Positions 1 to 54,350 of a stretch of 54,350 bases of DNA are shown one piece after another. A program made the translations under genes and the position numbers. Source of the DNA: Actinomycetes bacterium (lineage in GTDB: Bacteria; Actinomycetota; CALGFH01); contig DASYUT010000106.1 of the NCBI GenBank assembly GCA_036000965.1, forward strand, positions 1 to 54,350, read 5' to 3'. Under the pieces are notes generated by a model. It was not told the origin of the DNA. It made no database searches and saw only the letters and a program-made list of their open reading frames with translations. Within the stretch, counting starts at the first letter, position 1; each line of letters opens with the position of its first letter.

Positions 1-1
1 C

Positions 2-1216
2 GTCTACGACAACGTCACCGCCGGCATCAACGTCGAGGGCGACTCCCCCGGCGCCACCGTGGCCAACAACCTCAGCGTCGACAACGCCATCGGCTCCCCC
101 CGCACCAGGGGCAACATCCGCGTCGACGCCACCTCGGTCGCTGGCACGACCGTGGACGCCAACCTCGTGTCCCTCAGCGCCCCTGGCGTCATGTACACGT
201 GGGGGTCGACCGGCTACTCGTCGCTGGCCGCCTTCCGCGCCGCGACCGGGCAGGAGGCGCGCGGCATCCAGGCCGACCCGCGGTTCGTGGGCGCCGGCGC
301 GGGCGACTTCCGCCTGGGCGCGGGCTCGCCCGCGGTCGACTCGGCCGACTCCGGGGTGAGCGGGCAGCAGGCCAGCGACGCCGACGGCCGCCCCCGGACC
401 GATGACCCGGGGGTGGCCAACACCGGCACCGGCCCGCGCCCCTACGACGACCGCGGCGCCCTCGAGCGCCAAGACGGGTCGCCGCCCCCGGCCAACCAGC
501 CGCCCGTGGCCGCGCTCGACGTGGCCCCCAGTTCCGGCGCCGCGCCGCTCACGGTCACGGCCAACGCCTCCGGCTCGAGCGACCCGGACGGCACCGTCGT
601 CGCCTACCGCTTCGACTTCGGCGACGGCACCGCCGTCGGGCCGCAGCCGAGCCCGACGGCGGGGCACACCTACACCGCGGCGGCCGACCGCACGGTCACG
701 GTGACAGTCACCGACGACGACGGCGCGACCGACGACGCCACGGCCACCGTGACCGTCACCACCGGCGGTGGCGGTGGCGGGGGCAGCGGCAACCTGGTCG
801 CCAACCCCGGGTTCGAGACGAACCTCACCGGCTGGAGCACCGCCGGGGTCACCCGGGTCGCCGGGGGCCACAGCGGCAGCTGGGCCGCGCAGGTGGCCAA
901 CAGCTCGGGGAGCTGCACGCTCAACGACTCGCCCAACTGGGTCGGGTCGACGTCGGCGGGCACCTACACCGGCAGCCTGTGGGTCCGGGCCGACGCCGCC
1001 GGGGCCGCCCTCAGGCTCCGCTTCCGCGAGTACCGCAACGGCACGCTGGTCAGCTCGGCCACGACCACGGCAACGCTTGGCACCGGCTGGCAGCAGGTGC
1101 AGGTGACCTACACCGTGGCCACGGCCGGCTCCACCCTCGACTTCAACGCCTACGTGCCGAGCCCGCCCGCCGGCACCTGCTTCTACGCCGACGACGCCGT
1201 TGTCAACGGCCCCTGA
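2..1216 (+). CDS. C-terminal part of a secreted beta-helix / PKD / carbohydrate-binding protein (5' end outside window)
   Basis: The frame is open from base 2, so the N-terminus is missing; about 404 residues are visible. Roughly residues 1-160 read as the last coils and closing segment of a right-handed parallel beta-helix protein (short N/D/V-rich turns, then RLGAGSPAVDSADSG, a common closing motif of such folds). A PKD domain follows at about 164-245 (AYRFDFGDGT), then a Gly-rich linker and a jelly-roll module like CBM4/9 at about 263-404 (NLVANPGFETNLTGW). Such proteins are normally exported and bind or cleave polysaccharide; no catalytic residues can be assigned from this fragment. It ends just before a strong hairpin terminator and precedes an exopolysaccharide locus, which fits a role in handling that polymer. 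That link is inference. Confidence 0.8.
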   Translation, partial: VYDNVTAGINVEGDSPGATVANNLSVDNAIGSPRTRGNIRVDATSVAGTTVDANLVSLSAPGVMYTWGSTGYSSLAAFRAATGQEARGIQADPRFVGAGAGDFRLGAGSPAVDSADSGVSGQQASDADGRPRTDDPGVANTGTGPRPYDDRGALERQDGSPPPANQPPVAALDVAPSSGAAPLTVTANASGSSDPDGTVVAYRFDFGDGTAVGPQPSPTAGHTYTAAADRTVTVTVTDDDGATDDATATVTVTTGGGGGGGSGNLVANPGFETNLTGWSTAGVTRVAGGHSGSWAAQVANSSGSCTLNDSPNWVGSTSAGTYTGSLWVRADAAGAALRLRFREYRNGTLVSSATTTATLGTGWQQVQVTYTVATAGSTLDFNAYVPSPPAGTCFYADDAVVNGP

Positions 1217-1230
1217 CCCCGCTCCACCCG

Positions 1231-1268
1231 CAGCGGCCCCGGCAGCCTGATGGCTGCCGGGGCCGCTG
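1231..1268 (+). terminator. Perfect 17-bp hairpin after the beta-helix/PKD gene
   Basis: Bases 1231-1247 and 1252-1268 are exact reverse complements around a TGAT loop, starting 14 bases after the stop codon. The stem is very GC-rich. There is no clear T-run, as is common in high-GC actinobacteria. It probably ends transcription of the upstream gene. Confidence 0.75.
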
Positions 1269-1327
1269 ACGCACGCGACCGCTAGCATCGGGGCTCGCCC
1301 GCCGGCCGATCTCGCCCCGCCTGGGCT

Positions 1328-1395
1328 GAACGAGCGCGGCAGACTGAACGAGCGCGGGCAGGCCGAACGAGCGCGGGCAGGCCGAACGAGCCCGG
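1328..1395 (+). repeat. Intergenic tandem repeat, about 3.7 copies of an 18-19-nt unit
   Basis: The core GAACGAGCGCGGGCAGGCC recurs at 1328, 1346, 1365 and, degenerate, at 1384. The array runs to within 16 bases of the GTG start of the PPOX gene, so it occupies the leader region. Several other intergenic gaps in this window carry unrelated arrays of similar period. Confidence 0.8.
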
Positions 1396-1410
1396 TGGAG
1401 GTGGTGGAGC

Positions 1411-1917
1411 GTGTCCGAGGCGGTGCCGGTCGCCGGCCGTCCGTGGATGCCCGAGGAGTACGGCATCGCCGGGTCTGGCGAGGGCCTGCTCGCCTGGGGC
1501 CAGGTGGAGGAGCGCCTGACCGCGGCCAGGAACTACTGGGTGGTCACGGCCAGCCCGGACGGCGGGCCGCACGCCATGCCTGTGTGGGGGCTCTGGCTGG
1601 ACGGGGCGTTCACGTTCGGCACCGGCCGCGGCTCCCGCAAGGCTCGCAACCTGGCCCACGACCCGCGGGTCGCCGTGCACCTGGAGAGCGGCGACGACGT
1701 GGTGGTCGTCCACGGGGTCGCCCGCGAGCTGACCGACCCGGCCGTGCTGGCCCGGTTCAGCGACGCCTACCAGCCCAAGTACGGCATGGCCATGCCCGCC
1801 GAGACCCTGGCCGCCCTGGACAGCCTGGTCTACGCCGTGGCGCCCAGGGTGGTGCTGGCCTGGCGGGAGGCGGACATGGCCACCAGCGCCACCCGCTGGC
1901 GCTTCCCGGAGCGGTAG
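1411..1917 (+). CDS. PPOX-class pyridoxamine 5'-phosphate oxidase-like flavin/F420-binding protein
   Basis: A 168-residue protein starting at GTG 1411, with GGTGGAGGTGGTGGAGC as ribosome-binding region. The segment ARNYWVVTASPDGGPHAMPVWGLW at about 34-57 and the following FGTGRGSRKARNLAHDPRVAVHLE form the split-barrel pattern of the pyridoxamine-phosphate-oxidase-like superfamily (strand, x-G-x-P-x-x-x-P-V-W, then S-x-K-x-x-N-L). Family members bind FMN, F420 or heme and reduce or oxidise varied substrates; the substrate here is unknown. The length is normal for a single-domain member. It stands alone between a terminator and a regulator, so context adds nothing about function. Confidence 0.85.
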   Translation: MSEAVPVAGRPWMPEEYGIAGSGEGLLAWGQVEERLTAARNYWVVTASPDGGPHAMPVWGLWLDGAFTFGTGRGSRKARNLAHDPRVAVHLESGDDVVVVHGVARELTDPAVLARFSDAYQPKYGMAMPAETLAALDSLVYAVAPRVVLAWREADMATSATRWRFPER

Positions 1918-2291
1918 CATCGCCCGGATGGCGTCGCCGTAGGGGGCGAGGTGGAGGAGAGAGGGGCCGGGCGGCGGCCTCCCCAACATTGCCTAGTGCA
2001 GACGCATGAGCCGCCGCCTCGGCCCGACTGCTGGAGTTCTCCCTCGGGCCTGCCGATGAGGAAGCGGGACCCGGCGGGCGTCCCGCCTGCTCTGGTCCTG
2101 GCCCGTGCGGCTGATCTGCGGAAGGCCCGGTCGGGGGCGGGCCGTTCGGAATAAGGCGACCGCAGTAGGCGGCCTACTGCGTCGGCGTATTCGCGGTCGT
2201 CACCGGGTGGTCCACCATCGCAAGGGTCATTGGCGAGACTGCCACCCGGCCCGGCGGAGGCAGGAGGGGCAGACGGCAAGGGGAGGAAGGA
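1918..2291. other. Intergenic region, 374 bases, upstream of the first LuxR-type regulator
   Basis: No gene is recognisable. It is somewhat less GC-biased than its surroundings and must hold the promoter of the response regulator at 2292. The notable element is the 21-base palindrome at 2161-2181. GGGAGGAAGG at 2281-2290 serves as ribosome-binding site. Confidence 0.6.
2161..2181. promoter_or_regulatory. Perfect 21-base palindrome, candidate operator
   Basis: CGCAGTAGG, a CGG centre, then CCTACTGCG: two 9-base arms that match exactly as reverse complements, 111 bases before the TTG start of the response regulator. The size and symmetry suit a dimeric DNA-binding protein. LuxR-type regulators often bind inverted repeats, so autoregulation is possible but unproven. 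Confidence 0.45.
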
Positions 2292-2942
2292 TTGGCAAGG
2301 GTGCTCCTCGCTGACTGCCAGCCGCTGTTCAACGAAGCGCTGGCAGCGCTGTTCGACCGCGACGGCGAGCACGACGTCGTCGGCCAGTGCTCGTCCACCG
2401 ACGTGCTGGCGTCGGTCGGGCCGCGCCAGCCCGACCTCCTGCTGGTCGACGCCGACCTGGCCTTCTCCGAGCGGCCCAGCCTGGTCGCACGCATCCTGCG
2501 TGAGCACCCCGACGTCAAGGTCGTGGTGCTGGCCCGGGAGCTCGAGCTCGACCTGGTGGTGGCCGCCATCCACGACGGCGCGGCCGGCGTGGTCGGCAAG
2601 ACCAGCGGCGCCAAGACCGTGCTGCGTGCAGTCCAGGCGGTGCTCGAGGGCGAGGGCGTGGTGCCCCGCTCGATGCTGCCGGGCGTGTTCCGGCGGCTGG
2701 TCGAGCGCCAGACCGAGAAGGCCGACTCCCCCCTCTCGCGGCTCTCCCCGCGCGAGCGGGAGGTGCTGGTGCTCCTCGGGCGCGGCTGGGACAACGCCCA
2801 CATCGGGTCGGAGCTGTTCATCAGCCCCAACACCGTCCGCACCCACATCCAGAACATCCTCGAGAAGCTCGAGATGCACTCCAAGCTCGAGGCGGCCGCG
2901 TTCGCGATGCAGCGCGGCCTCGAGCTGTCCAGCTCCCCCTGA
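2292..2942 (+). CDS. LuxR/NarL-family response regulator (atypical receiver)
   Basis: 216 residues from TTG 2292, preceded by GGAGG at good spacing. Residues 1-120 are receiver-like. The phosphoacceptor-type Asp (LLLVDAD) and the beta5 Lys region (GVVGKTS) are present, but the usual acidic pair DD after beta1 is DC (VLLADCQPLF), so phosphorylation may be weak or altered. Residues about 150-212 are a LuxR helix-turn-helix (SPREREVLVLLGRGW, then PNTVRTHIQNILEKL). The end of this domain, HSKLEAAAFA, recurs exactly in the regulator at 15622. The gene lies 39 bases upstream of the polysaccharide chain-length/BY-kinase gene, which it probably controls. Confidence 0.9.
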   Translation: MARVLLADCQPLFNEALAALFDRDGEHDVVGQCSSTDVLASVGPRQPDLLLVDADLAFSERPSLVARILREHPDVKVVVLARELELDLVVAAIHDGAAGVVGKTSGAKTVLRAVQAVLEGEGVVPRSMLPGVFRRLVERQTEKADSPLSRLSPREREVLVLLGRGWDNAHIGSELFISPNTVRTHIQNILEKLEMHSKLEAAAFAMQRGLELSSSP

Positions 2943-2981
2943 CAGGTTCCCTCGACACGATCCGGGAAGGCCGCACCGCCT

Positions 2982-4787
2982 ATGTCCTCGATGTCCGGCC
3001 CGACGACCAGCGACCCGAACCGCGCCAGCGCCTCGCTGGCCGACTACACCCGCTCGGCGTGGCGGCGCAAGTACCTCGTGACCGCCGGCGTCCTGCTCGG
3101 CCTGGTTGCCGGCCTGCTGCTCCTGCCCCGGATCCTGCCGTCCAACGCCAAGTACCTGGCCTCGGTCCAGATGGACGTCCGCTCGGTCAACCTGAGCGAC
3201 GCCGGCGACCGGCAGGTCGACCGCGGCGCCACCCCGGTGCTGGTGCCCGACGTGCAGGCCGTGCAGGCGGTCATCAGCGACCTCGGCCCGGCCGCCGCGC
3301 GGCTCAAGCCCCTGCGCGGCCAGCCCAAGGCCCAGTGGGTGTCGAGGCTGAACGCCGCGCTCCAGGCCGCCCCCATCCCGGGCACCACCCAGTTCACCGT
3401 CTCCTACGCCGACGACGACCCGGTCCTGGCCGAGCGGGTGCTCACCCGCTACGCCGAGACCTACGCCACGCGCCGCAACTCCAGGTACAACAAGCAGCTC
3501 ACCGTGATCCGCATGCCCCGGGTGCGGCAGATCCAAGGGCTAACCCAGCTGGTCCAGAGGTTGTCGCAGCAGGCCAACGCCGAGCGCTCGAGGAGCCCCA
3601 ACGGCACCGCCTCCCCGGGTACCGAGGCCCAGCTCAGCTTCAACACCACGCTGCTGACCAACAAGCAGGCCGAGCTCGACGACATCGACAAGCGGGCGGC
3701 GCTGCTCGGCACGCCCACCACCCTTAACGAGCCGATCAACGTCGAGCCCCAGAGCAACCCGGCCGGGCGTGGGGTGGCGCTCGCCATCGGCCTGCTGCTC
3801 GGCCTGCTCGGCGGGATCGGCGCCGCGTTCGTGGCCGAGGCGTACGCGCCCAAGGTGCTGTCCGCCGACGACGTCGAGTCGGCCACCGACCTCACCGTGA
3901 TCGCCGACGTCCCCCACCTGCCCCGGCGCCAGCGCCGCAAGGGGGTGGCGGTGCTCGAGCGGCCGTTCAGCCCGACCGCCGAGGGCTACCGCCGGCTGGT
4001 CGGCGCCCTGGAGCGGCGCGGGCTCGGCACCAGCGTCAAGGTGCTCGCCATCTTGTCGGCCGACGCCCACGAGGGGAAGTCGACCGTCGCGGTGAACCTG
4101 GCCCACGTGCTGGCCCGGCTGGGCCGCAACGTCGTGCTGGTCTCCAGCGACCTGCGCCGGCCCGGGATCGAGAAGCTGCTCGAGCTGCCAGAGTCCGACG
4201 GCCTGGCCGGCTACCTGGAGGGTGAGCGCAACGACCTCGCCTCGCTGTTCGTCTCGGTCAGCGACAACCTGGTCGTGCTCCCGGCCGGCGCCAGCAAGAG
4301 CAACCCGGCCGACCTGCTCGCCACCAAGCAGGTGGGCGCGATGCTCAAGCTGCTGCGGGCGACCGGCATGATCGTCATCCTCGACACCCCGCCGTCGCGC
4401 TGGTCGGCCGACGCGATCTCGCTCGCCGGCGCGGCCGACGCGTCCCTGCTGGTGGTCAAGTCGGGCCGCGCCTCCACCAAGTCGATCCGCGAGGTGGCCG
4501 AGGGGCTGCGCCGCGAGGGGCTGCGCACCCTCGGCTCGATCCTGCTCGGCTCCAAGACCTCGAAGCTCACCCGGCTCGTCCGCTACGGGCACTACGCCTC
4601 CCAGGAGAGCTACAGCGACTCGATCACCGCCCGCGTGCGCAGCGCCCCCACCTCCCAGGTCGAGGGCAACAGGGCTCCCTCGGGCCTGCCCATGCCGCTC
4701 CGCCAGAACGGGGAGCGGCCGGGCGAGGCCGAGGGCGGGCGGCCCGGGAGCCGCCAGGCGCTGCGCGGCGCGCCGCCCGGCAGGTAA
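2982..4787 (+). CDS. Polysaccharide co-polymerase fused to BY-type tyrosine kinase (Wzz/Wzc, CapA/CapB-like)
   Basis: 601 residues. A Wzz-type region has membrane segments at about 31-49 and 264-286 enclosing an extracytoplasmic part. The cytosolic BY-kinase domain follows (about 340-530): Walker A region SADAHEGKST (359-368), Walker A' VSSDLRRP (387-394) and Walker B VILDTPP (465-471). A' normally reads DADxR; here the first Asp is Ser. The usual C-terminal Tyr cluster is reduced to Y535, Y538 and Y544, followed by a disordered Gly/Arg/Pro-rich tail. These proteins set polymer chain length and control export through autophosphorylation. The gene sits at the head of the polysaccharide locus, 68 bases before sat. 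ATG 2982 is used here; ATG 2991 is an alternative. Confidence 0.9.
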   Translation: MSSMSGPTTSDPNRASASLADYTRSAWRRKYLVTAGVLLGLVAGLLLLPRILPSNAKYLASVQMDVRSVNLSDAGDRQVDRGATPVLVPDVQAVQAVISDLGPAAARLKPLRGQPKAQWVSRLNAALQAAPIPGTTQFTVSYADDDPVLAERVLTRYAETYATRRNSRYNKQLTVIRMPRVRQIQGLTQLVQRLSQQANAERSRSPNGTASPGTEAQLSFNTTLLTNKQAELDDIDKRAALLGTPTTLNEPINVEPQSNPAGRGVALAIGLLLGLLGGIGAAFVAEAYAPKVLSADDVESATDLTVIADVPHLPRRQRRKGVAVLERPFSPTAEGYRRLVGALERRGLGTSVKVLAILSADAHEGKSTVAVNLAHVLARLGRNVVLVSSDLRRPGIEKLLELPESDGLAGYLEGERNDLASLFVSVSDNLVVLPAGASKSNPADLLATKQVGAMLKLLRATGMIVILDTPPSRWSADAISLAGAADASLLVVKSGRASTKSIREVAEGLRREGLRTLGSILLGSKTSKLTRLVRYGHYASQESYSDSITARVRSAPTSQVEGNRAPSGLPMPLRQNGERPGEAEGGRPGSRQALRGAPPGR

Positions 4788-4855
4788 CAGGACCTGCCGC
4801 CCGCTCCCCTGGCGGGCGGCGGCCGGCCCGCCGCGGAAGACACGACCACCCAAGG

Positions 4856-6043
4856 ATGACGAGCGTGCACACTGCTGACTACGAGGAGGCGGACCCGGGC
4901 ACCGGGGCTCGTCCGCACGGCGGCCGGCTGGTCGACCGTGCCCTCTCCCCCGCCGAGGCGGCCGAGCTCGACGCCGGCGGCCTGCCTTCGGTCCACCTGA
5001 CCCCGGCCGAGGCGGCCGACCTGCGCGCGATCGCGGTCGGCGCCTACAGCCCGCTCGACGGGTTCATGGACGCCGGCCAGCACAAGGCGTGCATGCTCGA
5101 CATGCGGCTGCCCGACGGGACGCTGTGGCCGATCCCGGTCTGCCTGGGCCTGGCCGACGGGGCCGACGCCGGGTCCGAACGGCTCGCGCTGCGCGACGAC
5201 GCCGGCGGGCTGCTCGGGGTGATGGAGGTCGCCGAGGTGTTCGAGCGCGACCGGGAGGCCGAGGCCGAGCTGGTCTACGGCACCACCGACCCGGCCCACC
5301 CCGGGGTCGCGCGCGTGCTCGCCGCGCCCCGGCGGGCGGTCGCCGGCCCCACCAGCACCCTGCTCACCCCGGTCGAGGGGCCGGTCGGCCCCTACGCGCT
5401 GGCCCCGGCCGAGACCCGGCGGGCGTTCGCCGAGCGCGGCTGGCGCCGGGTGGTCGGCTTCCAGACCCGCAACCCCGTCCACCGAGCCCACGAGTACCTG
5501 CTCAAGTGCGCGCTCGAGCACTGCGACGGCCTGCTGCTGCACCCGCTGGTGGGGCCGACCAAGGAGGGCGACGTCCCGGCCGAGGTGCGGATGCGGGCCT
5601 ACGAGGCGGTGCTCGGCTACTTCCCGGCCGAGCGGGTGGTGCTGGCGGCGCTGGTCGCGCCGATGCGCTACGCCGGCCCACGCGAGGCCGTGCTCCACGC
5701 GATCGTGCGCAAGAACCACGGCTGCACCCACTTCATCATCGGCCGCGACCATGCCGGGGTCGGCTCCTGGTACGGCCCCTACGCCGCCCAGGAGCTGGTC
5801 GCCTCGCTCGACCCGGACGACCTCGGCATCACCCCGCTGCTGTTCGACAACGCCTTCCACTGCCGTCGCTGCGCGGCGATGGCGACGGCGCGGACCTGCC
5901 CCCACCCCCCCGCCGACCGTGTCGAGCTCTCCGGAACCGAGGTGCGGGCGATGCTCGCCGCCGGCGAGCTGCCCCCGCCCGAGTTCTCCCGGCCCGAGGT
6001 GGCCGGGCTGCTGCGGGCGGCGTACCGGCGGGGGACGGCCTGA
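4856..6043 (+). CDS. sat: Sulfate adenylyltransferase (ATP sulfurylase), single-chain Sat type
   Basis: 395 residues. The protein makes adenosine 5'-phosphosulfate (APS) from ATP and sulfate. It has the N-terminal PUA-like part and the catalytic domain with QTRNPVHRAHEY (203-214) and GRDHAGVG (296-303), the two nucleotide-binding signatures of the homo-oligomeric Sat family rather than CysD/CysN. A Cys-rich segment CRRCAAMATARTCPH (336-350) matches the zinc site found in bacterial members. The stop overlaps the start of the next gene (TGATG). With APS kinase two genes downstream it forms a PAPS-making module inside a polysaccharide operon. No APS or sulfite reductase is near, so a role in sulfation is more likely than dissimilation. 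That is inference from context. Confidence 0.95.
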   Translation: MTSVHTADYEEADPGTGARPHGGRLVDRALSPAEAAELDAGGLPSVHLTPAEAADLRAIAVGAYSPLDGFMDAGQHKACMLDMRLPDGTLWPIPVCLGLADGADAGSERLALRDDAGGLLGVMEVAEVFERDREAEAELVYGTTDPAHPGVARVLAAPRRAVAGPTSTLLTPVEGPVGPYALAPAETRRAFAERGWRRVVGFQTRNPVHRAHEYLLKCALEHCDGLLLHPLVGPTKEGDVPAEVRMRAYEAVLGYFPAERVVLAALVAPMRYAGPREAVLHAIVRKNHGCTHFIIGRDHAGVGSWYGPYAAQELVASLDPDDLGITPLLFDNAFHCRRCAAMATARTCPHPPADRVELSGTEVRAMLAAGELPPPEFSRPEVAGLLRAAYRRGTA

Positions 6044-7428
6044 TGGCCGCGCCTGCCCGGGTCGCCGTCGTCGGGCTGGACTGCGGCACGCCCGAGCTGC
6101 TGTTCGACCGCCACGCCGACGACATGCCGACCCTGCGCAAGCTCACCGAGCAGGCGCTCTGGGGCCCGCTGCGCAGCGTCGTGCCACCCATCACGGTGCC
6201 GGCCTGGTCCTGCATGGCCTCGGGGCTCACCCCGGGCGAGCTCGGCGTGTACGGCTTCCGCAACCGCTCCGACCACAGCTACGACAAGCTCGCGTTCGCG
6301 ACCTCCAAGGCGATCAAGGTGCCGCGCCTGTGGGACCGCCTCGGCGCGGCCGGGGGCCAGAGCGTCGTGCTCGGCGTGCCGGGCACCTACCCGCCCTCGG
6401 CGATCCAGGGCTGCATGGTCTCCTGCTTCATGGCCCCCTCGACCGACGCCGCCTTCACCCACCCGCCCGAGCTGCGCGACGAGGTGCAGCAGGTGACCGG
6501 CGGCTACGTGCTCGACGTGGCCGACTTCCGCAGCGACGACAAGGCCCGCGTCGCCCAGCAGGTCTTCGACATGACCGAGCAGCGCTTCGAGCTGGCCAGG
6601 CACCTGGCCACGACCCGGCCCTGGGACCTGTTCTGGTTCGTGGACATGGGGCCGGACCGGCTGCACCACGGCTTCTGGAGCCACTGCGACCCCAGCCATC
6701 CCCGCCACGAGCCCGGCAACCGGCACGCCGGGGTGTTCACCGACTACTACCGGGCCCTGGACCGGCACCTGGCCAGCTTCCTCGAGGCGCTGCCCGACGA
6801 CACCGCGGTCCTGGTCGTGTCCGACCACGGCGCCCAACCCATGCTCGGCGGCTTCCGCTTCAACCAGTGGCTCGTCGACCAGGGCCTGCTCGTGCTGGCC
6901 GAGGCCCCAGCCGGCCCCACCCCGGTCAACCAGGCCAGGATCGACTGGTCGCGTACGACCGCCTGGGGTGACGGCGGCTACTACGGGCGCCTGTTCCTCA
7001 ACGTCGAAGGCCGCGAGCCCACCGGCACCGTGCCCGCGAGCCGCTACGAGGAGGTCCGCCAGGAGCTCGTCGACGCGCTCGAGAGCCTGGTCGACCACCG
7101 CGGCCACCGCATGGGCACGCGGGCGCTCCGCCCCGAGGAGGTCTACCCGGAGGTCCGCGGGGTCGCCCCCGACCTGGTCGTCTACTTCGGCGACCTGCGC
7201 TGGCGGGCGGTCGGGTCGATCGGCCACGGCCCCGGGCTCTTCACCTTCGAGAACGACACCGGCCCGGACGACGCCAACCACGCCGAGAACGGCGTGTTCG
7301 CGCTGGTCGGGGACGGCCTGCCCAGCGGCAGGCGTGCCGACCTGTCCATCTACGACGTGGCACCCACCCTGCAACGGATGCTCGGCCTTCCCGCCACGCC
7401 CGGCCAGCGGGGAAGGATCGTCGCGTGA
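6043..7428 (+). CDS. Alkaline-phosphatase-superfamily protein (type I phosphodiesterase / nucleotide pyrophosphatase-like)
   Basis: 461 residues from ATG 6043, which overlaps the sat stop; its own stop overlaps the cysC GTG. The metal-binding fold is visible: GLDCGTPEL near the N-terminus (first metal Asp), VPPITVPAWSCMASG at about 47-61 (the nucleophile region; Ser or Cys after Trp where relatives have Thr), VDMGPDRLHHGFW near 205 and VVSDHGAQPM near 265. Toward the end is GHGPGLFTFENDTGPDDANH and the closing SIYDVAPTLQRMLGLP typical of this group. The superfamily includes phosphodiesterases, sulfatases and phosphoglycerol transferases. Lying between sat and cysC, it may act on a sulfated or phosphorylated sugar or nucleotide. 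No signal peptide is obvious, so it is probably cytosolic. Confidence 0.85.
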   Translation: MAAPARVAVVGLDCGTPELLFDRHADDMPTLRKLTEQALWGPLRSVVPPITVPAWSCMASGLTPGELGVYGFRNRSDHSYDKLAFATSKAIKVPRLWDRLGAAGGQSVVLGVPGTYPPSAIQGCMVSCFMAPSTDAAFTHPPELRDEVQQVTGGYVLDVADFRSDDKARVAQQVFDMTEQRFELARHLATTRPWDLFWFVDMGPDRLHHGFWSHCDPSHPRHEPGNRHAGVFTDYYRALDRHLASFLEALPDDTAVLVVSDHGAQPMLGGFRFNQWLVDQGLLVLAEAPAGPTPVNQARIDWSRTTAWGDGGYYGRLFLNVEGREPTGTVPASRYEEVRQELVDALESLVDHRGHRMGTRALRPEEVYPEVRGVAPDLVVYFGDLRWRAVGSIGHGPGLFTFENDTGPDDANHAENGVFALVGDGLPSGRRADLSIYDVAPTLQRMLGLPATPGQRGRIVA

Positions 7429-8033
7429 CCCGAGACAGCGGCTTTGTGCTGTGGTTCACCGGCCTGTCCGGGGCGGGCAAGTCGACGCTGGCCCGGCGGG
7501 TCGAGCAGGAGCTTGCCGAGCGCGGGCTCCGGGTCGAGGTGCTCGACGGCGACGAGGTCCGCCTCAACCTCTGCGAGGGCCTCGGCTTCAGCCGGGCCGA
7601 CCGGGACACCAACGTCGCCCGCATCGGCTGGGTGGCGGGCAAGCTCGCCCACCACGGTGTGGCCGTGCTGGTCGCCGCGATCTCGCCGTACGCCGAGGCC
7701 AGGGAGAGGGTCCGCGCCTCGGTCGACGACTTCGTCGAGGTGTTCGTGGACGCGCCGCTGGCCACCTGCGCCGAGCGCGACCCCAAGGGCCTGTACGCCA
7801 GGGCCATGGCCGGCGACATCCCGAACTTCACCGGCGTGTCCGACCCCTACGAGCCGCCTGCCGCCCCCGAGGTCACCGTCCACACCCACATCGAGACCGT
7901 CGACGCGTCCGTCCAGCGGGTACTGGACGCTCTCACCCTCAGAGGTCTCACCAGCGATCCCGACGAGGTGTACTCGAGCAGTGAAGAGGAAGCAGTCGCC
8001 GCCCGCCTGGGCGCCCTCGGCGACCTCGGCTGA
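7425..8033 (+). CDS. cysC: Adenylyl-sulfate kinase (APS kinase)
   Basis: 202 residues from GTG 7425, overlapping the preceding stop by four bases. It phosphorylates APS to PAPS, the sulfate donor of sulfotransferases. Walker A GLSGAGKS is at 13-20. The APS-binding segments FSRADRDTNVARIGWV, ISPYAEARERVR and DPKGLYARAMAGDIPNFTG are all present. Residues beyond about 180 form a short acidic tail unlike the compact family end. Together with Sat it supplies PAPS. No sulfotransferase is recognisable in the window, so the acceptor enzyme must be elsewhere. Confidence 0.95.
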   Translation: MTRDSGFVLWFTGLSGAGKSTLARRVEQELAERGLRVEVLDGDEVRLNLCEGLGFSRADRDTNVARIGWVAGKLAHHGVAVLVAAISPYAEARERVRASVDDFVEVFVDAPLATCAERDPKGLYARAMAGDIPNFTGVSDPYEPPAAPEVTVHTHIETVDASVQRVLDALTLRGLTSDPDEVYSSSEEEAVAARLGALGDLG

Positions 8034-8040
8034 CGCGGCC

Positions 8041-8262
8041 ATGGTCACCCGCCACGACCTGACCACCGACCCGGGCGAGCTGCACGACCTCGCCCCAGAG
8101 CGACCCGAGGAGGCCCTGGACCTGGACGACCGTCTCACCCGGCTGGGAGGGCCGGACGGCGACGCCGTCCCTCACGCCGGCGCTGTACCCGCCGCCACCG
8201 GTCCGGACGAGCCCGACGCCGAGGTGCGGCGGGCTCTCGAGAGCTTGGGGTACCTGCAATGA
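8041..8262 (+). pseudogene. Stub of a sulfatase: C-terminal tail only, still an open frame
   Basis: A 73-codon frame from ATG 8041, seven bases after cysC, ending in an ATGA overlap with the epimerase. Its sequence is the end of an arylsulfatase-type protein: DLTTDPGELHDLAPERPEE matches the conserved D-x-x-x-D-P-x-E-x-x-N/D-L-A tail, and the last residues ESLGYLQ match the usual R-x-LGY ending. The catalytic domain, including the formylglycine motif, is absent. Most likely it is the remnant of an internal deletion that fused a new start to the tail. It may still matter for translational coupling to the next gene. A short functional protein cannot be excluded. Confidence 0.65.
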
Positions 8263-9236
8263 ACGGGCATGTGTTCGTCACCGGCGTGGCCGGGTTCGTC
8301 GGCTCGCACCTGGCCGAGGCCCTGCTCGCCGAAGGCCATGAGGTCGTCGGGGTCGACGCGCTGACCCCCTACTACGCGCCAGCGGAGAAGCAGGCGAACC
8401 TGGCCGGGCTGCTCGGCCGGCCCGGGTTCCGCTTCATCGAGGGCGACCTCGCCTCCGTCGACCTGGACGGCTGGCTGGAAGGGGCCAGCGCCGTGTTCCA
8501 CCAGGCCGCCCAGCCGGGCGTGCGCGCCTCCTGGGGGGCCGACTTCGCCATCTACGTCCACCACAACGTGCTCGCCACCCAGCAGCTCCTCGAGGCGTGC
8601 GTGCGCGTCGGGGTGCCGAGGCTGGTGGCCGCGTCCTCCTCGAGCGTGTACGGGGACGCGCCGACCTACCCGACCACCGAGGAGTCCACCACCCGGCCGG
8701 TCTCCCCCTACGGGGTCACCAAGCTCGCCAGCGAGCATCTCTGCCTGGCCTACGCGAACCCGGCGGTGTCGTCGATGACCGTGGCCACGCTGCGCTACTT
8801 CACCGTCTACGGCCCTCGGCAGCGCCCCGACATGGGCTTCCGGCGCTTCTTCGAGGCCGCCTACAACGGCCGGCCCATCACCGTCTACGGCGACGGCGAG
8901 CAGACCCGCGACTTCACGTTCGTCTCCGACGTGGTCCGGGCCAACCTGCTGGCGATGTGCGCGCCCATCCACGCCGAGGCGGTCAACGTCGGCGGCGGGC
9001 GCCGGGTGAGCGTCAACGAGGTGCTCGAGCTGGTCGGCCAGGCCGCCGGGCGCCGGATCGAGGTCGTCCGGGAGCCCAGCCGGCCAGGCGACGCCAGGCA
9101 CACCGGCGCGGACGGCACCCGGGCCGAGGCCCTGCTCGGCTACCGACCCGAGGTCGACCTCGAGGAGGGGCTGGCCGCCCAGGCCGCCTGGGTCGCTGGC
9201 CGGCACCGGCTCGGCGCCCGCCGGGGCGCGCCATGA
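8259..9236 (+). CDS. NAD-dependent UDP-sugar epimerase (SDR family, UDP-glucuronate 4-epimerase-like)
   Basis: 325 residues. The extended-SDR signature is complete: Gly-rich NAD loop TGVAGFVGSH (8-17), SSSVYG (127-132) supplying the catalytic Ser, and Y151/K155 in SPYGVTK. HQAAQPGVRASW resembles the substrate-binding segment of UDP-glucuronate 4-epimerases, and RYFTVYGPRQRPDMG with YGDGEQTRDFTFVSD is typical of UDP-hexose epimerases. It probably makes a nucleotide sugar for the surface polymer. The start overlaps the sulfatase stub. Exact sugar specificity cannot be read from sequence. Confidence 0.88.
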   Translation: MNGHVFVTGVAGFVGSHLAEALLAEGHEVVGVDALTPYYAPAEKQANLAGLLGRPGFRFIEGDLASVDLDGWLEGASAVFHQAAQPGVRASWGADFAIYVHHNVLATQQLLEACVRVGVPRLVAASSSSVYGDAPTYPTTEESTTRPVSPYGVTKLASEHLCLAYANPAVSSMTVATLRYFTVYGPRQRPDMGFRRFFEAAYNGRPITVYGDGEQTRDFTFVSDVVRANLLAMCAPIHAEAVNVGGGRRVSVNEVLELVGQAAGRRIEVVREPSRPGDARHTGADGTRAEALLGYRPEVDLEEGLAAQAAWVAGRHRLGARRGAP

Positions 9237-9262
9237 CCGCTGGGAGGACGGTGCCCGGGTGA
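9233..9262 (+). other. Nine-codon micro-frame bridging epimerase and ligase genes
   Basis: ATG 9233 overlaps the epimerase stop as ATGA, and the frame (MTAGRTVPG) ends in a TGA that overlaps the GTG start of the next gene as GTGA. It may only pass ribosomes from one gene to the next. Chance occurrence is quite possible because such overlaps are frequent at high GC. Confidence 0.25.
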
Positions 9263-10575
9263 GCCTGTTCCTGCTCGGCGGGGCGATCTTCTTCCTGCCC
9301 CTGCTGCTGCCCAGCGGCCCCGGCAACAGTGCCCTGGTCGACCTGTTCGCCGTGAGCTACGTCGTGGCGGCCCTGTTCGGGCTGCTTCGCAGCGGCCGGC
9401 CGCTGCGCTGGCCGGCCGGGGCCGCCTTCGGGCTGATCCTGACGGCGAGCCTGATCGCGCTGGTCGCCAGCGCCGACCCGTCCAAAGGGCTGCTGAACCT
9501 GGTCATCGACCTGTACCTGTTCGCCCTGTTCCTGGCCATCTGCAACGACCTCTCCGGCCGGGAGCGGGCCCTGCACACGATCCTCAAGGTCTGGGCGGTC
9601 GCCGCGCTGGCCTGGGGCACCCTGCTGATCCTGACCTTCCTGCAGGCGCTGCCCCCCGCACTGGCCAAGGCACTGCTCGGGCAGACGTTCGACGACCGGC
9701 TCGCCACCACCACCGGCAACCCGAACCTGGCCGCGAGCTTCATGCTGGTGTCGTACTTCGTGGCGCTCAGCTCCCCCTGGCCCCGCTGGCGCGTGGCCCG
9801 CTTCCTGGTGCTCGGCTGGATCCTGTTCGGCATGTACGTGACCGGCTCCAACGGCGCCCTCACCGGCGTCCTGGCCGGGTGGGGGTTCCTCGCCCTCGGG
9901 CCCTACCTGCGCGCGGCCCGGACCCGGGAGCAGCTCATGGCGTTCGTGGGCAGCCTCCTGCTGCTCGCGACCATCGCCCTGGGCGTGACCGTCGCGGTGG
10001 TCGGGGTGCCCCGCTTCGGCCTGGCCGAGGTGAGCACGTTCGCCGCCCGAGAGCGGGACGGCGCGTTCGCCGACAACCTCGGCCGCCTGGACCGGGGCAC
10101 CCAGGTGCGGCTGCAGCTGTGGGACTCCGGCTTCCGGGGCTCCGGCTCGCGCCTGGCCATCGGACTCGGGCCCGGCGAGGCGATCGACGTGGTGGTCAAC
10201 GCCAAAGGCCGCAACCAGAGCCTGCACAACGACTTCATCGCCTACCTGATCGAGCGGGGCGTGCTCGGCTTCGTCGGCATCCTCGTGCTGTACGTGGTGC
10301 TGCTGCGATGGGCCGGCGGGTTGCTGGTGGCCGGCGGGCGCGGCCCGGACGCCATGCGCGGGCTGGGCGCCGGCGTCGCCGCGAACCTGCTCATGAGCAT
10401 GAGCCACGAGACGATGCACTTCCGCCATGTCTGGGTGCTGTTCGCGCTCTGCTGGGTGGCGGTGACCGTGGCCGCGGGCCGCCAGCGCGCCCCGGCCGCA
10501 GCAGCCCCCGTGCCCCCGCCAGCCCACCGCCCCGGGCGCGACCCGGCCGCCCCGCGCCCGCTCACCCACGCCTGA
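9259..10575 (+). CDS. O-antigen ligase / polymerase-like membrane protein (Wzy_C superfamily)
   Basis: 438 residues from GTG 9259, preceded by GGGAGGA. It is almost entirely hydrophobic, with about ten to twelve membrane segments and one long loop at about 265-320 containing GSRLAIGLGPGEAIDVVV and NQSLHNDFIAYLIERGVLGF. The latter is the H-N-x-F/Y-x-x-x-L-x-E-x-G-x-x-G signature of the O-antigen ligase/WaaL-Wzy family. The last 45 residues are a Pro/Ala/Arg-rich cytosolic tail. It is likely to polymerise or transfer the lipid-linked glycan outside the membrane. It closes the overlapping gene block that starts at sat. Confidence 0.88.
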   Translation: MSLFLLGGAIFFLPLLLPSGPGNSALVDLFAVSYVVAALFGLLRSGRPLRWPAGAAFGLILTASLIALVASADPSKGLLNLVIDLYLFALFLAICNDLSGRERALHTILKVWAVAALAWGTLLILTFLQALPPALAKALLGQTFDDRLATTTGNPNLAASFMLVSYFVALSSPWPRWRVARFLVLGWILFGMYVTGSNGALTGVLAGWGFLALGPYLRAARTREQLMAFVGSLLLLATIALGVTVAVVGVPRFGLAEVSTFAARERDGAFADNLGRLDRGTQVRLQLWDSGFRGSGSRLAIGLGPGEAIDVVVNAKGRNQSLHNDFIAYLIERGVLGFVGILVLYVVLLRWAGGLLVAGGRGPDAMRGLGAGVAANLLMSMSHETMHFRHVWVLFALCWVAVTVAAGRQRAPAAAAPVPPPAHRPGRDPAAPRPLTHA

Positions 10576-10924
10576 GCGTCGTCGCGCCACGCTGCTGGAC
10601 CGTTACGACCAGGTCGTGTCGAGGCCCGCGCCCGCTCACCCTCGCCTGCGCTTCCGGCCGGCAGTCGCGACGAGAACGACGTAGCCCACCTACGGTTGCC
10701 CGTCCCGAGGCATGGGAACGAGACATGGCCGTTATATGGCCGTGACCTTTCGTTGCTGGTGAGCGGCTTGCTCTGCCGGCCGGAAGCGCAGGCGAGGATC
10801 ATCCCGATGCCGTAGAGACTTTCACGCTGCTGGCTCATCCGGAGGCGGCGCGAACGCGCGAGCGTATGCCTATCGAGCAAGCACGCTACCGGTCCAGCGG
10901 TCCACGACCCCGTTCTCGTGCCCG
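10576..10924. other. Intergenic region, 349 bases, with a long inverted repeat
   Basis: No gene is recognisable. It contains the inverted repeat at 10640-10797, a partial direct repeat of the preceding gene end (around 10552-10574 and 10625-10648, about 22 bases with one mismatch) and short direct repeats of ATGGCCGT near 10723-10741. The promoter of the CapD-like gene should lie in the less GC-rich stretch around 10690-10870. Confidence 0.55.
10640..10797. repeat. 25-bp perfect inverted repeat enclosing 108 bases (MITE-like)
   Basis: Bases 10640-10664 are the exact reverse complement of 10773-10797. The 108-base interior has no coding frame and is less GC-rich. The size (158 bases) and terminal inverted repeats resemble a miniature inverted-repeat element, but no flanking target duplication is obvious. 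A long-range hairpin in the mRNA leader is the alternative. Confidence 0.5.
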
Positions 10925-12481
<1,557 letters not shown>

Positions 12482-12495
12482 CGCGTGGAGGTACC

Positions 12496-13254
12496 GTGCT
12501 GCACCAGGTCAGCTACAGCAAGATCGACCAGGCCACAGCGTCGGTCGACGAGGCCACAGCGCCGGTCGACGAGGGCCTGACGGCCGCGCCGTCCGGCGTC
12601 GCACCCGGCCCGGCCCGCCGAGCGCTCGACGTGCTCGCGGCCACGGTCGGGCTCCTGCTCCTCAGCCCGGTGCTCGTGCTGCTCGCCTTGGCGGTGAAGC
12701 TGTCGAGCCCCGGTCCCGCGCTGTTCCGGCAGACCAGGATCGGCCAGGGCTTCTCGCGGTTCACGATCTTCAAGTTCCGGACCATGCGGACCGGCAGCGG
12801 CGGCCCGGAGTTCACCCCGGCCGGCGACGCCCGCATCACCCGCGTCGGACAGCTCCTGCGCCACTCCGGCCTGGACGAGCTGCCACAGCTGCTCAACGTG
12901 CTGCGGGGCGAGATGACCCTGGTCGGGCCCAGGCCCGAGACCCCGTCGCTGGCCCGGCGCTACCCCGACGACTGCCACCAGGTGTTCGCCCACCGGCCCG
13001 GCCTCACCGGCCCGGCCCAGGTCCGCCTGCGCGACAAGGAGGTCCTGTCCGCCGAGGGCAGCGACCTCGAGCAGTACTACCTCGGCGAGCTGGTGCGCAA
13101 GCGGGCCGCGCTCGACCTGGCGTACCTGGCCCACCCGACCCTCGGCCGCACCGTGGCCATCATGGCCGAGACCTTCGCCTACATCGTGAGCCCGCTCACC
13201 GAGCGGGTCGCGGGCCTGCTGCGCCTCGACCGCCGCCAGCCCGCCCGACCGTAG
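12496..13254 (+). CDS. Initiating sugar-phosphate transferase (undecaprenyl-phosphate, WcaJ/WbaP C-domain type)
   Basis: 252 residues from GTG 12496 with GTGGAGGT upstream. After about 40 variable residues, including a short duplicated VDEATA/PVDEG segment, comes one membrane helix (about 42-66) and the catalytic bacterial sugar transferase domain: FRQTRIGQGFSRFTIFKFRTMR, LDELPQLLNVLRGEMTLVGPRPE and FAHRPGLTGPAQV. It puts the first sugar-1-phosphate on undecaprenyl phosphate at the inner face of the membrane. It is a one-domain member lacking the N-terminal multi-helix part of WbaP. It is the only glycosyl-type transferase of ordinary kind seen in the locus. Confidence 0.93.
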   Translation: MLHQVSYSKIDQATASVDEATAPVDEGLTAAPSGVAPGPARRALDVLAATVGLLLLSPVLVLLALAVKLSSPGPALFRQTRIGQGFSRFTIFKFRTMRTGSGGPEFTPAGDARITRVGQLLRHSGLDELPQLLNVLRGEMTLVGPRPETPSLARRYPDDCHQVFAHRPGLTGPAQVRLRDKEVLSAEGSDLEQYYLGELVRKRAALDLAYLAHPTLGRTVAIMAETFAYIVSPLTERVAGLLRLDRRQPARP

Positions 13255-13258
13255 CGCC

Positions 13259-13294
13259 GCCGCCCGCACCGTAGCGCGCTACGGTGCGGGCGGC
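13259..13294 (+). terminator. Perfect 36-base palindrome after the sugar transferase gene
   Basis: Bases 13259-13276 are exactly reverse-complementary to 13277-13294, four bases after the stop. As RNA it folds into a long GC-rich hairpin and probably ends the transcript. The centre GTAGCGCGCTAC contains GTAGCG, a hexamer that recurs at 13251, 13315 and, inverted, near 13323 and 13474, so a protein-binding role is also possible. Confidence 0.6.
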
Positions 13295-13349
13295 ACGTAC
13301 CCCCCAGACCTGCCGTAGCGGGGCTACGCGGAATGGCGCTAGGAGGAGT

Positions 13350-13407
13350 ACGTCGCCCCCTGCGCGGCGGGCGGGAGACCGCCCGCCCGCCGCGCAGGGG
13401 GCGACGT
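13350..13407. terminator. 25-bp perfect hairpin with 8-base loop
   Basis: Bases 13350-13374 pair exactly with 13383-13407 around GAGACCGC. It is the second strong hairpin in 150 bases. A third, shorter one, CGTAGC-GGG-GCTACG, lies at 13314-13328. It may act as a terminator or attenuator before the secreted beta-helix gene. Confidence 0.55.
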
Positions 13408-13557
13408 CGGTGGTCATGCTGGCGAGTCCGGCCAGGGCGGGCGGCCCGCTATCGAATGGCCTGCGTACTGCCGCTACGCCGGGTGCATGCGGTGAGCCGG
13501 CGAGCGGGCGCGGTAGGTTCCCCCAAGCCTGCCGTTCGTCTCGCCGCCGGAGGTGCC

Positions 13558-14766
13558 GTGTCACCCCGCAGCCTCGTCCCCGTCCGGGTCACCCGGCGCA
13601 CCGGGATCGCCGCGCTCGCCCTCGCCCTGGTCGCCTCCGTGCTGGCCGGGGTGGCCGTCTCCCGGGCCCGTAGCGGGTCGCCGCCCCGCCCGGCCACCGC
13701 CGGCGCATCGGCGACCACCAGCGCCGCCACCGCGGGCACCTTCCCGGACACGAGCGCGACGGCCGCCTCGACCACGGCCGCGCCGACCACCACGCGGGCC
13801 ACCACGACGACCAAGGCGCCCCGGGCCGTCGCGGCCACGCCCCCGGGCACGGCACGCCCGACCGCGGTCGCCTCTCACTGCCCGGCCAGGGACGTCAGCC
13901 GGCACCGGGGGGTGGTGACCGAGCGGGTCAGCGAGTCCCACCCGCCTGACGGCCGCACCTTCGACCTGCGCGGGATGACCAGCACCGCCTACGGCAACAC
14001 GACGGAGCACGCGCTCACCTTCGGGATCACCGGCGGCGACGTGACCGCGGGCGGGCTGTGCATCCTCGGTGGCGACATCCGGTCCAGCGTGAGCCTGGCG
14101 CGGACCTGGGACGACCTGAACGACAACATGAACGGCGGTGCGCTCTCCTTCGGCACCAGGTCAGGCGTTGGCGTAGTGGACGGCCTGCGGGCCGACAACG
14201 TCTTCGACGGGATCTCGGCCAAGGGCGACCCGCCCGCCCAGCTGGTCGTCCGCAACATCTGGTTCACCAACATCCGCGACGACTGCATCGAAAACGACAC
14301 CCACCCGAAGAGCCTGACCGTGCGGGACTCCCTGCTCGACGGGTGCTTCGTGGGCATCTCCGAGCGGCCCGGCTCCGACGACAGCTGGAACCGGCCGACC
14401 GGGACGACCACCCTCGACCACGTGCTGCTCCGCCTGCAGCCGATGTCCTACGGCACCGGCTGCCGGTACGAGCAGGCGTGCACCGACGGGCGCGGCCACC
14501 ACGTGTTCTTCAAGTGGAGCGAGACCGCCACGCCGAACGTAGTGATCCGCGACTCGGTGCTGCGCATGGACCGGTACTCGATCAACGGCCCGACCCCGAT
14601 GCGGTTCCCGCCCGGCACCAGGGCGGAGCGGTCGGTCCTGGTCTGGCTCGGTCCCGGTGCCTACCCGCACCCCGTGCCCAGCGGCATGGCCGTGACCCGC
14701 GACGTGCGGGTGTGGGAGCGGGCCAAGGCCGACTGGCTCTGCCGCCACCGCCAGGGCCCCTGCTGA
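13558..14766 (+). CDS. Secreted or membrane-anchored right-handed beta-helix protein
   Basis: 402 residues if started at GTG 13558, which has GGAGG seven bases upstream; the frame continues upstream but without support. A hydrophobic segment at about 13-34 acts as signal or anchor. A Thr/Ala/Pro-rich stalk (about 40-105) follows. The rest is a beta-helix-like domain with repeated short turns: GGDVTAGGLCILGGDI, VDGLRADNVFDGISAKGD, VVRNIWFTNIRDDCIEND, TVRDSLLDGCFVGISERPG. DDC and following acidic turns resemble polysaccharide-lyase or polygalacturonase-like folds, but no catalytic set is certain. It probably binds or cuts the polymer made by the locus outside the cell. Confidence 0.75.
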   Translation: MSPRSLVPVRVTRRTGIAALALALVASVLAGVAVSRARSGSPPRPATAGASATTSAATAGTFPDTSATAASTTAAPTTTRATTTTKAPRAVAATPPGTARPTAVASHCPARDVSRHRGVVTERVSESHPPDGRTFDLRGMTSTAYGNTTEHALTFGITGGDVTAGGLCILGGDIRSSVSLARTWDDLNDNMNGGALSFGTRSGVGVVDGLRADNVFDGISAKGDPPAQLVVRNIWFTNIRDDCIENDTHPKSLTVRDSLLDGCFVGISERPGSDDSWNRPTGTTTLDHVLLRLQPMSYGTGCRYEQACTDGRGHHVFFKWSETATPNVVIRDSVLRMDRYSINGPTPMRFPPGTRAERSVLVWLGPGAYPHPVPSGMAVTRDVRVWERAKADWLCRHRQGPC

Positions 14767-14770
14767 CCCG

Positions 14771-14801
14771 CGCCCGCGACGGCTCGGCTGGTTCGCGGGC
14801 G
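14771..14801 (+). terminator. 9-bp hairpin after the beta-helix gene
   Basis: CGCCCGCGA at 14771-14779 pairs with TCGCGGGCG at 14793-14801 around a 13-base loop, five bases after the stop. It is a plausible terminator, weaker than the others in the window. Confidence 0.45.
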
Positions 14802-14813
14802 GTGTCGTCTTCG

Positions 14814-14895
14814 GCGAGCCCGCCTCGATGCCGATCTCGACGTCGTCGGCGTGCGCCCCGACGACCAGGACCCGGTCGGTCCCCGGATCATGCAT
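14814..14895 (-). pseudogene. N-terminal stub of a PIG-L/LmbE-type deacetylase gene
   Basis: From ATG 14895 on the minus strand the frame begins MHDPGTDRVLVVGAHADDVEIG, which is the first beta-strand and metal-binding A-H-x-D-D motif of LmbE/PIG-L GlcNAc-type deacetylases. Similarity stops after about 27 residues (near base 14814), where the sequence becomes antisense to the end of the beta-helix gene. It therefore looks like a truncated remnant. Family enzymes remove N-acetyl groups from sugars, which fits a former place in a polysaccharide locus. Confidence 0.55.
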
Positions 14896-15621
14896 GTGCC
14901 CGGCCTCCCGGTTTCCGCCGTCTCAGTACCCCCGAGGCACCCGCGCGGCTCCAACCCGCCGACTGCGTAGTGGCGCTCACCTGCTTGTGGGACCAGGTGG
15001 GCAGGTCCGGACGATACGTGCAGCCGGAATGCCGCCAGCCGGGGCAGCGCTTCGGGGACGCAAATCGCGGGGCCGGTGCGGCGCCCCTGGCGGGCCGTTC
15101 TGCGTGTGGAAAGGTGCACGAACAAAGCCGCACGCGAAGGTGACCTCCGGCACCGGTCCGGAGCGGCCGGAGGGGGGCCAGTCGTCTCGAAGCAGCACCG
15201 CGCAACGAACATGCGGGGTCACGGAGGCGGCGGGGCTCGGAACGCCGGATGTAGCTATGCAGTACTCATGATTGGCGTGATGCGATGCGCCACCGTAGGT
15301 TGCCGGCAGCTGAGACGAAAGGTGTGGGCGTTTCGGGGGGCAGGGACCGCCCATTCGCCTCGGGGGAGTCACGCCAGTGCCAGCACCCTGTCCACGGCAT
15401 GACGTCGCCTGGCTGCGGCATGCGCCGTGCCCGGGGCGACCGGCCCGGCAGCCGGCGTCGCCCTCCTCCGCCACCGCGAGCGTCCAGAACGACCCGTGGC
15501 TGGTCCGCTCGCGGGACGGCGTCGGGCCGGCGGCGAGGCGCCGCAGGTGTGCAGCCTGCCGGTGCGGGCCAGGAACGACGACGGTGGCGCGTGCGCACCA
15601 CCCAGACCACAGGGGGGCAGG
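14896..15621. other. Intergenic region, about 725 bases, no recognisable gene
   Basis: Open frames exist on both strands but none has a sensible product or consistent codon bias, and the composition is less GC3-biased than the genes. It presumably carries the promoter of the response regulator at 15622. A somewhat AT-richer patch lies at 15245-15300. It may be the site of the deletion that left the deacetylase stub. Confidence 0.5.
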
Positions 15622-16308
15622 ATGAGCACCGCGGCGATCAGGGTCGCCCTGGCAGACGACCACGAGGTCTTCGTCGAGGGACTGCGCATGGTCCTGTCGG
15701 TCGAGGACGACCTCGAGGTCGTGGCGACCGCGCCCGACGGGGGGTCCGCGCTGCGGATGCTCGACGAGCACAAGCCGGACGTCCTGGTGCTGGACGTCCA
15801 CATGCCGTCCACTGACATCGAGGAGGTCGTCGCGGCGGCCCGGCGCTCGGCGCCGGCGACCCGGCTGCTCATGCTCTCGGCCGACACCCGGCCGAAGCTC
15901 GTGTCCAACCTGCTGAAGGCGGGCGCGCACGGGTTCGCCACCAAGGACGCGTCATCGCGGCAGCTCGCCGGGATCATCCGCCAGCTCGCCGAGGGGCAGG
16001 ACGGCCCGGTCAGCTACCTGGCCTCGACCGAGCCGGGCGACGAGGCCGACCGGGAGGTCCGACTGCTCGTCAACAGCCTGAGCCCGCGCGAGCAGCAGAT
16101 TCTCGCGCTGCTCACCGCCGGCTGGTCGAACCGGCGCATCGCCCAGGAGTGCTACCTCTCGGTCAACACCGTCCGCACCCACGTGCAGAACGTGCTCGTG
16201 AAGCTCGGGGTGCACTCCAAGCTCGAGGCGGCCGCCTTCGCGGTCCACCACGGGGTGGTGCCGCCCGGAGGCGCCGCCAGCACCGGGGTCACCGGGGTGC
16301 AGTCCTGA
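15622..16308 (+). CDS. LuxR/NarL-family response regulator (canonical receiver)
   Basis: 228 residues from ATG 15622; GGGGGGCAGG precedes it. The receiver domain (about 5-125) has the complete set: acidic pair in LADDHEVF, phosphoacceptor Asp in VLVLDVHMP, Thr/Ser in MLSADT and Lys in FATKDA. The LuxR helix-turn-helix (about 155-215: SPREQQILALLTAGWSNRRIAQ, VNTVRTHVQNVLVKL) shares HSKLEAAAFA with the regulator at 2292. The two therefore probably recognise similar sites and bracket the polysaccharide locus. No partner kinase is adjacent; it is convergent with the large fusion gene. Confidence 0.93.
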   Translation: MSTAAIRVALADDHEVFVEGLRMVLSVEDDLEVVATAPDGGSALRMLDEHKPDVLVLDVHMPSTDIEEVVAAARRSAPATRLLMLSADTRPKLVSNLLKAGAHGFATKDASSRQLAGIIRQLAEGQDGPVSYLASTEPGDEADREVRLLVNSLSPREQQILALLTAGWSNRRIAQECYLSVNTVRTHVQNVLVKLGVHSKLEAAAFAVHHGVVPPGGAASTGVTGVQS

Positions 16309-16347
16309 CCGGCGGTCCTTCCCCAGTCCCGGCCCGGTCGGGGCCGC

Positions 16348-19300
16348 TCAGAGCCTGGGGGCGCGGTCGGCCGGCTCCGCCGCCGGCTGGGCCGGCCCGG
16401 AGGCACGGCCTTCGGAGTCGGAGGCGACCCTGCGAGCCGGCGTGGCACGGGTCGCGCGGCCGTTGGCGGCGGCCCGGTCGGGTGGCGGGAAGCCTCGGGC
16501 CGGGAAGCCAGGGGGCGGAGGCCGCCGCGGCAGCCCTGGTTCGGCAGGCGGGGGCGTGCCCCGCCCGGCCCGCAGCCGGTGCCCCACGAGCAGGGCGAGG
16601 GCGAGCAGCGCCCAGGCGCCCAGCGCGACGCCCGAGTGGACGAGCAGGCGGTCGGTCGAGCCCGCCGCCGGGTCCTCGGGCCACATAGCGGGCAGGTCGG
16701 GTACGGGCTGCGGGCGCAGCGCCTCGGCCGGAACGAGCCCGGCCTTCACCGCGACCATCCCGATGGGGGCGAGCCGGGCCGAGCCCTCCCGGTCCACCTC
16801 GATGACGACCCGCTCGAACGCCTGCCGGACGACGCCTGGCGCGGTCGGGCGCGGGCGGGAGACCGGGCTGCCGTAGCGCGCGTCCGCCGCCTGCCACACC
16901 ACGGGGTCGGCGGTCTCAACGGGCGCGCCGAGGTAGAAGCGGGCGATCCTCGGGTCGGTGAGCAACTGCCGCCGCACCTGGACGCTGGCATCAGGTCCGG
17001 TCTCGGGCTGCGGCATGCCGCTCGCGGCGAGCAGCGTGGGCACGTTGTGGGCGAGTTGCGCGACCAGCCTGACCGGCCGGACCACCTTCGGGCCCCCGTC
17101 CGCACCGCCCACGGTGCCGAGGACCATCGTGTCGAATGCCTGCAGGGTCCGACCGCTCGTCCGCCACGACCGGCTGAGCGGGCGGCCGATCATGGACTTG
17201 CCGCCGATCGCCTGGTAGCCGGAGAAGAACTGGCCCGCGTCGTCGTCTACCACGGGGAAGCCGCCGCAGCTGGAGCCGACGGCGTTCTCGAACACCCCAC
17301 CGGGGATCAGCAGCAGGTCCGCCACCCGGCTGGTCGACGGCTGGCTCACCTGCCACAGCTCGACGCTCCCGTGGCTCCGGCTCGGGACGGCTGCGATCGG
17401 CTTGCCCTCGGCCCGCAGCCAGCCGGCCAACCCGGCCGACATCGTCCCCCGCCCCGCGGCCACGTCGTCGGCCCGGAGCAGGAAGTAGCGGACGCCGTGG
17501 GCGAGGGCGGCCGGGCCGCTCGAGAACTCGGTCACCCGGCGCTCGTCGATCGTGAACAGGTCCGGGTCGGCCGGGCTGGACCCGTTCAGCACCGAGCAGG
17601 ACGGTGTCTCGCCGGCCACAAGCTTGCTGATCCGGGCGAGCGCGTCGTCGGGCTGTCCGTAGCGCCCGCTCCAGCCCGACCCGGCGAGCACAAGCAGCCC
17701 GACCACGAGCACGGGCGCGGCCAGCGCCGAGATTCGTCCGAGCACGACGCGCCCGCCGGCGAGCCGGGCCCGGGCCGCCTCGAACCCGAGCACGACCGCG
17801 GCGGTCGCCCCCGGCAGCAGGTAGGTCATCCAGGTCTCGTCGAGGGCGCCGCCCGCGAGGAGCAGCATCCCGGCCACGGCGCCGGCCAGATTCCAGGCGA
17901 GCACGAAGAGCCGGGCGCGGTCGGACCGCCAGCGCCACAGGGCGGCCAGCGTGGGCAGGGCCAGCGCGAGCACGGCCACGGTGGCGAGGTCGCGTGGTAC
18001 GGCCAGGGAGAGCGGCCTGCCGAGCGGCAGGGGCCGGTCCGGTCGTACGAGGTGGACGAGCGCGGCCAGCCGGCGCAGCAAGGCCAGGCCTGCGTCGGCA
18101 CCGCCCGGGTCGGCGGTGAGTGCCCAGGCCGCGTAGGCCGACCAGAACCAGGCGCCGGTCAGCAGGGCGGCCAGCGCCCGGCCGGCGAAGGGCTCGGGTC
18201 GGCCGCGGGCGAGCACGCCGAACACCACCGGCACGACCAGCAGGACCACGGTCCGGCCGTCCGCGAGCAGGGCGACCCCCGAGGCGAGGCCGACGACCGG
18301 CACGTATACCGCTGCCGGCCGGTCGCGGAGCAGCCAGGCCAGCCAGAGGGCGAGCAGCCCGGCCAGCAGCCCCAGGGCCTCGACGGTCACCATCCGTCCG
18401 GCACCGACCAGGACCGGGTCGAGGGCGGCGACCAGGGCGGCGGCAAGGCCGACCAGGAAGCGGAGCATCCCGTCCTGCGCCGGATCGGTGAGGGCCAGCA
18501 CGAGCAGCGCGAGCACCCCGATCGCCAGGGCGAGGCAGACGCTGGACACCAGCCGGCCCTGGTGGATCGATGGGACCACCTCACCGGTCGCACGCCCGGT
18601 GAGCGAGAGCCAGGCGCCGTGGAGGGCGAACGGGAGCGGAGGCTGGTCCAGCACGGGCTCACCGCGCCACGCCAGCCCGCCCGCACGGGCCACGTTGCGG
18701 GCCACCTGGACGGCGGCTGCCTCGCTGGCACTCGCGTCCGGACTGCGGTCGGCGTACAGCGCCGAGACCAGGAAGGCGACGGCGGCGACCAGGATGGCGG
18801 CGGCGACCCGCGCGAGCCCCGGGCCTGGGGCAGGCCGGCGGTCCGGAGCCCGCCGCGGCCGGGGGGCCGCCGGGTCGGTCCGGCCGGCTGCGGCTCGTGA
18901 GGGCACCACCACGCCCGGCGCGGGCGGCGCGCCCGGCGCGGGCGGCGCGCCCAGCGCGGGCGGCGTTCCCGGCGCTGCCCGTGTTCCGGGCGGCTCCGGC
19001 GTTCCCGGCGTGGCCCGTGTTCCCGGCGGGGGCGGTGTTCCCGGCGGGGGCGGTGTTCCCGGCGGGGGCGGTGTTCCCGGCGGAGGCGGTGTTCCCGGCG
19101 GAGGAGGCCAGGGATCGAGCTCGGCGGGTCGCGCGCCCGCCTCCCGGCTGGCAACGGGCGGCCAGGGCTCCAGCTCCCCGGGACGGGCTCTCCGGCTCGG
19201 CACGGACCGCGGTCCTGGTCCGGGGCGGGGCGCCGGGCCCGCCGGAGCCAGTCCTGCCCCGCCTTCGGAGCCGGTGTCCGGCGGTCCCCCTGGGGTCGGC

Positions 19301-20736
19301 AGGTCTGGCGGTCCCCCTGGGGTGGGCGGGCCCGGCGGTCCCCCTGGGATCGGCAGACCCGGCGTTGGCGGCAGCAGGTCGCGGCCTGGGCCGAGCCGGA
19401 TCTGCCCGCCCGCCGGCCCCAGCTCTGGGTCCTGCTGCCCCTCGGACGCGCCCGAAGGCGGCGCCTGCGACCGCGTGGCAGCCTGCGGACGGGGCGGGAC
19501 AGCGTCCGAGGGCCAGGCCTGCGGGCGCGCCACGTCCGATGCGTACGGCCGGACCTGCGGGCCAGGAGAGCGGGCGGCGTCGCCCGGGTCGGGCACCGGT
19601 GGCGGCGTCCCCGCGCGCTCCCCTGCCGGCCGTGACCGTGCGGGGGGCGGCGCGGGCGCCGCCCCATGGGGCGGCGCGGGCGCCGCCCCATGGGGCGGCG
19701 CGGGGGGCGGCCCATGGGGCTCCCCGGCGTGCGCCGGCAAGGTGGGCGTGAACCAGTCCGCCTCCGCCAGCCTGGACGGCCGCCTCGCGGTCGCACCGAA
19801 CCAGTCGTCCACCTGCGGAACCGGTCCCTGATCCCCGGGGACAGGCCTGGGTGGAGCACCATCCTGGGAGGGGCTGGCGGCCCCAGGGGTGGACCCGGGC
19901 GGAGCGGCACCCGCTGAGGGGGGCTCCGGCGAGGGCGGCGGCACCTCCGCGGTTTGGCCGCGCCGCAACGGCGCGACGGCTCCGTGCGGAGCATCGGGTG
20001 GCGCGAGCGGAGGGACGGCCGAGGCTCCCGACTCGGCGGGGAGCCCGTCGCGTCCAGCGAGTGGCTGGTCCGGCGGCCCGGGTCCGCCGGGGGCCTCCGG
20101 CGCCGTGGAGGCCCGGGGCCACTCGGGCGCCGCGGACTGTGCGGGCGCCGGGGGCTCGGCGGGCGCTCTCGGTGCCGCGGTCATCTTCGGCGGGGCGGGG
20201 GCCTTCGGCGGCGCGGGGGCCCTCGGCGGCGCGGGCGCCTTCGGCGGGGCGGTCATCTTCGGCGCGGCGGGCGGCCTCGGCGGGCCAGGGGCCCTCGGCG
20301 GGGCGGGCGCCTTCGGCGGGCTGGGGGCCGGCCGCGGCTCACCGCGGCGGGCCGGGCCGCTGCCGGCGTTGCCCCTCCAGCGCCCACCGGCGGGGACGAC
20401 CAGCTCCCTGGACAGGTCGTGGAGCTGGAAGGGGCGCCGCAGGAGCACGCAGGCCGCGTCGCCCTCGAACGAGTCGTCCTGCTCGCCGGTGAGGAGCAGG
20501 ATCACGATGCGGCCGGAGAACTCCTCGCGGACCGCGGCGTACGCGTCCCACCGAGAGCCGCGTGGGAAGTCGAGCACGACCGTGTCCCGGCCCGGGTTGA
20601 GCTCGCCCGGCTGGTCGTCCGGACGCTCGAGCTGGATCACCCGGTCCTCGTCGGGGAGCAGGGTCCGCAGCGCGACGGTGAGACCGGCGTCCCGCGTGAA
20701 CAGCACGATCCGCCTAGCGATACGGCCAGCCACCAA
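16348..20736 (-). CDS. 1462-residue fusion: receiver-like domain, long Pro-rich region, GT-C/PMT-like membrane domain
   Basis: Start TTG 20736 (GTG 20733 is equally close) after a GGAGGGG-rich site. Residues 1-115 look like a degenerate receiver: RIVLFTRD, TVVLDFPRG, GRIVILLLTGEQDD and VLLRRPFQLHDLS, with Arg where the active Lys of LLKPF should be. Residues about 120-630 are low-complexity Pro/Ala/Gly with several DNA-level tandem repeats (PPKAP, APAPPHG, GTPPPP). From about 636 a multi-spanning domain follows. Its first loop, SASEAAAVQVARNVARAGG then LDQPPLPFALHGAWLSLTG, resembles ArnT/PMT (GT39, GT83) glycosyltransferases using polyprenyl donors. A soluble part (about 985-1365), a last helix (about 1370-1388) and another Pro-rich tail complete it. 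It is probably a membrane glycosyltransferase with a cytosolic sensor-like head; this is inference. Confidence 0.7.
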   Translation of the reverse strand: MVAGRIARRIVLFTRDAGLTVALRTLLPDEDRVIQLERPDDQPGELNPGRDTVVLDFPRGSRWDAYAAVREEFSGRIVILLLTGEQDDSFEGDAACVLLRRPFQLHDLSRELVVPAGGRWRGNAGSGPARRGEPRPAPSPPKAPAPPRAPGPPRPPAAPKMTAPPKAPAPPRAPAPPKAPAPPKMTAAPRAPAEPPAPAQSAAPEWPRASTAPEAPGGPGPPDQPLAGRDGLPAESGASAVPPLAPPDAPHGAVAPLRRGQTAEVPPPSPEPPSAGAAPPGSTPGAASPSQDGAPPRPVPGDQGPVPQVDDWFGATARRPSRLAEADWFTPTLPAHAGEPHGPPPAPPHGAAPAPPHGAAPAPPPARSRPAGERAGTPPPVPDPGDAARSPGPQVRPYASDVARPQAWPSDAVPPRPQAATRSQAPPSGASEGQQDPELGPAGGQIRLGPGRDLLPPTPGLPIPGGPPGPPTPGGPPDLPTPGGPPDTGSEGGAGLAPAGPAPRPGPGPRSVPSRRARPGELEPWPPVASREAGARPAELDPWPPPPGTPPPPGTPPPPGTPPPPGTPPPPGTRATPGTPEPPGTRAAPGTPPALGAPPAPGAPPAPGVVVPSRAAAGRTDPAAPRPRRAPDRRPAPGPGLARVAAAILVAAVAFLVSALYADRSPDASASEAAAVQVARNVARAGGLAWRGEPVLDQPPLPFALHGAWLSLTGRATGEVVPSIHQGRLVSSVCLALAIGVLALLVLALTDPAQDGMLRFLVGLAAALVAALDPVLVGAGRMVTVEALGLLAGLLALWLAWLLRDRPAAVYVPVVGLASGVALLADGRTVVLLVVPVVFGVLARGRPEPFAGRALAALLTGAWFWSAYAAWALTADPGGADAGLALLRRLAALVHLVRPDRPLPLGRPLSLAVPRDLATVAVLALALPTLAALWRWRSDRARLFVLAWNLAGAVAGMLLLAGGALDETWMTYLLPGATAAVVLGFEAARARLAGGRVVLGRISALAAPVLVVGLLVLAGSGWSGRYGQPDDALARISKLVAGETPSCSVLNGSSPADPDLFTIDERRVTEFSSGPAALAHGVRYFLLRADDVAAGRGTMSAGLAGWLRAEGKPIAAVPSRSHGSVELWQVSQPSTSRVADLLLIPGGVFENAVGSSCGGFPVVDDDAGQFFSGYQAIGGKSMIGRPLSRSWRTSGRTLQAFDTMVLGTVGGADGGPKVVRPVRLVAQLAHNVPTLLAASGMPQPETGPDASVQVRRQLLTDPRIARFYLGAPVETADPVVWQAADARYGSPVSRPRPTAPGVVRQAFERVVIEVDREGSARLAPIGMVAVKAGLVPAEALRPQPVPDLPAMWPEDPAAGSTDRLLVHSGVALGAWALLALALLVGHRLRAGRGTPPPAEPGLPRRPPPPGFPARGFPPPDRAAANGRATRATPARRVASDSEGRASGPAQPAAEPADRAPRL
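19018..19103. repeat. 18-nt in-frame tandem repeat (five copies) coding for GTPPPP
   Basis: The unit GTGTTCCCGGCGGGGGCG is repeated almost exactly five times, giving the GTPPPP-type repeat at about residues 545-573 of the fusion protein. Further in-frame repeats occur in the same linker: 27-nt units at 19283-19360, a 21-nt unit with CCCCATGGGGCGGCG at 19640-19715 and PPKAP/PPRAP units at 20190-20330. Near-identity at DNA level suggests recent expansion by slippage. Confidence 0.8.
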
Positions 20737-21062
20737 CGATCACCCCCCCTCCCACCTCCGGCGCCCAGGCTGGTGAGGCCCTGAGGGACGAGGAACCGGC
20801 GGTCACCGGCTGGCCGGCGGTGGGAGGACCCGACGGGCGGGCGCCCTGGCAAGGCATCGGCGAGCTCGCACTGCGCTCCTCCATCGTCCATCGTCCTGGG
20901 GGGCGCGCTGCACGACAGCACCGCGTCCCTGGATCCGGCCGACACGCCAGCTCGCAAGGGCGCAGCATGAGACCGGTACGAACGGGGCCGTATCTTCTCC
21001 CCTAGCTCCGCCCTTGCGCCATTTCCGGTCGAAAGGTACGAAGACGTCGGGACTTCGCCGAG
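20737..21062. other. Intergenic region, 326 bases, between the fusion gene and the HIT gene
   Basis: No gene is recognisable. Because both neighbours are on the minus strand, it holds the 3' end of the HIT/thrS transcript and the promoter of the fusion gene. GGTACGAA occurs twice (about 20971 and 21036). A less GC-rich part spans 20970-21050. Confidence 0.45.
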
Positions 21063-21560
21063 CTACGCGGGCGGCGCGAAGTGGGGGCGGAGCTTCTCGT
21101 AGGTCTCCTCCAGCAGCTCGGGAAGGACCTTGGTCTGGCCCACGATCGGCATGAAGTTGGTGTCCCCGCCCCAGCGCGGGACCAGGTGCAGATGGACGTG
21201 GTCGGCGACGCCCGCCCCGGCCACCTGGCCGAGGTTCATGCCCAGGTTGAAGCCGTGCGGCCCGGCCTCGGCCTTCAGCGCCCGGATGGCGGTGCCGGTC
21301 ATGGCCATCAGCTCCGACAGCTCCTCAAGGGTGAGGTCGGAGTACTCGCCGACGTGGCGGAACGGCATGACCATGAGGTGGCCTGGGTTGTACGGGAACG
21401 AGTTGAGGATCGCGAACACGAGCTCGCCCCGGCCCAGGATGTGGTTGGCCCGGTCGTCGCCCTGGGCCGGCAGCTCGCAGAACACGCAGCCGCGCCCGGT
21501 GTCGTCCCCCTGGCGGATGTAGGCCATCCGCCAGGGGGTCCAGAGGCGCTCGGCCGTCAC
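21063..21560 (-). CDS. HIT-family nucleotide hydrolase/phosphorylase (Ap4A phosphorylase-like)
   Basis: 165 residues. The histidine triad is clear: HVHLHLVPRW near residue 122, preceded by LNSFPYNPGHLMVMPFRHV, the standard first half of the HIT fold. CVFCEL near the N-terminus supplies a possible zinc site. The start MTAERLWTPWRMAYI is typical of the actinobacterial protein encoded beside thrS, related to mycobacterial Rv2613c, which phosphorolyses Ap4A. Its GTG start overlaps the thrS stop as GTGA, so the two are translationally coupled. Ap4A is a by-product of aminoacyl-tRNA synthetases, which makes the pairing sensible. Confidence 0.93.
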   Translation of the reverse strand: MTAERLWTPWRMAYIRQGDDTGRGCVFCELPAQGDDRANHILGRGELVFAILNSFPYNPGHLMVMPFRHVGEYSDLTLEELSELMAMTGTAIRALKAEAGPHGFNLGMNLGQVAGAGVADHVHLHLVPRWGGDTNFMPIVGQTKVLPELLEETYEKLRPHFAPPA

Positions 21561-23584
21561 GGCGCGCCGGCCTCCGCCTCCGCAGCCTCCGCAGCTGCCT
21601 CAGCGACCGCCGCAGCCTCAGCGACCGCCGCAGCCGCAGCCGCAGCCGCCGGGGGCGGCGGAGGCAGGGTCGGCGAGGTGGCCTTGGCGTCCACCTCGGC
21701 GGTGACGTGCGCCACGAACTCGGCGAGTGGGACGCCCCGCCGCTCGGTGCCGTCCAGGATGCGGACGCTGACCGCCCCGGCCGCCTCGTCGCGGTCGCCG
21801 AGCACCAGGATGTAGGGCACTTTCGCCAGCTGGGCGTCGCGGACCTTGGCCTGCATGCGGCCGGACGAGTCGTCGATCTCGGGCCGCAGGCCGGCCGCGC
21901 GCAGGGCACCGGCCACGCTCGTCGCATACACGAGGTGGCGGTCGGCGATCGGCACGATCCGGGCCTGGACCGGCGCGAGCCAGGTCGGCAGCGCCCCGGC
22001 GTAGTGCTCGATGAGGATGCCGAGGAACCGCTCGACCGAGCCGAACAGCGCCCGGTGGATCATGAACGGGCGGTGACGGGTGTTGTCGGTGCCGGTGTAC
22101 TCGATGCCGAACCGCTGCGGGAGCTGGAAGTCGACCTGGAGCGTCGCCATCTGCCAGCGCCGGCCGATGGCGTCGCGGACGTGCACGTCGATCTTTGGCG
22201 CGTAGAACGCGCCTTCACCCTCGGCGACGACATAGGGGACGCCGCTGGTGTCGAGCGCCGCGCGCAGGGCGGCCTCGGCCTCGTCCCACTCCTCCGGCGC
22301 GCCGACGAACTTCTCCGGCCGGGTGGCCAGCTCGGCCTCGAAGTCGGTGAGGCCGAAGGTCCGCAGCAACCGGAGCACGAAGTCGAGAAGGCTGGCCAGC
22401 TCGGGGCCGAGCTGTTCGCGGGTGCAGAAGATGTGGGAGTCGTCCTGGGTGAAGCCACGCGCGCGGGCGAGACCGTGGAGGACCCCTGAGCGCTCGAAGC
22501 GGTACACGGTCCCGAACTCGAACAGCCGCAGCGGCAGCTCCCGGTAGGAGCGGCCACGGGACCGGTAGATCAGGATGTGCATCGGGCAGTTCATCGGCTT
22601 CGGGTAGTAACGGGCGCCCTCCATCTCCATGGGCGGGTACATGCCCTCGGCGTACCACTGCAGGTGCCCGGAGATCTCGAACAGCGTCGACCGGGCGATG
22701 TGCGGGGTCGAGACGAAGGAGTAGCCGGCGGCCTCGTGCTCGGCCCGGGAGTAGTCCTCCATGAGCTTTCGGATGAGCCCGCCCTTGGGATGGAACACGG
22801 GCAGCCCGCTGCCGATCTCGGGCGGGAAGTGGAACAGGTCGAGCTCGACCCCGAGGCGGCGGTGGTCGCGGCGCTCGGCCTCCTCCACCCGGTGCAGGTG
22901 CTCGGCCAGGGCAGCCTCGGACTCCCACGCGGTGCCGTAGATCCGCTGGAGCTGCTGGCGCTGCTCGTCGCCGCGCCAGTAGGCGCCGGCGCTGCGCAGC
23001 AGCTTGAACGCCGGGATGGCGCGGGTGCTCGGCACGTGCGGCCCCCGGCAGAGGTCGACCCAGCCGTCGTTGCGGTAGACCGACACGGCCGGTCCGGCCC
23101 CCTCGGCCTCGTCCACCGCCTCGATGATCTCCCGCTTGTAGGGCTGGTCGGCGAACAGCCGGAGCCCCTCCTCCCGGGACAGCTCGCCGCGCCGGAAGGG
23201 CTGGCCCTCGGCGACGATCTCGCGCATGCGGGCCTCGATGCGCTCGAGATCGTCGGGGGTGAACGGCTCGGGAACGTCGAAGTCGTAGTAGAAGCCGTCC
23301 TCGATCGGCGGCCCGATCGCGTACCTGGCGCCCGGATACAGGCCGGTCACGGCCTGGGCGAGCACGTGGGCGGCGGAGTGGCGCAGGACCGCCCGACCCT
23401 CCTCGCTGGCCGCGGGCAGCGGCGCCACCGCGGCATCGTGGTCGATGCCGCGGCTGAGGTCCCAGGGCTCCCCGTCGACCAGCGCAGCGGCGGCACCCGT
23501 GGTGTCCAGCAGCTCGGCCGGGGTCGTGCCGGCAGGGACCTGCCGTACCGAGCCGTCGGGGAGCTTGACCTGGATGTCGTGCAC
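21557..23584 (-). CDS. thrS: Threonyl-tRNA synthetase with Ala-rich C-terminal extension
   Basis: 675 residues from GTG 23584, with AGGAGG upstream. The domains are in the usual order: TGS (1-60), editing-type second additional domain with HSAAHVLAQAV near 69 and the C-containing motif of VDLCRGPH, class II catalytic core (motif 2 and zinc residues in MNCPMHILIYRSRGRSYRELPLRL, FTQDDSHIFC, YYPKPMNCP) and the anticodon-binding domain ending near 630. The last 45 or so residues are P/A/E-rich (PPPPP, then AAAVAEAA repeats), encoded by GC-rich near-repeats and not part of the usual enzyme. It charges tRNA-Thr. It is cotranscribed with the HIT gene. Confidence 0.96.
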   Translation of the reverse strand: MHDIQVKLPDGSVRQVPAGTTPAELLDTTGAAAALVDGEPWDLSRGIDHDAAVAPLPAASEEGRAVLRHSAAHVLAQAVTGLYPGARYAIGPPIEDGFYYDFDVPEPFTPDDLERIEARMREIVAEGQPFRRGELSREEGLRLFADQPYKREIIEAVDEAEGAGPAVSVYRNDGWVDLCRGPHVPSTRAIPAFKLLRSAGAYWRGDEQRQQLQRIYGTAWESEAALAEHLHRVEEAERRDHRRLGVELDLFHFPPEIGSGLPVFHPKGGLIRKLMEDYSRAEHEAAGYSFVSTPHIARSTLFEISGHLQWYAEGMYPPMEMEGARYYPKPMNCPMHILIYRSRGRSYRELPLRLFEFGTVYRFERSGVLHGLARARGFTQDDSHIFCTREQLGPELASLLDFVLRLLRTFGLTDFEAELATRPEKFVGAPEEWDEAEAALRAALDTSGVPYVVAEGEGAFYAPKIDVHVRDAIGRRWQMATLQVDFQLPQRFGIEYTGTDNTRHRPFMIHRALFGSVERFLGILIEHYAGALPTWLAPVQARIVPIADRHLVYATSVAGALRAAGLRPEIDDSSGRMQAKVRDAQLAKVPYILVLGDRDEAAGAVSVRILDGTERRGVPLAEFVAHVTAEVDAKATSPTLPPPPPAAAAAAAAVAEAAAVAEAAAEAAEAEAGAP

Positions 23585-23898
23585 GCGGGTGCCTCCTGCC
23601 TGGACGAATTGGCGATGGCCGATGATACGCCAGCCCTTCCGCCCGACCGTCGCGAATTTCGCCGCCTCGCAGCCGCGAGCCGGTGACGGCCCAATCTACA
23701 GAGCCTCGCCCCATCGGGGTGACATCGTCCACGGCGCGACATGGCAGGTTGAGCAGCCCTTCGGCGGGACGGGCACTGTCACCCTGGATCGCGAACGTCT
23801 GTAGGGGGGCCGGTCGTGGGGGCCGGTCGTGGGGAACCGGTCGTGGGGGGCCGTCGTGGGGGCCGGTCGTGGGGAACCGGTCGCCGGTGACCGCCCGA
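23585..23898. other. Intergenic region, 314 bases: thrS leader plus tandem repeat
   Basis: The thrS-proximal part (23585-23800) must hold its promoter. I see no T-box-like specifier or antiterminator. The distal part is the repeat array at 23804-23883. Confidence 0.5.
23804..23883. repeat. Tandem repeat of a 14-nt unit, about six copies
   Basis: Units of the type GGGGCCGGTCGTGG and GGAACCGGTCGTGG alternate; the pair GGCCGGTCGTGGGGAACCGG occurs twice. The array lies between the stop of the NlpC/P60 gene and the thrS leader. Confidence 0.75.
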
Positions 23899-25371
23899 TC
23901 AGGGGGACCCAGTCGTGGTCGGCCCGGCCACCGCCGCCGTGGTGGTGGGTGCCGCGGTGGTGGGTGCCGCCGCCGTGGTGGCGGGTGCCGCCGTGGTGGC
24001 GGGTGCCGCCGTGGTGGGCGGCACCGTCGTCGGCGGCGCCGTGGTCGTCGGCGGCTTGGTGGTCGTGGGCGGCGCGGTCGTCTTCGGCGGGGCGGTCGTC
24101 TTCGGCGGGGCCGTGGTCCTCGGCGGGGCCGTGGTCCTCGGCGGCGCGGTCGTCGGCGGCCGCGTCGTCATCGGCGGCGGCGGTGGTGGTGGTGGCGGCG
24201 GGCCGGGCGGGATGACAATCGTCGGCGGCGGCGTCACACCCGACCTGGTGACCGCGGGCACGACCCGGACCGCGCCGATGTAGCCCGACCGCCAGATCGA
24301 CGCGATCTTCACGACGTCGCCGGTGTGGGGCGCATGGACCATGAGCCCGCGGCCGACGTACATGCCGACGTGGTGGATGGTGGACGGCCTCGTCACGTCG
24401 TCGGCGAAGAACACGAGGTCCCCAGGCAGCAGGCTGCCCACGTCGAGGTAGGTGCCGGCCCCCCACTGGGCGCGGGAGACCCGCGGGATGCCGATGCCGG
24501 CCGCCCGGTAGGAGGACATGGTCAGGCCCGAGCAGTCGAACCGGTCCGGCCCGCTCGCCCCCCACAGGTACGGGTCGCCGAGCTGGGCGAGGGCGTACCG
24601 GACGGCCCGCTGGGCGGCCGGTGCGGGCTGGAAGTACGCCCCGCCCAGGGCGCCCCGGCCACCCGCGCCGGCGGCGAAGAACGCGAAGGCGGCCCGGCGG
24701 GCCGACTCGTCCAGGCGCTGCGCGGCCGTCAGGGCGCCGGCGAGCTCCTGGTCCATCCCGGCCAGGGTCGCCTGGAGCTGGCCGGCCAGCGTCTTGATGC
24801 GGGCCCGCTGCGCCGTGATGCTGTCGGCGACCTTCTTCTGCTCGGCCAGGTGGGCGTCGGTCTGCGCCTTCACCGAGTCGAGGGCTGCCTTGGCCTTGCG
24901 CACGTCGTCGAGGGTGGCAACCTGTGCCTCGAGCACCGACCGCTGCAGGGGGATGCGGTTGAGGGCCTCGGCCAGGTCGGGGGAGCCGACGAACTCCGAG
25001 ACCACGTTGCCCGGGCCCGCGATGTAGGTGGCCCTGGCCTGCTCGTCGAGCCGCCGCTGGGCTCGTGCCAGCTCGGCCTGGACCTCGCGCTGGCGCCGCT
25101 GCAACGCGGCGAGCTGCCGCCTCAGCCCCGCCTGGCGGTCGGTCGTCTCGTTGAGCTGCTCGGTCAGGCGCTCGATGGTGGCGTGCTGCTCGTCGAGCTG
25201 GGCTTGGACCTGCTTGGCCCTCTGGGTGAGCTGGCTCACGTCGCGGGGGACCGCGATGGCGGCGACGCCCTGCACGAGCAGGGCCATGAGCACGGTGACG
25301 ACCAGGACGAGCCGAGCGCTGCGTCCCGCCGCTCCGACGCAAGGGTCTGGCGTAGCGCCGCCTTTGGACAC
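23899..25371 (-). CDS. RipA-like NlpC/P60 peptidoglycan endopeptidase with Thr/Pro-rich tail
   Basis: 490 residues if started at GTG 25371, which has GAGAGGGGG upstream; the open frame reaches 25437 without better support. A signal peptide (about 20-42) is followed by a long coiled coil (about 45-230, rich in Q/E/R/L) and an NlpC/P60 domain (about 255-370). The catalytic Cys is in DRFDCSGLT, the His in TIHHVGMYVG and the third residue in MVHAPHTG. The tail is a mucin-like TTAPP repeat of about 100 residues with DNA-level repeats. Proteins of this design cut the D-Glu-mDAP bond during cell separation, and the coiled coil usually keeps the enzyme inactive until an activator binds. It is a probable housekeeping cell-wall enzyme. 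Confidence 0.92.
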   Translation of the reverse strand: MSKGGATPDPCVGAAGRSARLVLVVTVLMALLVQGVAAIAVPRDVSQLTQRAKQVQAQLDEQHATIERLTEQLNETTDRQAGLRRQLAALQRRQREVQAELARAQRRLDEQARATYIAGPGNVVSEFVGSPDLAEALNRIPLQRSVLEAQVATLDDVRKAKAALDSVKAQTDAHLAEQKKVADSITAQRARIKTLAGQLQATLAGMDQELAGALTAAQRLDESARRAAFAFFAAGAGGRGALGGAYFQPAPAAQRAVRYALAQLGDPYLWGASGPDRFDCSGLTMSSYRAAGIGIPRVSRAQWGAGTYLDVGSLLPGDLVFFADDVTRPSTIHHVGMYVGRGLMVHAPHTGDVVKIASIWRSGYIGAVRVVPAVTRSGVTPPPTIVIPPGPPPPPPPPPPMTTRPPTTAPPRTTAPPRTTAPPKTTAPPKTTAPPTTTKPPTTTAPPTTVPPTTAAPATTAAPATTAAAPTTAAPTTTAAVAGPTTTGSP

Positions 25372-25469
25372 GTTCGCCCCCTCTCGCCGGACCAGAGGGC
25401 ATAGTACCCGGTTCTGCTTAGTACTGACTCCGTACAACTACGGAGGACGGTGCCGTGAGCTCCCGACGT

Positions 25470-26873
<1,404 letters not shown>

Positions 26874-26883
26874 AGTTCTCCTC

Positions 26884-26900
26884 GTTTGCGTGTCGCAAAC
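26884..26900. promoter_or_regulatory. 17-bp perfect palindrome in the aceA leader
   Basis: GTTTGCGTGTCGCAAAC has 7-base arms around TGT and abuts the aceA ribosome-binding site. TTTGC/GCAAA half-sites recall the RamB operators described for actinobacterial acetate genes (general knowledge), although the spacing differs. A regulator bound here would control aceA expression or block its translation start. Confidence 0.55.
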
Positions 26901-27014
26901 CGAGAGCGGCGGGAGTACAGCAGGAATTTCCCGCGAGTGATCGTCGAACCGCTCGCCCCACGAGCGTCTTGGGCGGCGGAGCTGCGACGACCGGCTAGGA
27001 GGTGGGGACTCGGG

Positions 27015-27143
27015 TCAGTCCTGCTCGTGGTCGAGCCGGCACGCCTCCGGGCATTCGCATTCGGCCCAGGCATCGCCCACGGGCAGGTCCGGCTCGGCTA
27101 CCGACCACGCTGTCGATGCATTGGCGGTCACGATCGAAGTCAT
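27015..27143 (-). CDS. Small Cys/His-containing peptide, 42 residues
   Basis: From ATG 27143 the frame begins MTSIVTANASTAWSVAEPD and ends AECECPEACRLDHEQD. GGAGGAGG lies eight bases upstream, one of the strongest ribosome-binding sites in the window. A promoter-like pair is about 40 bases further up. The C-terminal C-x-C-P-x-x-C-x-x-D-H pattern could bind a metal or be processed. I do not recognise a family. It lies between the LysR gene and aceA on the same strand and may be cotranscribed with aceA. The evidence for expression is the signals, not homology. Confidence 0.5.
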   Translation of the reverse strand: MTSIVTANASTAWSVAEPDLPVGDAWAECECPEACRLDHEQD

Positions 27144-27183
27144 GGTCCTCGGCCTCCTCCGGGCGCCGGCGACAATAACCGAG

Positions 27184-27212
27184 GATAAAAGTACACTCAG
27201 CCATTTTTCCAA
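27184..27212 (-). promoter_or_regulatory. Candidate promoter for the small peptide and aceA
   Basis: On the minus strand TTGGAA (27212-27207) and TTTATC (27189-27184) are separated by exactly 17 bases in an unusually AT-rich patch (27175-27240). The -10 match is weak. It would give a leader of roughly 35 bases before the ATG at 27143. Confidence 0.35.
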
Positions 27213-27257
27213 TCATTTGTTACGATGAGATCCATCGACTGCTTCGATACCAGCAGC

Positions 27258-28163
27258 TCAGTCCGGATGTGGGAGCTCCCGCGCCTGCTCGGCCACCACC
27301 TTGAGGAAACGCCGCACCACGGCCGGGGCCGGGCCCGCGCTCCGGCGCCGCACGGCCACGATGTGCCGGCGCACCGGGCTGGCGCCCACCAGCGGCACCT
27401 GGGCCAGCGTGCCTGCCGCCACCTCCGCCGTCACCGCGATCTCGGGCAGCAGGGCGACGCCGAGCCCCTGCTCGACCATCTTCTTGGCCGCCTCGATGTT
27501 GTCCACCTCCAGGACGCTGCGGGGCAGCACCCCGGCCTGCCTGAACAGGGCGTTGGTCAGCTCGTGGTAGCTCGAGGTCCGGTCGAACAGGATGAGCGGC
27601 TCGCTGCCCATGTTCTCCATGCCGACGCCGTCGCCGGTGGCGAACGGGTGGCCGGCGGGTGCCACGAGCACCAGCGCGTCCTCGTACACCGGGACGCTCT
27701 CGACGTCAGGGTGGTGCATGGAGCGGACCAGGCCGACCTGGACCTCGTCCTGCAGGACCATGTGCAGGACCTCCTCGGAGTGGCCGGTCCGGACCACGAG
27801 CTGCACGCCGGGGGCGCTGGCCATGAAGCGCCGCAGCAGGGCCGGCAGCACGTAGGTGCTCGCCGCCGGCGCCGCCCCGACCACGAGCGCGCCGGCCTCG
27901 CCGCGCTGGAGCTCGGCGATCATCGCCTGGCCCTCCTGCAGGGCCCGCAGGGCCCGCTCGGCGTGGGGCTGAAAGGCCAGCCCGGCCTCGGTCGGCTTGA
28001 GCCCCCGCCCGGTGCGGACGAAGAGCGCCTCGCCGAGCTCCGCCTCGAGGTTCTTGAGCCTCGCGGTGAGGGTCGGCTGGCTGACGAACAGCGCGTCCGC
28101 GGCCCGGCTGACGCTGCCGAGCCGCATCACCTCGAGGAAGGCCTCCACCTGCGCAAGCAGCAC
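27258..28163 (-). CDS. LysR-family transcriptional regulator
   Basis: 301 residues from GTG 28163, which has GAGAGG about ten bases upstream; GTG 28172 is also in frame. The N-terminal winged helix is standard: FLEVMRLGSVSRAADALFVSQPTLTARLKNLEAELGEALF. The effector-binding domain (about 90-295) is of the CysB/CbbR type fold, with PAASTYVLPALLRRF and VEQGLGVALLPEIAV. It is divergent from the malic enzyme gene, and LysR proteins usually control the divergent neighbour and themselves. It might also act on aceA downstream. The effector is unknown; an organic acid is a guess from context. Confidence 0.92.
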   Translation of the reverse strand: MLLAQVEAFLEVMRLGSVSRAADALFVSQPTLTARLKNLEAELGEALFVRTGRGLKPTEAGLAFQPHAERALRALQEGQAMIAELQRGEAGALVVGAAPAASTYVLPALLRRFMASAPGVQLVVRTGHSEEVLHMVLQDEVQVGLVRSMHHPDVESVPVYEDALVLVAPAGHPFATGDGVGMENMGSEPLILFDRTSSYHELTNALFRQAGVLPRSVLEVDNIEAAKKMVEQGLGVALLPEIAVTAEVAAGTLAQVPLVGASPVRRHIVAVRRRSAGPAPAVVRRFLKVVAEQARELPHPD

Positions 28164-28219
28164 GGCGTTCACCTCTCGTTCAGACGCTGGACGGCCTACG
28201 GTAACCCAGCGCCGGCTCG

Positions 28220-28281
28220 GGCACGCAGCCGGCCCAGGCACGCGGCCGGCCCAGGCACACAGCCGGCCCAGGCCCGCGGCC
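28220..28281. repeat. Tandem repeat of a 17-nt unit, about 3.7 copies
   Basis: Units GGCACGCAGCCGGCCCA, GGCACGCGGCCGGCCCA and GGCACACAGCCGGCCCA follow without gaps at 28220, 28237 and 28254, then a partial unit. The array lies in the divergent promoter region between the LysR gene and malic enzyme. Confidence 0.8.
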
Positions 28282-28384
28282 GTCCGGATGCCCGGCCCGG
28301 GCACGCAGCCAGTCGGGGCAACGGTAGTAGGCTTCGGCCGGGCCTCGACCGGCTGAGCCCCGGGCCGGGCATCCGGACGGCCGC
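28276..28384. repeat. 26-bp perfect inverted repeat spaced by 57 bases
   Basis: Bases 28276-28301 are the exact reverse complement of 28359-28384. The repeat ends 31 bases before the malic enzyme ATG and spans the expected LysR-type control region. It could form a large hairpin in the malic enzyme leader or be a small mobile-type element. The arms differ from those of the inverted repeat at 10640. Confidence 0.6.
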
Positions 28385-28415
28385 CGCCAAGGTCCTGGAA
28401 GGAGCCGAACGCCAT

Positions 28416-29812
<1,397 letters not shown>

Positions 29813-29816
<4 letters not shown>

Positions 29817-31030
29817 CCACCGGCGGCAGCGACCCGGCATCGGCGGCACCGGCGGCACCGGCGGCACCTGCCGGCGGCGACCCGGCGGCACCTGCCGGCG
29901 GCGACCCGACGGCACCGGCAGCACCGGCAGCACCGGCCGGCGGCGACCCGGCAGGGCCGGCGGCACCGGGCGGCGACCAGGATGCTCCCCTGGCGTCCGG
30001 GCCGGCCGGGATCCGCGCCGGTGCCGTCACCGACTGGTTCGTCGAGCACGTGCCCGAGGCGCGCCCGCCGCTGGGGTTCGTGCCGATCCGCGGGGGCCAG
30101 TCCAACCTCACCTACCGGGTGACCGACCAGGCCGGGGGCTCCTGGGTGCTGCGGCGCCCGCCCCTCTCCGGCGTGCTGCCCTCCGCCCACGACATGGGGC
30201 GCGAGCACCGCATCATCACCGCCCTGGGCCCGACCGAGGTGCCCGTGCCTCTCACCTACGGGCTCTGCACCGACGAGACGGTCAACGGGGCGCCGTTCTA
30301 CGTCATGGAGCACGTCGACGGCATCGTCCCAAGGGAGGAGGCCAGCGTCGAGCAGCAGTTCGGCCCGGGAGAGCGCCGGGCGGCCAGCCTCTCGCTGGTC
30401 GGGACCCTGGTCGCCCTGCACCGGGTCGACCCGGCCGCGGTGGGGCTCGACCAGCTCGGCCGGCCCGGCGGCTACGCCGAGCGCCAGCTCCGGCGCTGGC
30501 AGCGGCAGTGGGAGCAGTCGAGGACCCGCGACCTGCCCGCCGTCGACGAGGTGCACCGGCGCCTGGCCGCCGGCATCCCCGAGGAGACCGGCCCGGCCGC
30601 CATCGTGCACGGCGACTACCGGCTGGACAACGTCATCCTCTCCCCCGCCGGCCAGGTGCGGGCCGTGCTCGACTGGGAGCTGTGCACGCTCGGCGAGCCC
30701 CTGGCCGACCTGGGGCTGCTGCTCGTCTACTGGAGCGAGCCGACCGACGAGACCCTCCCGCTCGGCACCGCCCCGACCCGCCTGCCCGGGTTCCCCTCCC
30801 GGTCCGAGCTGGCCGCGGCGTACGCCGAGGCGTCCGGGCGCCCGGTGGACCAGCTCGACTACTTCGTGGCGTTCGGCTACTGGAAGCTCGCGGTCATCCT
30901 CGAGGGCGTGTACGCCCGCTTCGCGGCCGGCGCCTACGGCACGGGCGATACTGCCTACCAGGCCTTCCCCCAGCTGGTCGCGCGGCTCGCCGACCTTGCG
31001 CTGCACGCCGTCGAGCGCGCCGGCCGCTGA
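29813..31030 (+). CDS. APH-fold phosphotransferase (ACAD10/11 kinase-like)
   Basis: 405 residues, start overlapping the malic enzyme stop (ATGA). The first 60 residues are Ala/Pro/Gly repeats (APAAPAGGDP) encoded by direct DNA repeats. The kinase-like fold begins near 68: FVPIRGGQSNLTYRV (nucleotide loop), VMEHVDGIVPR (hinge), IVHGDYRLDNVI (catalytic Asp, Asn) and VLDWELCTLGEPLADLG (metal Asp). This combination is typical of the aminoglycoside-phosphotransferase-like proteins related to the kinase half of ACAD10/ACAD11, which act on hydroxyacyl-CoA. Here no acyl-CoA dehydrogenase is adjacent. The substrate is therefore open. It is convergent with the VirD4-like gene seven bases away. Confidence 0.85.
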
Positions 31031-31037
31031 CCCGCCG

Positions 31038-32825
31038 TCAGAACGGCCGGGCGATGCCTCCGCCGATCCTGCCCCCGCGCTCGCCCGAGGAGGCCCGCAG
31101 GGCCATCCTGCGGTCCCGGAACCACGGGCGCAGGGTAATGAAGGCCGGGGGCATGTGCCCGTAGAGCAGCACGCCCTGCCCCGGCTGGATGCGGCGCAGC
31201 GCCTCCGCCGGCGACGCGCCCGGCCTGGACCGGGCCAGCGCGCCCTCCTTCTTCTCCCCGTCGGCGGCAGCGGCCCCGGACGCCGCGGCCGGCGCGACCT
31301 GGCGCAGCGTCTCGTCCTCGAGCAGGTGCGAGAGCAGGCCGAGCGTGCGCTCGTCGGTGATGCCGCTCAGCAGGATCTTGGCGCGGTGGTTGGCGAAGAC
31401 GGCCTCGGCCCGGTCGGCGTAGCGGGAGTGGATCTGGTTCAGGTCCCGGAAGGTGGTCAGGAGCTGGACGCCGCTGCTGGCCGCGGTCGACGCGAGCAGG
31501 TCGAGCTGGGGCAGGGCCGCGGACACGGCGGCGTCGTCGAGCGCCACCAGCAAGGGTGGGTGAAGCGGCATCCCGGTACTGGCCGACTTCTGGTAGGCCA
31601 GGTCGATGACCTCCTGGAGCAGCGCGACGAACAGCGGGCCGAGCCGGCGCTGCTCGTGGGCTGCCGCGCACACGTAGGCGGTGTTCGCGCCGCCGTCGAG
31701 CAGGCGCTCGGCGGTGAGCTGGGTGGCGGGCACCGCCTCCTTGACCGCTGGGTCGGCGTAGGCCACCACAGCGGCCAGGACGTTCGCGTACACCTGGCTG
31801 CGGTTGTCGCCCAGGTTCCACACCGACTGGATCGCGTCCTCCGCGGCCTGGTCCTCGGCCATGTTGAGGGCGGCGGTGACCTCCTGGCGGACCTCGGCCC
31901 GGTCCAGGCGCTGCACCCAGCGGACCACGTCGGCCATGCTCCGCCCCGTGATGGCGGCTGCGTGGAGCAGCGGCGCGAGCAGCGTGGGCGCCATGTTGTG
32001 GTGCAGGTCGGGGTCTTGCATGGCCGCCTGGGCCTGCGGCTGGCCCGCGCTCACCAGCGACAGGGCGGTCCGGTAGGCGCCGTGCCAGGTCCCGCAGCGG
32101 CCAAGCGGCGACCAGGAGTTCTGGTCCAGCCCGGTGATCCCGGTCGGGTCGTAGAGGTAGACCTCCCCCCGCTGCCAGCGCTGGTCGATGGTGTTGCGGA
32201 CCAGGTCGGACTTGATCGAGGCGGCCAGGACCGGCCCGTCCCACTCGAACACGGCCGGCACCACCAGCCCGGCCGTCTTCTGGCTCTGGGTGGGGCCGAG
32301 CGCGATCACCGACTGCAGCGGCTCGGCCGCGACCGGCCGGCCGTTGACCCGCCCGAGCGTGACCCGCCCGGGCATCGGCTCCCGCACGTACAGGTCGCGG
32401 AACGCCTGCGGGCGGGCCCAGGCCGGCTGCTGGCCCTTGGCGGCGGCCGCGCGTGGGCCGGGTACCACGATCACCTTGCCGAGCCGGCGGCGCACGGTCC
32501 GCAGCCCCAGGTTCAGGTACATCAGCACGGCGGTGAGCAGCAGGAGCAGCAGCCCGAAGATGAAGTAGAAGCCGACCGGGCCAGGCAGCAGGTCCCTCGT
32601 CTGCGGCGGCCATGCGACCGCCGGGTCGCCGGGGTGGCGCACGAGGTTGACCAGCACCGGCCCCATGTCGCTGATCGAGACCTTGGGCCAGCGGTGCCCG
32701 TGCAGCCAGCCGGCGACCTCCCCGGTCAGCCAGAGCACGGCCCCACCGCCGAGCACGATCGCGATGCCGAGCAGGAGCGCCTGGTCGAGCGGGCCTTCCC
32801 GCTTCACGACCTTCTTGGCGCTCAT
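31038..32825 (-). CDS. VirD4/TraG-like coupling ATPase of a type IV secretion system
   Basis: 595 residues from ATG 32825, overlapping the previous stop. Two membrane helices (about 17-34 and 88-110) precede the ATPase domain. The P-loop region reads ALGPTQSQKTAGLVVPA: the Gly before the catalytic Lys is Gln. Further family features are EWDGPVLAASIKSDLV, LYDPTGITG, a Walker B-like LLVALDD (Asp-Asp instead of Asp-Glu) and ASSGVQLLTTFRDLNQIHSRY followed by NHRAKILLSGI. Coupling proteins bring substrates to the channel. It is the last gene of the seven-gene cluster. The C-terminus has a Pro/Ala-rich segment near 510-530. Confidence 0.9.
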   Translation of the reverse strand: MSAKKVVKREGPLDQALLLGIAIVLGGGAVLWLTGEVAGWLHGHRWPKVSISDMGPVLVNLVRHPGDPAVAWPPQTRDLLPGPVGFYFIFGLLLLLLTAVLMYLNLGLRTVRRRLGKVIVVPGPRAAAAKGQQPAWARPQAFRDLYVREPMPGRVTLGRVNGRPVAAEPLQSVIALGPTQSQKTAGLVVPAVFEWDGPVLAASIKSDLVRNTIDQRWQRGEVYLYDPTGITGLDQNSWSPLGRCGTWHGAYRTALSLVSAGQPQAQAAMQDPDLHHNMAPTLLAPLLHAAAITGRSMADVVRWVQRLDRAEVRQEVTAALNMAEDQAAEDAIQSVWNLGDNRSQVYANVLAAVVAYADPAVKEAVPATQLTAERLLDGGANTAYVCAAAHEQRRLGPLFVALLQEVIDLAYQKSASTGMPLHPPLLVALDDAAVSAALPQLDLLASTAASSGVQLLTTFRDLNQIHSRYADRAEAVFANHRAKILLSGITDERTLGLLSHLLEDETLRQVAPAAASGAAAADGEKKEGALARSRPGASPAEALRRIQPGQGVLLYGHMPPAFITLRPWFRDRRMALRASSGERGGRIGGGIARPF

Positions 32826-34117
32826 GAGGCAGGCTCCACCGCCTCGGGCACCGGCAGGCCGGTCCAGCCGCTCGGCGCGGACGAGGCGATCCCCATGTTG
32901 GCGTCGGTGTCGACGATCTCCCGCTCGAGCACCGGGTCCAGGCGGTGCTGGACGATGAACGAGCGGCGGCCCACGCGCCACAGCGCCTCGCCCCGCTCCA
33001 GGGTGGGGATCTGGTCCACCTCGGTCTGGGTGAGCCCGAGCAGCTCCCGGGCCTGCTCGACCTCGCCCGGGGACTGACGGTAGATCACCCGGGTCTCGGA
33101 GTCCTCGAGCAGCCCCTTGGCCAGCTGCACCTGCTCCGAGCCGGTGTCCCCGGCCGCGGTCAGGTCCGAGAGTCGGTGCATCACCGCGATGTTCTGCACC
33201 CCGTACTGGCGGGCCAGCTTCCAGCTCTCCCGCAGCCAGCGGGCGATGGCCAGGTGGCGCAGCACGACCCAGGCCTCGTCGAGCACCACGATGCGCTTCA
33301 CGCCGTCGTCGCGGGCCCAGGAGCCCTGCAGCCAGGCCGCCGTGCAGGCCATCAGGATCGGGCGGGCCTCGTCCTTGACCTCGCGCAGGTTGAACACCAC
33401 CAGCCGGCCGGACAGGTCGAGCCCGCTCGAGGTCGGCCCGTCGAACATGCCGCGAAGGTCGCCGGCGCCCATGCGGCGCAGCGAGAGCGCGAGCTGGCGG
33501 CCGTCCTCGGCCAGCCGCTCCGGCGAGGTCCGAAGCTCGTGGGCGGTGGCGTCGGAGGGTTCCAGCAGCCGGTTGACCACCTGCGGCACGGTCGGCTGGG
33601 CGCTGCGCCTGGACGCCTCGATGACCGCCTCGTCGTGGGCCCGCTCCAGGCAGGCGTCCTCCTCCGGCCTGAGGTTCCGCCCGAGCATCACCCCCGCGAT
33701 CGACCGCAGCAGCGCCAGCTGCGCGTCCCCCCCGATCATCGGGTCCAACGGGTTCAGCCGGATCTGCCCCCCGCTCACGAACCGGATCGGCTTCACCCCG
33801 CACACCGCCGCCAGCTGGTCGTACTCCCCCTTCGGGTCGATGATCCAGGCGGTCCGCCCGAAGAGCATCTGTCTCCATATGAACGTCTTCACGAGGCTCG
33901 ATTTTGCGTACCCGATCTGCCCGATGACGAGCATGTTAGGTCCGGTGATTTCCTTGCCATAGAGCGTCCACGCGTCGTAACAGAACGAGCCCCCGAATAC
34001 GTCACGTCCGATGTACACGCCACGGCTGCCAAGTCCGCCCTCGGAGATGAAGGGGTAGGCCGCCTGCAGGTGGGCGGTGGTGACCCGGTGCGCCGGCCGG
34101 CGAGGCTTGATCCTCAT
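32822..34117 (-). CDS. VirB4-like conjugation ATPase, C-terminal half only
   Basis: 431 residues. It has the ATPase portion of VirB4/TraC proteins: SEGGLGSRGVYIGRDVFGG then NMLVIGQIGYAKSSLVKTF (P-loop region, Ala in place of the usual Gly before Lys), WIIDPKGEYDQL, FNLREVKDEARPILMACT, and Walker B RIVVLDEAWVVL, followed by QNIAVMHRLSDL and EDSETRVIYRQSPGE. The N-terminal VirB4 domain is absent here and seems to be supplied by the next gene upstream. Codons around the P-loop (about 33850-34020) are less GC-rich than elsewhere. It powers assembly of the secretion channel. Confidence 0.88.
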   Translation of the reverse strand: MRIKPRRPAHRVTTAHLQAAYPFISEGGLGSRGVYIGRDVFGGSFCYDAWTLYGKEITGPNMLVIGQIGYAKSSLVKTFIWRQMLFGRTAWIIDPKGEYDQLAAVCGVKPIRFVSGGQIRLNPLDPMIGGDAQLALLRSIAGVMLGRNLRPEEDACLERAHDEAVIEASRRSAQPTVPQVVNRLLEPSDATAHELRTSPERLAEDGRQLALSLRRMGAGDLRGMFDGPTSSGLDLSGRLVVFNLREVKDEARPILMACTAAWLQGSWARDDGVKRIVVLDEAWVVLRHLAIARWLRESWKLARQYGVQNIAVMHRLSDLTAAGDTGSEQVQLAKGLLEDSETRVIYRQSPGEVEQARELLGLTQTEVDQIPTLERGEALWRVGRRSFIVQHRLDPVLEREIVDTDANMGIASSAPSGWTGLPVPEAVEPAS

Positions 34118-34160
34118 GCCTCGCCTCGCCTGCTCCTGTCGAGGTCGGTCAGGTACTCGC

Positions 34161-35660
34161 TCACTTCAACCCTCGACCCAGGGGCAGCGTGTACGTGAAT
34201 GCCAATTCTTGCTCACCGTCGCAGCGCTGGAGCTCGAGGCGGGACTGGCCGGCGGCGTGCTCGACCTCGCCGGAGGCTTCGGCGAGGGCGTCGGGGCTGT
34301 CGGCGGTCACGGTGATCCAGCCGGAGAAGCGGACGTCGGCGTGGCCGTCGGCCAGCTCCTGCTCGCGCCTGGCCACCGCCTCGCTCTGGTTGCGGCGCTT
34401 GGCGGTGCCGAGGAAGCCGAGCTTCTGGCGCAGCTCCTCGTCGGCGTAGTCGGCCGTCTTGGCGAAGCCGACCGCGCGCATGGCCTTGAGCGGCGGCACC
34501 GGCTCCATGGTGACCGAGACCGTGCGCATCGACCGGGTCTGCACCAGCAGGGGGGCCAGGAAGTCCGGCCCGACGTCCAGGCGGGGCCACTCAGCGATCC
34601 AGTAGGTGGTGTGCACCACGTCGTTGGTCCGGTAATAGGACCAGTGCGCCTCGGTGCGCCGCGGCCAGGCGTTGCGGGCGCTGACCCCCTCCTCCCGGCT
34701 GGGGTCGACGGTGGCCAGGCGGCCCAGGCTGGGGCGTGCCTTGGGGTCGAAGGCGAGCCGGATCGTGGCGGCCAGGCGCCGCGGGCCGAGCGCGTGCAGC
34801 ACCTCGATCTCGGCGCCCTCCAGGCGGCGGGCCATCGTCTCGAGCTCGCGGGCCAGCACCACGCAGGCGCCGGTGTCCTTGCCGCCCGCCTGCTTGATCG
34901 CGCGCGCGGCCTTGCTCGCGTTGACCTGCACGACCACGAACAGCTCATGCTGCTCGGTGACCGGGCCGGCGGCCTGGGTCAGGCGCAGGTAGCTCTGCAG
35001 CGGGGCGGCGTCCAGGCCGATGGCGGGGTCCATGGCCTCGCGCAGGTAGCGGCCCAGGCCGTTGCGGTCGTCGGGCACGGTCCGCTCGATCCACTGCACC
35101 CGGCTGATCGGGCTGCCCTCCCGGGCCAGCCCGGCGATGACCCCGGCCCAGCCGGCCAGCCGGCTCGCCTTGTCGGCCGGGTCCAGCAGCACGAACGAGC
35201 GGGCCCGTGCCTGGACGGTGGCGGTGTAGGTGCCGTTGGCCCGGTCGGCGATCACGCCCAGCTCCACGCCGCGGAACGGGAAGGCGATCAGCTCGACCTT
35301 GCCGATGGAGTCGGGCAGGCTCACCGGGACGTCGCCGCCCTTGAAGCGGGTGCCCGCCTCGGGCGCGCCCGAGCGGAAGCGGTTCCTGCCGCTCACACGC
35401 CGGCCGAGGAAGCTGGCCATGACCGGGATCCACTCGTTGAAGGTGCGGCCCCCGACGGGCACGAAGCTCGCCAGCCCGCCGCCGGCCAGGACCAGGGTGC
35501 CGATACCCAGGCCGGCCCCGCTCTTCAGCGCCTGCACGATCATGATCGTCAGGAGCACCGCGGCTCCGAGGACCAGCAGCTGCCCGGGGCGGAGGCTGCC
35601 GATCAGGCCCCTGCGTTCCAGGGGCCCGAACCGGTAGCGGACCTCGGGCGGGTTACGCAT
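34161..35660 (-). CDS. PrgI/VirB3-VirB4 N-terminal-like component (SCO6880-type)
   Basis: 499 residues from ATG 35660; GGAAAGAG precedes it. Two close membrane helices at about 30-65 form a PrgI/VirB3-like head (RRGLIGSLRPGQLLVLGAAV). The rest (about 90-495) is soluble and resembles the N-terminal region of VirB4-type proteins as found in actinobacterial SCO6880-type proteins: FPFRGVELGVI, RARSFVLLDPADKASRLAGWAG, YLREAMDPAIGLDAAP, RTNDVVHTTYWIAEWPRLDVGPDF. No P-loop is present. With the following gene it would make up one VirB3-VirB4 equivalent split into two chains. The start overlaps the end of the VirB6-like gene by eight bases. Confidence 0.78.
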   Translation of the reverse strand: MRNPPEVRYRFGPLERRGLIGSLRPGQLLVLGAAVLLTIMIVQALKSGAGLGIGTLVLAGGGLASFVPVGGRTFNEWIPVMASFLGRRVSGRNRFRSGAPEAGTRFKGGDVPVSLPDSIGKVELIAFPFRGVELGVIADRANGTYTATVQARARSFVLLDPADKASRLAGWAGVIAGLAREGSPISRVQWIERTVPDDRNGLGRYLREAMDPAIGLDAAPLQSYLRLTQAAGPVTEQHELFVVVQVNASKAARAIKQAGGKDTGACVVLARELETMARRLEGAEIEVLHALGPRRLAATIRLAFDPKARPSLGRLATVDPSREEGVSARNAWPRRTEAHWSYYRTNDVVHTTYWIAEWPRLDVGPDFLAPLLVQTRSMRTVSVTMEPVPPLKAMRAVGFAKTADYADEELRQKLGFLGTAKRRNQSEAVARREQELADGHADVRFSGWITVTADSPDALAEASGEVEHAAGQSRLELQRCDGEQELAFTYTLPLGRGLK

Positions 35661-37188
35661 CCGCGCTCTTTCCTTCCGTCGCAAGCTCGCCAAGCGGCCG
35701 CGGCCGGGTGGCCGCGCCGCCGGCGGCGCTGCCGCCGGCGGCGCCCGAGGACGACGGTACACCGCTGCCGCTGGTACCGGTGCTCCCGCCTGCGTTGGCG
35801 GGGCCGAAGGCGGCGAAGCCCGACTCGGCCCGGTTGCGCGCGGCCGACACCGCGGCGGAGCCGGCCGCGACCGCGGCGGTGGCCGGGCTGCCCCAGCTCC
35901 CCGCGCCGCCTCCGGCACCGCCGGCGTTGGCCCGGAAGCGGGACTGGATCATCTGGGTGACCATGGAGGAGCCGGTGAACGCGGTCGCGCCCGCGGTCGC
36001 CTGGCGCAGGGCGGCGCGCTGGTGGCCGGCGGTCACCACCGCCGCCTCGGCCAGCGGGATGAGCTTGAGCAGCGCGATCGGGGTGAACGCGGCCATCAGC
36101 AGCAGCGCCCCGCCGGCCAGGACGCCCTCGAACTTGTCGGCCAGGCCGCCCCTGGCCAGGCCGGCCGCGGCCAGGTTGACGATGGCGACGATGAACACCT
36201 TGGCGAAGATGATCGCGATGAGGAACTCGATCAGCCGCTTGCACCAGCGCCAGCCGGCCTGCCAGACCATGGCGGAGAACCCGATGGGCAGGAACAGCAC
36301 CGAGATGTAGATGGCGGCGTCGCGCAGCAGCAGCTCCAGCCAGATCGAGATGGCCCCGACCACCACGATGATCGCGGCCAGCAGCACGCCGAACACCGGC
36401 GCGACCGGGTTGACCGTGCCCGCGCCGAGCGCGCCCAGCCAGCCGCCGGCGTCGTGCATGAACTTGTCGGCGTTCTGGGACGCGTCGTGGCCGACCGCCG
36501 AGCTCATCCAGTCGCTCGTGTTGATCAGCATCTGCGCCATGGCCGGCCCGACGAACGAGAAGATGGCGGCGATGGGCAGGTAGACGAAGGCGGACCGGAT
36601 CGCCTGCATGCCGTCGGCCCGCACCACCGACTGGGCGACCGACACCAGCAGGAACGGCAGCGCGATGACGATCGCCAGCGCCAGCATGATGCGGTACTGG
36701 GACACGAACCAGCCGGCGTTGACCACGTCGGGCGAGGTGGTGTCGTTGATCAGGCTGCCGACCTTCTCGAGGAACCACTGGCCGGCCGACGCGACCGCGT
36801 TGGTGAAGCTGCGCAGCGCGCTGTCCCCGGCGGTGGCCGCGAGGTTGCCGGCGGCCTGGCCGATCGCGCCCCCGGCCGCTCCGACCGGGTTGGTGCCCGC
36901 CTTGCAGACGTTCTGCAGCACCTGGTTGGTGATCTGGTCGCACTGGTCCGGCTTCTTGCCCGTGTCGGCGGGCTGGCCCGGCGGGCCGGGGGCGGTCTGG
37001 GCCATGGCCGCGGGCGCGACCACGAGCAGCAGGGCGAGCACGCCGACGAGCACCAGAGCGCCGGCCGAGTACCGGCGAAGCGGGCGCGCCCGCCGAGACG
37101 ACCCGACACTGCCTACCCGCGAGCCGCGTGTGCTCGACTGGCGCTCTGCGAGCCAGCGGCCCCAGGCGCGCCTACGATCCCGCTGCAT
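35653..37188 (-). CDS. VirB6/TrbL-like polytopic membrane protein
   Basis: 511 residues if started at ATG 37188, which has AAGGAGT seven bases upstream; ATG 37194 is also possible but too close to that site. After a basic N-terminus a signal-like helix (about 40-62) is followed by a soluble segment with two Cys and then about six hydrophobic helices (about 165-400). The C-terminal 100 residues are Gly/Ala/Ser-rich. The topology and the place beside the VirB3/B4-like genes fit the channel-forming VirB6/TrbL family. The last codons overlap the next gene. Confidence 0.75.
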   Translation of the reverse strand: MQRDRRRAWGRWLAERQSSTRGSRVGSVGSSRRARPLRRYSAGALVLVGVLALLLVVAPAAMAQTAPGPPGQPADTGKKPDQCDQITNQVLQNVCKAGTNPVGAAGGAIGQAAGNLAATAGDSALRSFTNAVASAGQWFLEKVGSLINDTTSPDVVNAGWFVSQYRIMLALAIVIALPFLLVSVAQSVVRADGMQAIRSAFVYLPIAAIFSFVGPAMAQMLINTSDWMSSAVGHDASQNADKFMHDAGGWLGALGAGTVNPVAPVFGVLLAAIIVVVGAISIWLELLLRDAAIYISVLFLPIGFSAMVWQAGWRWCKRLIEFLIAIIFAKVFIVAIVNLAAAGLARGGLADKFEGVLAGGALLLMAAFTPIALLKLIPLAEAAVVTAGHQRAALRQATAGATAFTGSSMVTQMIQSRFRANAGGAGGGAGSWGSPATAAVAAGSAAVSAARNRAESGFAAFGPANAGGSTGTSGSGVPSSSGAAGGSAAGGAATRPRPLGELATEGKSADA

Positions 37189-38020
37189 GGTCATACTCCT
37201 TGAACTGCTGGGTGAGTTGGACGAACGCGGATGCGGCGGAGGGCACCTCGGTGTCGAGGGAGAGCGGGGTCGGCGCGGTCCGGGTCGTGGCCCGGACCTC
37301 CTTCCAGTCGCCGCCGACCCACTTCAGGTCGATCGTGGTGATGCCCCACCCGCTCTGGACCGGGATCCCGGTGGTCGACCCGGCGAGCGCCACCGTCCAG
37401 ATCGACACGCGGGCGCTGGCGTCATCGTAGCGCTCGATGGAGTGGCCGAAGGGCGCCGTGCGCAGGGCGATCTTGTCGGCGACCGGCCCGTCGGCGGGCA
37501 GGCGCAGGGCCTTGCGGAGCACGGGCACGGCGCCGTCCCAGGCCCGCTGCAGCTCCGCCCGCGCCTCGGGGGCGGCGAGCAGGACCACGGCCTTGTGCCG
37601 ACGCTGGGTGTCGAACACCAGGTCGCCCCCGAGGACCGTGGCGTAGTTGGTCGCGGCGGCCAGAGCGCCCTGCCTGGAGTGGGCCCAGCCCACGCCCACC
37701 CCGTCGACGACCTGGCGCGGGCCGGCCTTGGCGGACGCGGCCGGGCTGGCCGCGGGCGTCCCGGCCGTCACCCCGGGCGTGCTGGCGGCCCCGGGGGCAG
37801 GCGCGGTGGCGGCCGGGGACGCGGCGGTCGCCCTGGGAGCGGTCGGGTCCTGGGTGACCGCCGGCCTGGTGGTGGAGCGGCCGATCACCATCCCGCCGGC
37901 GAACACCACGGCCACGAGCGCGAGCACCCAGAGGCGGCCAGGCCCACTGGTGGGCCTGGCGCTGCGCTGGTCGGACGGCCGGTAGACCACCCTGGCGCGG
38001 GCCTGCTCGGTCACCGCCAC
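37172..38020 (-). CDS. Membrane-anchored protein of the secretion cluster, position of VirB8
   Basis: 282 residues from GTG 38020. One membrane helix at about 30-48 is followed by an Ala/Pro/Thr-rich linker (about 52-100) and an extracytoplasmic domain (about 105-270) with VGWAHSRQGALAAATNYATVLGG and VRVSIWTVALAG-like strands: ARVSIWTVALAGSTTG, then TTIDLKWVGGDWKEVRA. The arrangement of one anchor plus an NTF2-like alpha/beta domain is that of VirB8/TrbF and TcpC-type components. I see no diagnostic motif, so the assignment rests on layout and gene order. It overlaps the VirB6-like gene by 17 bases. Confidence 0.6.
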   Translation of the reverse strand: MAVTEQARARVVYRPSDQRSARPTSGPGRLWVLALVAVVFAGGMVIGRSTTRPAVTQDPTAPRATAASPAATAPAPGAASTPGVTAGTPAASPAASAKAGPRQVVDGVGVGWAHSRQGALAAATNYATVLGGDLVFDTQRRHKAVVLLAAPEARAELQRAWDGAVPVLRKALRLPADGPVADKIALRTAPFGHSIERYDDASARVSIWTVALAGSTTGIPVQSGWGITTIDLKWVGGDWKEVRATTRTAPTPLSLDTEVPSAASAFVQLTQQFKEYDHAAGS

Positions 38021-38123
38021 CGGACGCTGCTCCTCTCGTCGCCTTGCGGTTCCTGGAGGGTCGGCCAGGCCGGGCGGCCCGGCCTCGGTCCCGGACCCCC
38101 CTGTCCCCTGCTGCTACGGGTGG

Positions 38124-38441
38124 TCAGGCGGTCTGCCCGAGGGAGAACGCCCAGTTCACGAGGGCCGCGGAAGCACCCACGATGACCGCCCCGACGATGG
38201 AGTAGAGCGTGGCCCGCTTGCCGACGGCGGCCTGGTGGTAGTTGGAGCTGAGCGAGCCGACGCCCCACATGGCGCCGCCGATCACGATGCCGACCAGCGA
38301 CAGCAGCAAGGCGAAGCCGCCGATGCCGTCGATGACCTTCTGGAACGGCCCGGCGCCCGGGATCGCGGAGAAGTTGGGGCTTATGTTCACCTTCTGGGCG
38401 ACGATGGTGGCGGCGACGGTGACGTGCTCGAGCGCGCGCAT
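38124..38441 (-). CDS. VirB2/TrbC-like small membrane protein (DUF6112-like)
   Basis: 105 residues from ATG 38441, GGGAGGGA upstream; TTG 38447 is a weaker alternative. A polar N-terminal part (about 25 residues) is followed by two hydrophobic helices (about 42-63 and 78-100) joined by a short basic loop (QAAVGKRATLY). This is the layout of VirB2/TrbC pilin-like subunits, and small proteins of this type are common in actinobacterial conjugation clusters. It follows the ParA-like gene after a hairpin and precedes the VirB8-position gene. Confidence 0.7.
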   Translation of the reverse strand: MRALEHVTVAATIVAQKVNISPNFSAIPGAGPFQKVIDGIGGFALLLSLVGIVIGGAMWGVGSLSSNYHQAAVGKRATLYSIVGAVIVGASAALVNWAFSLGQTA

Positions 38442-38472
38442 GCTCAAATCCCTCCCTGGTCAAGCATGGTAC

Positions 38473-38495
38473 GGGTACCGTCGGGGGACGGTCCC
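38473..38495 (-). terminator. Hairpin between the ParA-like and VirB2-like genes
   Basis: ACCGTC at 38477-38482 and GACGGT at 38487-38492 pair around GGGG; GGG and CCC outside extend the stem with one bulged T. It could reduce transcription from the ParA-like gene into the rest of the cluster, or stabilise an mRNA end. Confidence 0.4.
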
Positions 38496-38520
38496 CTCGT
38501 GTGGTGTGCGTCGCGGGTGC

Positions 38521-39675
38521 TCATGCGGTGAACCCGTCTGCGACGGCGGCGGCCACTTCGAGGTAGGCGTGGCGGGTCTGGGGCCGGAGCCGCTCGACCT
38601 GGGTCTCCGCGCCGGCGCTGAGATGCGGGTCCCACGGCACCTGGACCACGGCCCGGCAGCGGCCGGCGAAGTGCTGCTGGATCTTGTCGACCTCGACCGG
38701 GCCCTCGGGCTGCACGGCGTTGACCACCGCGACCGCGCCCTGCACCAGCTCGGCGTGGCCGTTCTCGTTCAGCCAGTCCAGCGTCGAGCTGGCCGCCCTG
38801 GCCGAGTCCAGGCTTGGCGCCATCACCACCACGATCTGGTCGGCCAGCTGCAAGATCCCCTTGGTGGCCGACTCCAGCACCCCGGTGCCGGTGTCCAGGC
38901 AGATCAGGTTGTAGTGCCGCTCGAGCAGCGCGATCGCGCGCCGGTAGTCCTCCTCGCCGAGCGCCTTGGTGATGCGGGGGTCGTCGTCGGAGGCGACCAC
39001 CTCGAGGCGGGTCGGGGCCTGGGAGGTGTAGGCCCGGATGTCGGCGTAGCGGACGATCTCAGCCTCGTCGGCGAGCAGGTTGGTGATGGTGGCGGCGGTC
39101 TCGCGCCGGACCCGGTAGCCCAGCGACCCGGCGTCGGGGTTGCCGTCCAGGGCCACCACCCGGTCGCCGCGCAGCGACGCGAAGGTGTGGCCCAGCATCA
39201 GCGTGGTGGTGGTCTTGCCCACCCCGCCCTTGCGGCTGATCACCGCGATCGAGCGGCAGCCGGCCACCGGCGCCTTGGCGCGGGCGATCAGCTCGCGCTC
39301 GCGCAGCTCGGCGGGGCTGGGACCGAAGTTGACGCGGCCGCCGGTGAGCCAGTAGACCACCCGGCGCCAGCCGTCGCGGGGCGCCCGCGACTGCCCGCGC
39401 AGGTACCGCTCGGCGGTGAAGTCGGCCGCGGTGGAGTGCTGCTGCGAGGCCAAGGGCCCGCCCGGGCGGCGCTGGGCGCGGCTTGGCGGCACGCGGTCGG
39501 CCCGGAACGGGGGGCGGGTCCGGGGCGCGTCGGGGAGCGGGCGGCGCTGCTGGTCGGGTCCGACTGTCCTGGCGGTCTCGGCCGGCTTGGACGCGTCGTC
39601 GTCGATGAGGCCCAGCGGGACAAGGGCCTCCTCATGGCCGCCTCCACCGGGGGAGGAGCCCGACTGCTGCGCCAC
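38521..39675 (-). CDS. ParA/MinD-like ATPase heading the secretion cluster
   Basis: 384 residues from GTG 39675, GGAGGG eight bases upstream. The N-terminal 120 residues are variable and polar. The ATPase begins with AVISRKGGVGKTTTTLMLGH (deviant Walker A with the signature Lys), ALDGNPDAGSLGYRV (Walker A'), and YNLICLDTGTGVLESAT (Walker B region). These are marks of the ParA/MinD/TadZ group, which position complexes on membrane or DNA. As first gene of the operon it may localise the secretion apparatus or segregate an element. No ParB or parS-like cluster is seen. Confidence 0.88.
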   Translation of the reverse strand: MAQQSGSSPGGGGHEEALVPLGLIDDDASKPAETARTVGPDQQRRPLPDAPRTRPPFRADRVPPSRAQRRPGGPLASQQHSTAADFTAERYLRGQSRAPRDGWRRVVYWLTGGRVNFGPSPAELRERELIARAKAPVAGCRSIAVISRKGGVGKTTTTLMLGHTFASLRGDRVVALDGNPDAGSLGYRVRRETAATITNLLADEAEIVRYADIRAYTSQAPTRLEVVASDDDPRITKALGEEDYRRAIALLERHYNLICLDTGTGVLESATKGILQLADQIVVVMAPSLDSARAASSTLDWLNENGHAELVQGAVAVVNAVQPEGPVEVDKIQQHFAGRCRAVVQVPWDPHLSAGAETQVERLRPQTRHAYLEVAAAVADGFTA

Positions 39676-40137
39676 GTCCAACCCTCCTTCGGAGCCGCTC
39701 GAGTTGCCGTGTCGGTGATGTCTCAACGTGGATCGGATTTCGCTGGCGAAGTGGTGTGACGGATGGTCCGGGATGCCGCTAACCGTCCATGTGGGCAGTA
39801 CCAAAGGTTACACTGCTCCGCAGTGCCACAAAAGCAAGTGAATCGGATTTGCCGGGGGTACGAGGGACGTGTCGGGTGACAGCCGTGGCAGTTGGCCTGG
39901 CCGCCTGCCGGCCGCTGCTCGTCTACGCTTCCTCCTGGACAGGGTCTCGGATGAGCCCGGCGGGGGCTCGCGGGGCACTGGATCGAGGACCCGCCGGACG
40001 GTATCCTCTCAACCATCCCGAGGAACTAAAATAGCACTGAAGTGCCTGCGAGGGGCGAGCCTTCGCGTTGATATACCCCAGAAATCCCCCTTCCGCCTGC
40101 GCATCCCCGCCCTGGCGACCCCGGATCGAGGCAGCCG
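39676..40137. other. Divergent promoter region of the secretion cluster, 462 bases
   Basis: This gap is noticeably less GC-rich than the genes and lies between the ParA-like gene (minus) and the transglycosylase gene (plus). It carries clustered GCAGT/ACTGC half-sites (see 39795-39825) and a 12-base palindrome GCACTGAAGTGC at 40034-40045. No gene is recognisable. Confidence 0.55.
39795..39825. promoter_or_regulatory. Clustered GCAGT/ACTGC half-sites, candidate operator
   Basis: CACTGCTCCGCAGTG at 39811-39825 is a perfect palindrome (6-base arms, TCC centre). GCAGT at 39795 gives a third half-site 12 bases from its partner. The related palindrome GCACTGAAGTGC lies at 40034-40045. A dedicated regulator of the secretion genes could bind here. 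Confidence 0.45.
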
Positions 40138-41100
40138 ATGAAGAAGCTCGCGATTGGCGTCCCGGTCGCCCTGCTGCTCGTCATCAGCCTGCTCGTGGTG
40201 GGCCTGGCGACCCGGATCATCGGCGGCAGCGGGCCCAGCGCGGGCGCCATGGCCGACATCCCACCGGAGTACCTCACCCTCTACCAGAGCGCCGCCGACA
40301 CCTGCCCCGGCCTGCCCTGGCAGGTGCTGGCGGCGATCGGCAAGAAGGAGACCAACCACGGCCGCTCGACCCTGCCCGGGGTGCAGTCGGGGATGAACTT
40401 CGCCGGCGCGGCCGGCCCCATGCAGTTCGGCATCGGGGGCAAGGCGGGCAACACCTGGGGCGGGACGCCCGTCCGCCAGGTCCCGCCCGACCTCAGGTAC
40501 GGCATGGACGGCGACGGCGACGGCATCGCCAGCGTCTACCAGCCGGCCGACGCGATTTTCTCGGCCGCCCGGTACCTGTGCGCCAACGGCGCCGGCCAGG
40601 GCGGCGACCTCACCCGGGCCATCTTCGCCTACAACCGTGCCGACTGGTACGTCAGCCAGGTCCTGGCCGTCGCCTCGGGCTATGCCGCCGGCGGCGCGGC
40701 CGGCCTGCCGGCTGGGCCCGCGGTCGAGCGCGCCGTCGCGTTCGCCTACAGCCAGCTCGGCCAGCCCTACCGGTGGGGCGCCGCCGGCGAGGAGGGCACC
40801 TTCGACTGCTCGGGCCTGACCATGCGGGCCTACCAGGCCGGCGGGGCGAAGATCCCGCGGACCTCGCGGGAGCAGTGGTACTTCGGGGCCAGGGTGGGCA
40901 ACCCGGCCGACCTGCTCCCGGGGGACCTGGTGTTCTACGCCTACGACCTCGGCGACCCGGCCACCATCCACCATGTCGGCATCTACATCGGCGCGGGCAA
41001 CATGATCGACGCCCCCCGCCGGAACACCGTCATCCGCATCGAGCCCGCCCTGCGCGGCGACTACATCGGCGCAGTCCGCCCCACCGCCGCACCCACCTGA
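40138..41100 (+). CDS. VirB1-like cell-wall hydrolase: lytic transglycosylase plus NlpC/P60
   Basis: 320 residues. An N-terminal helix (about 4-26) anchors or exports the protein. A transglycosylase-like domain follows (about 42-185): PWQVLAAIGKKETNHGRS with the catalytic Glu, GAAGPMQFG, YQPADAIFSAARYLC and AIFAYNRADWYVSQVL. An NlpC/P60 domain (about 195-315) has Cys in TFDCSGLTM, His in TIHHVGIYIG and the third residue near MIDAPRRN. Bifunctional wall hydrolases of this form open the peptidoglycan for type IV systems in Gram-positive bacteria. It is transcribed away from the other secretion genes from a shared promoter region. A hairpin terminator follows. Confidence 0.9.
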   Translation: MKKLAIGVPVALLLVISLLVVGLATRIIGGSGPSAGAMADIPPEYLTLYQSAADTCPGLPWQVLAAIGKKETNHGRSTLPGVQSGMNFAGAAGPMQFGIGGKAGNTWGGTPVRQVPPDLRYGMDGDGDGIASVYQPADAIFSAARYLCANGAGQGGDLTRAIFAYNRADWYVSQVLAVASGYAAGGAAGLPAGPAVERAVAFAYSQLGQPYRWGAAGEEGTFDCSGLTMRAYQAGGAKIPRTSREQWYFGARVGNPADLLPGDLVFYAYDLGDPATIHHVGIYIGAGNMIDAPRRNTVIRIEPALRGDYIGAVRPTAAPT

Positions 41101-41561
41101 TCCCCGGCTCCCGGCCCCCAACAGCGCCGGTGCCAACGTGCTGGGGCGCCGCGGTTTGGCAGGCACGCTCCCGCCGCCTCCCAACAGCGCCTCTGCCATG
41201 GTCGGGGGGGTCGGCGAGCAGTCCCAGCGTACCGCTGCCACCCCCCCGGGCTCCGGGAGGAGAACCCGGGGGGTGGCGCGGGGGCCACAGACGCCGTCAT
41301 CGGCGGCCAAACCAGAAAACGGCTCGGCGTCCCGCGGCCATGCGCGAACAGGCGCAACCATCTCGGGATGCCCGAACCGGGCAAGAACAATATCACAAAA
41401 CCGTCCTGGTGCAAATCCCGACTTCTGCCTACGGCCCGGTGCCTCCCCTTGCCAGCCGTGCCTCGGAGGGGTGGGGCGCTACCAGGTCGCTCCAGTGCGC
41501 CGCCCCCTCAGGGCGGTGGTGCAGGGACGGCCCAGGCCGCCGGCGGGACGCCCGGCGCACC
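41101..41561. other. Intergenic region, 461 bases, between two converging genes
   Basis: No gene is recognisable. It holds a strong hairpin (41237-41277), a direct repeat of CCAACAGCGCC (41119 and 41184) and a low-GC patch at 41380-41410. It separates the secretion cluster from the VWA gene and would be a reasonable place to look for an element boundary. Confidence 0.5.
41237..41277 (+). terminator. Hairpin with 10-bp stem plus 3 bp after a bulge
   Basis: GCCACCCCCC (41237-41246) pairs with GGGGGGTGGC (41268-41277); after a bulged C, GGG and CCC extend the stem. It lies 137 bases after the VirB1-like gene and between convergent genes, so it may serve both directions. Confidence 0.55.
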
Positions 41562-43013
41562 TCAGGTGATCTCATAGACGCAGGCGGTGAGCTGGCGCAG
41601 GTTGCGCACCTCGAACACGCGGTCGCACACGGGCGCGTACAGGCTCATCACCGAGTCGGTGGTGTCCCACTCCGACCGGGGCTCCGGGTTGAGCCAGTAC
41701 AGCCGGCGTGCCCCGGCGCGCAGGCCCTGGAGCGCCTCGATCCCGGGGTCGCGGTAGTTGCCGCGGGCGTCGCCCATGACGACCAGCGTGCTGCGGGCGT
41801 CCAGGTCAGGCCCGTACCGCTCGGCGAACCGCTCGAAGACGTTGCCGTAGTCGGAGTGGCCGTCCGCCCACACCACCCGCGCCCTGGCGAAGGCGTTGCG
41901 CAGGTCGATCGCCTGGTCGCTCTCGTCGAGCAGCCCGGTCACCTCGTCCACGCCGTCCACGAAGGCGAACGACCGCATCCGTGCGAACTCCTGGTTCATC
42001 GCGTGCAGCAGCGCCAGCGTGAACTTGGCGAACTCGACCACCGAGCCGGACACGTCGGCCAGCACCCACAGGTCGGGCTTTGAGGCGCGCACGGCTCGGA
42101 ACGCGGGGTTGACCGGCACCCCGCCCGACGACAGCGAGCGCCGCACCGTCCGCCGCACGTCGAGCCGGCCCCGGCGCCTGAGCCGGCGCTTCTGCGCCAC
42201 CCGGGCGGCCAGCTTGCGGGCCAGCGGGCGGACGGCCTGGCGCAGCTCGCCGAGCTGGGTGAAGGTGGCGCCGAGGAAGTCGATCTCGTCCAGCTGCCGG
42301 TCGCGGTAGAGCTCGGCCACCTGCTGGGCGCCGACCCGGACGGCAAGCCGGTGGCGGACCTGCTCGGCCAGCATGCGGCGGAAGTCGTCGATGCGCCGGC
42401 TCAGCTCCTCGCGGGCCTGGGGGCTCGCGTCCTCTGCGCCGTCCTCGGCGGCCAGCGCGAGCTGGAGCAGCCGGTACAGCTCGACCTGGCGCAGGATCCG
42501 GTACATGTAGTAGCGCTCGGACGCATCGGGTTGCGCGTCCAGCCCGGCGTAGCGGTCCACGGCGAGCCCGGCGAGCGTGCGCAGGGCGGCCCGGTCGCCG
42601 TGGCGCAGCGCGTCGAGCAGGGCTTCGAGCAGGTCGGTGGAGGCGGGACCCTGTGGCTCGGCCTCCGCGGCGGTCCCCGAGGAGGCCGGCCCGGTCGCGG
42701 CCGCCGGCCCGAGGCCGCCCGACCCGGCGGCCGCGACCGGGCCGGGGGTGAACGGGAAGCAGACGTCGAACAGCACGTCGAACGCCTGCCGGTCCTCGGC
42801 CCGCTTGACCAGGGTCATGGCCAGCGCGGCCCGGAACTGGGCGCGGTCGGCCAGCTCCACGTGGCGCAGCGCGGCGATGGCGTCGAGCACCTCCACCATG
42901 GACACCGGCACGCGGGCGTCCCGGAGGCGGTGGAAGAACTCGAGGAGGGAGGTCTCGAGCGAGCGCGCGGCACCGTCCGGCGCGGACCTTGCGCTTGCAA
43001 CCATTCCGGCCAC
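41562..43013 (-). CDS. VWA-domain protein, CoxE-like
   Basis: 483 residues from GTG 43013 (ATG 43004 also possible). The N-terminal helical part (SLLEFFHRLRDARVPVSMVEVLDAI) is typical of the CoxE-like family. The middle is Arg-rich and variable. A VWA domain lies at about 310-480 with the metal-site motif DVSGSV (about 318-323), then WADGHSDYGNVFERF and VVMGDARGNYRDP. CoxE-like proteins work with MoxR-type AAA ATPases (CoxD) to mature or activate metalloenzymes. Here no ATPase is adjacent, but one lies at 53370. A copy of the IclR-type palindrome is in its promoter. It is divergent from the LLM gene. Confidence 0.87.
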   Translation of the reverse strand: MAGMVASARSAPDGAARSLETSLLEFFHRLRDARVPVSMVEVLDAIAALRHVELADRAQFRAALAMTLVKRAEDRQAFDVLFDVCFPFTPGPVAAAGSGGLGPAAATGPASSGTAAEAEPQGPASTDLLEALLDALRHGDRAALRTLAGLAVDRYAGLDAQPDASERYYMYRILRQVELYRLLQLALAAEDGAEDASPQAREELSRRIDDFRRMLAEQVRHRLAVRVGAQQVAELYRDRQLDEIDFLGATFTQLGELRQAVRPLARKLAARVAQKRRLRRRGRLDVRRTVRRSLSSGGVPVNPAFRAVRASKPDLWVLADVSGSVVEFAKFTLALLHAMNQEFARMRSFAFVDGVDEVTGLLDESDQAIDLRNAFARARVVWADGHSDYGNVFERFAERYGPDLDARSTLVVMGDARGNYRDPGIEALQGLRAGARRLYWLNPEPRSEWDTTDSVMSLYAPVCDRVFEVRNLRQLTACVYEIT

Positions 43014-43026
43014 GTGGCACGCTCCG

Positions 43027-43043
43027 TGTACGCTATACGTACA
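43027..43043. promoter_or_regulatory. 17-bp palindrome, IclR-type operator copy A
   Basis: TGTACGCTATACGTACA: perfect 6-base arms with a 5-base centre, between the VWA gene (start 43013) and the LLM gene (start 43086). It matches 14 of 17 positions with the site at 48712, next to the IclR gene. Confidence 0.6.
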
Positions 43044-43085
43044 AATATGCGCTTAGCGAACGCTGCTGGCGAAAGAGGACAGGGT

Positions 43086-44084
43086 ATGCCCGACGCTCGG
43101 CCAACGTCGCCGCCACCCGGGCGCCTGGTCCGCCTCGCCGTCGTCCTCGACACCAGGAACCCGGTCGGCCGGCTCACCGAGGTGGCCCGGATGTGCGACC
43201 GGGTCGGCATCGCCGCCCTCTGGCTCGAGGACGCGCCCGAGCCTACGCCCCGCCTCGAGGCCTGGACCACCCTCGCCCTGCTCGCGCCCGTGACCGGCCA
43301 GGCCCGGGTCGGCGCCCTGCTCGACACCGGCCAGCGGCCGCCCGCCATCCTGGCAGCGATGGTCGCCACCCTCGGCGCCACCGCGGGCGACCGCCTCGAG
43401 CTGTGCCTGCGCGACGCTCCCCCGCCCGCCGGGCCGGGCCGGCTCGCCGCGTACGTGGAGGCGTTCCTGGACACCCTGGCCGAGACGGCGGTGCCGGCCA
43501 GGCTGGACGCCGGCGCCAGCTCGCTCTCTGCCGCCGTGCGCAGCGGCCCGGCCGTGCGGCCCACGCTGTCGGTCGAGGCGGCCGGGCCCGAGCAGCTCGG
43601 CTGGGCCGTCGGCGTCGTCGACGGCCTGCTCCTGCCCGGCAGGGACGCCGCCGGCGCCGCCCTGCCCTTCGAGCAGGTCCTGGCCGCCGCGGCCGAGGCG
43701 CGCCAGGCCTGCCTGGTGGCCGGGCGCGACCCGGCCACCCTGGGCATCGCGGCCCGCCTGCCCGTCTCGGTCGGGCGCACCACCGCCGAGGCGCACGCCC
43801 GCTGGCAGGCCGAGCCGGCCTTCGCCAGGCTCGGGCGGCCCGAGGAGGTCGCCGTGTTCGGCACCCTCGAGCGATGCCACGACCGGGTCATCGAGCTGGC
43901 TCATGCCGGCGTCACCGACCTGCGCTGCCTGCTGCCGAACTCCCTCGACGTGCACGACGTGATCGCGCAGGTGACGGCGATGACGATCGGCACGTTGGCC
44001 CAGCTCACCCCCGGCGCCCCCCGCTCCCCCGCCCCGGAGCCGCCAGCCGGCTGGGGCGGGCGCCCCCGGTGGACCGGAACCTAG
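43086..44084 (+). CDS. Luciferase-like (LLM-class) flavin- or F420-dependent oxidoreductase
   Basis: 332 residues from ATG 43086. The TIM-barrel start RLVRLAVVLDTRNPVGRLTEVARMCDRVGIAALWLED and the following LALLAPVTGQARVGALLDT are characteristic of bacterial luciferase-like monooxygenases. The SVEAAGPEQLGWAVGVVDGLLLPG strand and GTLERCHDRVIELAHAGVTDLRCLLPN near the end complete the pattern. The cofactor (FMN or F420) is not decidable. It shares a promoter region and the 17-bp palindrome with the VWA gene. Its last four bases overlap the convergent DUF742 gene. Confidence 0.85.
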   Translation: MPDARPTSPPPGRLVRLAVVLDTRNPVGRLTEVARMCDRVGIAALWLEDAPEPTPRLEAWTTLALLAPVTGQARVGALLDTGQRPPAILAAMVATLGATAGDRLELCLRDAPPPAGPGRLAAYVEAFLDTLAETAVPARLDAGASSLSAAVRSGPAVRPTLSVEAAGPEQLGWAVGVVDGLLLPGRDAAGAALPFEQVLAAAAEARQACLVAGRDPATLGIAARLPVSVGRTTAEAHARWQAEPAFARLGRPEEVAVFGTLERCHDRVIELAHAGVTDLRCLLPNSLDVHDVIAQVTAMTIGTLAQLTPGAPRSPAPEPPAGWGGRPRWTGT

Positions 44085-44443
44085 ATGGCTTTGAGCCCGT
44101 ACAGCACCCGTTCCAGGAGGGCCAGGTCCGGGCGGTCGTTGGGGTCGGCGGGACGGTGGACCATCACCAGGCCCTCCTCGGACATGTCACCGACGAGCAC
44201 GCGAGCCACGCCGAGGGGAAGGTCGAGCCGGGCCGAGACCTCGGCCACGCTGAGCACGTCACGGCAGAGCAGGGCGATCAACTGCTGCTCGAAGTTGAGC
44301 GCCTGCGCGGACGCCTCACCCACCGACGTGGTCGAGACCAGCGACTCCACCTCCAGGTCCGCATGGGCTGGACGCGTGCGCCCGCCGGTCATCGCGTAGG
44401 GCCGGACGACTGGATCGTCGTCGTACCAGTCCCCGGTGCTCAT
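44081..44443 (-). CDS. DUF742 protein of a conservon (CvnC-like)
   Basis: 120 residues. VVRPYAMTGGRTRP near the start, then FEQQLIALLCRDVLSVAEVSARLDLPLGVARVLVGDMSEEGLVMVH: the winged-helix-like DUF742 pattern found in every conservon. In Streptomyces and relatives it follows a roadblock protein and is followed by a Ras-like GTPase (CvnD). Here the next gene on this strand is absent: the LLM gene converges directly on the stop. It lies 18 bases after the roadblock gene. Confidence 0.93.
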   Translation of the reverse strand: MSTGDWYDDDPVVRPYAMTGGRTRPAHADLEVESLVSTTSVGEASAQALNFEQQLIALLCRDVLSVAEVSARLDLPLGVARVLVGDMSEEGLVMVHRPADPNDRPDLALLERVLYGLKAI

Positions 44444-44461
44444 GCCAGCCGATCCTTCCGC

Positions 44462-44884
44462 TCATCGCGGGAGCGAGGCCTGCAGCTCGGCCCGCACGGC
44501 CGGGGTGAGCATGTCTCCCGCTCGAGCCACGAGCAGCGCCATCTCGTAACCGATCAGCCCGATTTCGCAGTCCGTCGAGGCCAGCACGGCAAGGCAGGAT
44601 CCGTCGCTGACGGCCATCACGAACAGGAAGCCCTTGTCCATCTCCACGATGGTCTGGGTGACCGAGCCGCCGCCGAAGTGACGGGCGGCCCCGTCGGCGA
44701 TGCTCGACAGGCCGGAGACGACCGCCGAGAGCTGGTCGGCCCGGAGGCGGTCGAGCCCGTCGGACATGGCCAGCGGCAGCCCGTCGGACGACACCACCAG
44801 CGTGTGGATGGTGCCGACCACCCGCTCGACGAAGTTCGTCATCAGCCAGCTGAGGTTCTGCGCCGCTCTACTGGGCTTGGTCAT
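44462..44884 (-). CDS. Roadblock/LC7-domain protein of a conservon (CvnB-like)
   Basis: 140 residues. LSWLMTNFVERVVGTIHTLVVSSDGLPLAMS is the first strand-helix unit of the roadblock fold, followed by LSAVVSGLSSIADGAARHFGGGSVTQTIVEMDKGFLFVMAVSDGSCLAVLA. Such proteins regulate small GTPases, in conservons CvnD, between kinase and GTPase. Its start overlaps the end of the kinase gene by 17 bases. Confidence 0.95.
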   Translation of the reverse strand: MTKPSRAAQNLSWLMTNFVERVVGTIHTLVVSSDGLPLAMSDGLDRLRADQLSAVVSGLSSIADGAARHFGGGSVTQTIVEMDKGFLFVMAVSDGSCLAVLASTDCEIGLIGYEMALLVARAGDMLTPAVRAELQASLPR

Positions 44885-47474
44885 CGTCGTCCCCTGCTGA
44901 GGACCGGAAGGCGTCGGTCGATGCCACGTGGCGCCCCCGCTCGACGCTGGAGCGGTAGCTCGACAGCAACGCTCGGACGTCGTCCGGTGTGCGGCGTGGG
45001 AGCGTGCTGCCCCTACCCGCCTCCGGGTCGGTCGCCTGCCCGTTCGCGACGATGCCGGGGGCGAGGCTGGCCTGGGGGACCCGGCGCGGCAGGTGGGCCG
45101 CAGCCTCGCCGGGCGCTGCTGCGGGCGGTGCCGGGGCGCCCGCCTCCTTCTGGATCAGGGGGAGCTCGTCCTGGATCAAGGGGAGCACGTCGTCGGCCTG
45201 AGGCAATGGGGCGTCGTCGGGCGGGCGCGGCCCGCGGCGGCCGGCTTCGCGCAGCGGCGTGCCCTGCGATGGCGTGCCCTGCGATGGCGTGCCCTGCGGC
45301 GGAATGCCGGCCCGGGGGCCGCGCCCGACCGGCAGGCGTCCGTTGACGCCGTGCTCGGCGCCGTGGCGATCCATGGGCATGTGCACCAGCTCGCCGCCGC
45401 CCGCGAACCAGTCCGACCTGGCCCCCTCGAAGATCGGCAGGCCGTTGGCGGGCGCCTCGCCGTCGTCCTCGCCGTGGGCCGGGGCGGCCAGCTCGCCCCG
45501 CCGCCCGCCACCGGCCACCTCCGGCATGCCGGACAGCCGCGCGATCAGCGCCTCGGGCAGCCCCACCAGCGCCGTCACCCCGCCGTACCAGGAGTGTCGG
45601 AGCTGAACCTTGATGCCGTGATGCTCGGCCAGGCGCGCGACCACGAACAGGCCGAGGCGCTGGCTGAGCGCCAGGTCCATGGCCGGCGGGCTGGACAGGC
45701 GCTCGTTGGCATCGAAGAGCTCGGCGTCGGACAGGCCGATGCCGCGGTCCTCGATCTCGACCACGTAACCGGTGGCTGTAGGCTGCCCGGCGACATGCAC
45801 CTTGGTGTGGGGCGGGGAGAACGAGGTCGCGTTCTCGATCAACTCGGCGAGCAGATGGATCACGTCGCCGACGGCCTGGCCGACCACGGCTAAGCCAGCG
45901 GCCGGCAGCAGAGTGACCCGGGTGTAGTCCTCCACCTCGCCGATCGCGCCCCGGATGACGTCGTTGAGCGGCACCGGGCGACCCCAGCGCCGGGCCGGCT
46001 TGGCGCCAGAGAGCACGATCAGGTCCTCGGCGTTGCGGCGCATGCGCGTGGCCAGGTGGTCGAGCCGGAACAGCTCTTCCAGCTCGTCGGGGTCGGTCGT
46101 CTTCCGTTCCAGGCGGTCGATCATCTTGAGCTGGCGGTGGATCAGAGTCTGGCTGCGCCTGGCCAGGTTCAGGAAGGTGTCGGCGACGCTCTTGCGCAGC
46201 GCGGCCTGGTCGGTGGCGACCTGGACGGCGACCCGGTGGACGGAGTTGAACGCCTCGGTGACCTGCCCGATCTCGTCCCGCGAGGCGATCCCGATCGGTG
46301 CCGTCTCAGCCACCACGTCGACGCGCTCCCCACGCTGCAGCCGCTCGACCGCCCCGGGGAGCCGCTGCTCGGCCACGTCGATGGCGGTGTGCCGCAGGCG
46401 CCGGAGCGGCCCGACCATGGAGCGCCCGACGAGCAGCGAGATGCCCAGGGTGAGGGCGAGGGCGACCAGCAGGACCCCGCTGGACACCGCGGCCTGCCTG
46501 GAGGCCGACGACTCCGAGGCGGCGCTCGCCGAGACCAGGTCGGCGGCGAGCTTGGACTCCACCTGACGCAGCAGGTCGACCTTGGCGGTCATCACGACGT
46601 ACCAGTTCTTCGCGTTGCTCGAGGCGGCCTGCTTGGCGCCGGGGCCGGCGGTCACCGCGCTCCCCCCGGACAGGTCGGTGGCGATCCGCCCGCGAGTGCC
46701 GCTCTCGAGGACGGCGTTGCGGTATCCGACGGCCCGCTGGATGTGCGCGCCGGTCGCCGTGCGCTGGTAGAACTCCCGCTGGGGAGCGGTGGCGGAGCTC
46801 TGGAACTGCGCGACCCAGGTCTCCTCGGAGCCGATCACGGACACGAACTGCTCGTACTGCTTGGGCCCGAAGCGGCCGACCGACAGCACGGCGTTGACGA
46901 GGTCGCGCTCCTGGGAGGTGGCCTCTTTGGCCCGGGCGAGCGCGGTGAACGCCGACGTGCTGCGCAGGACCTCGCTGTCATCGGTCTCGGCGGCGATGGC
47001 GGCCTCGACCTCGAGCAGGTTGGCGATCGCGCCCGAGTAGTACCTGAACGTCCCGTCCACAGACGTTCCCCGGCGGTCGTCGATCGCCTGGCGCTGGGTG
47101 CCGAGCTTGGCCAGCTCGGCCTTGGCCGCCTGGAGCCGCTGGCGCAGGCGGGAGTCGAAGCCGTCGAGGTCGAGCGCCGCGGCGTCGGCGGTGAAGTCGC
47201 GCAGCTCCTGGGTCACCCACACGCGCTGGGCGATCATGCCGCCGTACCCGGCCCCGGCGGCCACGTAGCCGGCCGACAGGCCGCGTTCCCGCTGCAGCTC
47301 GTGGACGAACGCCGACAGCTCCACGGCAAAGCCGGTCAGCCTGTTCACCCGGTCGGCCTGGTCGCCCGCTTTCAGGATCGACCTGATCTGGATCAGGGTG
47401 AGCACGGTGAGGACCAGCATCGGCACGACCAGGACGGCGATGAGCTTGGACCGGATCGGAAGGTTCGCCAGCAT
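44868..47474 (-). CDS. Nitrate/nitrite-sensing-domain histidine kinase of a conservon (CvnA-like)
   Basis: 868 residues if started at ATG 47474, where MLANLPIRSKLIAVLVV begins the membrane helix; the frame extends to 47591. Helices at about 11-29 and 327-349 enclose an extracellular NIT-type domain (ELQRERGLSAGYVAAGAG). A HAMP segment and a helical domain with the probable phospho-His in FRLDHLATRM (about 473) follow. The HATPase has N-box LLAELIENATSFSPP (about 538-552) and VEIEDRGIGLSD. The last 240 residues are disordered, with GTPSQ repeats from a 15-nt DNA repeat. It would sense a signal and act through the roadblock protein. Confidence 0.92.
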   Translation of the reverse strand: MLANLPIRSKLIAVLVVPMLVLTVLTLIQIRSILKAGDQADRVNRLTGFAVELSAFVHELQRERGLSAGYVAAGAGYGGMIAQRVWVTQELRDFTADAAALDLDGFDSRLRQRLQAAKAELAKLGTQRQAIDDRRGTSVDGTFRYYSGAIANLLEVEAAIAAETDDSEVLRSTSAFTALARAKEATSQERDLVNAVLSVGRFGPKQYEQFVSVIGSEETWVAQFQSSATAPQREFYQRTATGAHIQRAVGYRNAVLESGTRGRIATDLSGGSAVTAGPGAKQAASSNAKNWYVVMTAKVDLLRQVESKLAADLVSASAASESSASRQAAVSSGVLLVALALTLGISLLVGRSMVGPLRRLRHTAIDVAEQRLPGAVERLQRGERVDVVAETAPIGIASRDEIGQVTEAFNSVHRVAVQVATDQAALRKSVADTFLNLARRSQTLIHRQLKMIDRLERKTTDPDELEELFRLDHLATRMRRNAEDLIVLSGAKPARRWGRPVPLNDVIRGAIGEVEDYTRVTLLPAAGLAVVGQAVGDVIHLLAELIENATSFSPPHTKVHVAGQPTATGYVVEIEDRGIGLSDAELFDANERLSSPPAMDLALSQRLGLFVVARLAEHHGIKVQLRHSWYGGVTALVGLPEALIARLSGMPEVAGGGRRGELAAPAHGEDDGEAPANGLPIFEGARSDWFAGGGELVHMPMDRHGAEHGVNGRLPVGRGPRAGIPPQGTPSQGTPSQGTPLREAGRRGPRPPDDAPLPQADDVLPLIQDELPLIQKEAGAPAPPAAAPGEAAAHLPRRVPQASLAPGIVANGQATDPEAGRGSTLPRRTPDDVRALLSSYRSSVERGRHVASTDAFRSSAGDDDDQAQ

Positions 47475-47591
47475 CTGCCATCCTTCGTCGCAGCGGACGT
47501 ACGACCGGGCTCGCTGCCCACGCCATGCTTCGGTCGAGTCTTGGGTGCCGACATGCCGCAGCGCCCAGAGGGCCGGTGACGGACTGGGCAT

Positions 47592-47900
47592 ATGGGGGAC
47601 TAAGCCGGAACCTAACCGTTGGCCACTTCCACCTGCAAGCGCGCAAGAAGCCGTGAACAGGTCGGGCGTGGCGTGGCATCAGGACCAGGGGCCTGTCAAA
47701 CGCCTTGTCCGTCCCCGCGGATGCACCTTCCACGCCAACTCGGCCGTCCCCGCCGGAACCCTCCTGCACTGGTTCGCCCGATCGGCTGCAACTGTCCGGC
47801 TGTCGCTTCGCTCCTCAAGCCGGGCCTCGCGCGCTTCAGCCGAGGGGCCTCGCGCGCTTCAGGCGGCCGGGCCTCGCGCGCTTCAGGCGAGGGAGATCCC
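47592..47900. other. Intergenic region, about 310 bases, between the kinase and IclR genes
   Basis: The kinase promoter should lie here and in 47475-47591. No gene is recognisable. The IclR-proximal third is the repeat array at 47822-47890. Confidence 0.5.
47822..47890. repeat. Three copies of GGGCCTCGCGCGCTTCAG with 5-6-base spacers
   Basis: The 18-base core starts at 47822, 47845 and 47869. Each copy is followed by CCGAG/GCGGCC/GCGAGG, and CCTCGC...GCGAGG can form a hairpin. The array lies just after the IclR stop on the minus strand and may act as a terminator as well. Confidence 0.75.
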
Positions 47901-48671
47901 TCAGCGGCGCGCCGCCTCGTCGCCGATGAGCTTGGCGGCGTGGAGCAGGTGGGGCAGGAACTCCACGCGGAGCTGCTCGACGGTCACCCTGCCGGCGTGG
48001 CCGGAGACGTTGAGGGCGGCCAGGGCGCGGCCGTCCCGGCCCCGGACGGGCACCGCGATCGACCGCACCCCGTCCTCGAGCTCCTGGTCGACCAGGGCGA
48101 AGCCCTGCTGGCGGACCTGCTCCAAGAGCCGGCGAAGGAGGCGCTCGTCGGTGAGCGTGCCGGGGGCGAGCCGCTCCAGGGTGGCCTGGCGGAAATAGTC
48201 GTCAAGCTCGGACGGGGGCAGGTCGGCGAGCAGCACCCGGCCCATCGAGGTCGGGTAGGCGGGCAGCCGGGAGCCGACCCCGAGCGAGATCGTCATGACC
48301 CGCTTGGCCGGCACGCGGGCGACGTAGACCAGGCTGGTGCCGTCCAGCGTGGCCGCCGAGCAGGACTCGTGGGTGAGGTCGGCGAGCTGCTCCATGTAGG
48401 GCTCGGCGATCTGCCAGAGCCCCAGGGACGACAGGTAGGCGTAGCCGAGGCGCAGGACGCGCGGGGTGAGGGAGAACCGCCGGCCGTCCGAGCGCACGTA
48501 GCCGAGGCGCTCGAGGGTGAGCAGGATCCGGCGGGCCGTGGCCCGGGTGATGCCGGCCCGGGCGGCCGTCTCGCTCAGGGTGAGCGACGGGTCCTCGTGC
48601 GAGAACACCTGCAGCACGGCGAGGCCGCGCTCCAGCGAGCGGATGAAGTTGCGGTCGCCATCACTTGACAT
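47901..48671 (-). CDS. IclR-family regulator (PcaR/PobR-like), probable regulator of the hydroquinone operon
   Basis: 256 residues from ATG 48671. The N-terminal winged helix has FIRSLERGLAVLQVFSHEDPSLTLSETAARAGITRATARRILLTLERLGYV, the standard start of the IclR subgroup that controls beta-ketoadipate-pathway genes. The ligand domain (about 85-250) includes VYVARVPAKRVMTISLGVGSRLPAYPTSMGRVLLA and GFALVDQELEDGVRSIAVPVRGRDGRALAALNVS. It is divergent from the dioxygenase genes. Two 17-bp palindromes lie between them. Proteins of this group usually activate their operon when an aromatic or its cleavage product binds. Confidence 0.93.
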   Translation of the reverse strand: MSSDGDRNFIRSLERGLAVLQVFSHEDPSLTLSETAARAGITRATARRILLTLERLGYVRSDGRRFSLTPRVLRLGYAYLSSLGLWQIAEPYMEQLADLTHESCSAATLDGTSLVYVARVPAKRVMTISLGVGSRLPAYPTSMGRVLLADLPPSELDDYFRQATLERLAPGTLTDERLLRRLLEQVRQQGFALVDQELEDGVRSIAVPVRGRDGRALAALNVSGHAGRVTVEQLRVEFLPHLLHAAKLIGDEAARR

Positions 48672-48692
48672 TGCAAGTATCTCCGCCCAGTA

Positions 48693-48709
48693 TGTGCATC
48701 GAGCGCACA
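48693..48709. promoter_or_regulatory. 17-bp palindrome, IclR-type operator copy B
   Basis: TGTGCATCGAGCGCACA: arms TGTGC/GCACA with a less regular centre, 22 bases before the IclR ATG. It is separated from copy C by two bases, so the two centres are 19 bases apart, about two helical turns. Confidence 0.55.
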
Positions 48710-48711
48710 AC

Positions 48712-48728
48712 TGTACGCTACGCGCACA
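48712..48728. promoter_or_regulatory. 17-bp palindrome, IclR-type operator copy C
   Basis: TGTACGCTACGCGCACA: arms TGTACG/CGCACA with one mismatch. It shares 14 of 17 bases with the site at 43027. It lies 66 bases upstream of the dioxygenase small subunit start, in an activator-like position. Confidence 0.6.
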
Positions 48729-48794
48729 GCACTGTCGATAGCCTGGCCAACGGTGCAGAATTGCGCGGACAGAGCGGAGCGCGCAGGAAGGGGA

Positions 48795-49301
48795 GTGACC
48801 AGGTTGACCCGGTACTTGACGAAGTTCGGCTCCCTGGACGGCTACGAGAAGGGCCGGGTCGAGGTCATCGACGACGACGCCCGGCACTACGCCTTCTCCA
48901 ACGTCTACGAGGTCGCCTCCCGGTCCAGGCCCTACGAGAAGGTCGCGGTCGGCAAGAACCGCCAGTACGTGCTGGAGGCGATCCGGGCCGAGGGCACCTC
49001 GGAGTGGCGTACCTGCTCCCACGACGAGTTCGCGCTGGTGATGGACGGCGAGGTCACCGTCGAGCTGGTCAAGCTCGGCGACGGCCAGCAGGCCCCGGCC
49101 GGGCAGGAGGGGTCGGTCGCCCTCGACGGCGAGCCGGGCGGCCCCCGCATGGGCACGATCGTCGCCCGCCGGGGCCACATGGCGCTGCTCCCCACCGGCG
49201 CCGCCTACCGGTTCCGGACCGACCGGCCCGGCGTCATCCTGCTCCAGACCATCGAGGGCCGCGACACCATCTACAAGTGGGCCGAGATCTGCCAGACCTG
49301 A
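48795..49301 (+). CDS. hapC: Hydroquinone 1,2-dioxygenase, small subunit (HapC-like cupin)
   Basis: 168 residues from GTG 48795 with AGGAAGGGG upstream; TTG 48804 is an alternative. The sequence is a small cupin-like protein (CSHDEFALVMDGEVTVELVKL; RRGHMALLPTGAAYRFRTDRPGVILLQTIEG). Its size and its place before a 329-residue cupin, a semialdehyde dehydrogenase and a maleylacetate reductase match the two-component hydroquinone dioxygenases (HapC/HapD, HqdA/HqdB), which open hydroquinone to 4-hydroxymuconic semialdehyde with Fe(II) and O2. The identification rests mainly on this complete pathway context. Confidence 0.78.
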   Translation: MTRLTRYLTKFGSLDGYEKGRVEVIDDDARHYAFSNVYEVASRSRPYEKVAVGKNRQYVLEAIRAEGTSEWRTCSHDEFALVMDGEVTVELVKLGDGQQAPAGQEGSVALDGEPGGPRMGTIVARRGHMALLPTGAAYRFRTDRPGVILLQTIEGRDTIYKWAEICQT

Positions 49302-49376
49302 GGAATCCGTCCGCGCCCTTTTGCGGGCAGACTCGTCACCTTGGAATCGATCGCCGCCACAGGCGGCACGAGCAGT

Positions 49377-49488
49377 AGGCGGCACCAGGCGGTGCGCGGC
49401 ACCGCGCAGTAGGCGGCACCAGGCGGTACGCAGGACCAGGCGGTACGCGGCACCAGGCGGTACGCGGCACCAGGCAGTACGCAGCACC
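49377..49488. repeat. Tandem repeat of a 17-nt unit between the two dioxygenase subunits
   Basis: Variants of AGGCGGTACGCGGCACC occur five or more times in a row, together with CGCAGTAGGCGGCACC. The array fills most of the 207-base gap between hapC and hapD and ends 20 bases before the hapD start. It is unusual for subunits of one enzyme to be separated by such an array. Confidence 0.8.
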
Positions 49489-49508
49489 GAGGGCATCAGG
49501 AGGTTCCA

Positions 49509-50498
49509 GTGGCGACCGTCGAGACCGAGGCCAGCGTCCAGTCGACCGACCCCAACGAGCACGGATACCGGGGGTTCCGGCTCGGGGAGTTCTCCTTCAG
49601 CCGCGACGAGTACTTCGTGTACGTCGAGTGGCCCACCGGCAGGCACGTGATGAGCGCCGACGCCTTCCTCAAGGCGCTGCAGCGCGACGTGGCCTGGGAC
49701 TTCTTCTACGGCATCGTGAATTTCGACGGGGTGGTGGGCACCGTCAACCACTACGGCACCGTGGACCTGTTCGCCGGCCGCTACAACGACGGCTGGCGCA
49801 AGGCCGAGCTCGACCACCTCGAGAACATGTCCACCCCGCTGATCCGCGAGACGTTCAAGGCGATGCTGGACGACTGGACCAACCAGACCTTCGACCCGTT
49901 CGCCAGCCCCGACGAGACCGGCAGCGCCTTCGGCCCCAAGAACGGCGACAACCGCCCGGCCATCACCCGCCACCGGGTCGCCGCCCAGCGCATGGTCGCG
50001 GTCCCCGGCGACGAGCAGCTGCGCAGCGACGACACCGGCCACCCGATCAACCGGCACTTCCTCGACGTGCCCCAGGACGAGCCGCAGATCACCGCCGAGC
50101 CCGGGTTCGAGAACGAGGTCGCGGCGTTCAACCTGTTCGCCTACCTGTCCCGCTCGGACGTGACCTGGAACCCGTCGGTGGTCTCGGTCTGCAGGGACTC
50201 GCTGTTCTGCCCGACCACCGAGGAGTACATCCTGCCGATCATCCACGGCAACGACCGGGTGGAGTGGTTCGTGCAGCTCTCCGACCAGATCCACTGGGAC
50301 GTCGAGGACCGCGACTCGGGCACGGTCCGGTCCAAGGTGACGATGAAGGCGGGGGACGTGGCCGCGATGCCGGCCGACATCCGCCACCAGGGCTACTCCC
50401 CCAAGCGGTCGATGCTGCTGGTGTGGGAGAACGCCGACAGCGAGCTGCCCAGCCTGATCTCCAGCGGCAAGCTGCCCACCAACCCGGTCGACTTCTAG
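49509..50498 (+). CDS. hapD: Hydroquinone 1,2-dioxygenase, large subunit (HapD-like)
   Basis: 329 residues from GTG 49509, CAGGAGGTT upstream. It is a two-part cupin-like protein. The first part has FRLGEFSFSRDEYFVYVEWPTGRHVMSADAFLKAL and NFDGVVGTVNHYGTVDLFAGRYN. The second has VSVCRDSLFCPTTEEYILPIIHGNDRVEWFVQLSDQIHWDVEDRD and AGDVAAMPADIRHQGYSPKRSMLLVWENAD; His and Glu residues in this half (EEY, H-G-N, E-W, DIRHQGY) are probable iron ligands. The length fits the 38-kDa subunit of hydroquinone dioxygenases. Together with the small subunit it cleaves hydroquinone next to a hydroxyl group. Confidence 0.8.
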   Translation: MATVETEASVQSTDPNEHGYRGFRLGEFSFSRDEYFVYVEWPTGRHVMSADAFLKALQRDVAWDFFYGIVNFDGVVGTVNHYGTVDLFAGRYNDGWRKAELDHLENMSTPLIRETFKAMLDDWTNQTFDPFASPDETGSAFGPKNGDNRPAITRHRVAAQRMVAVPGDEQLRSDDTGHPINRHFLDVPQDEPQITAEPGFENEVAAFNLFAYLSRSDVTWNPSVVSVCRDSLFCPTTEEYILPIIHGNDRVEWFVQLSDQIHWDVEDRDSGTVRSKVTMKAGDVAAMPADIRHQGYSPKRSMLLVWENADSELPSLISSGKLPTNPVDF

Positions 50499-50505
50499 AC
50501 CGCCC

Positions 50506-50609
50506 GACCGACCCGGTCCCGGACCACCGGACCGACCGGTCCCGGACCACCCGACCAACCCGGTCCCGGACCACCCGACCAACCCGGTCCTGGACCACCC
50601 GACCGACCC
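50506..50609. repeat. Tandem repeat of a 23-24-nt unit, about 4.4 copies
   Basis: Units of the form GACCAACCCGGTCCCGGACC plus ACCC follow each other from just after the hapD stop. A hairpin (50610-50634) follows immediately. The array fills the hapD-hapE gap. Confidence 0.8.
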
Positions 50610-50634
50610 GGCCGCCCGCCGCGGGCGGGCGGCC
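50610..50634 (+). promoter_or_regulatory. 10-bp hairpin before the hapE ribosome-binding site
   Basis: GGCCGCCCGC at 50610-50619 pairs with GCGGGCGGCC at 50625-50634 around CGCGG. It lies 30 bases before the GTG of the aldehyde dehydrogenase gene, so it may act as an attenuator or mRNA-processing boundary. Confidence 0.4.
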
Positions 50635-50664
50635 ACCACGACCACCTCCCCGGAGGGCAGCTTC

Positions 50665-52143
50665 GTGCGCGTCAAGGACCAGCTCTTCATCGACGGCGAG
50701 TTCACCCACGGCGCCGAACGGGCCACCTTCGAGGTCACCAGCCCCCACGACGGCTCCCTGCTGGCCCGGGTGGCCGAGGCCAGGGCGGCCGACGTCGACC
50801 GGGCGGTGGACGCCGCCCGCGCCGCCTTCCCGGCCTGGAGCGCGCTGGCCGCGGCCGAGCGGGGACGGCTGCTGCTCCGGCTGGCCGACGCCATCGAGGC
50901 GGCCGGCGACGAGCTGGCCCGGCTCGAGTCGACCGACACCGGCCACCCGATCCGCGACGCCACCACGCTGGACGTGCCCCGCACCGCGGCCACCTTCCGC
51001 TACTTCGGCGGCATGGCCGACAAGTTCGAGGGCAGCGTCGTGCCGGTGGAGCCCGGCTTTCTCAACTACGTGCTGCGCCAGCCGGTCGGGGTCGTCGGCC
51101 AGATCGTGCCCTGGAACTTCCCGCTGATGTTCACGAGCTGGAAGATGGGACCGGCCCTGGCCGCGGGCAACACCGTGGTCATGAAGCCGGCCGAGCTGAC
51201 CCCGCTGTCGTCGCTGCGGGTCGCCGAGCTGGCCGCCGAGGTCGGCTTCCCGCCGGGCGTGATCAACGTGGTGCCCGGCTTCGGGCACACCGCCGGGGCG
51301 CACCTGGCCGCCCACCCGGGCGTCCAGAAGGTCTCGTTCACCGGGTCGACCCAGGTCGGCCGGCGGATCGTGGCCGCCTCGGCCGGGAACCTGGCCCGGC
51401 TGCAGCTCGAGCTCGGCGGCAAGGGCGCCAACATCGTCTTCGAGGACGCGAACCTGCCCGCGGCCGTGAACGGCTCGGCCTTCGCCATCTTCCACAACCA
51501 GGGCCAGGCCTGCATCGCCGGCTCGCGGCTGCTGCTCCACGAGGCGGTCGCCGACGAGTTCCTCGCCTGCTTCCTCGCCCTGGCCCGCTCGATCCGGCTC
51601 GGCGACCCGCTCGACCCGGCCACCGAGATGGGGCCGCTCACCTCCCCCGAGCACCGCGACCGGGTGCTCGGCTACGTCAAGGTGGCGGTCGACGAGGGCG
51701 CCGAGGTCCTCACCGGCGGGCGCGCGCCTGACGGCGACGGGTTCGCCCGCGGCTGCTACGTGGAACCGACCGTGGTGCGGGCCGACCCAGCCGCCCGGGT
51801 GAACCGCGAGGAGGTCTTCGGGCCGTTCTGCACCGTCACCACGTTCACCACCGAGGCCGAGGCCCTCGAGCTGGCCAACGGCGTGGCCTACGGGCTCGGC
51901 GGCGGGCTGTGGACCCGCGACCTGGCCCGCGCCCACCGGGTCGCCCGCGGGATCCGCAGCGGCATGGTCTGGGTCAACAGCTACAAGCGGGTGAGCCCCG
52001 GCTCGCCGTTCGGCGGCGTGGGCGACTCCGGCTACGGCCGCGAGATGGGCTTCGAGGCGATGCACGGCTACACCGAGCCGAAGTCGGTGTGGGTCAACGT
52101 CGACGCGGAGCTGCCGCCCTGGTACCCACGCGGCAGCCGATGA
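50665..52143 (+). CDS. hapE: Aldehyde dehydrogenase, probable 4-hydroxymuconic semialdehyde dehydrogenase
   Basis: 492 residues from GTG 50665; CCGGAGGG upstream. Full ALDH signatures: PWNFPLMF near 149-156, FTGSTQVGRRI near 225, catalytic Glu249 in LQLELGGKGANIVFEDA and catalytic Cys283 in NQGQACIAGSRLL, then REEVFGPFCTV and FGGVGDSGYGREMG. NAD(P)-dependent oxidation of the ring-opened semialdehyde to maleylacetate is the step required between the dioxygenase and maleylacetate reductase, and this gene lies exactly between them. Specificity is from context; the enzyme class is certain. The stop overlaps the next start as ATGA. Confidence 0.88.
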   Translation: MRVKDQLFIDGEFTHGAERATFEVTSPHDGSLLARVAEARAADVDRAVDAARAAFPAWSALAAAERGRLLLRLADAIEAAGDELARLESTDTGHPIRDATTLDVPRTAATFRYFGGMADKFEGSVVPVEPGFLNYVLRQPVGVVGQIVPWNFPLMFTSWKMGPALAAGNTVVMKPAELTPLSSLRVAELAAEVGFPPGVINVVPGFGHTAGAHLAAHPGVQKVSFTGSTQVGRRIVAASAGNLARLQLELGGKGANIVFEDANLPAAVNGSAFAIFHNQGQACIAGSRLLLHEAVADEFLACFLALARSIRLGDPLDPATEMGPLTSPEHRDRVLGYVKVAVDEGAEVLTGGRAPDGDGFARGCYVEPTVVRADPAARVNREEVFGPFCTVTTFTTEAEALELANGVAYGLGGGLWTRDLARAHRVARGIRSGMVWVNSYKRVSPGSPFGGVGDSGYGREMGFEAMHGYTEPKSVWVNVDAELPPWYPRGSR

Positions 52144-53234
52144 GGGACTTCATCTACGACGCGCTGCCAGGCCGGGTCGTCTTCGGCATCGGGGCCGCCG
52201 ACCGGCTGGACGAGGAGGTCGACCGCCTGGGCGCCTCGCGGGTGCTGCTGGTGGGCAGCAAGCGCGCGGTCGAGGGCCCGGCCGAGCGGCTCGGCGGGGT
52301 CCCGGGCAGCTTCGTCGAGCGGCTCGGCGGCCGGGTCGCGGGCGGCTTCACCGACGTCCGCCAGCACGTCCCCGCCGCCACCGCGCAGGCCGCCCGCGAG
52401 CTGGCCGGCGAGCTGGCCGCCGACTGCCTGGTGGCGGTCGGCGGCGGGTCGGCGACCGGGCTGGCCAAGGCGGTCGCCCTCGAGCACCCGGTCCCGATCG
52501 TGGCCGTGCCCACCAACTACGCCGGCTCGGAGATGACCCCGATCTGGGGGCTCACCAGCGACGGGCGCAAGCAGACTGGCCGCGACCCGCGGGTGCTGCC
52601 CGCGGTGGTGGTCTACGACCCGGCCCTGACCGTCTCGCTGCCGGCCTCGCTCACCGGGCCGAGCGGGATGAACGCCCTGGCCCACTGCGTGGAGGCGCTC
52701 TACGCGCCCGGCGCCAACCCGGCTACCTCGGCGCTGGCCATGGAGGGCGCTCGCGCCCTCGCCCGCGGCCTGCCGGCGGCCGTGGCCGAGCCGGAGGACC
52801 TGGAGGGACGGGCGCACGCGCTGCTCGGGGCGTGGCTGGCCGGCGCCGCCGTGGCCGTTGCCGGCACCGCCCTCCACCACCAGGTCTGTCACGTCCTGGG
52901 GGGCGCCTTCGGCCTGGACCACGCCGGCACCCACACGGCCGTGCTCCCCCACGCGGTCCGCTTCGTGTCCGTCGCGGTCCCCGGCGAGATGGCCAGGGTC
53001 GCCGAGGCCCTCGGGGCGGCCGACGCCGCCTCGGGCTGCTATGACCTCGCCCGCCGCCTGGGCGCGCCGGCCGGCCTCCGCGAGCTCGGCCTCGACCAGG
53101 CCGACCTCGACCGGGCCGCCGAGCTGTGCGCCGCCCGCGTCGCCCAGGCCCCGCGGCCCGCCGACCGCGACGAGCTGCGCGCGATCCTGGCGGACGCATG
53201 GGCGGGCGCTCGGCCCACGGCGGCCGAGTCGTAG
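52140..53234 (+). CDS. hapF: Maleylacetate reductase (iron-containing alcohol dehydrogenase family)
   Basis: 364 residues from ATG 52140. FIYDALPGRVVFGIGAADRLDEEV is the characteristic beginning of maleylacetate reductases. The dinucleotide site follows (DCLVAVGGGSATGLAKAVAL), then PIVAVPTNYAGSEMTPIWGLT, the family signature segment, and metal-site histidines in MNALAHCVEALYAP and LHHQVCHVLGGAFGLDHAGTH. It reduces maleylacetate to 3-oxoadipate, which enters the beta-ketoadipate pathway. Its presence directly after the semialdehyde dehydrogenase is the main reason to call the operon hydroquinone catabolism. The thiolase and transferase genes for 3-oxoadipate are not in the window. Confidence 0.92.
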   Translation: MRDFIYDALPGRVVFGIGAADRLDEEVDRLGASRVLLVGSKRAVEGPAERLGGVPGSFVERLGGRVAGGFTDVRQHVPAATAQAARELAGELAADCLVAVGGGSATGLAKAVALEHPVPIVAVPTNYAGSEMTPIWGLTSDGRKQTGRDPRVLPAVVVYDPALTVSLPASLTGPSGMNALAHCVEALYAPGANPATSALAMEGARALARGLPAAVAEPEDLEGRAHALLGAWLAGAAVAVAGTALHHQVCHVLGGAFGLDHAGTHTAVLPHAVRFVSVAVPGEMARVAEALGAADAASGCYDLARRLGAPAGLRELGLDQADLDRAAELCAARVAQAPRPADRDELRAILADAWAGARPTAAES

Positions 53235-53273
53235 GATACGCGTCGCACACGGGAGGCTCGGTACGACCGGCGG

Positions 53274-53360
53274 ATGGCGGTGCCGCGGATCGACGCATGG
53301 CGGTGCAGCCGGATCGACGCGGGTGGGTTGGTTGAGAGGTCCAAGGTTGAGAGGTCCAAG
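53274..53360. repeat. Two short tandem duplications before the MoxR gene
   Basis: A 23/24-base unit beginning ATGGCGGTGC and ending GGATCGACGC is present at 53274-53296 and 53297-53320. GTTGAGAGGTCCAAG is present twice at 53331-53345 and 53346-53360. The second copy provides part of the AAGGAGG ribosome-binding site of the MoxR gene. Confidence 0.75.
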
Positions 53361-53369
53361 GAGGTCCTC

Positions 53370-54295
<926 letters not shown>

Positions 54296-54296
<1 letters not shown>

Positions 54297-54350
54297 TGGC
54301 CGAGAGAGGCGCCGCCTCGACGGCGTTGCCGCCCGAGGCGCTGGGCGCCG
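54296..54350 (+). CDS. Start of an unidentified gene (3' end outside window)
   Basis: ATG 54296 overlaps the MoxR stop. Only MAERGAASTALPPEALGA is visible. In CoxD/CoxE-type pairs the gene after the ATPase often codes for a VWA protein, so that is a possibility, but the visible residues are not diagnostic. Confidence 0.5.

Follow-up and report, generated by a model that had tools for sequence, protein, structure and literature searches.

The gene and its surroundings

The stretch of DNA analyzed here (the window; 54,350 nucleotides) makes up an entire contig of a draft genome of 6.47 Mb, which comprises 358 contigs and has an estimated contamination of 4.19%. On its minus strand, positions 16348 to 20736 form one open reading frame for a protein of 1,462 amino acids, with a TTG start codon at the 20736 end and an adjacent GTG, a GGAGG-type ribosome site close to the start and an in-frame TGA two codons 5' of it. 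From the N terminus, the protein consists of a receiver-like domain, a long low-complexity tether, a GT-C/PMT-like membrane region, a predicted extracytoplasmic domain, a last transmembrane helix and a Pro-rich tail. The G+C content at the third codon position is high over the receiver and membrane parts, and the linker is G+C-rich at all three positions because Pro, Ala, and Gly codons demand it, a pattern compatible with coding over the entire length. A scan for promoter and terminator consensus sequences around the gene start found none, and none was expected. The window protein had no match in a PADLOC defense-system search, a sequence search against solved structures returned nothing meaningful, and its C-terminal part had no match in a plasmid search.

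Homologues of the window protein among 61 sampled genomes were restricted to the other two genomes of its family, G001 and G002, and one homologue copy is a named public record of an uncultured actinobacterium; the class is sampled by three genomes only (G000, G001, and G002). In a wider sample of 397 genomes of the phylum, with the best two candidates per genome considered, there was only one further partial match (L018; E = 6.8e-11), an ordinary GT-C-type protein whose frame carries a DE pair and an HPP motif. Two genome-wide scans revealed no relatives of the window protein beyond the same family. The orthologue in G002, which represents another genus, is encoded on contig C282 as one unbroken frame of 1,382 amino acids, in which the receiver-like domain is likewise followed by a long tether, a GT-C-like membrane region, an extracytoplasmic domain, and a last helix. 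The G001 orthologue is split by contig ends, its N-terminal piece being on C105 and its C-terminal piece on C427. A search for this domain order in other genomes had been proposed in the earlier note, which had recognized the single frame and named two genes with separate starts as the case against it; the G002 orthologue contradicts that case. The frame is real and is one gene rather than two, since the orthologue is also unbroken from the receiver to the last helix despite a very different linker. A draft of 358 contigs with some contamination could in principle contain two genes fused through an erroneous frame or misassembly, or a binning contaminant, but such an artifact is extremely improbable: the one-frame fusion recurs in G002, where the linker is unrelated, and paralogous fusions are present in all three family genomes.

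Upstream of the gene, across a gap of 326 bases, the same strand carries thrS and a HIT-domain gene. Its 3' end faces a LuxR-type response regulator gene across 39 bases, which agrees with the convergent arrangement reported earlier, and a polysaccharide locus lies beyond. The position at the edge of a polysaccharide locus is correct for the window, but it is not conserved. The G001 orthologue has a sortase gene and a DUF4397 gene upstream, whereas a PdtaS-type histidine kinase gene is located divergently upstream of the G002 orthologue, with a similar frame in G001. Downstream of the orthologue in both genomes there is a glutamate-synthase-like gene, which we take from its sequence to be gltB. 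Two other frames were recorded. A short sortase-like frame 5' of the G002 orthologue (L012:13374-13700) lacks the middle of the G001 sortase (L068:417-1139) and is either a shortened gene or an assembly error. Elsewhere in the window, positions 32822 to 34117 encode a TraG-like P-loop protein that may belong to a transfer or secretion system.

A family of pseudo-receivers on different proteins

The N-terminal domain (residues 8 to 112; positions 20401 to 20715, minus strand) was examined by orthologue alignment, profile, structure model, fold search, and key residues. Pfam Response_reg did not match the window protein or the G002 orthologue, whose receiver-like domains share 32% identity (E = 2e-12). 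Compared with 22 receivers from the same genome, a two-row profile of these domains scored 33.0, a value never reached in 200 column shuffles (mean, 11.7; standard deviation, 2.4; maximum, 24.1). A further profile comparison gave P = 2.5e-7 for the receiver match. The structure model was moderate (pLDDT, 68; pTM, 0.60) and lacked helices alpha-2 and alpha-4. In the PDB fold search, nearly all of the best matches to this model were receivers (TM of about 0.6 to 0.67), although the top match (TM, 0.67) had an E value of 1.3e-3 and none passed 0.001. Profile comparison, model, and fold matches agree, and the homology of the domain to receivers holds. These data support the degenerate receiver fold that the earlier note had assigned to residues 1 to 115, with structure prediction as its check. 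A match of the G002 receiver to THF_DHG_CYH_C (E = 0.019) was weak and was judged to be due to chance.

In the window protein, the phosphoacceptor Asp position is retained at residue 56 (VVLDFP), the acidic pair is lost (TRD), and Arg replaces the active-site Lys (RRPF), the absence of which had been recognized earlier in the motif LRRPF. The domain lacks the full set of five conserved residues of a phosphorylatable response-regulator receiver and, with its Asp in place, differs from aspartate-less receivers. It is a pseudo-receiver as defined in PMC12632262, in that a receiver fold has lost the DD, T, and K positions and kept the D. With no Mg2+-binding acidic pair, Thr/Ser, or Lys left, it should hardly be phosphorylatable, although the Asp remains.

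The G002 domain alone retrieved further copies from the three family genomes (E values of 8e-15 to 6e-5), and a seven-row profile retrieved 11 pseudo-receivers (1e-43 to 6e-23). Four of them (C497, C268, C850, and C105) were not in the profile, C105 being the G001 orthologue of one of its rows. The next matches, at about 4e-3, were ordinary response regulators. Among 297 genomes of the phylum, with at most the 15 best candidates per genome considered, no member was found outside the family and only ordinary regulators matched, at 3e-5 or weaker. In a tree of 118 columns, in which the inner branching was weak, the 11 members grouped in a single clade (support, 100/99), separate from the ordinary response regulators. 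All 11 retain the Asp and have lost the acidic pair as a pair; Lys is replaced by Arg in all 10 members that reach this position, and Thr is lost in all but one. By comparison, 21 of 22 comparison receivers have all five residues if E is accepted for D and S for T. In every member, the loop behind the Asp has two residues fewer. Identity between members is low (about 30%), and the Asp, an Arg-Pro, and a Gly are invariant across paralogues on unrelated proteins. The earlier note was thus correct about a receiver in one protein and missed its membership in a family of 11 pseudo-receiver fusions. A limited search of the open-access literature found no such family. The window harbors a second pseudo-receiver by the same definition, a LuxR-type response regulator (positions 2292 to 2942) in whose receiver Cys replaces one of the two acidic residues and Ala the Thr.

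The disabled receiver is a module that one family of uncultured actinobacteria carries on four or more kinds of protein. GT-C-like partners are present in the window protein and its G002 and G001 orthologues. Two G000 members (C149 and C268) are single-pass proteins with a short Cys-containing outer domain. G001 C425 and G002 C850 are single-pass proteins with a Cys motif and a Thr/Pro-rich outer tail, and both genes are directly 3' of a CoA-transferase gene, identified by Pfam in G001 and by the similar start of its frame in G002; G002 C497 resembles them but is cut by a contig end. The G001 C69 member carries DUF4012 (E = 1e-29), and its gene directly follows, and overlaps the end of, a sugar transferase gene. 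The G002 C318 member is a very long low-complexity protein encoded directly after tadC, with a possible but not firm C-terminal GAF domain (E = 0.058). The G000 C52 member occupies the same place but is cut by a contig end; there (L063:1-8364), the Tad pilus operon cpaB-cpaE-tadA-tadB-tadC is followed by the pseudo-receiver protein, so that this arrangement occurs in two genera. A comparison of neighboring genes over the fusion classes revealed none common to all. The theme common to the fusion partners is the cell surface, and the setting varies by class. Several nearby frames were also noted: the tadB-like gene of L063 (2916-4913) additionally encodes a von Willebrand A domain, a single frame adjoining the C149 member (L064:4834-6273) encodes an ECF sigma factor fused to a bifunctional nuclease (BFN) domain, and a gene 3' of the C268 member (L065:5150-5962) encodes a weakly DivIVA-like coiled-coil protein (E = 0.01), a possible polar partner.

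Tether, membrane body, and outer domain

The low-complexity tether, predicted to be cytoplasmic, spans residues 119 to 636 (positions 18829 to 20382, minus strand) and contains 32% Pro with a period of 6. This composition is not conserved. The tether of the G002 orthologue, similar in length, consists of 34% Ala, 20% Arg, and 15% Glu with a period of 18, which would suit a long helix. A Pro-rich linker had been part of the architecture described earlier, but with an Ala/Arg/Glu-rich tether in the orthologue it is not a defining feature. Over the family, tether length is estimated to range from roughly 45 to roughly 900 residues. The two orthologues thus represent a natural experiment in which length is similar and both composition and period (6 versus 18) are wholly different.

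The membrane region (residues 637 to 1024; positions 17665 to 18828, minus strand) has about 10 to 11 helices as judged from its sequence. Its match to PMT_2 (PF13231) was below threshold (E = 0.0055; 17.4 bits versus a cutoff of 26.1), and the membrane-region profile aligned with L018 from end to end but weakly (score of 24.0 versus a shuffle maximum of 21.6). Because the structure model of this region, built from a three-row alignment, was unusable (pLDDT, 37.6) and was set aside, the GT-C fold and the topology rest on sequence. In the first extracytoplasmic loop (SPDASASE; positions 18721 to 18744, minus strand), located by alignment with L018 and G002, the Asp of the DE pair of GT-C enzymes is Ser in the window protein and Gly in G002, and the Glu is kept. 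This Glu and an Asp five residues ahead of it (PD) are retained in both full orthologues, in a loop that otherwise diverges strongly between them. The Asp at this place (JM1) has been proposed to act as the catalytic base of PimE, and it corresponds to the Asp that is catalytic in ArnT, ALG6, and PglB (PMC12041525). Its replacement by Ser or Gly makes transferase activity of the membrane body doubtful. The GT-C/PMT-like assignment made earlier is partly supported, through the weak PMT_2 match and the colinearity with L018, but PMT_2 stays below its cutoff and the catalytic Asp is not conserved; LDQPPLPF (positions 18628 to 18651, minus strand), cited as an ArnT/PMT-like first-loop feature, is absent from the G002 orthologue.

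The predicted extracytoplasmic domain (residues 1025 to 1362; positions 16651 to 17664, minus strand) has no Pfam match. It contains the most conserved stretch compared, residues 1135 to 1235, with 53% identity versus 32 to 39% in the membrane part. LGFP-like repeats suspected in it by eye were rejected, as there was neither a Pfam match in the domain nor a match to the LGFP family in the genome. The domain is followed by the last transmembrane helix (residues 1363 to 1388; positions 16573 to 16650, minus strand) and the Pro-rich tail of 74 residues (positions 16351 to 16572, minus strand). The last helix and the tail had both been described, whereas the roughly 340 extracytoplasmic residues ahead of the helix had been overlooked, and the tail is absent from the orthologue.

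A docking domain as a tentative reading

Because the same disabled domain is fused to several different surface proteins, it may be a docking tag common to them and not a switch. Our preferred reading, held with somewhat less than even confidence, is that the pseudo-receiver acts in docking or localization, independently of phosphorylation, on a flexible tether, and that the membrane body is altered or inactive. The N-terminal 110 residues would be a cytoplasmic pseudo-receiver on one polytopic membrane protein, linked to the membrane body by a tether of roughly 520 residues of which the length, and not the particular sequence, would be needed. The domain may bind a putative common cytoplasmic partner without phosphotransfer, and this binding would gather or position the window protein and the surface proteins of its paralogues at envelope or pilus assembly sites. 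The membrane body, which seems to derive from GT-C sugar transferases, bears the conserved extracytoplasmic domain; it is probably catalytically altered or inactive, and the outer domain would do the work outside. The binding or scaffold role suggested earlier can be regarded as likely. A broader version, in which pseudo-receivers on interchangeable tethers form a general address tag that brings unrelated surface proteins (GT-C-like, DUF4012, single-pass surface, and Tad-pilus-operon proteins) to one cytoplasmic hub, is a more speculative possibility.

Under another explanation, the membrane body is an active GT-C sugar transferase in which the Glu that remains, or the conserved Asp close to it (SPD), would serve to pass sugar from a lipid carrier onto a glycan or protein of the surface; the pseudo-receiver would switch this enzyme in cis on sensing a ligand or a protein. 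Colinearity with L018, the PD and E of the first loop in both full orthologues, the adjacent polysaccharide locus, and the sortase gene just upstream in G001 are in accordance with this. However, the loss of the JM1 Asp, which is catalytic in ALG6, ArnT, PglB, and PimE (PMC12041525), the subthreshold PMT_2 match, the divergence of the first loop, and the same pseudo-receiver on non-transferase paralogues make it rather unlikely. That the domain is purely a structural tail, a folded cap or insertion aid with no specific partner that was kept by drift and gene duplication, would account for the low identity between members and the unconstrained tether sequence; the Asp, Arg-Pro, and Gly invariant across paralogues on unrelated proteins point instead to selection, and we consider this improbable. 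Least plausible among these functional readings is a receiver that is still phosphorylated, with a kinase acting on the retained Asp, Arg serving for Lys, and surface proteins being switched by a two-component system. The Asp is invariant in all 11 members, an unexpected feature for a domain that works without phosphorylation, and the PdtaS-type kinase gene is located divergently upstream in G002, with a similar frame in G001. Nevertheless, no member has kept the metal-binding pair of acidic residues, the Lys is lost in 10 of 10 and the Thr in 10 of 11, and the loop behind the Asp is shortened throughout, so that this explanation is very unlikely.

The closest parallel to the preferred docking role is FrzS of Myxococcus xanthus, a soluble protein whose pseudo-receiver is followed by a long coiled coil, to which the possibly helical tether of the G002 orthologue can be compared; the window protein, in contrast, is a polytopic membrane protein. 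The N-terminal pseudo-receiver of FrzS controls polar localization and works without Asp phosphorylation (PMC1974792), and a similar role of the window domain is suggested by analogy. FrzS lacks a canonical Asp site, whereas the window domain keeps its Asp, and because its model is devoid of alpha-2 and alpha-4, the face used by FrzS may be absent. Compared with bacterial pseudo-receivers in general, the switching of which has been described as an open question (PMC12632262), the present members form their own clade with shared deletions and are fused to membrane or surface proteins, not to DNA-binding outputs. CpaE/TadZ also has an atypical receiver encoded in Tad-pilus operons, as is one pseudo-receiver paralogue, but CpaE goes on into a MinD-like ATPase. 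An origin from the CpaE/TadZ receiver was rejected, as a comparison with the one CpaE sequence of this genome showed no profile similarity (probability, 0.7%). Relative to PMT_2/ArnT-like GT-C proteins, the window protein shares the helix pattern and first-loop layout, in addition to the alignment with L018, and differs in the replaced catalytic Asp and the added pseudo-receiver and tether. The same residues kept on unrelated proteins in 11 members from three genomes make conserved surface residues separable from output-specific ones and permit a common partner to be sought directly.
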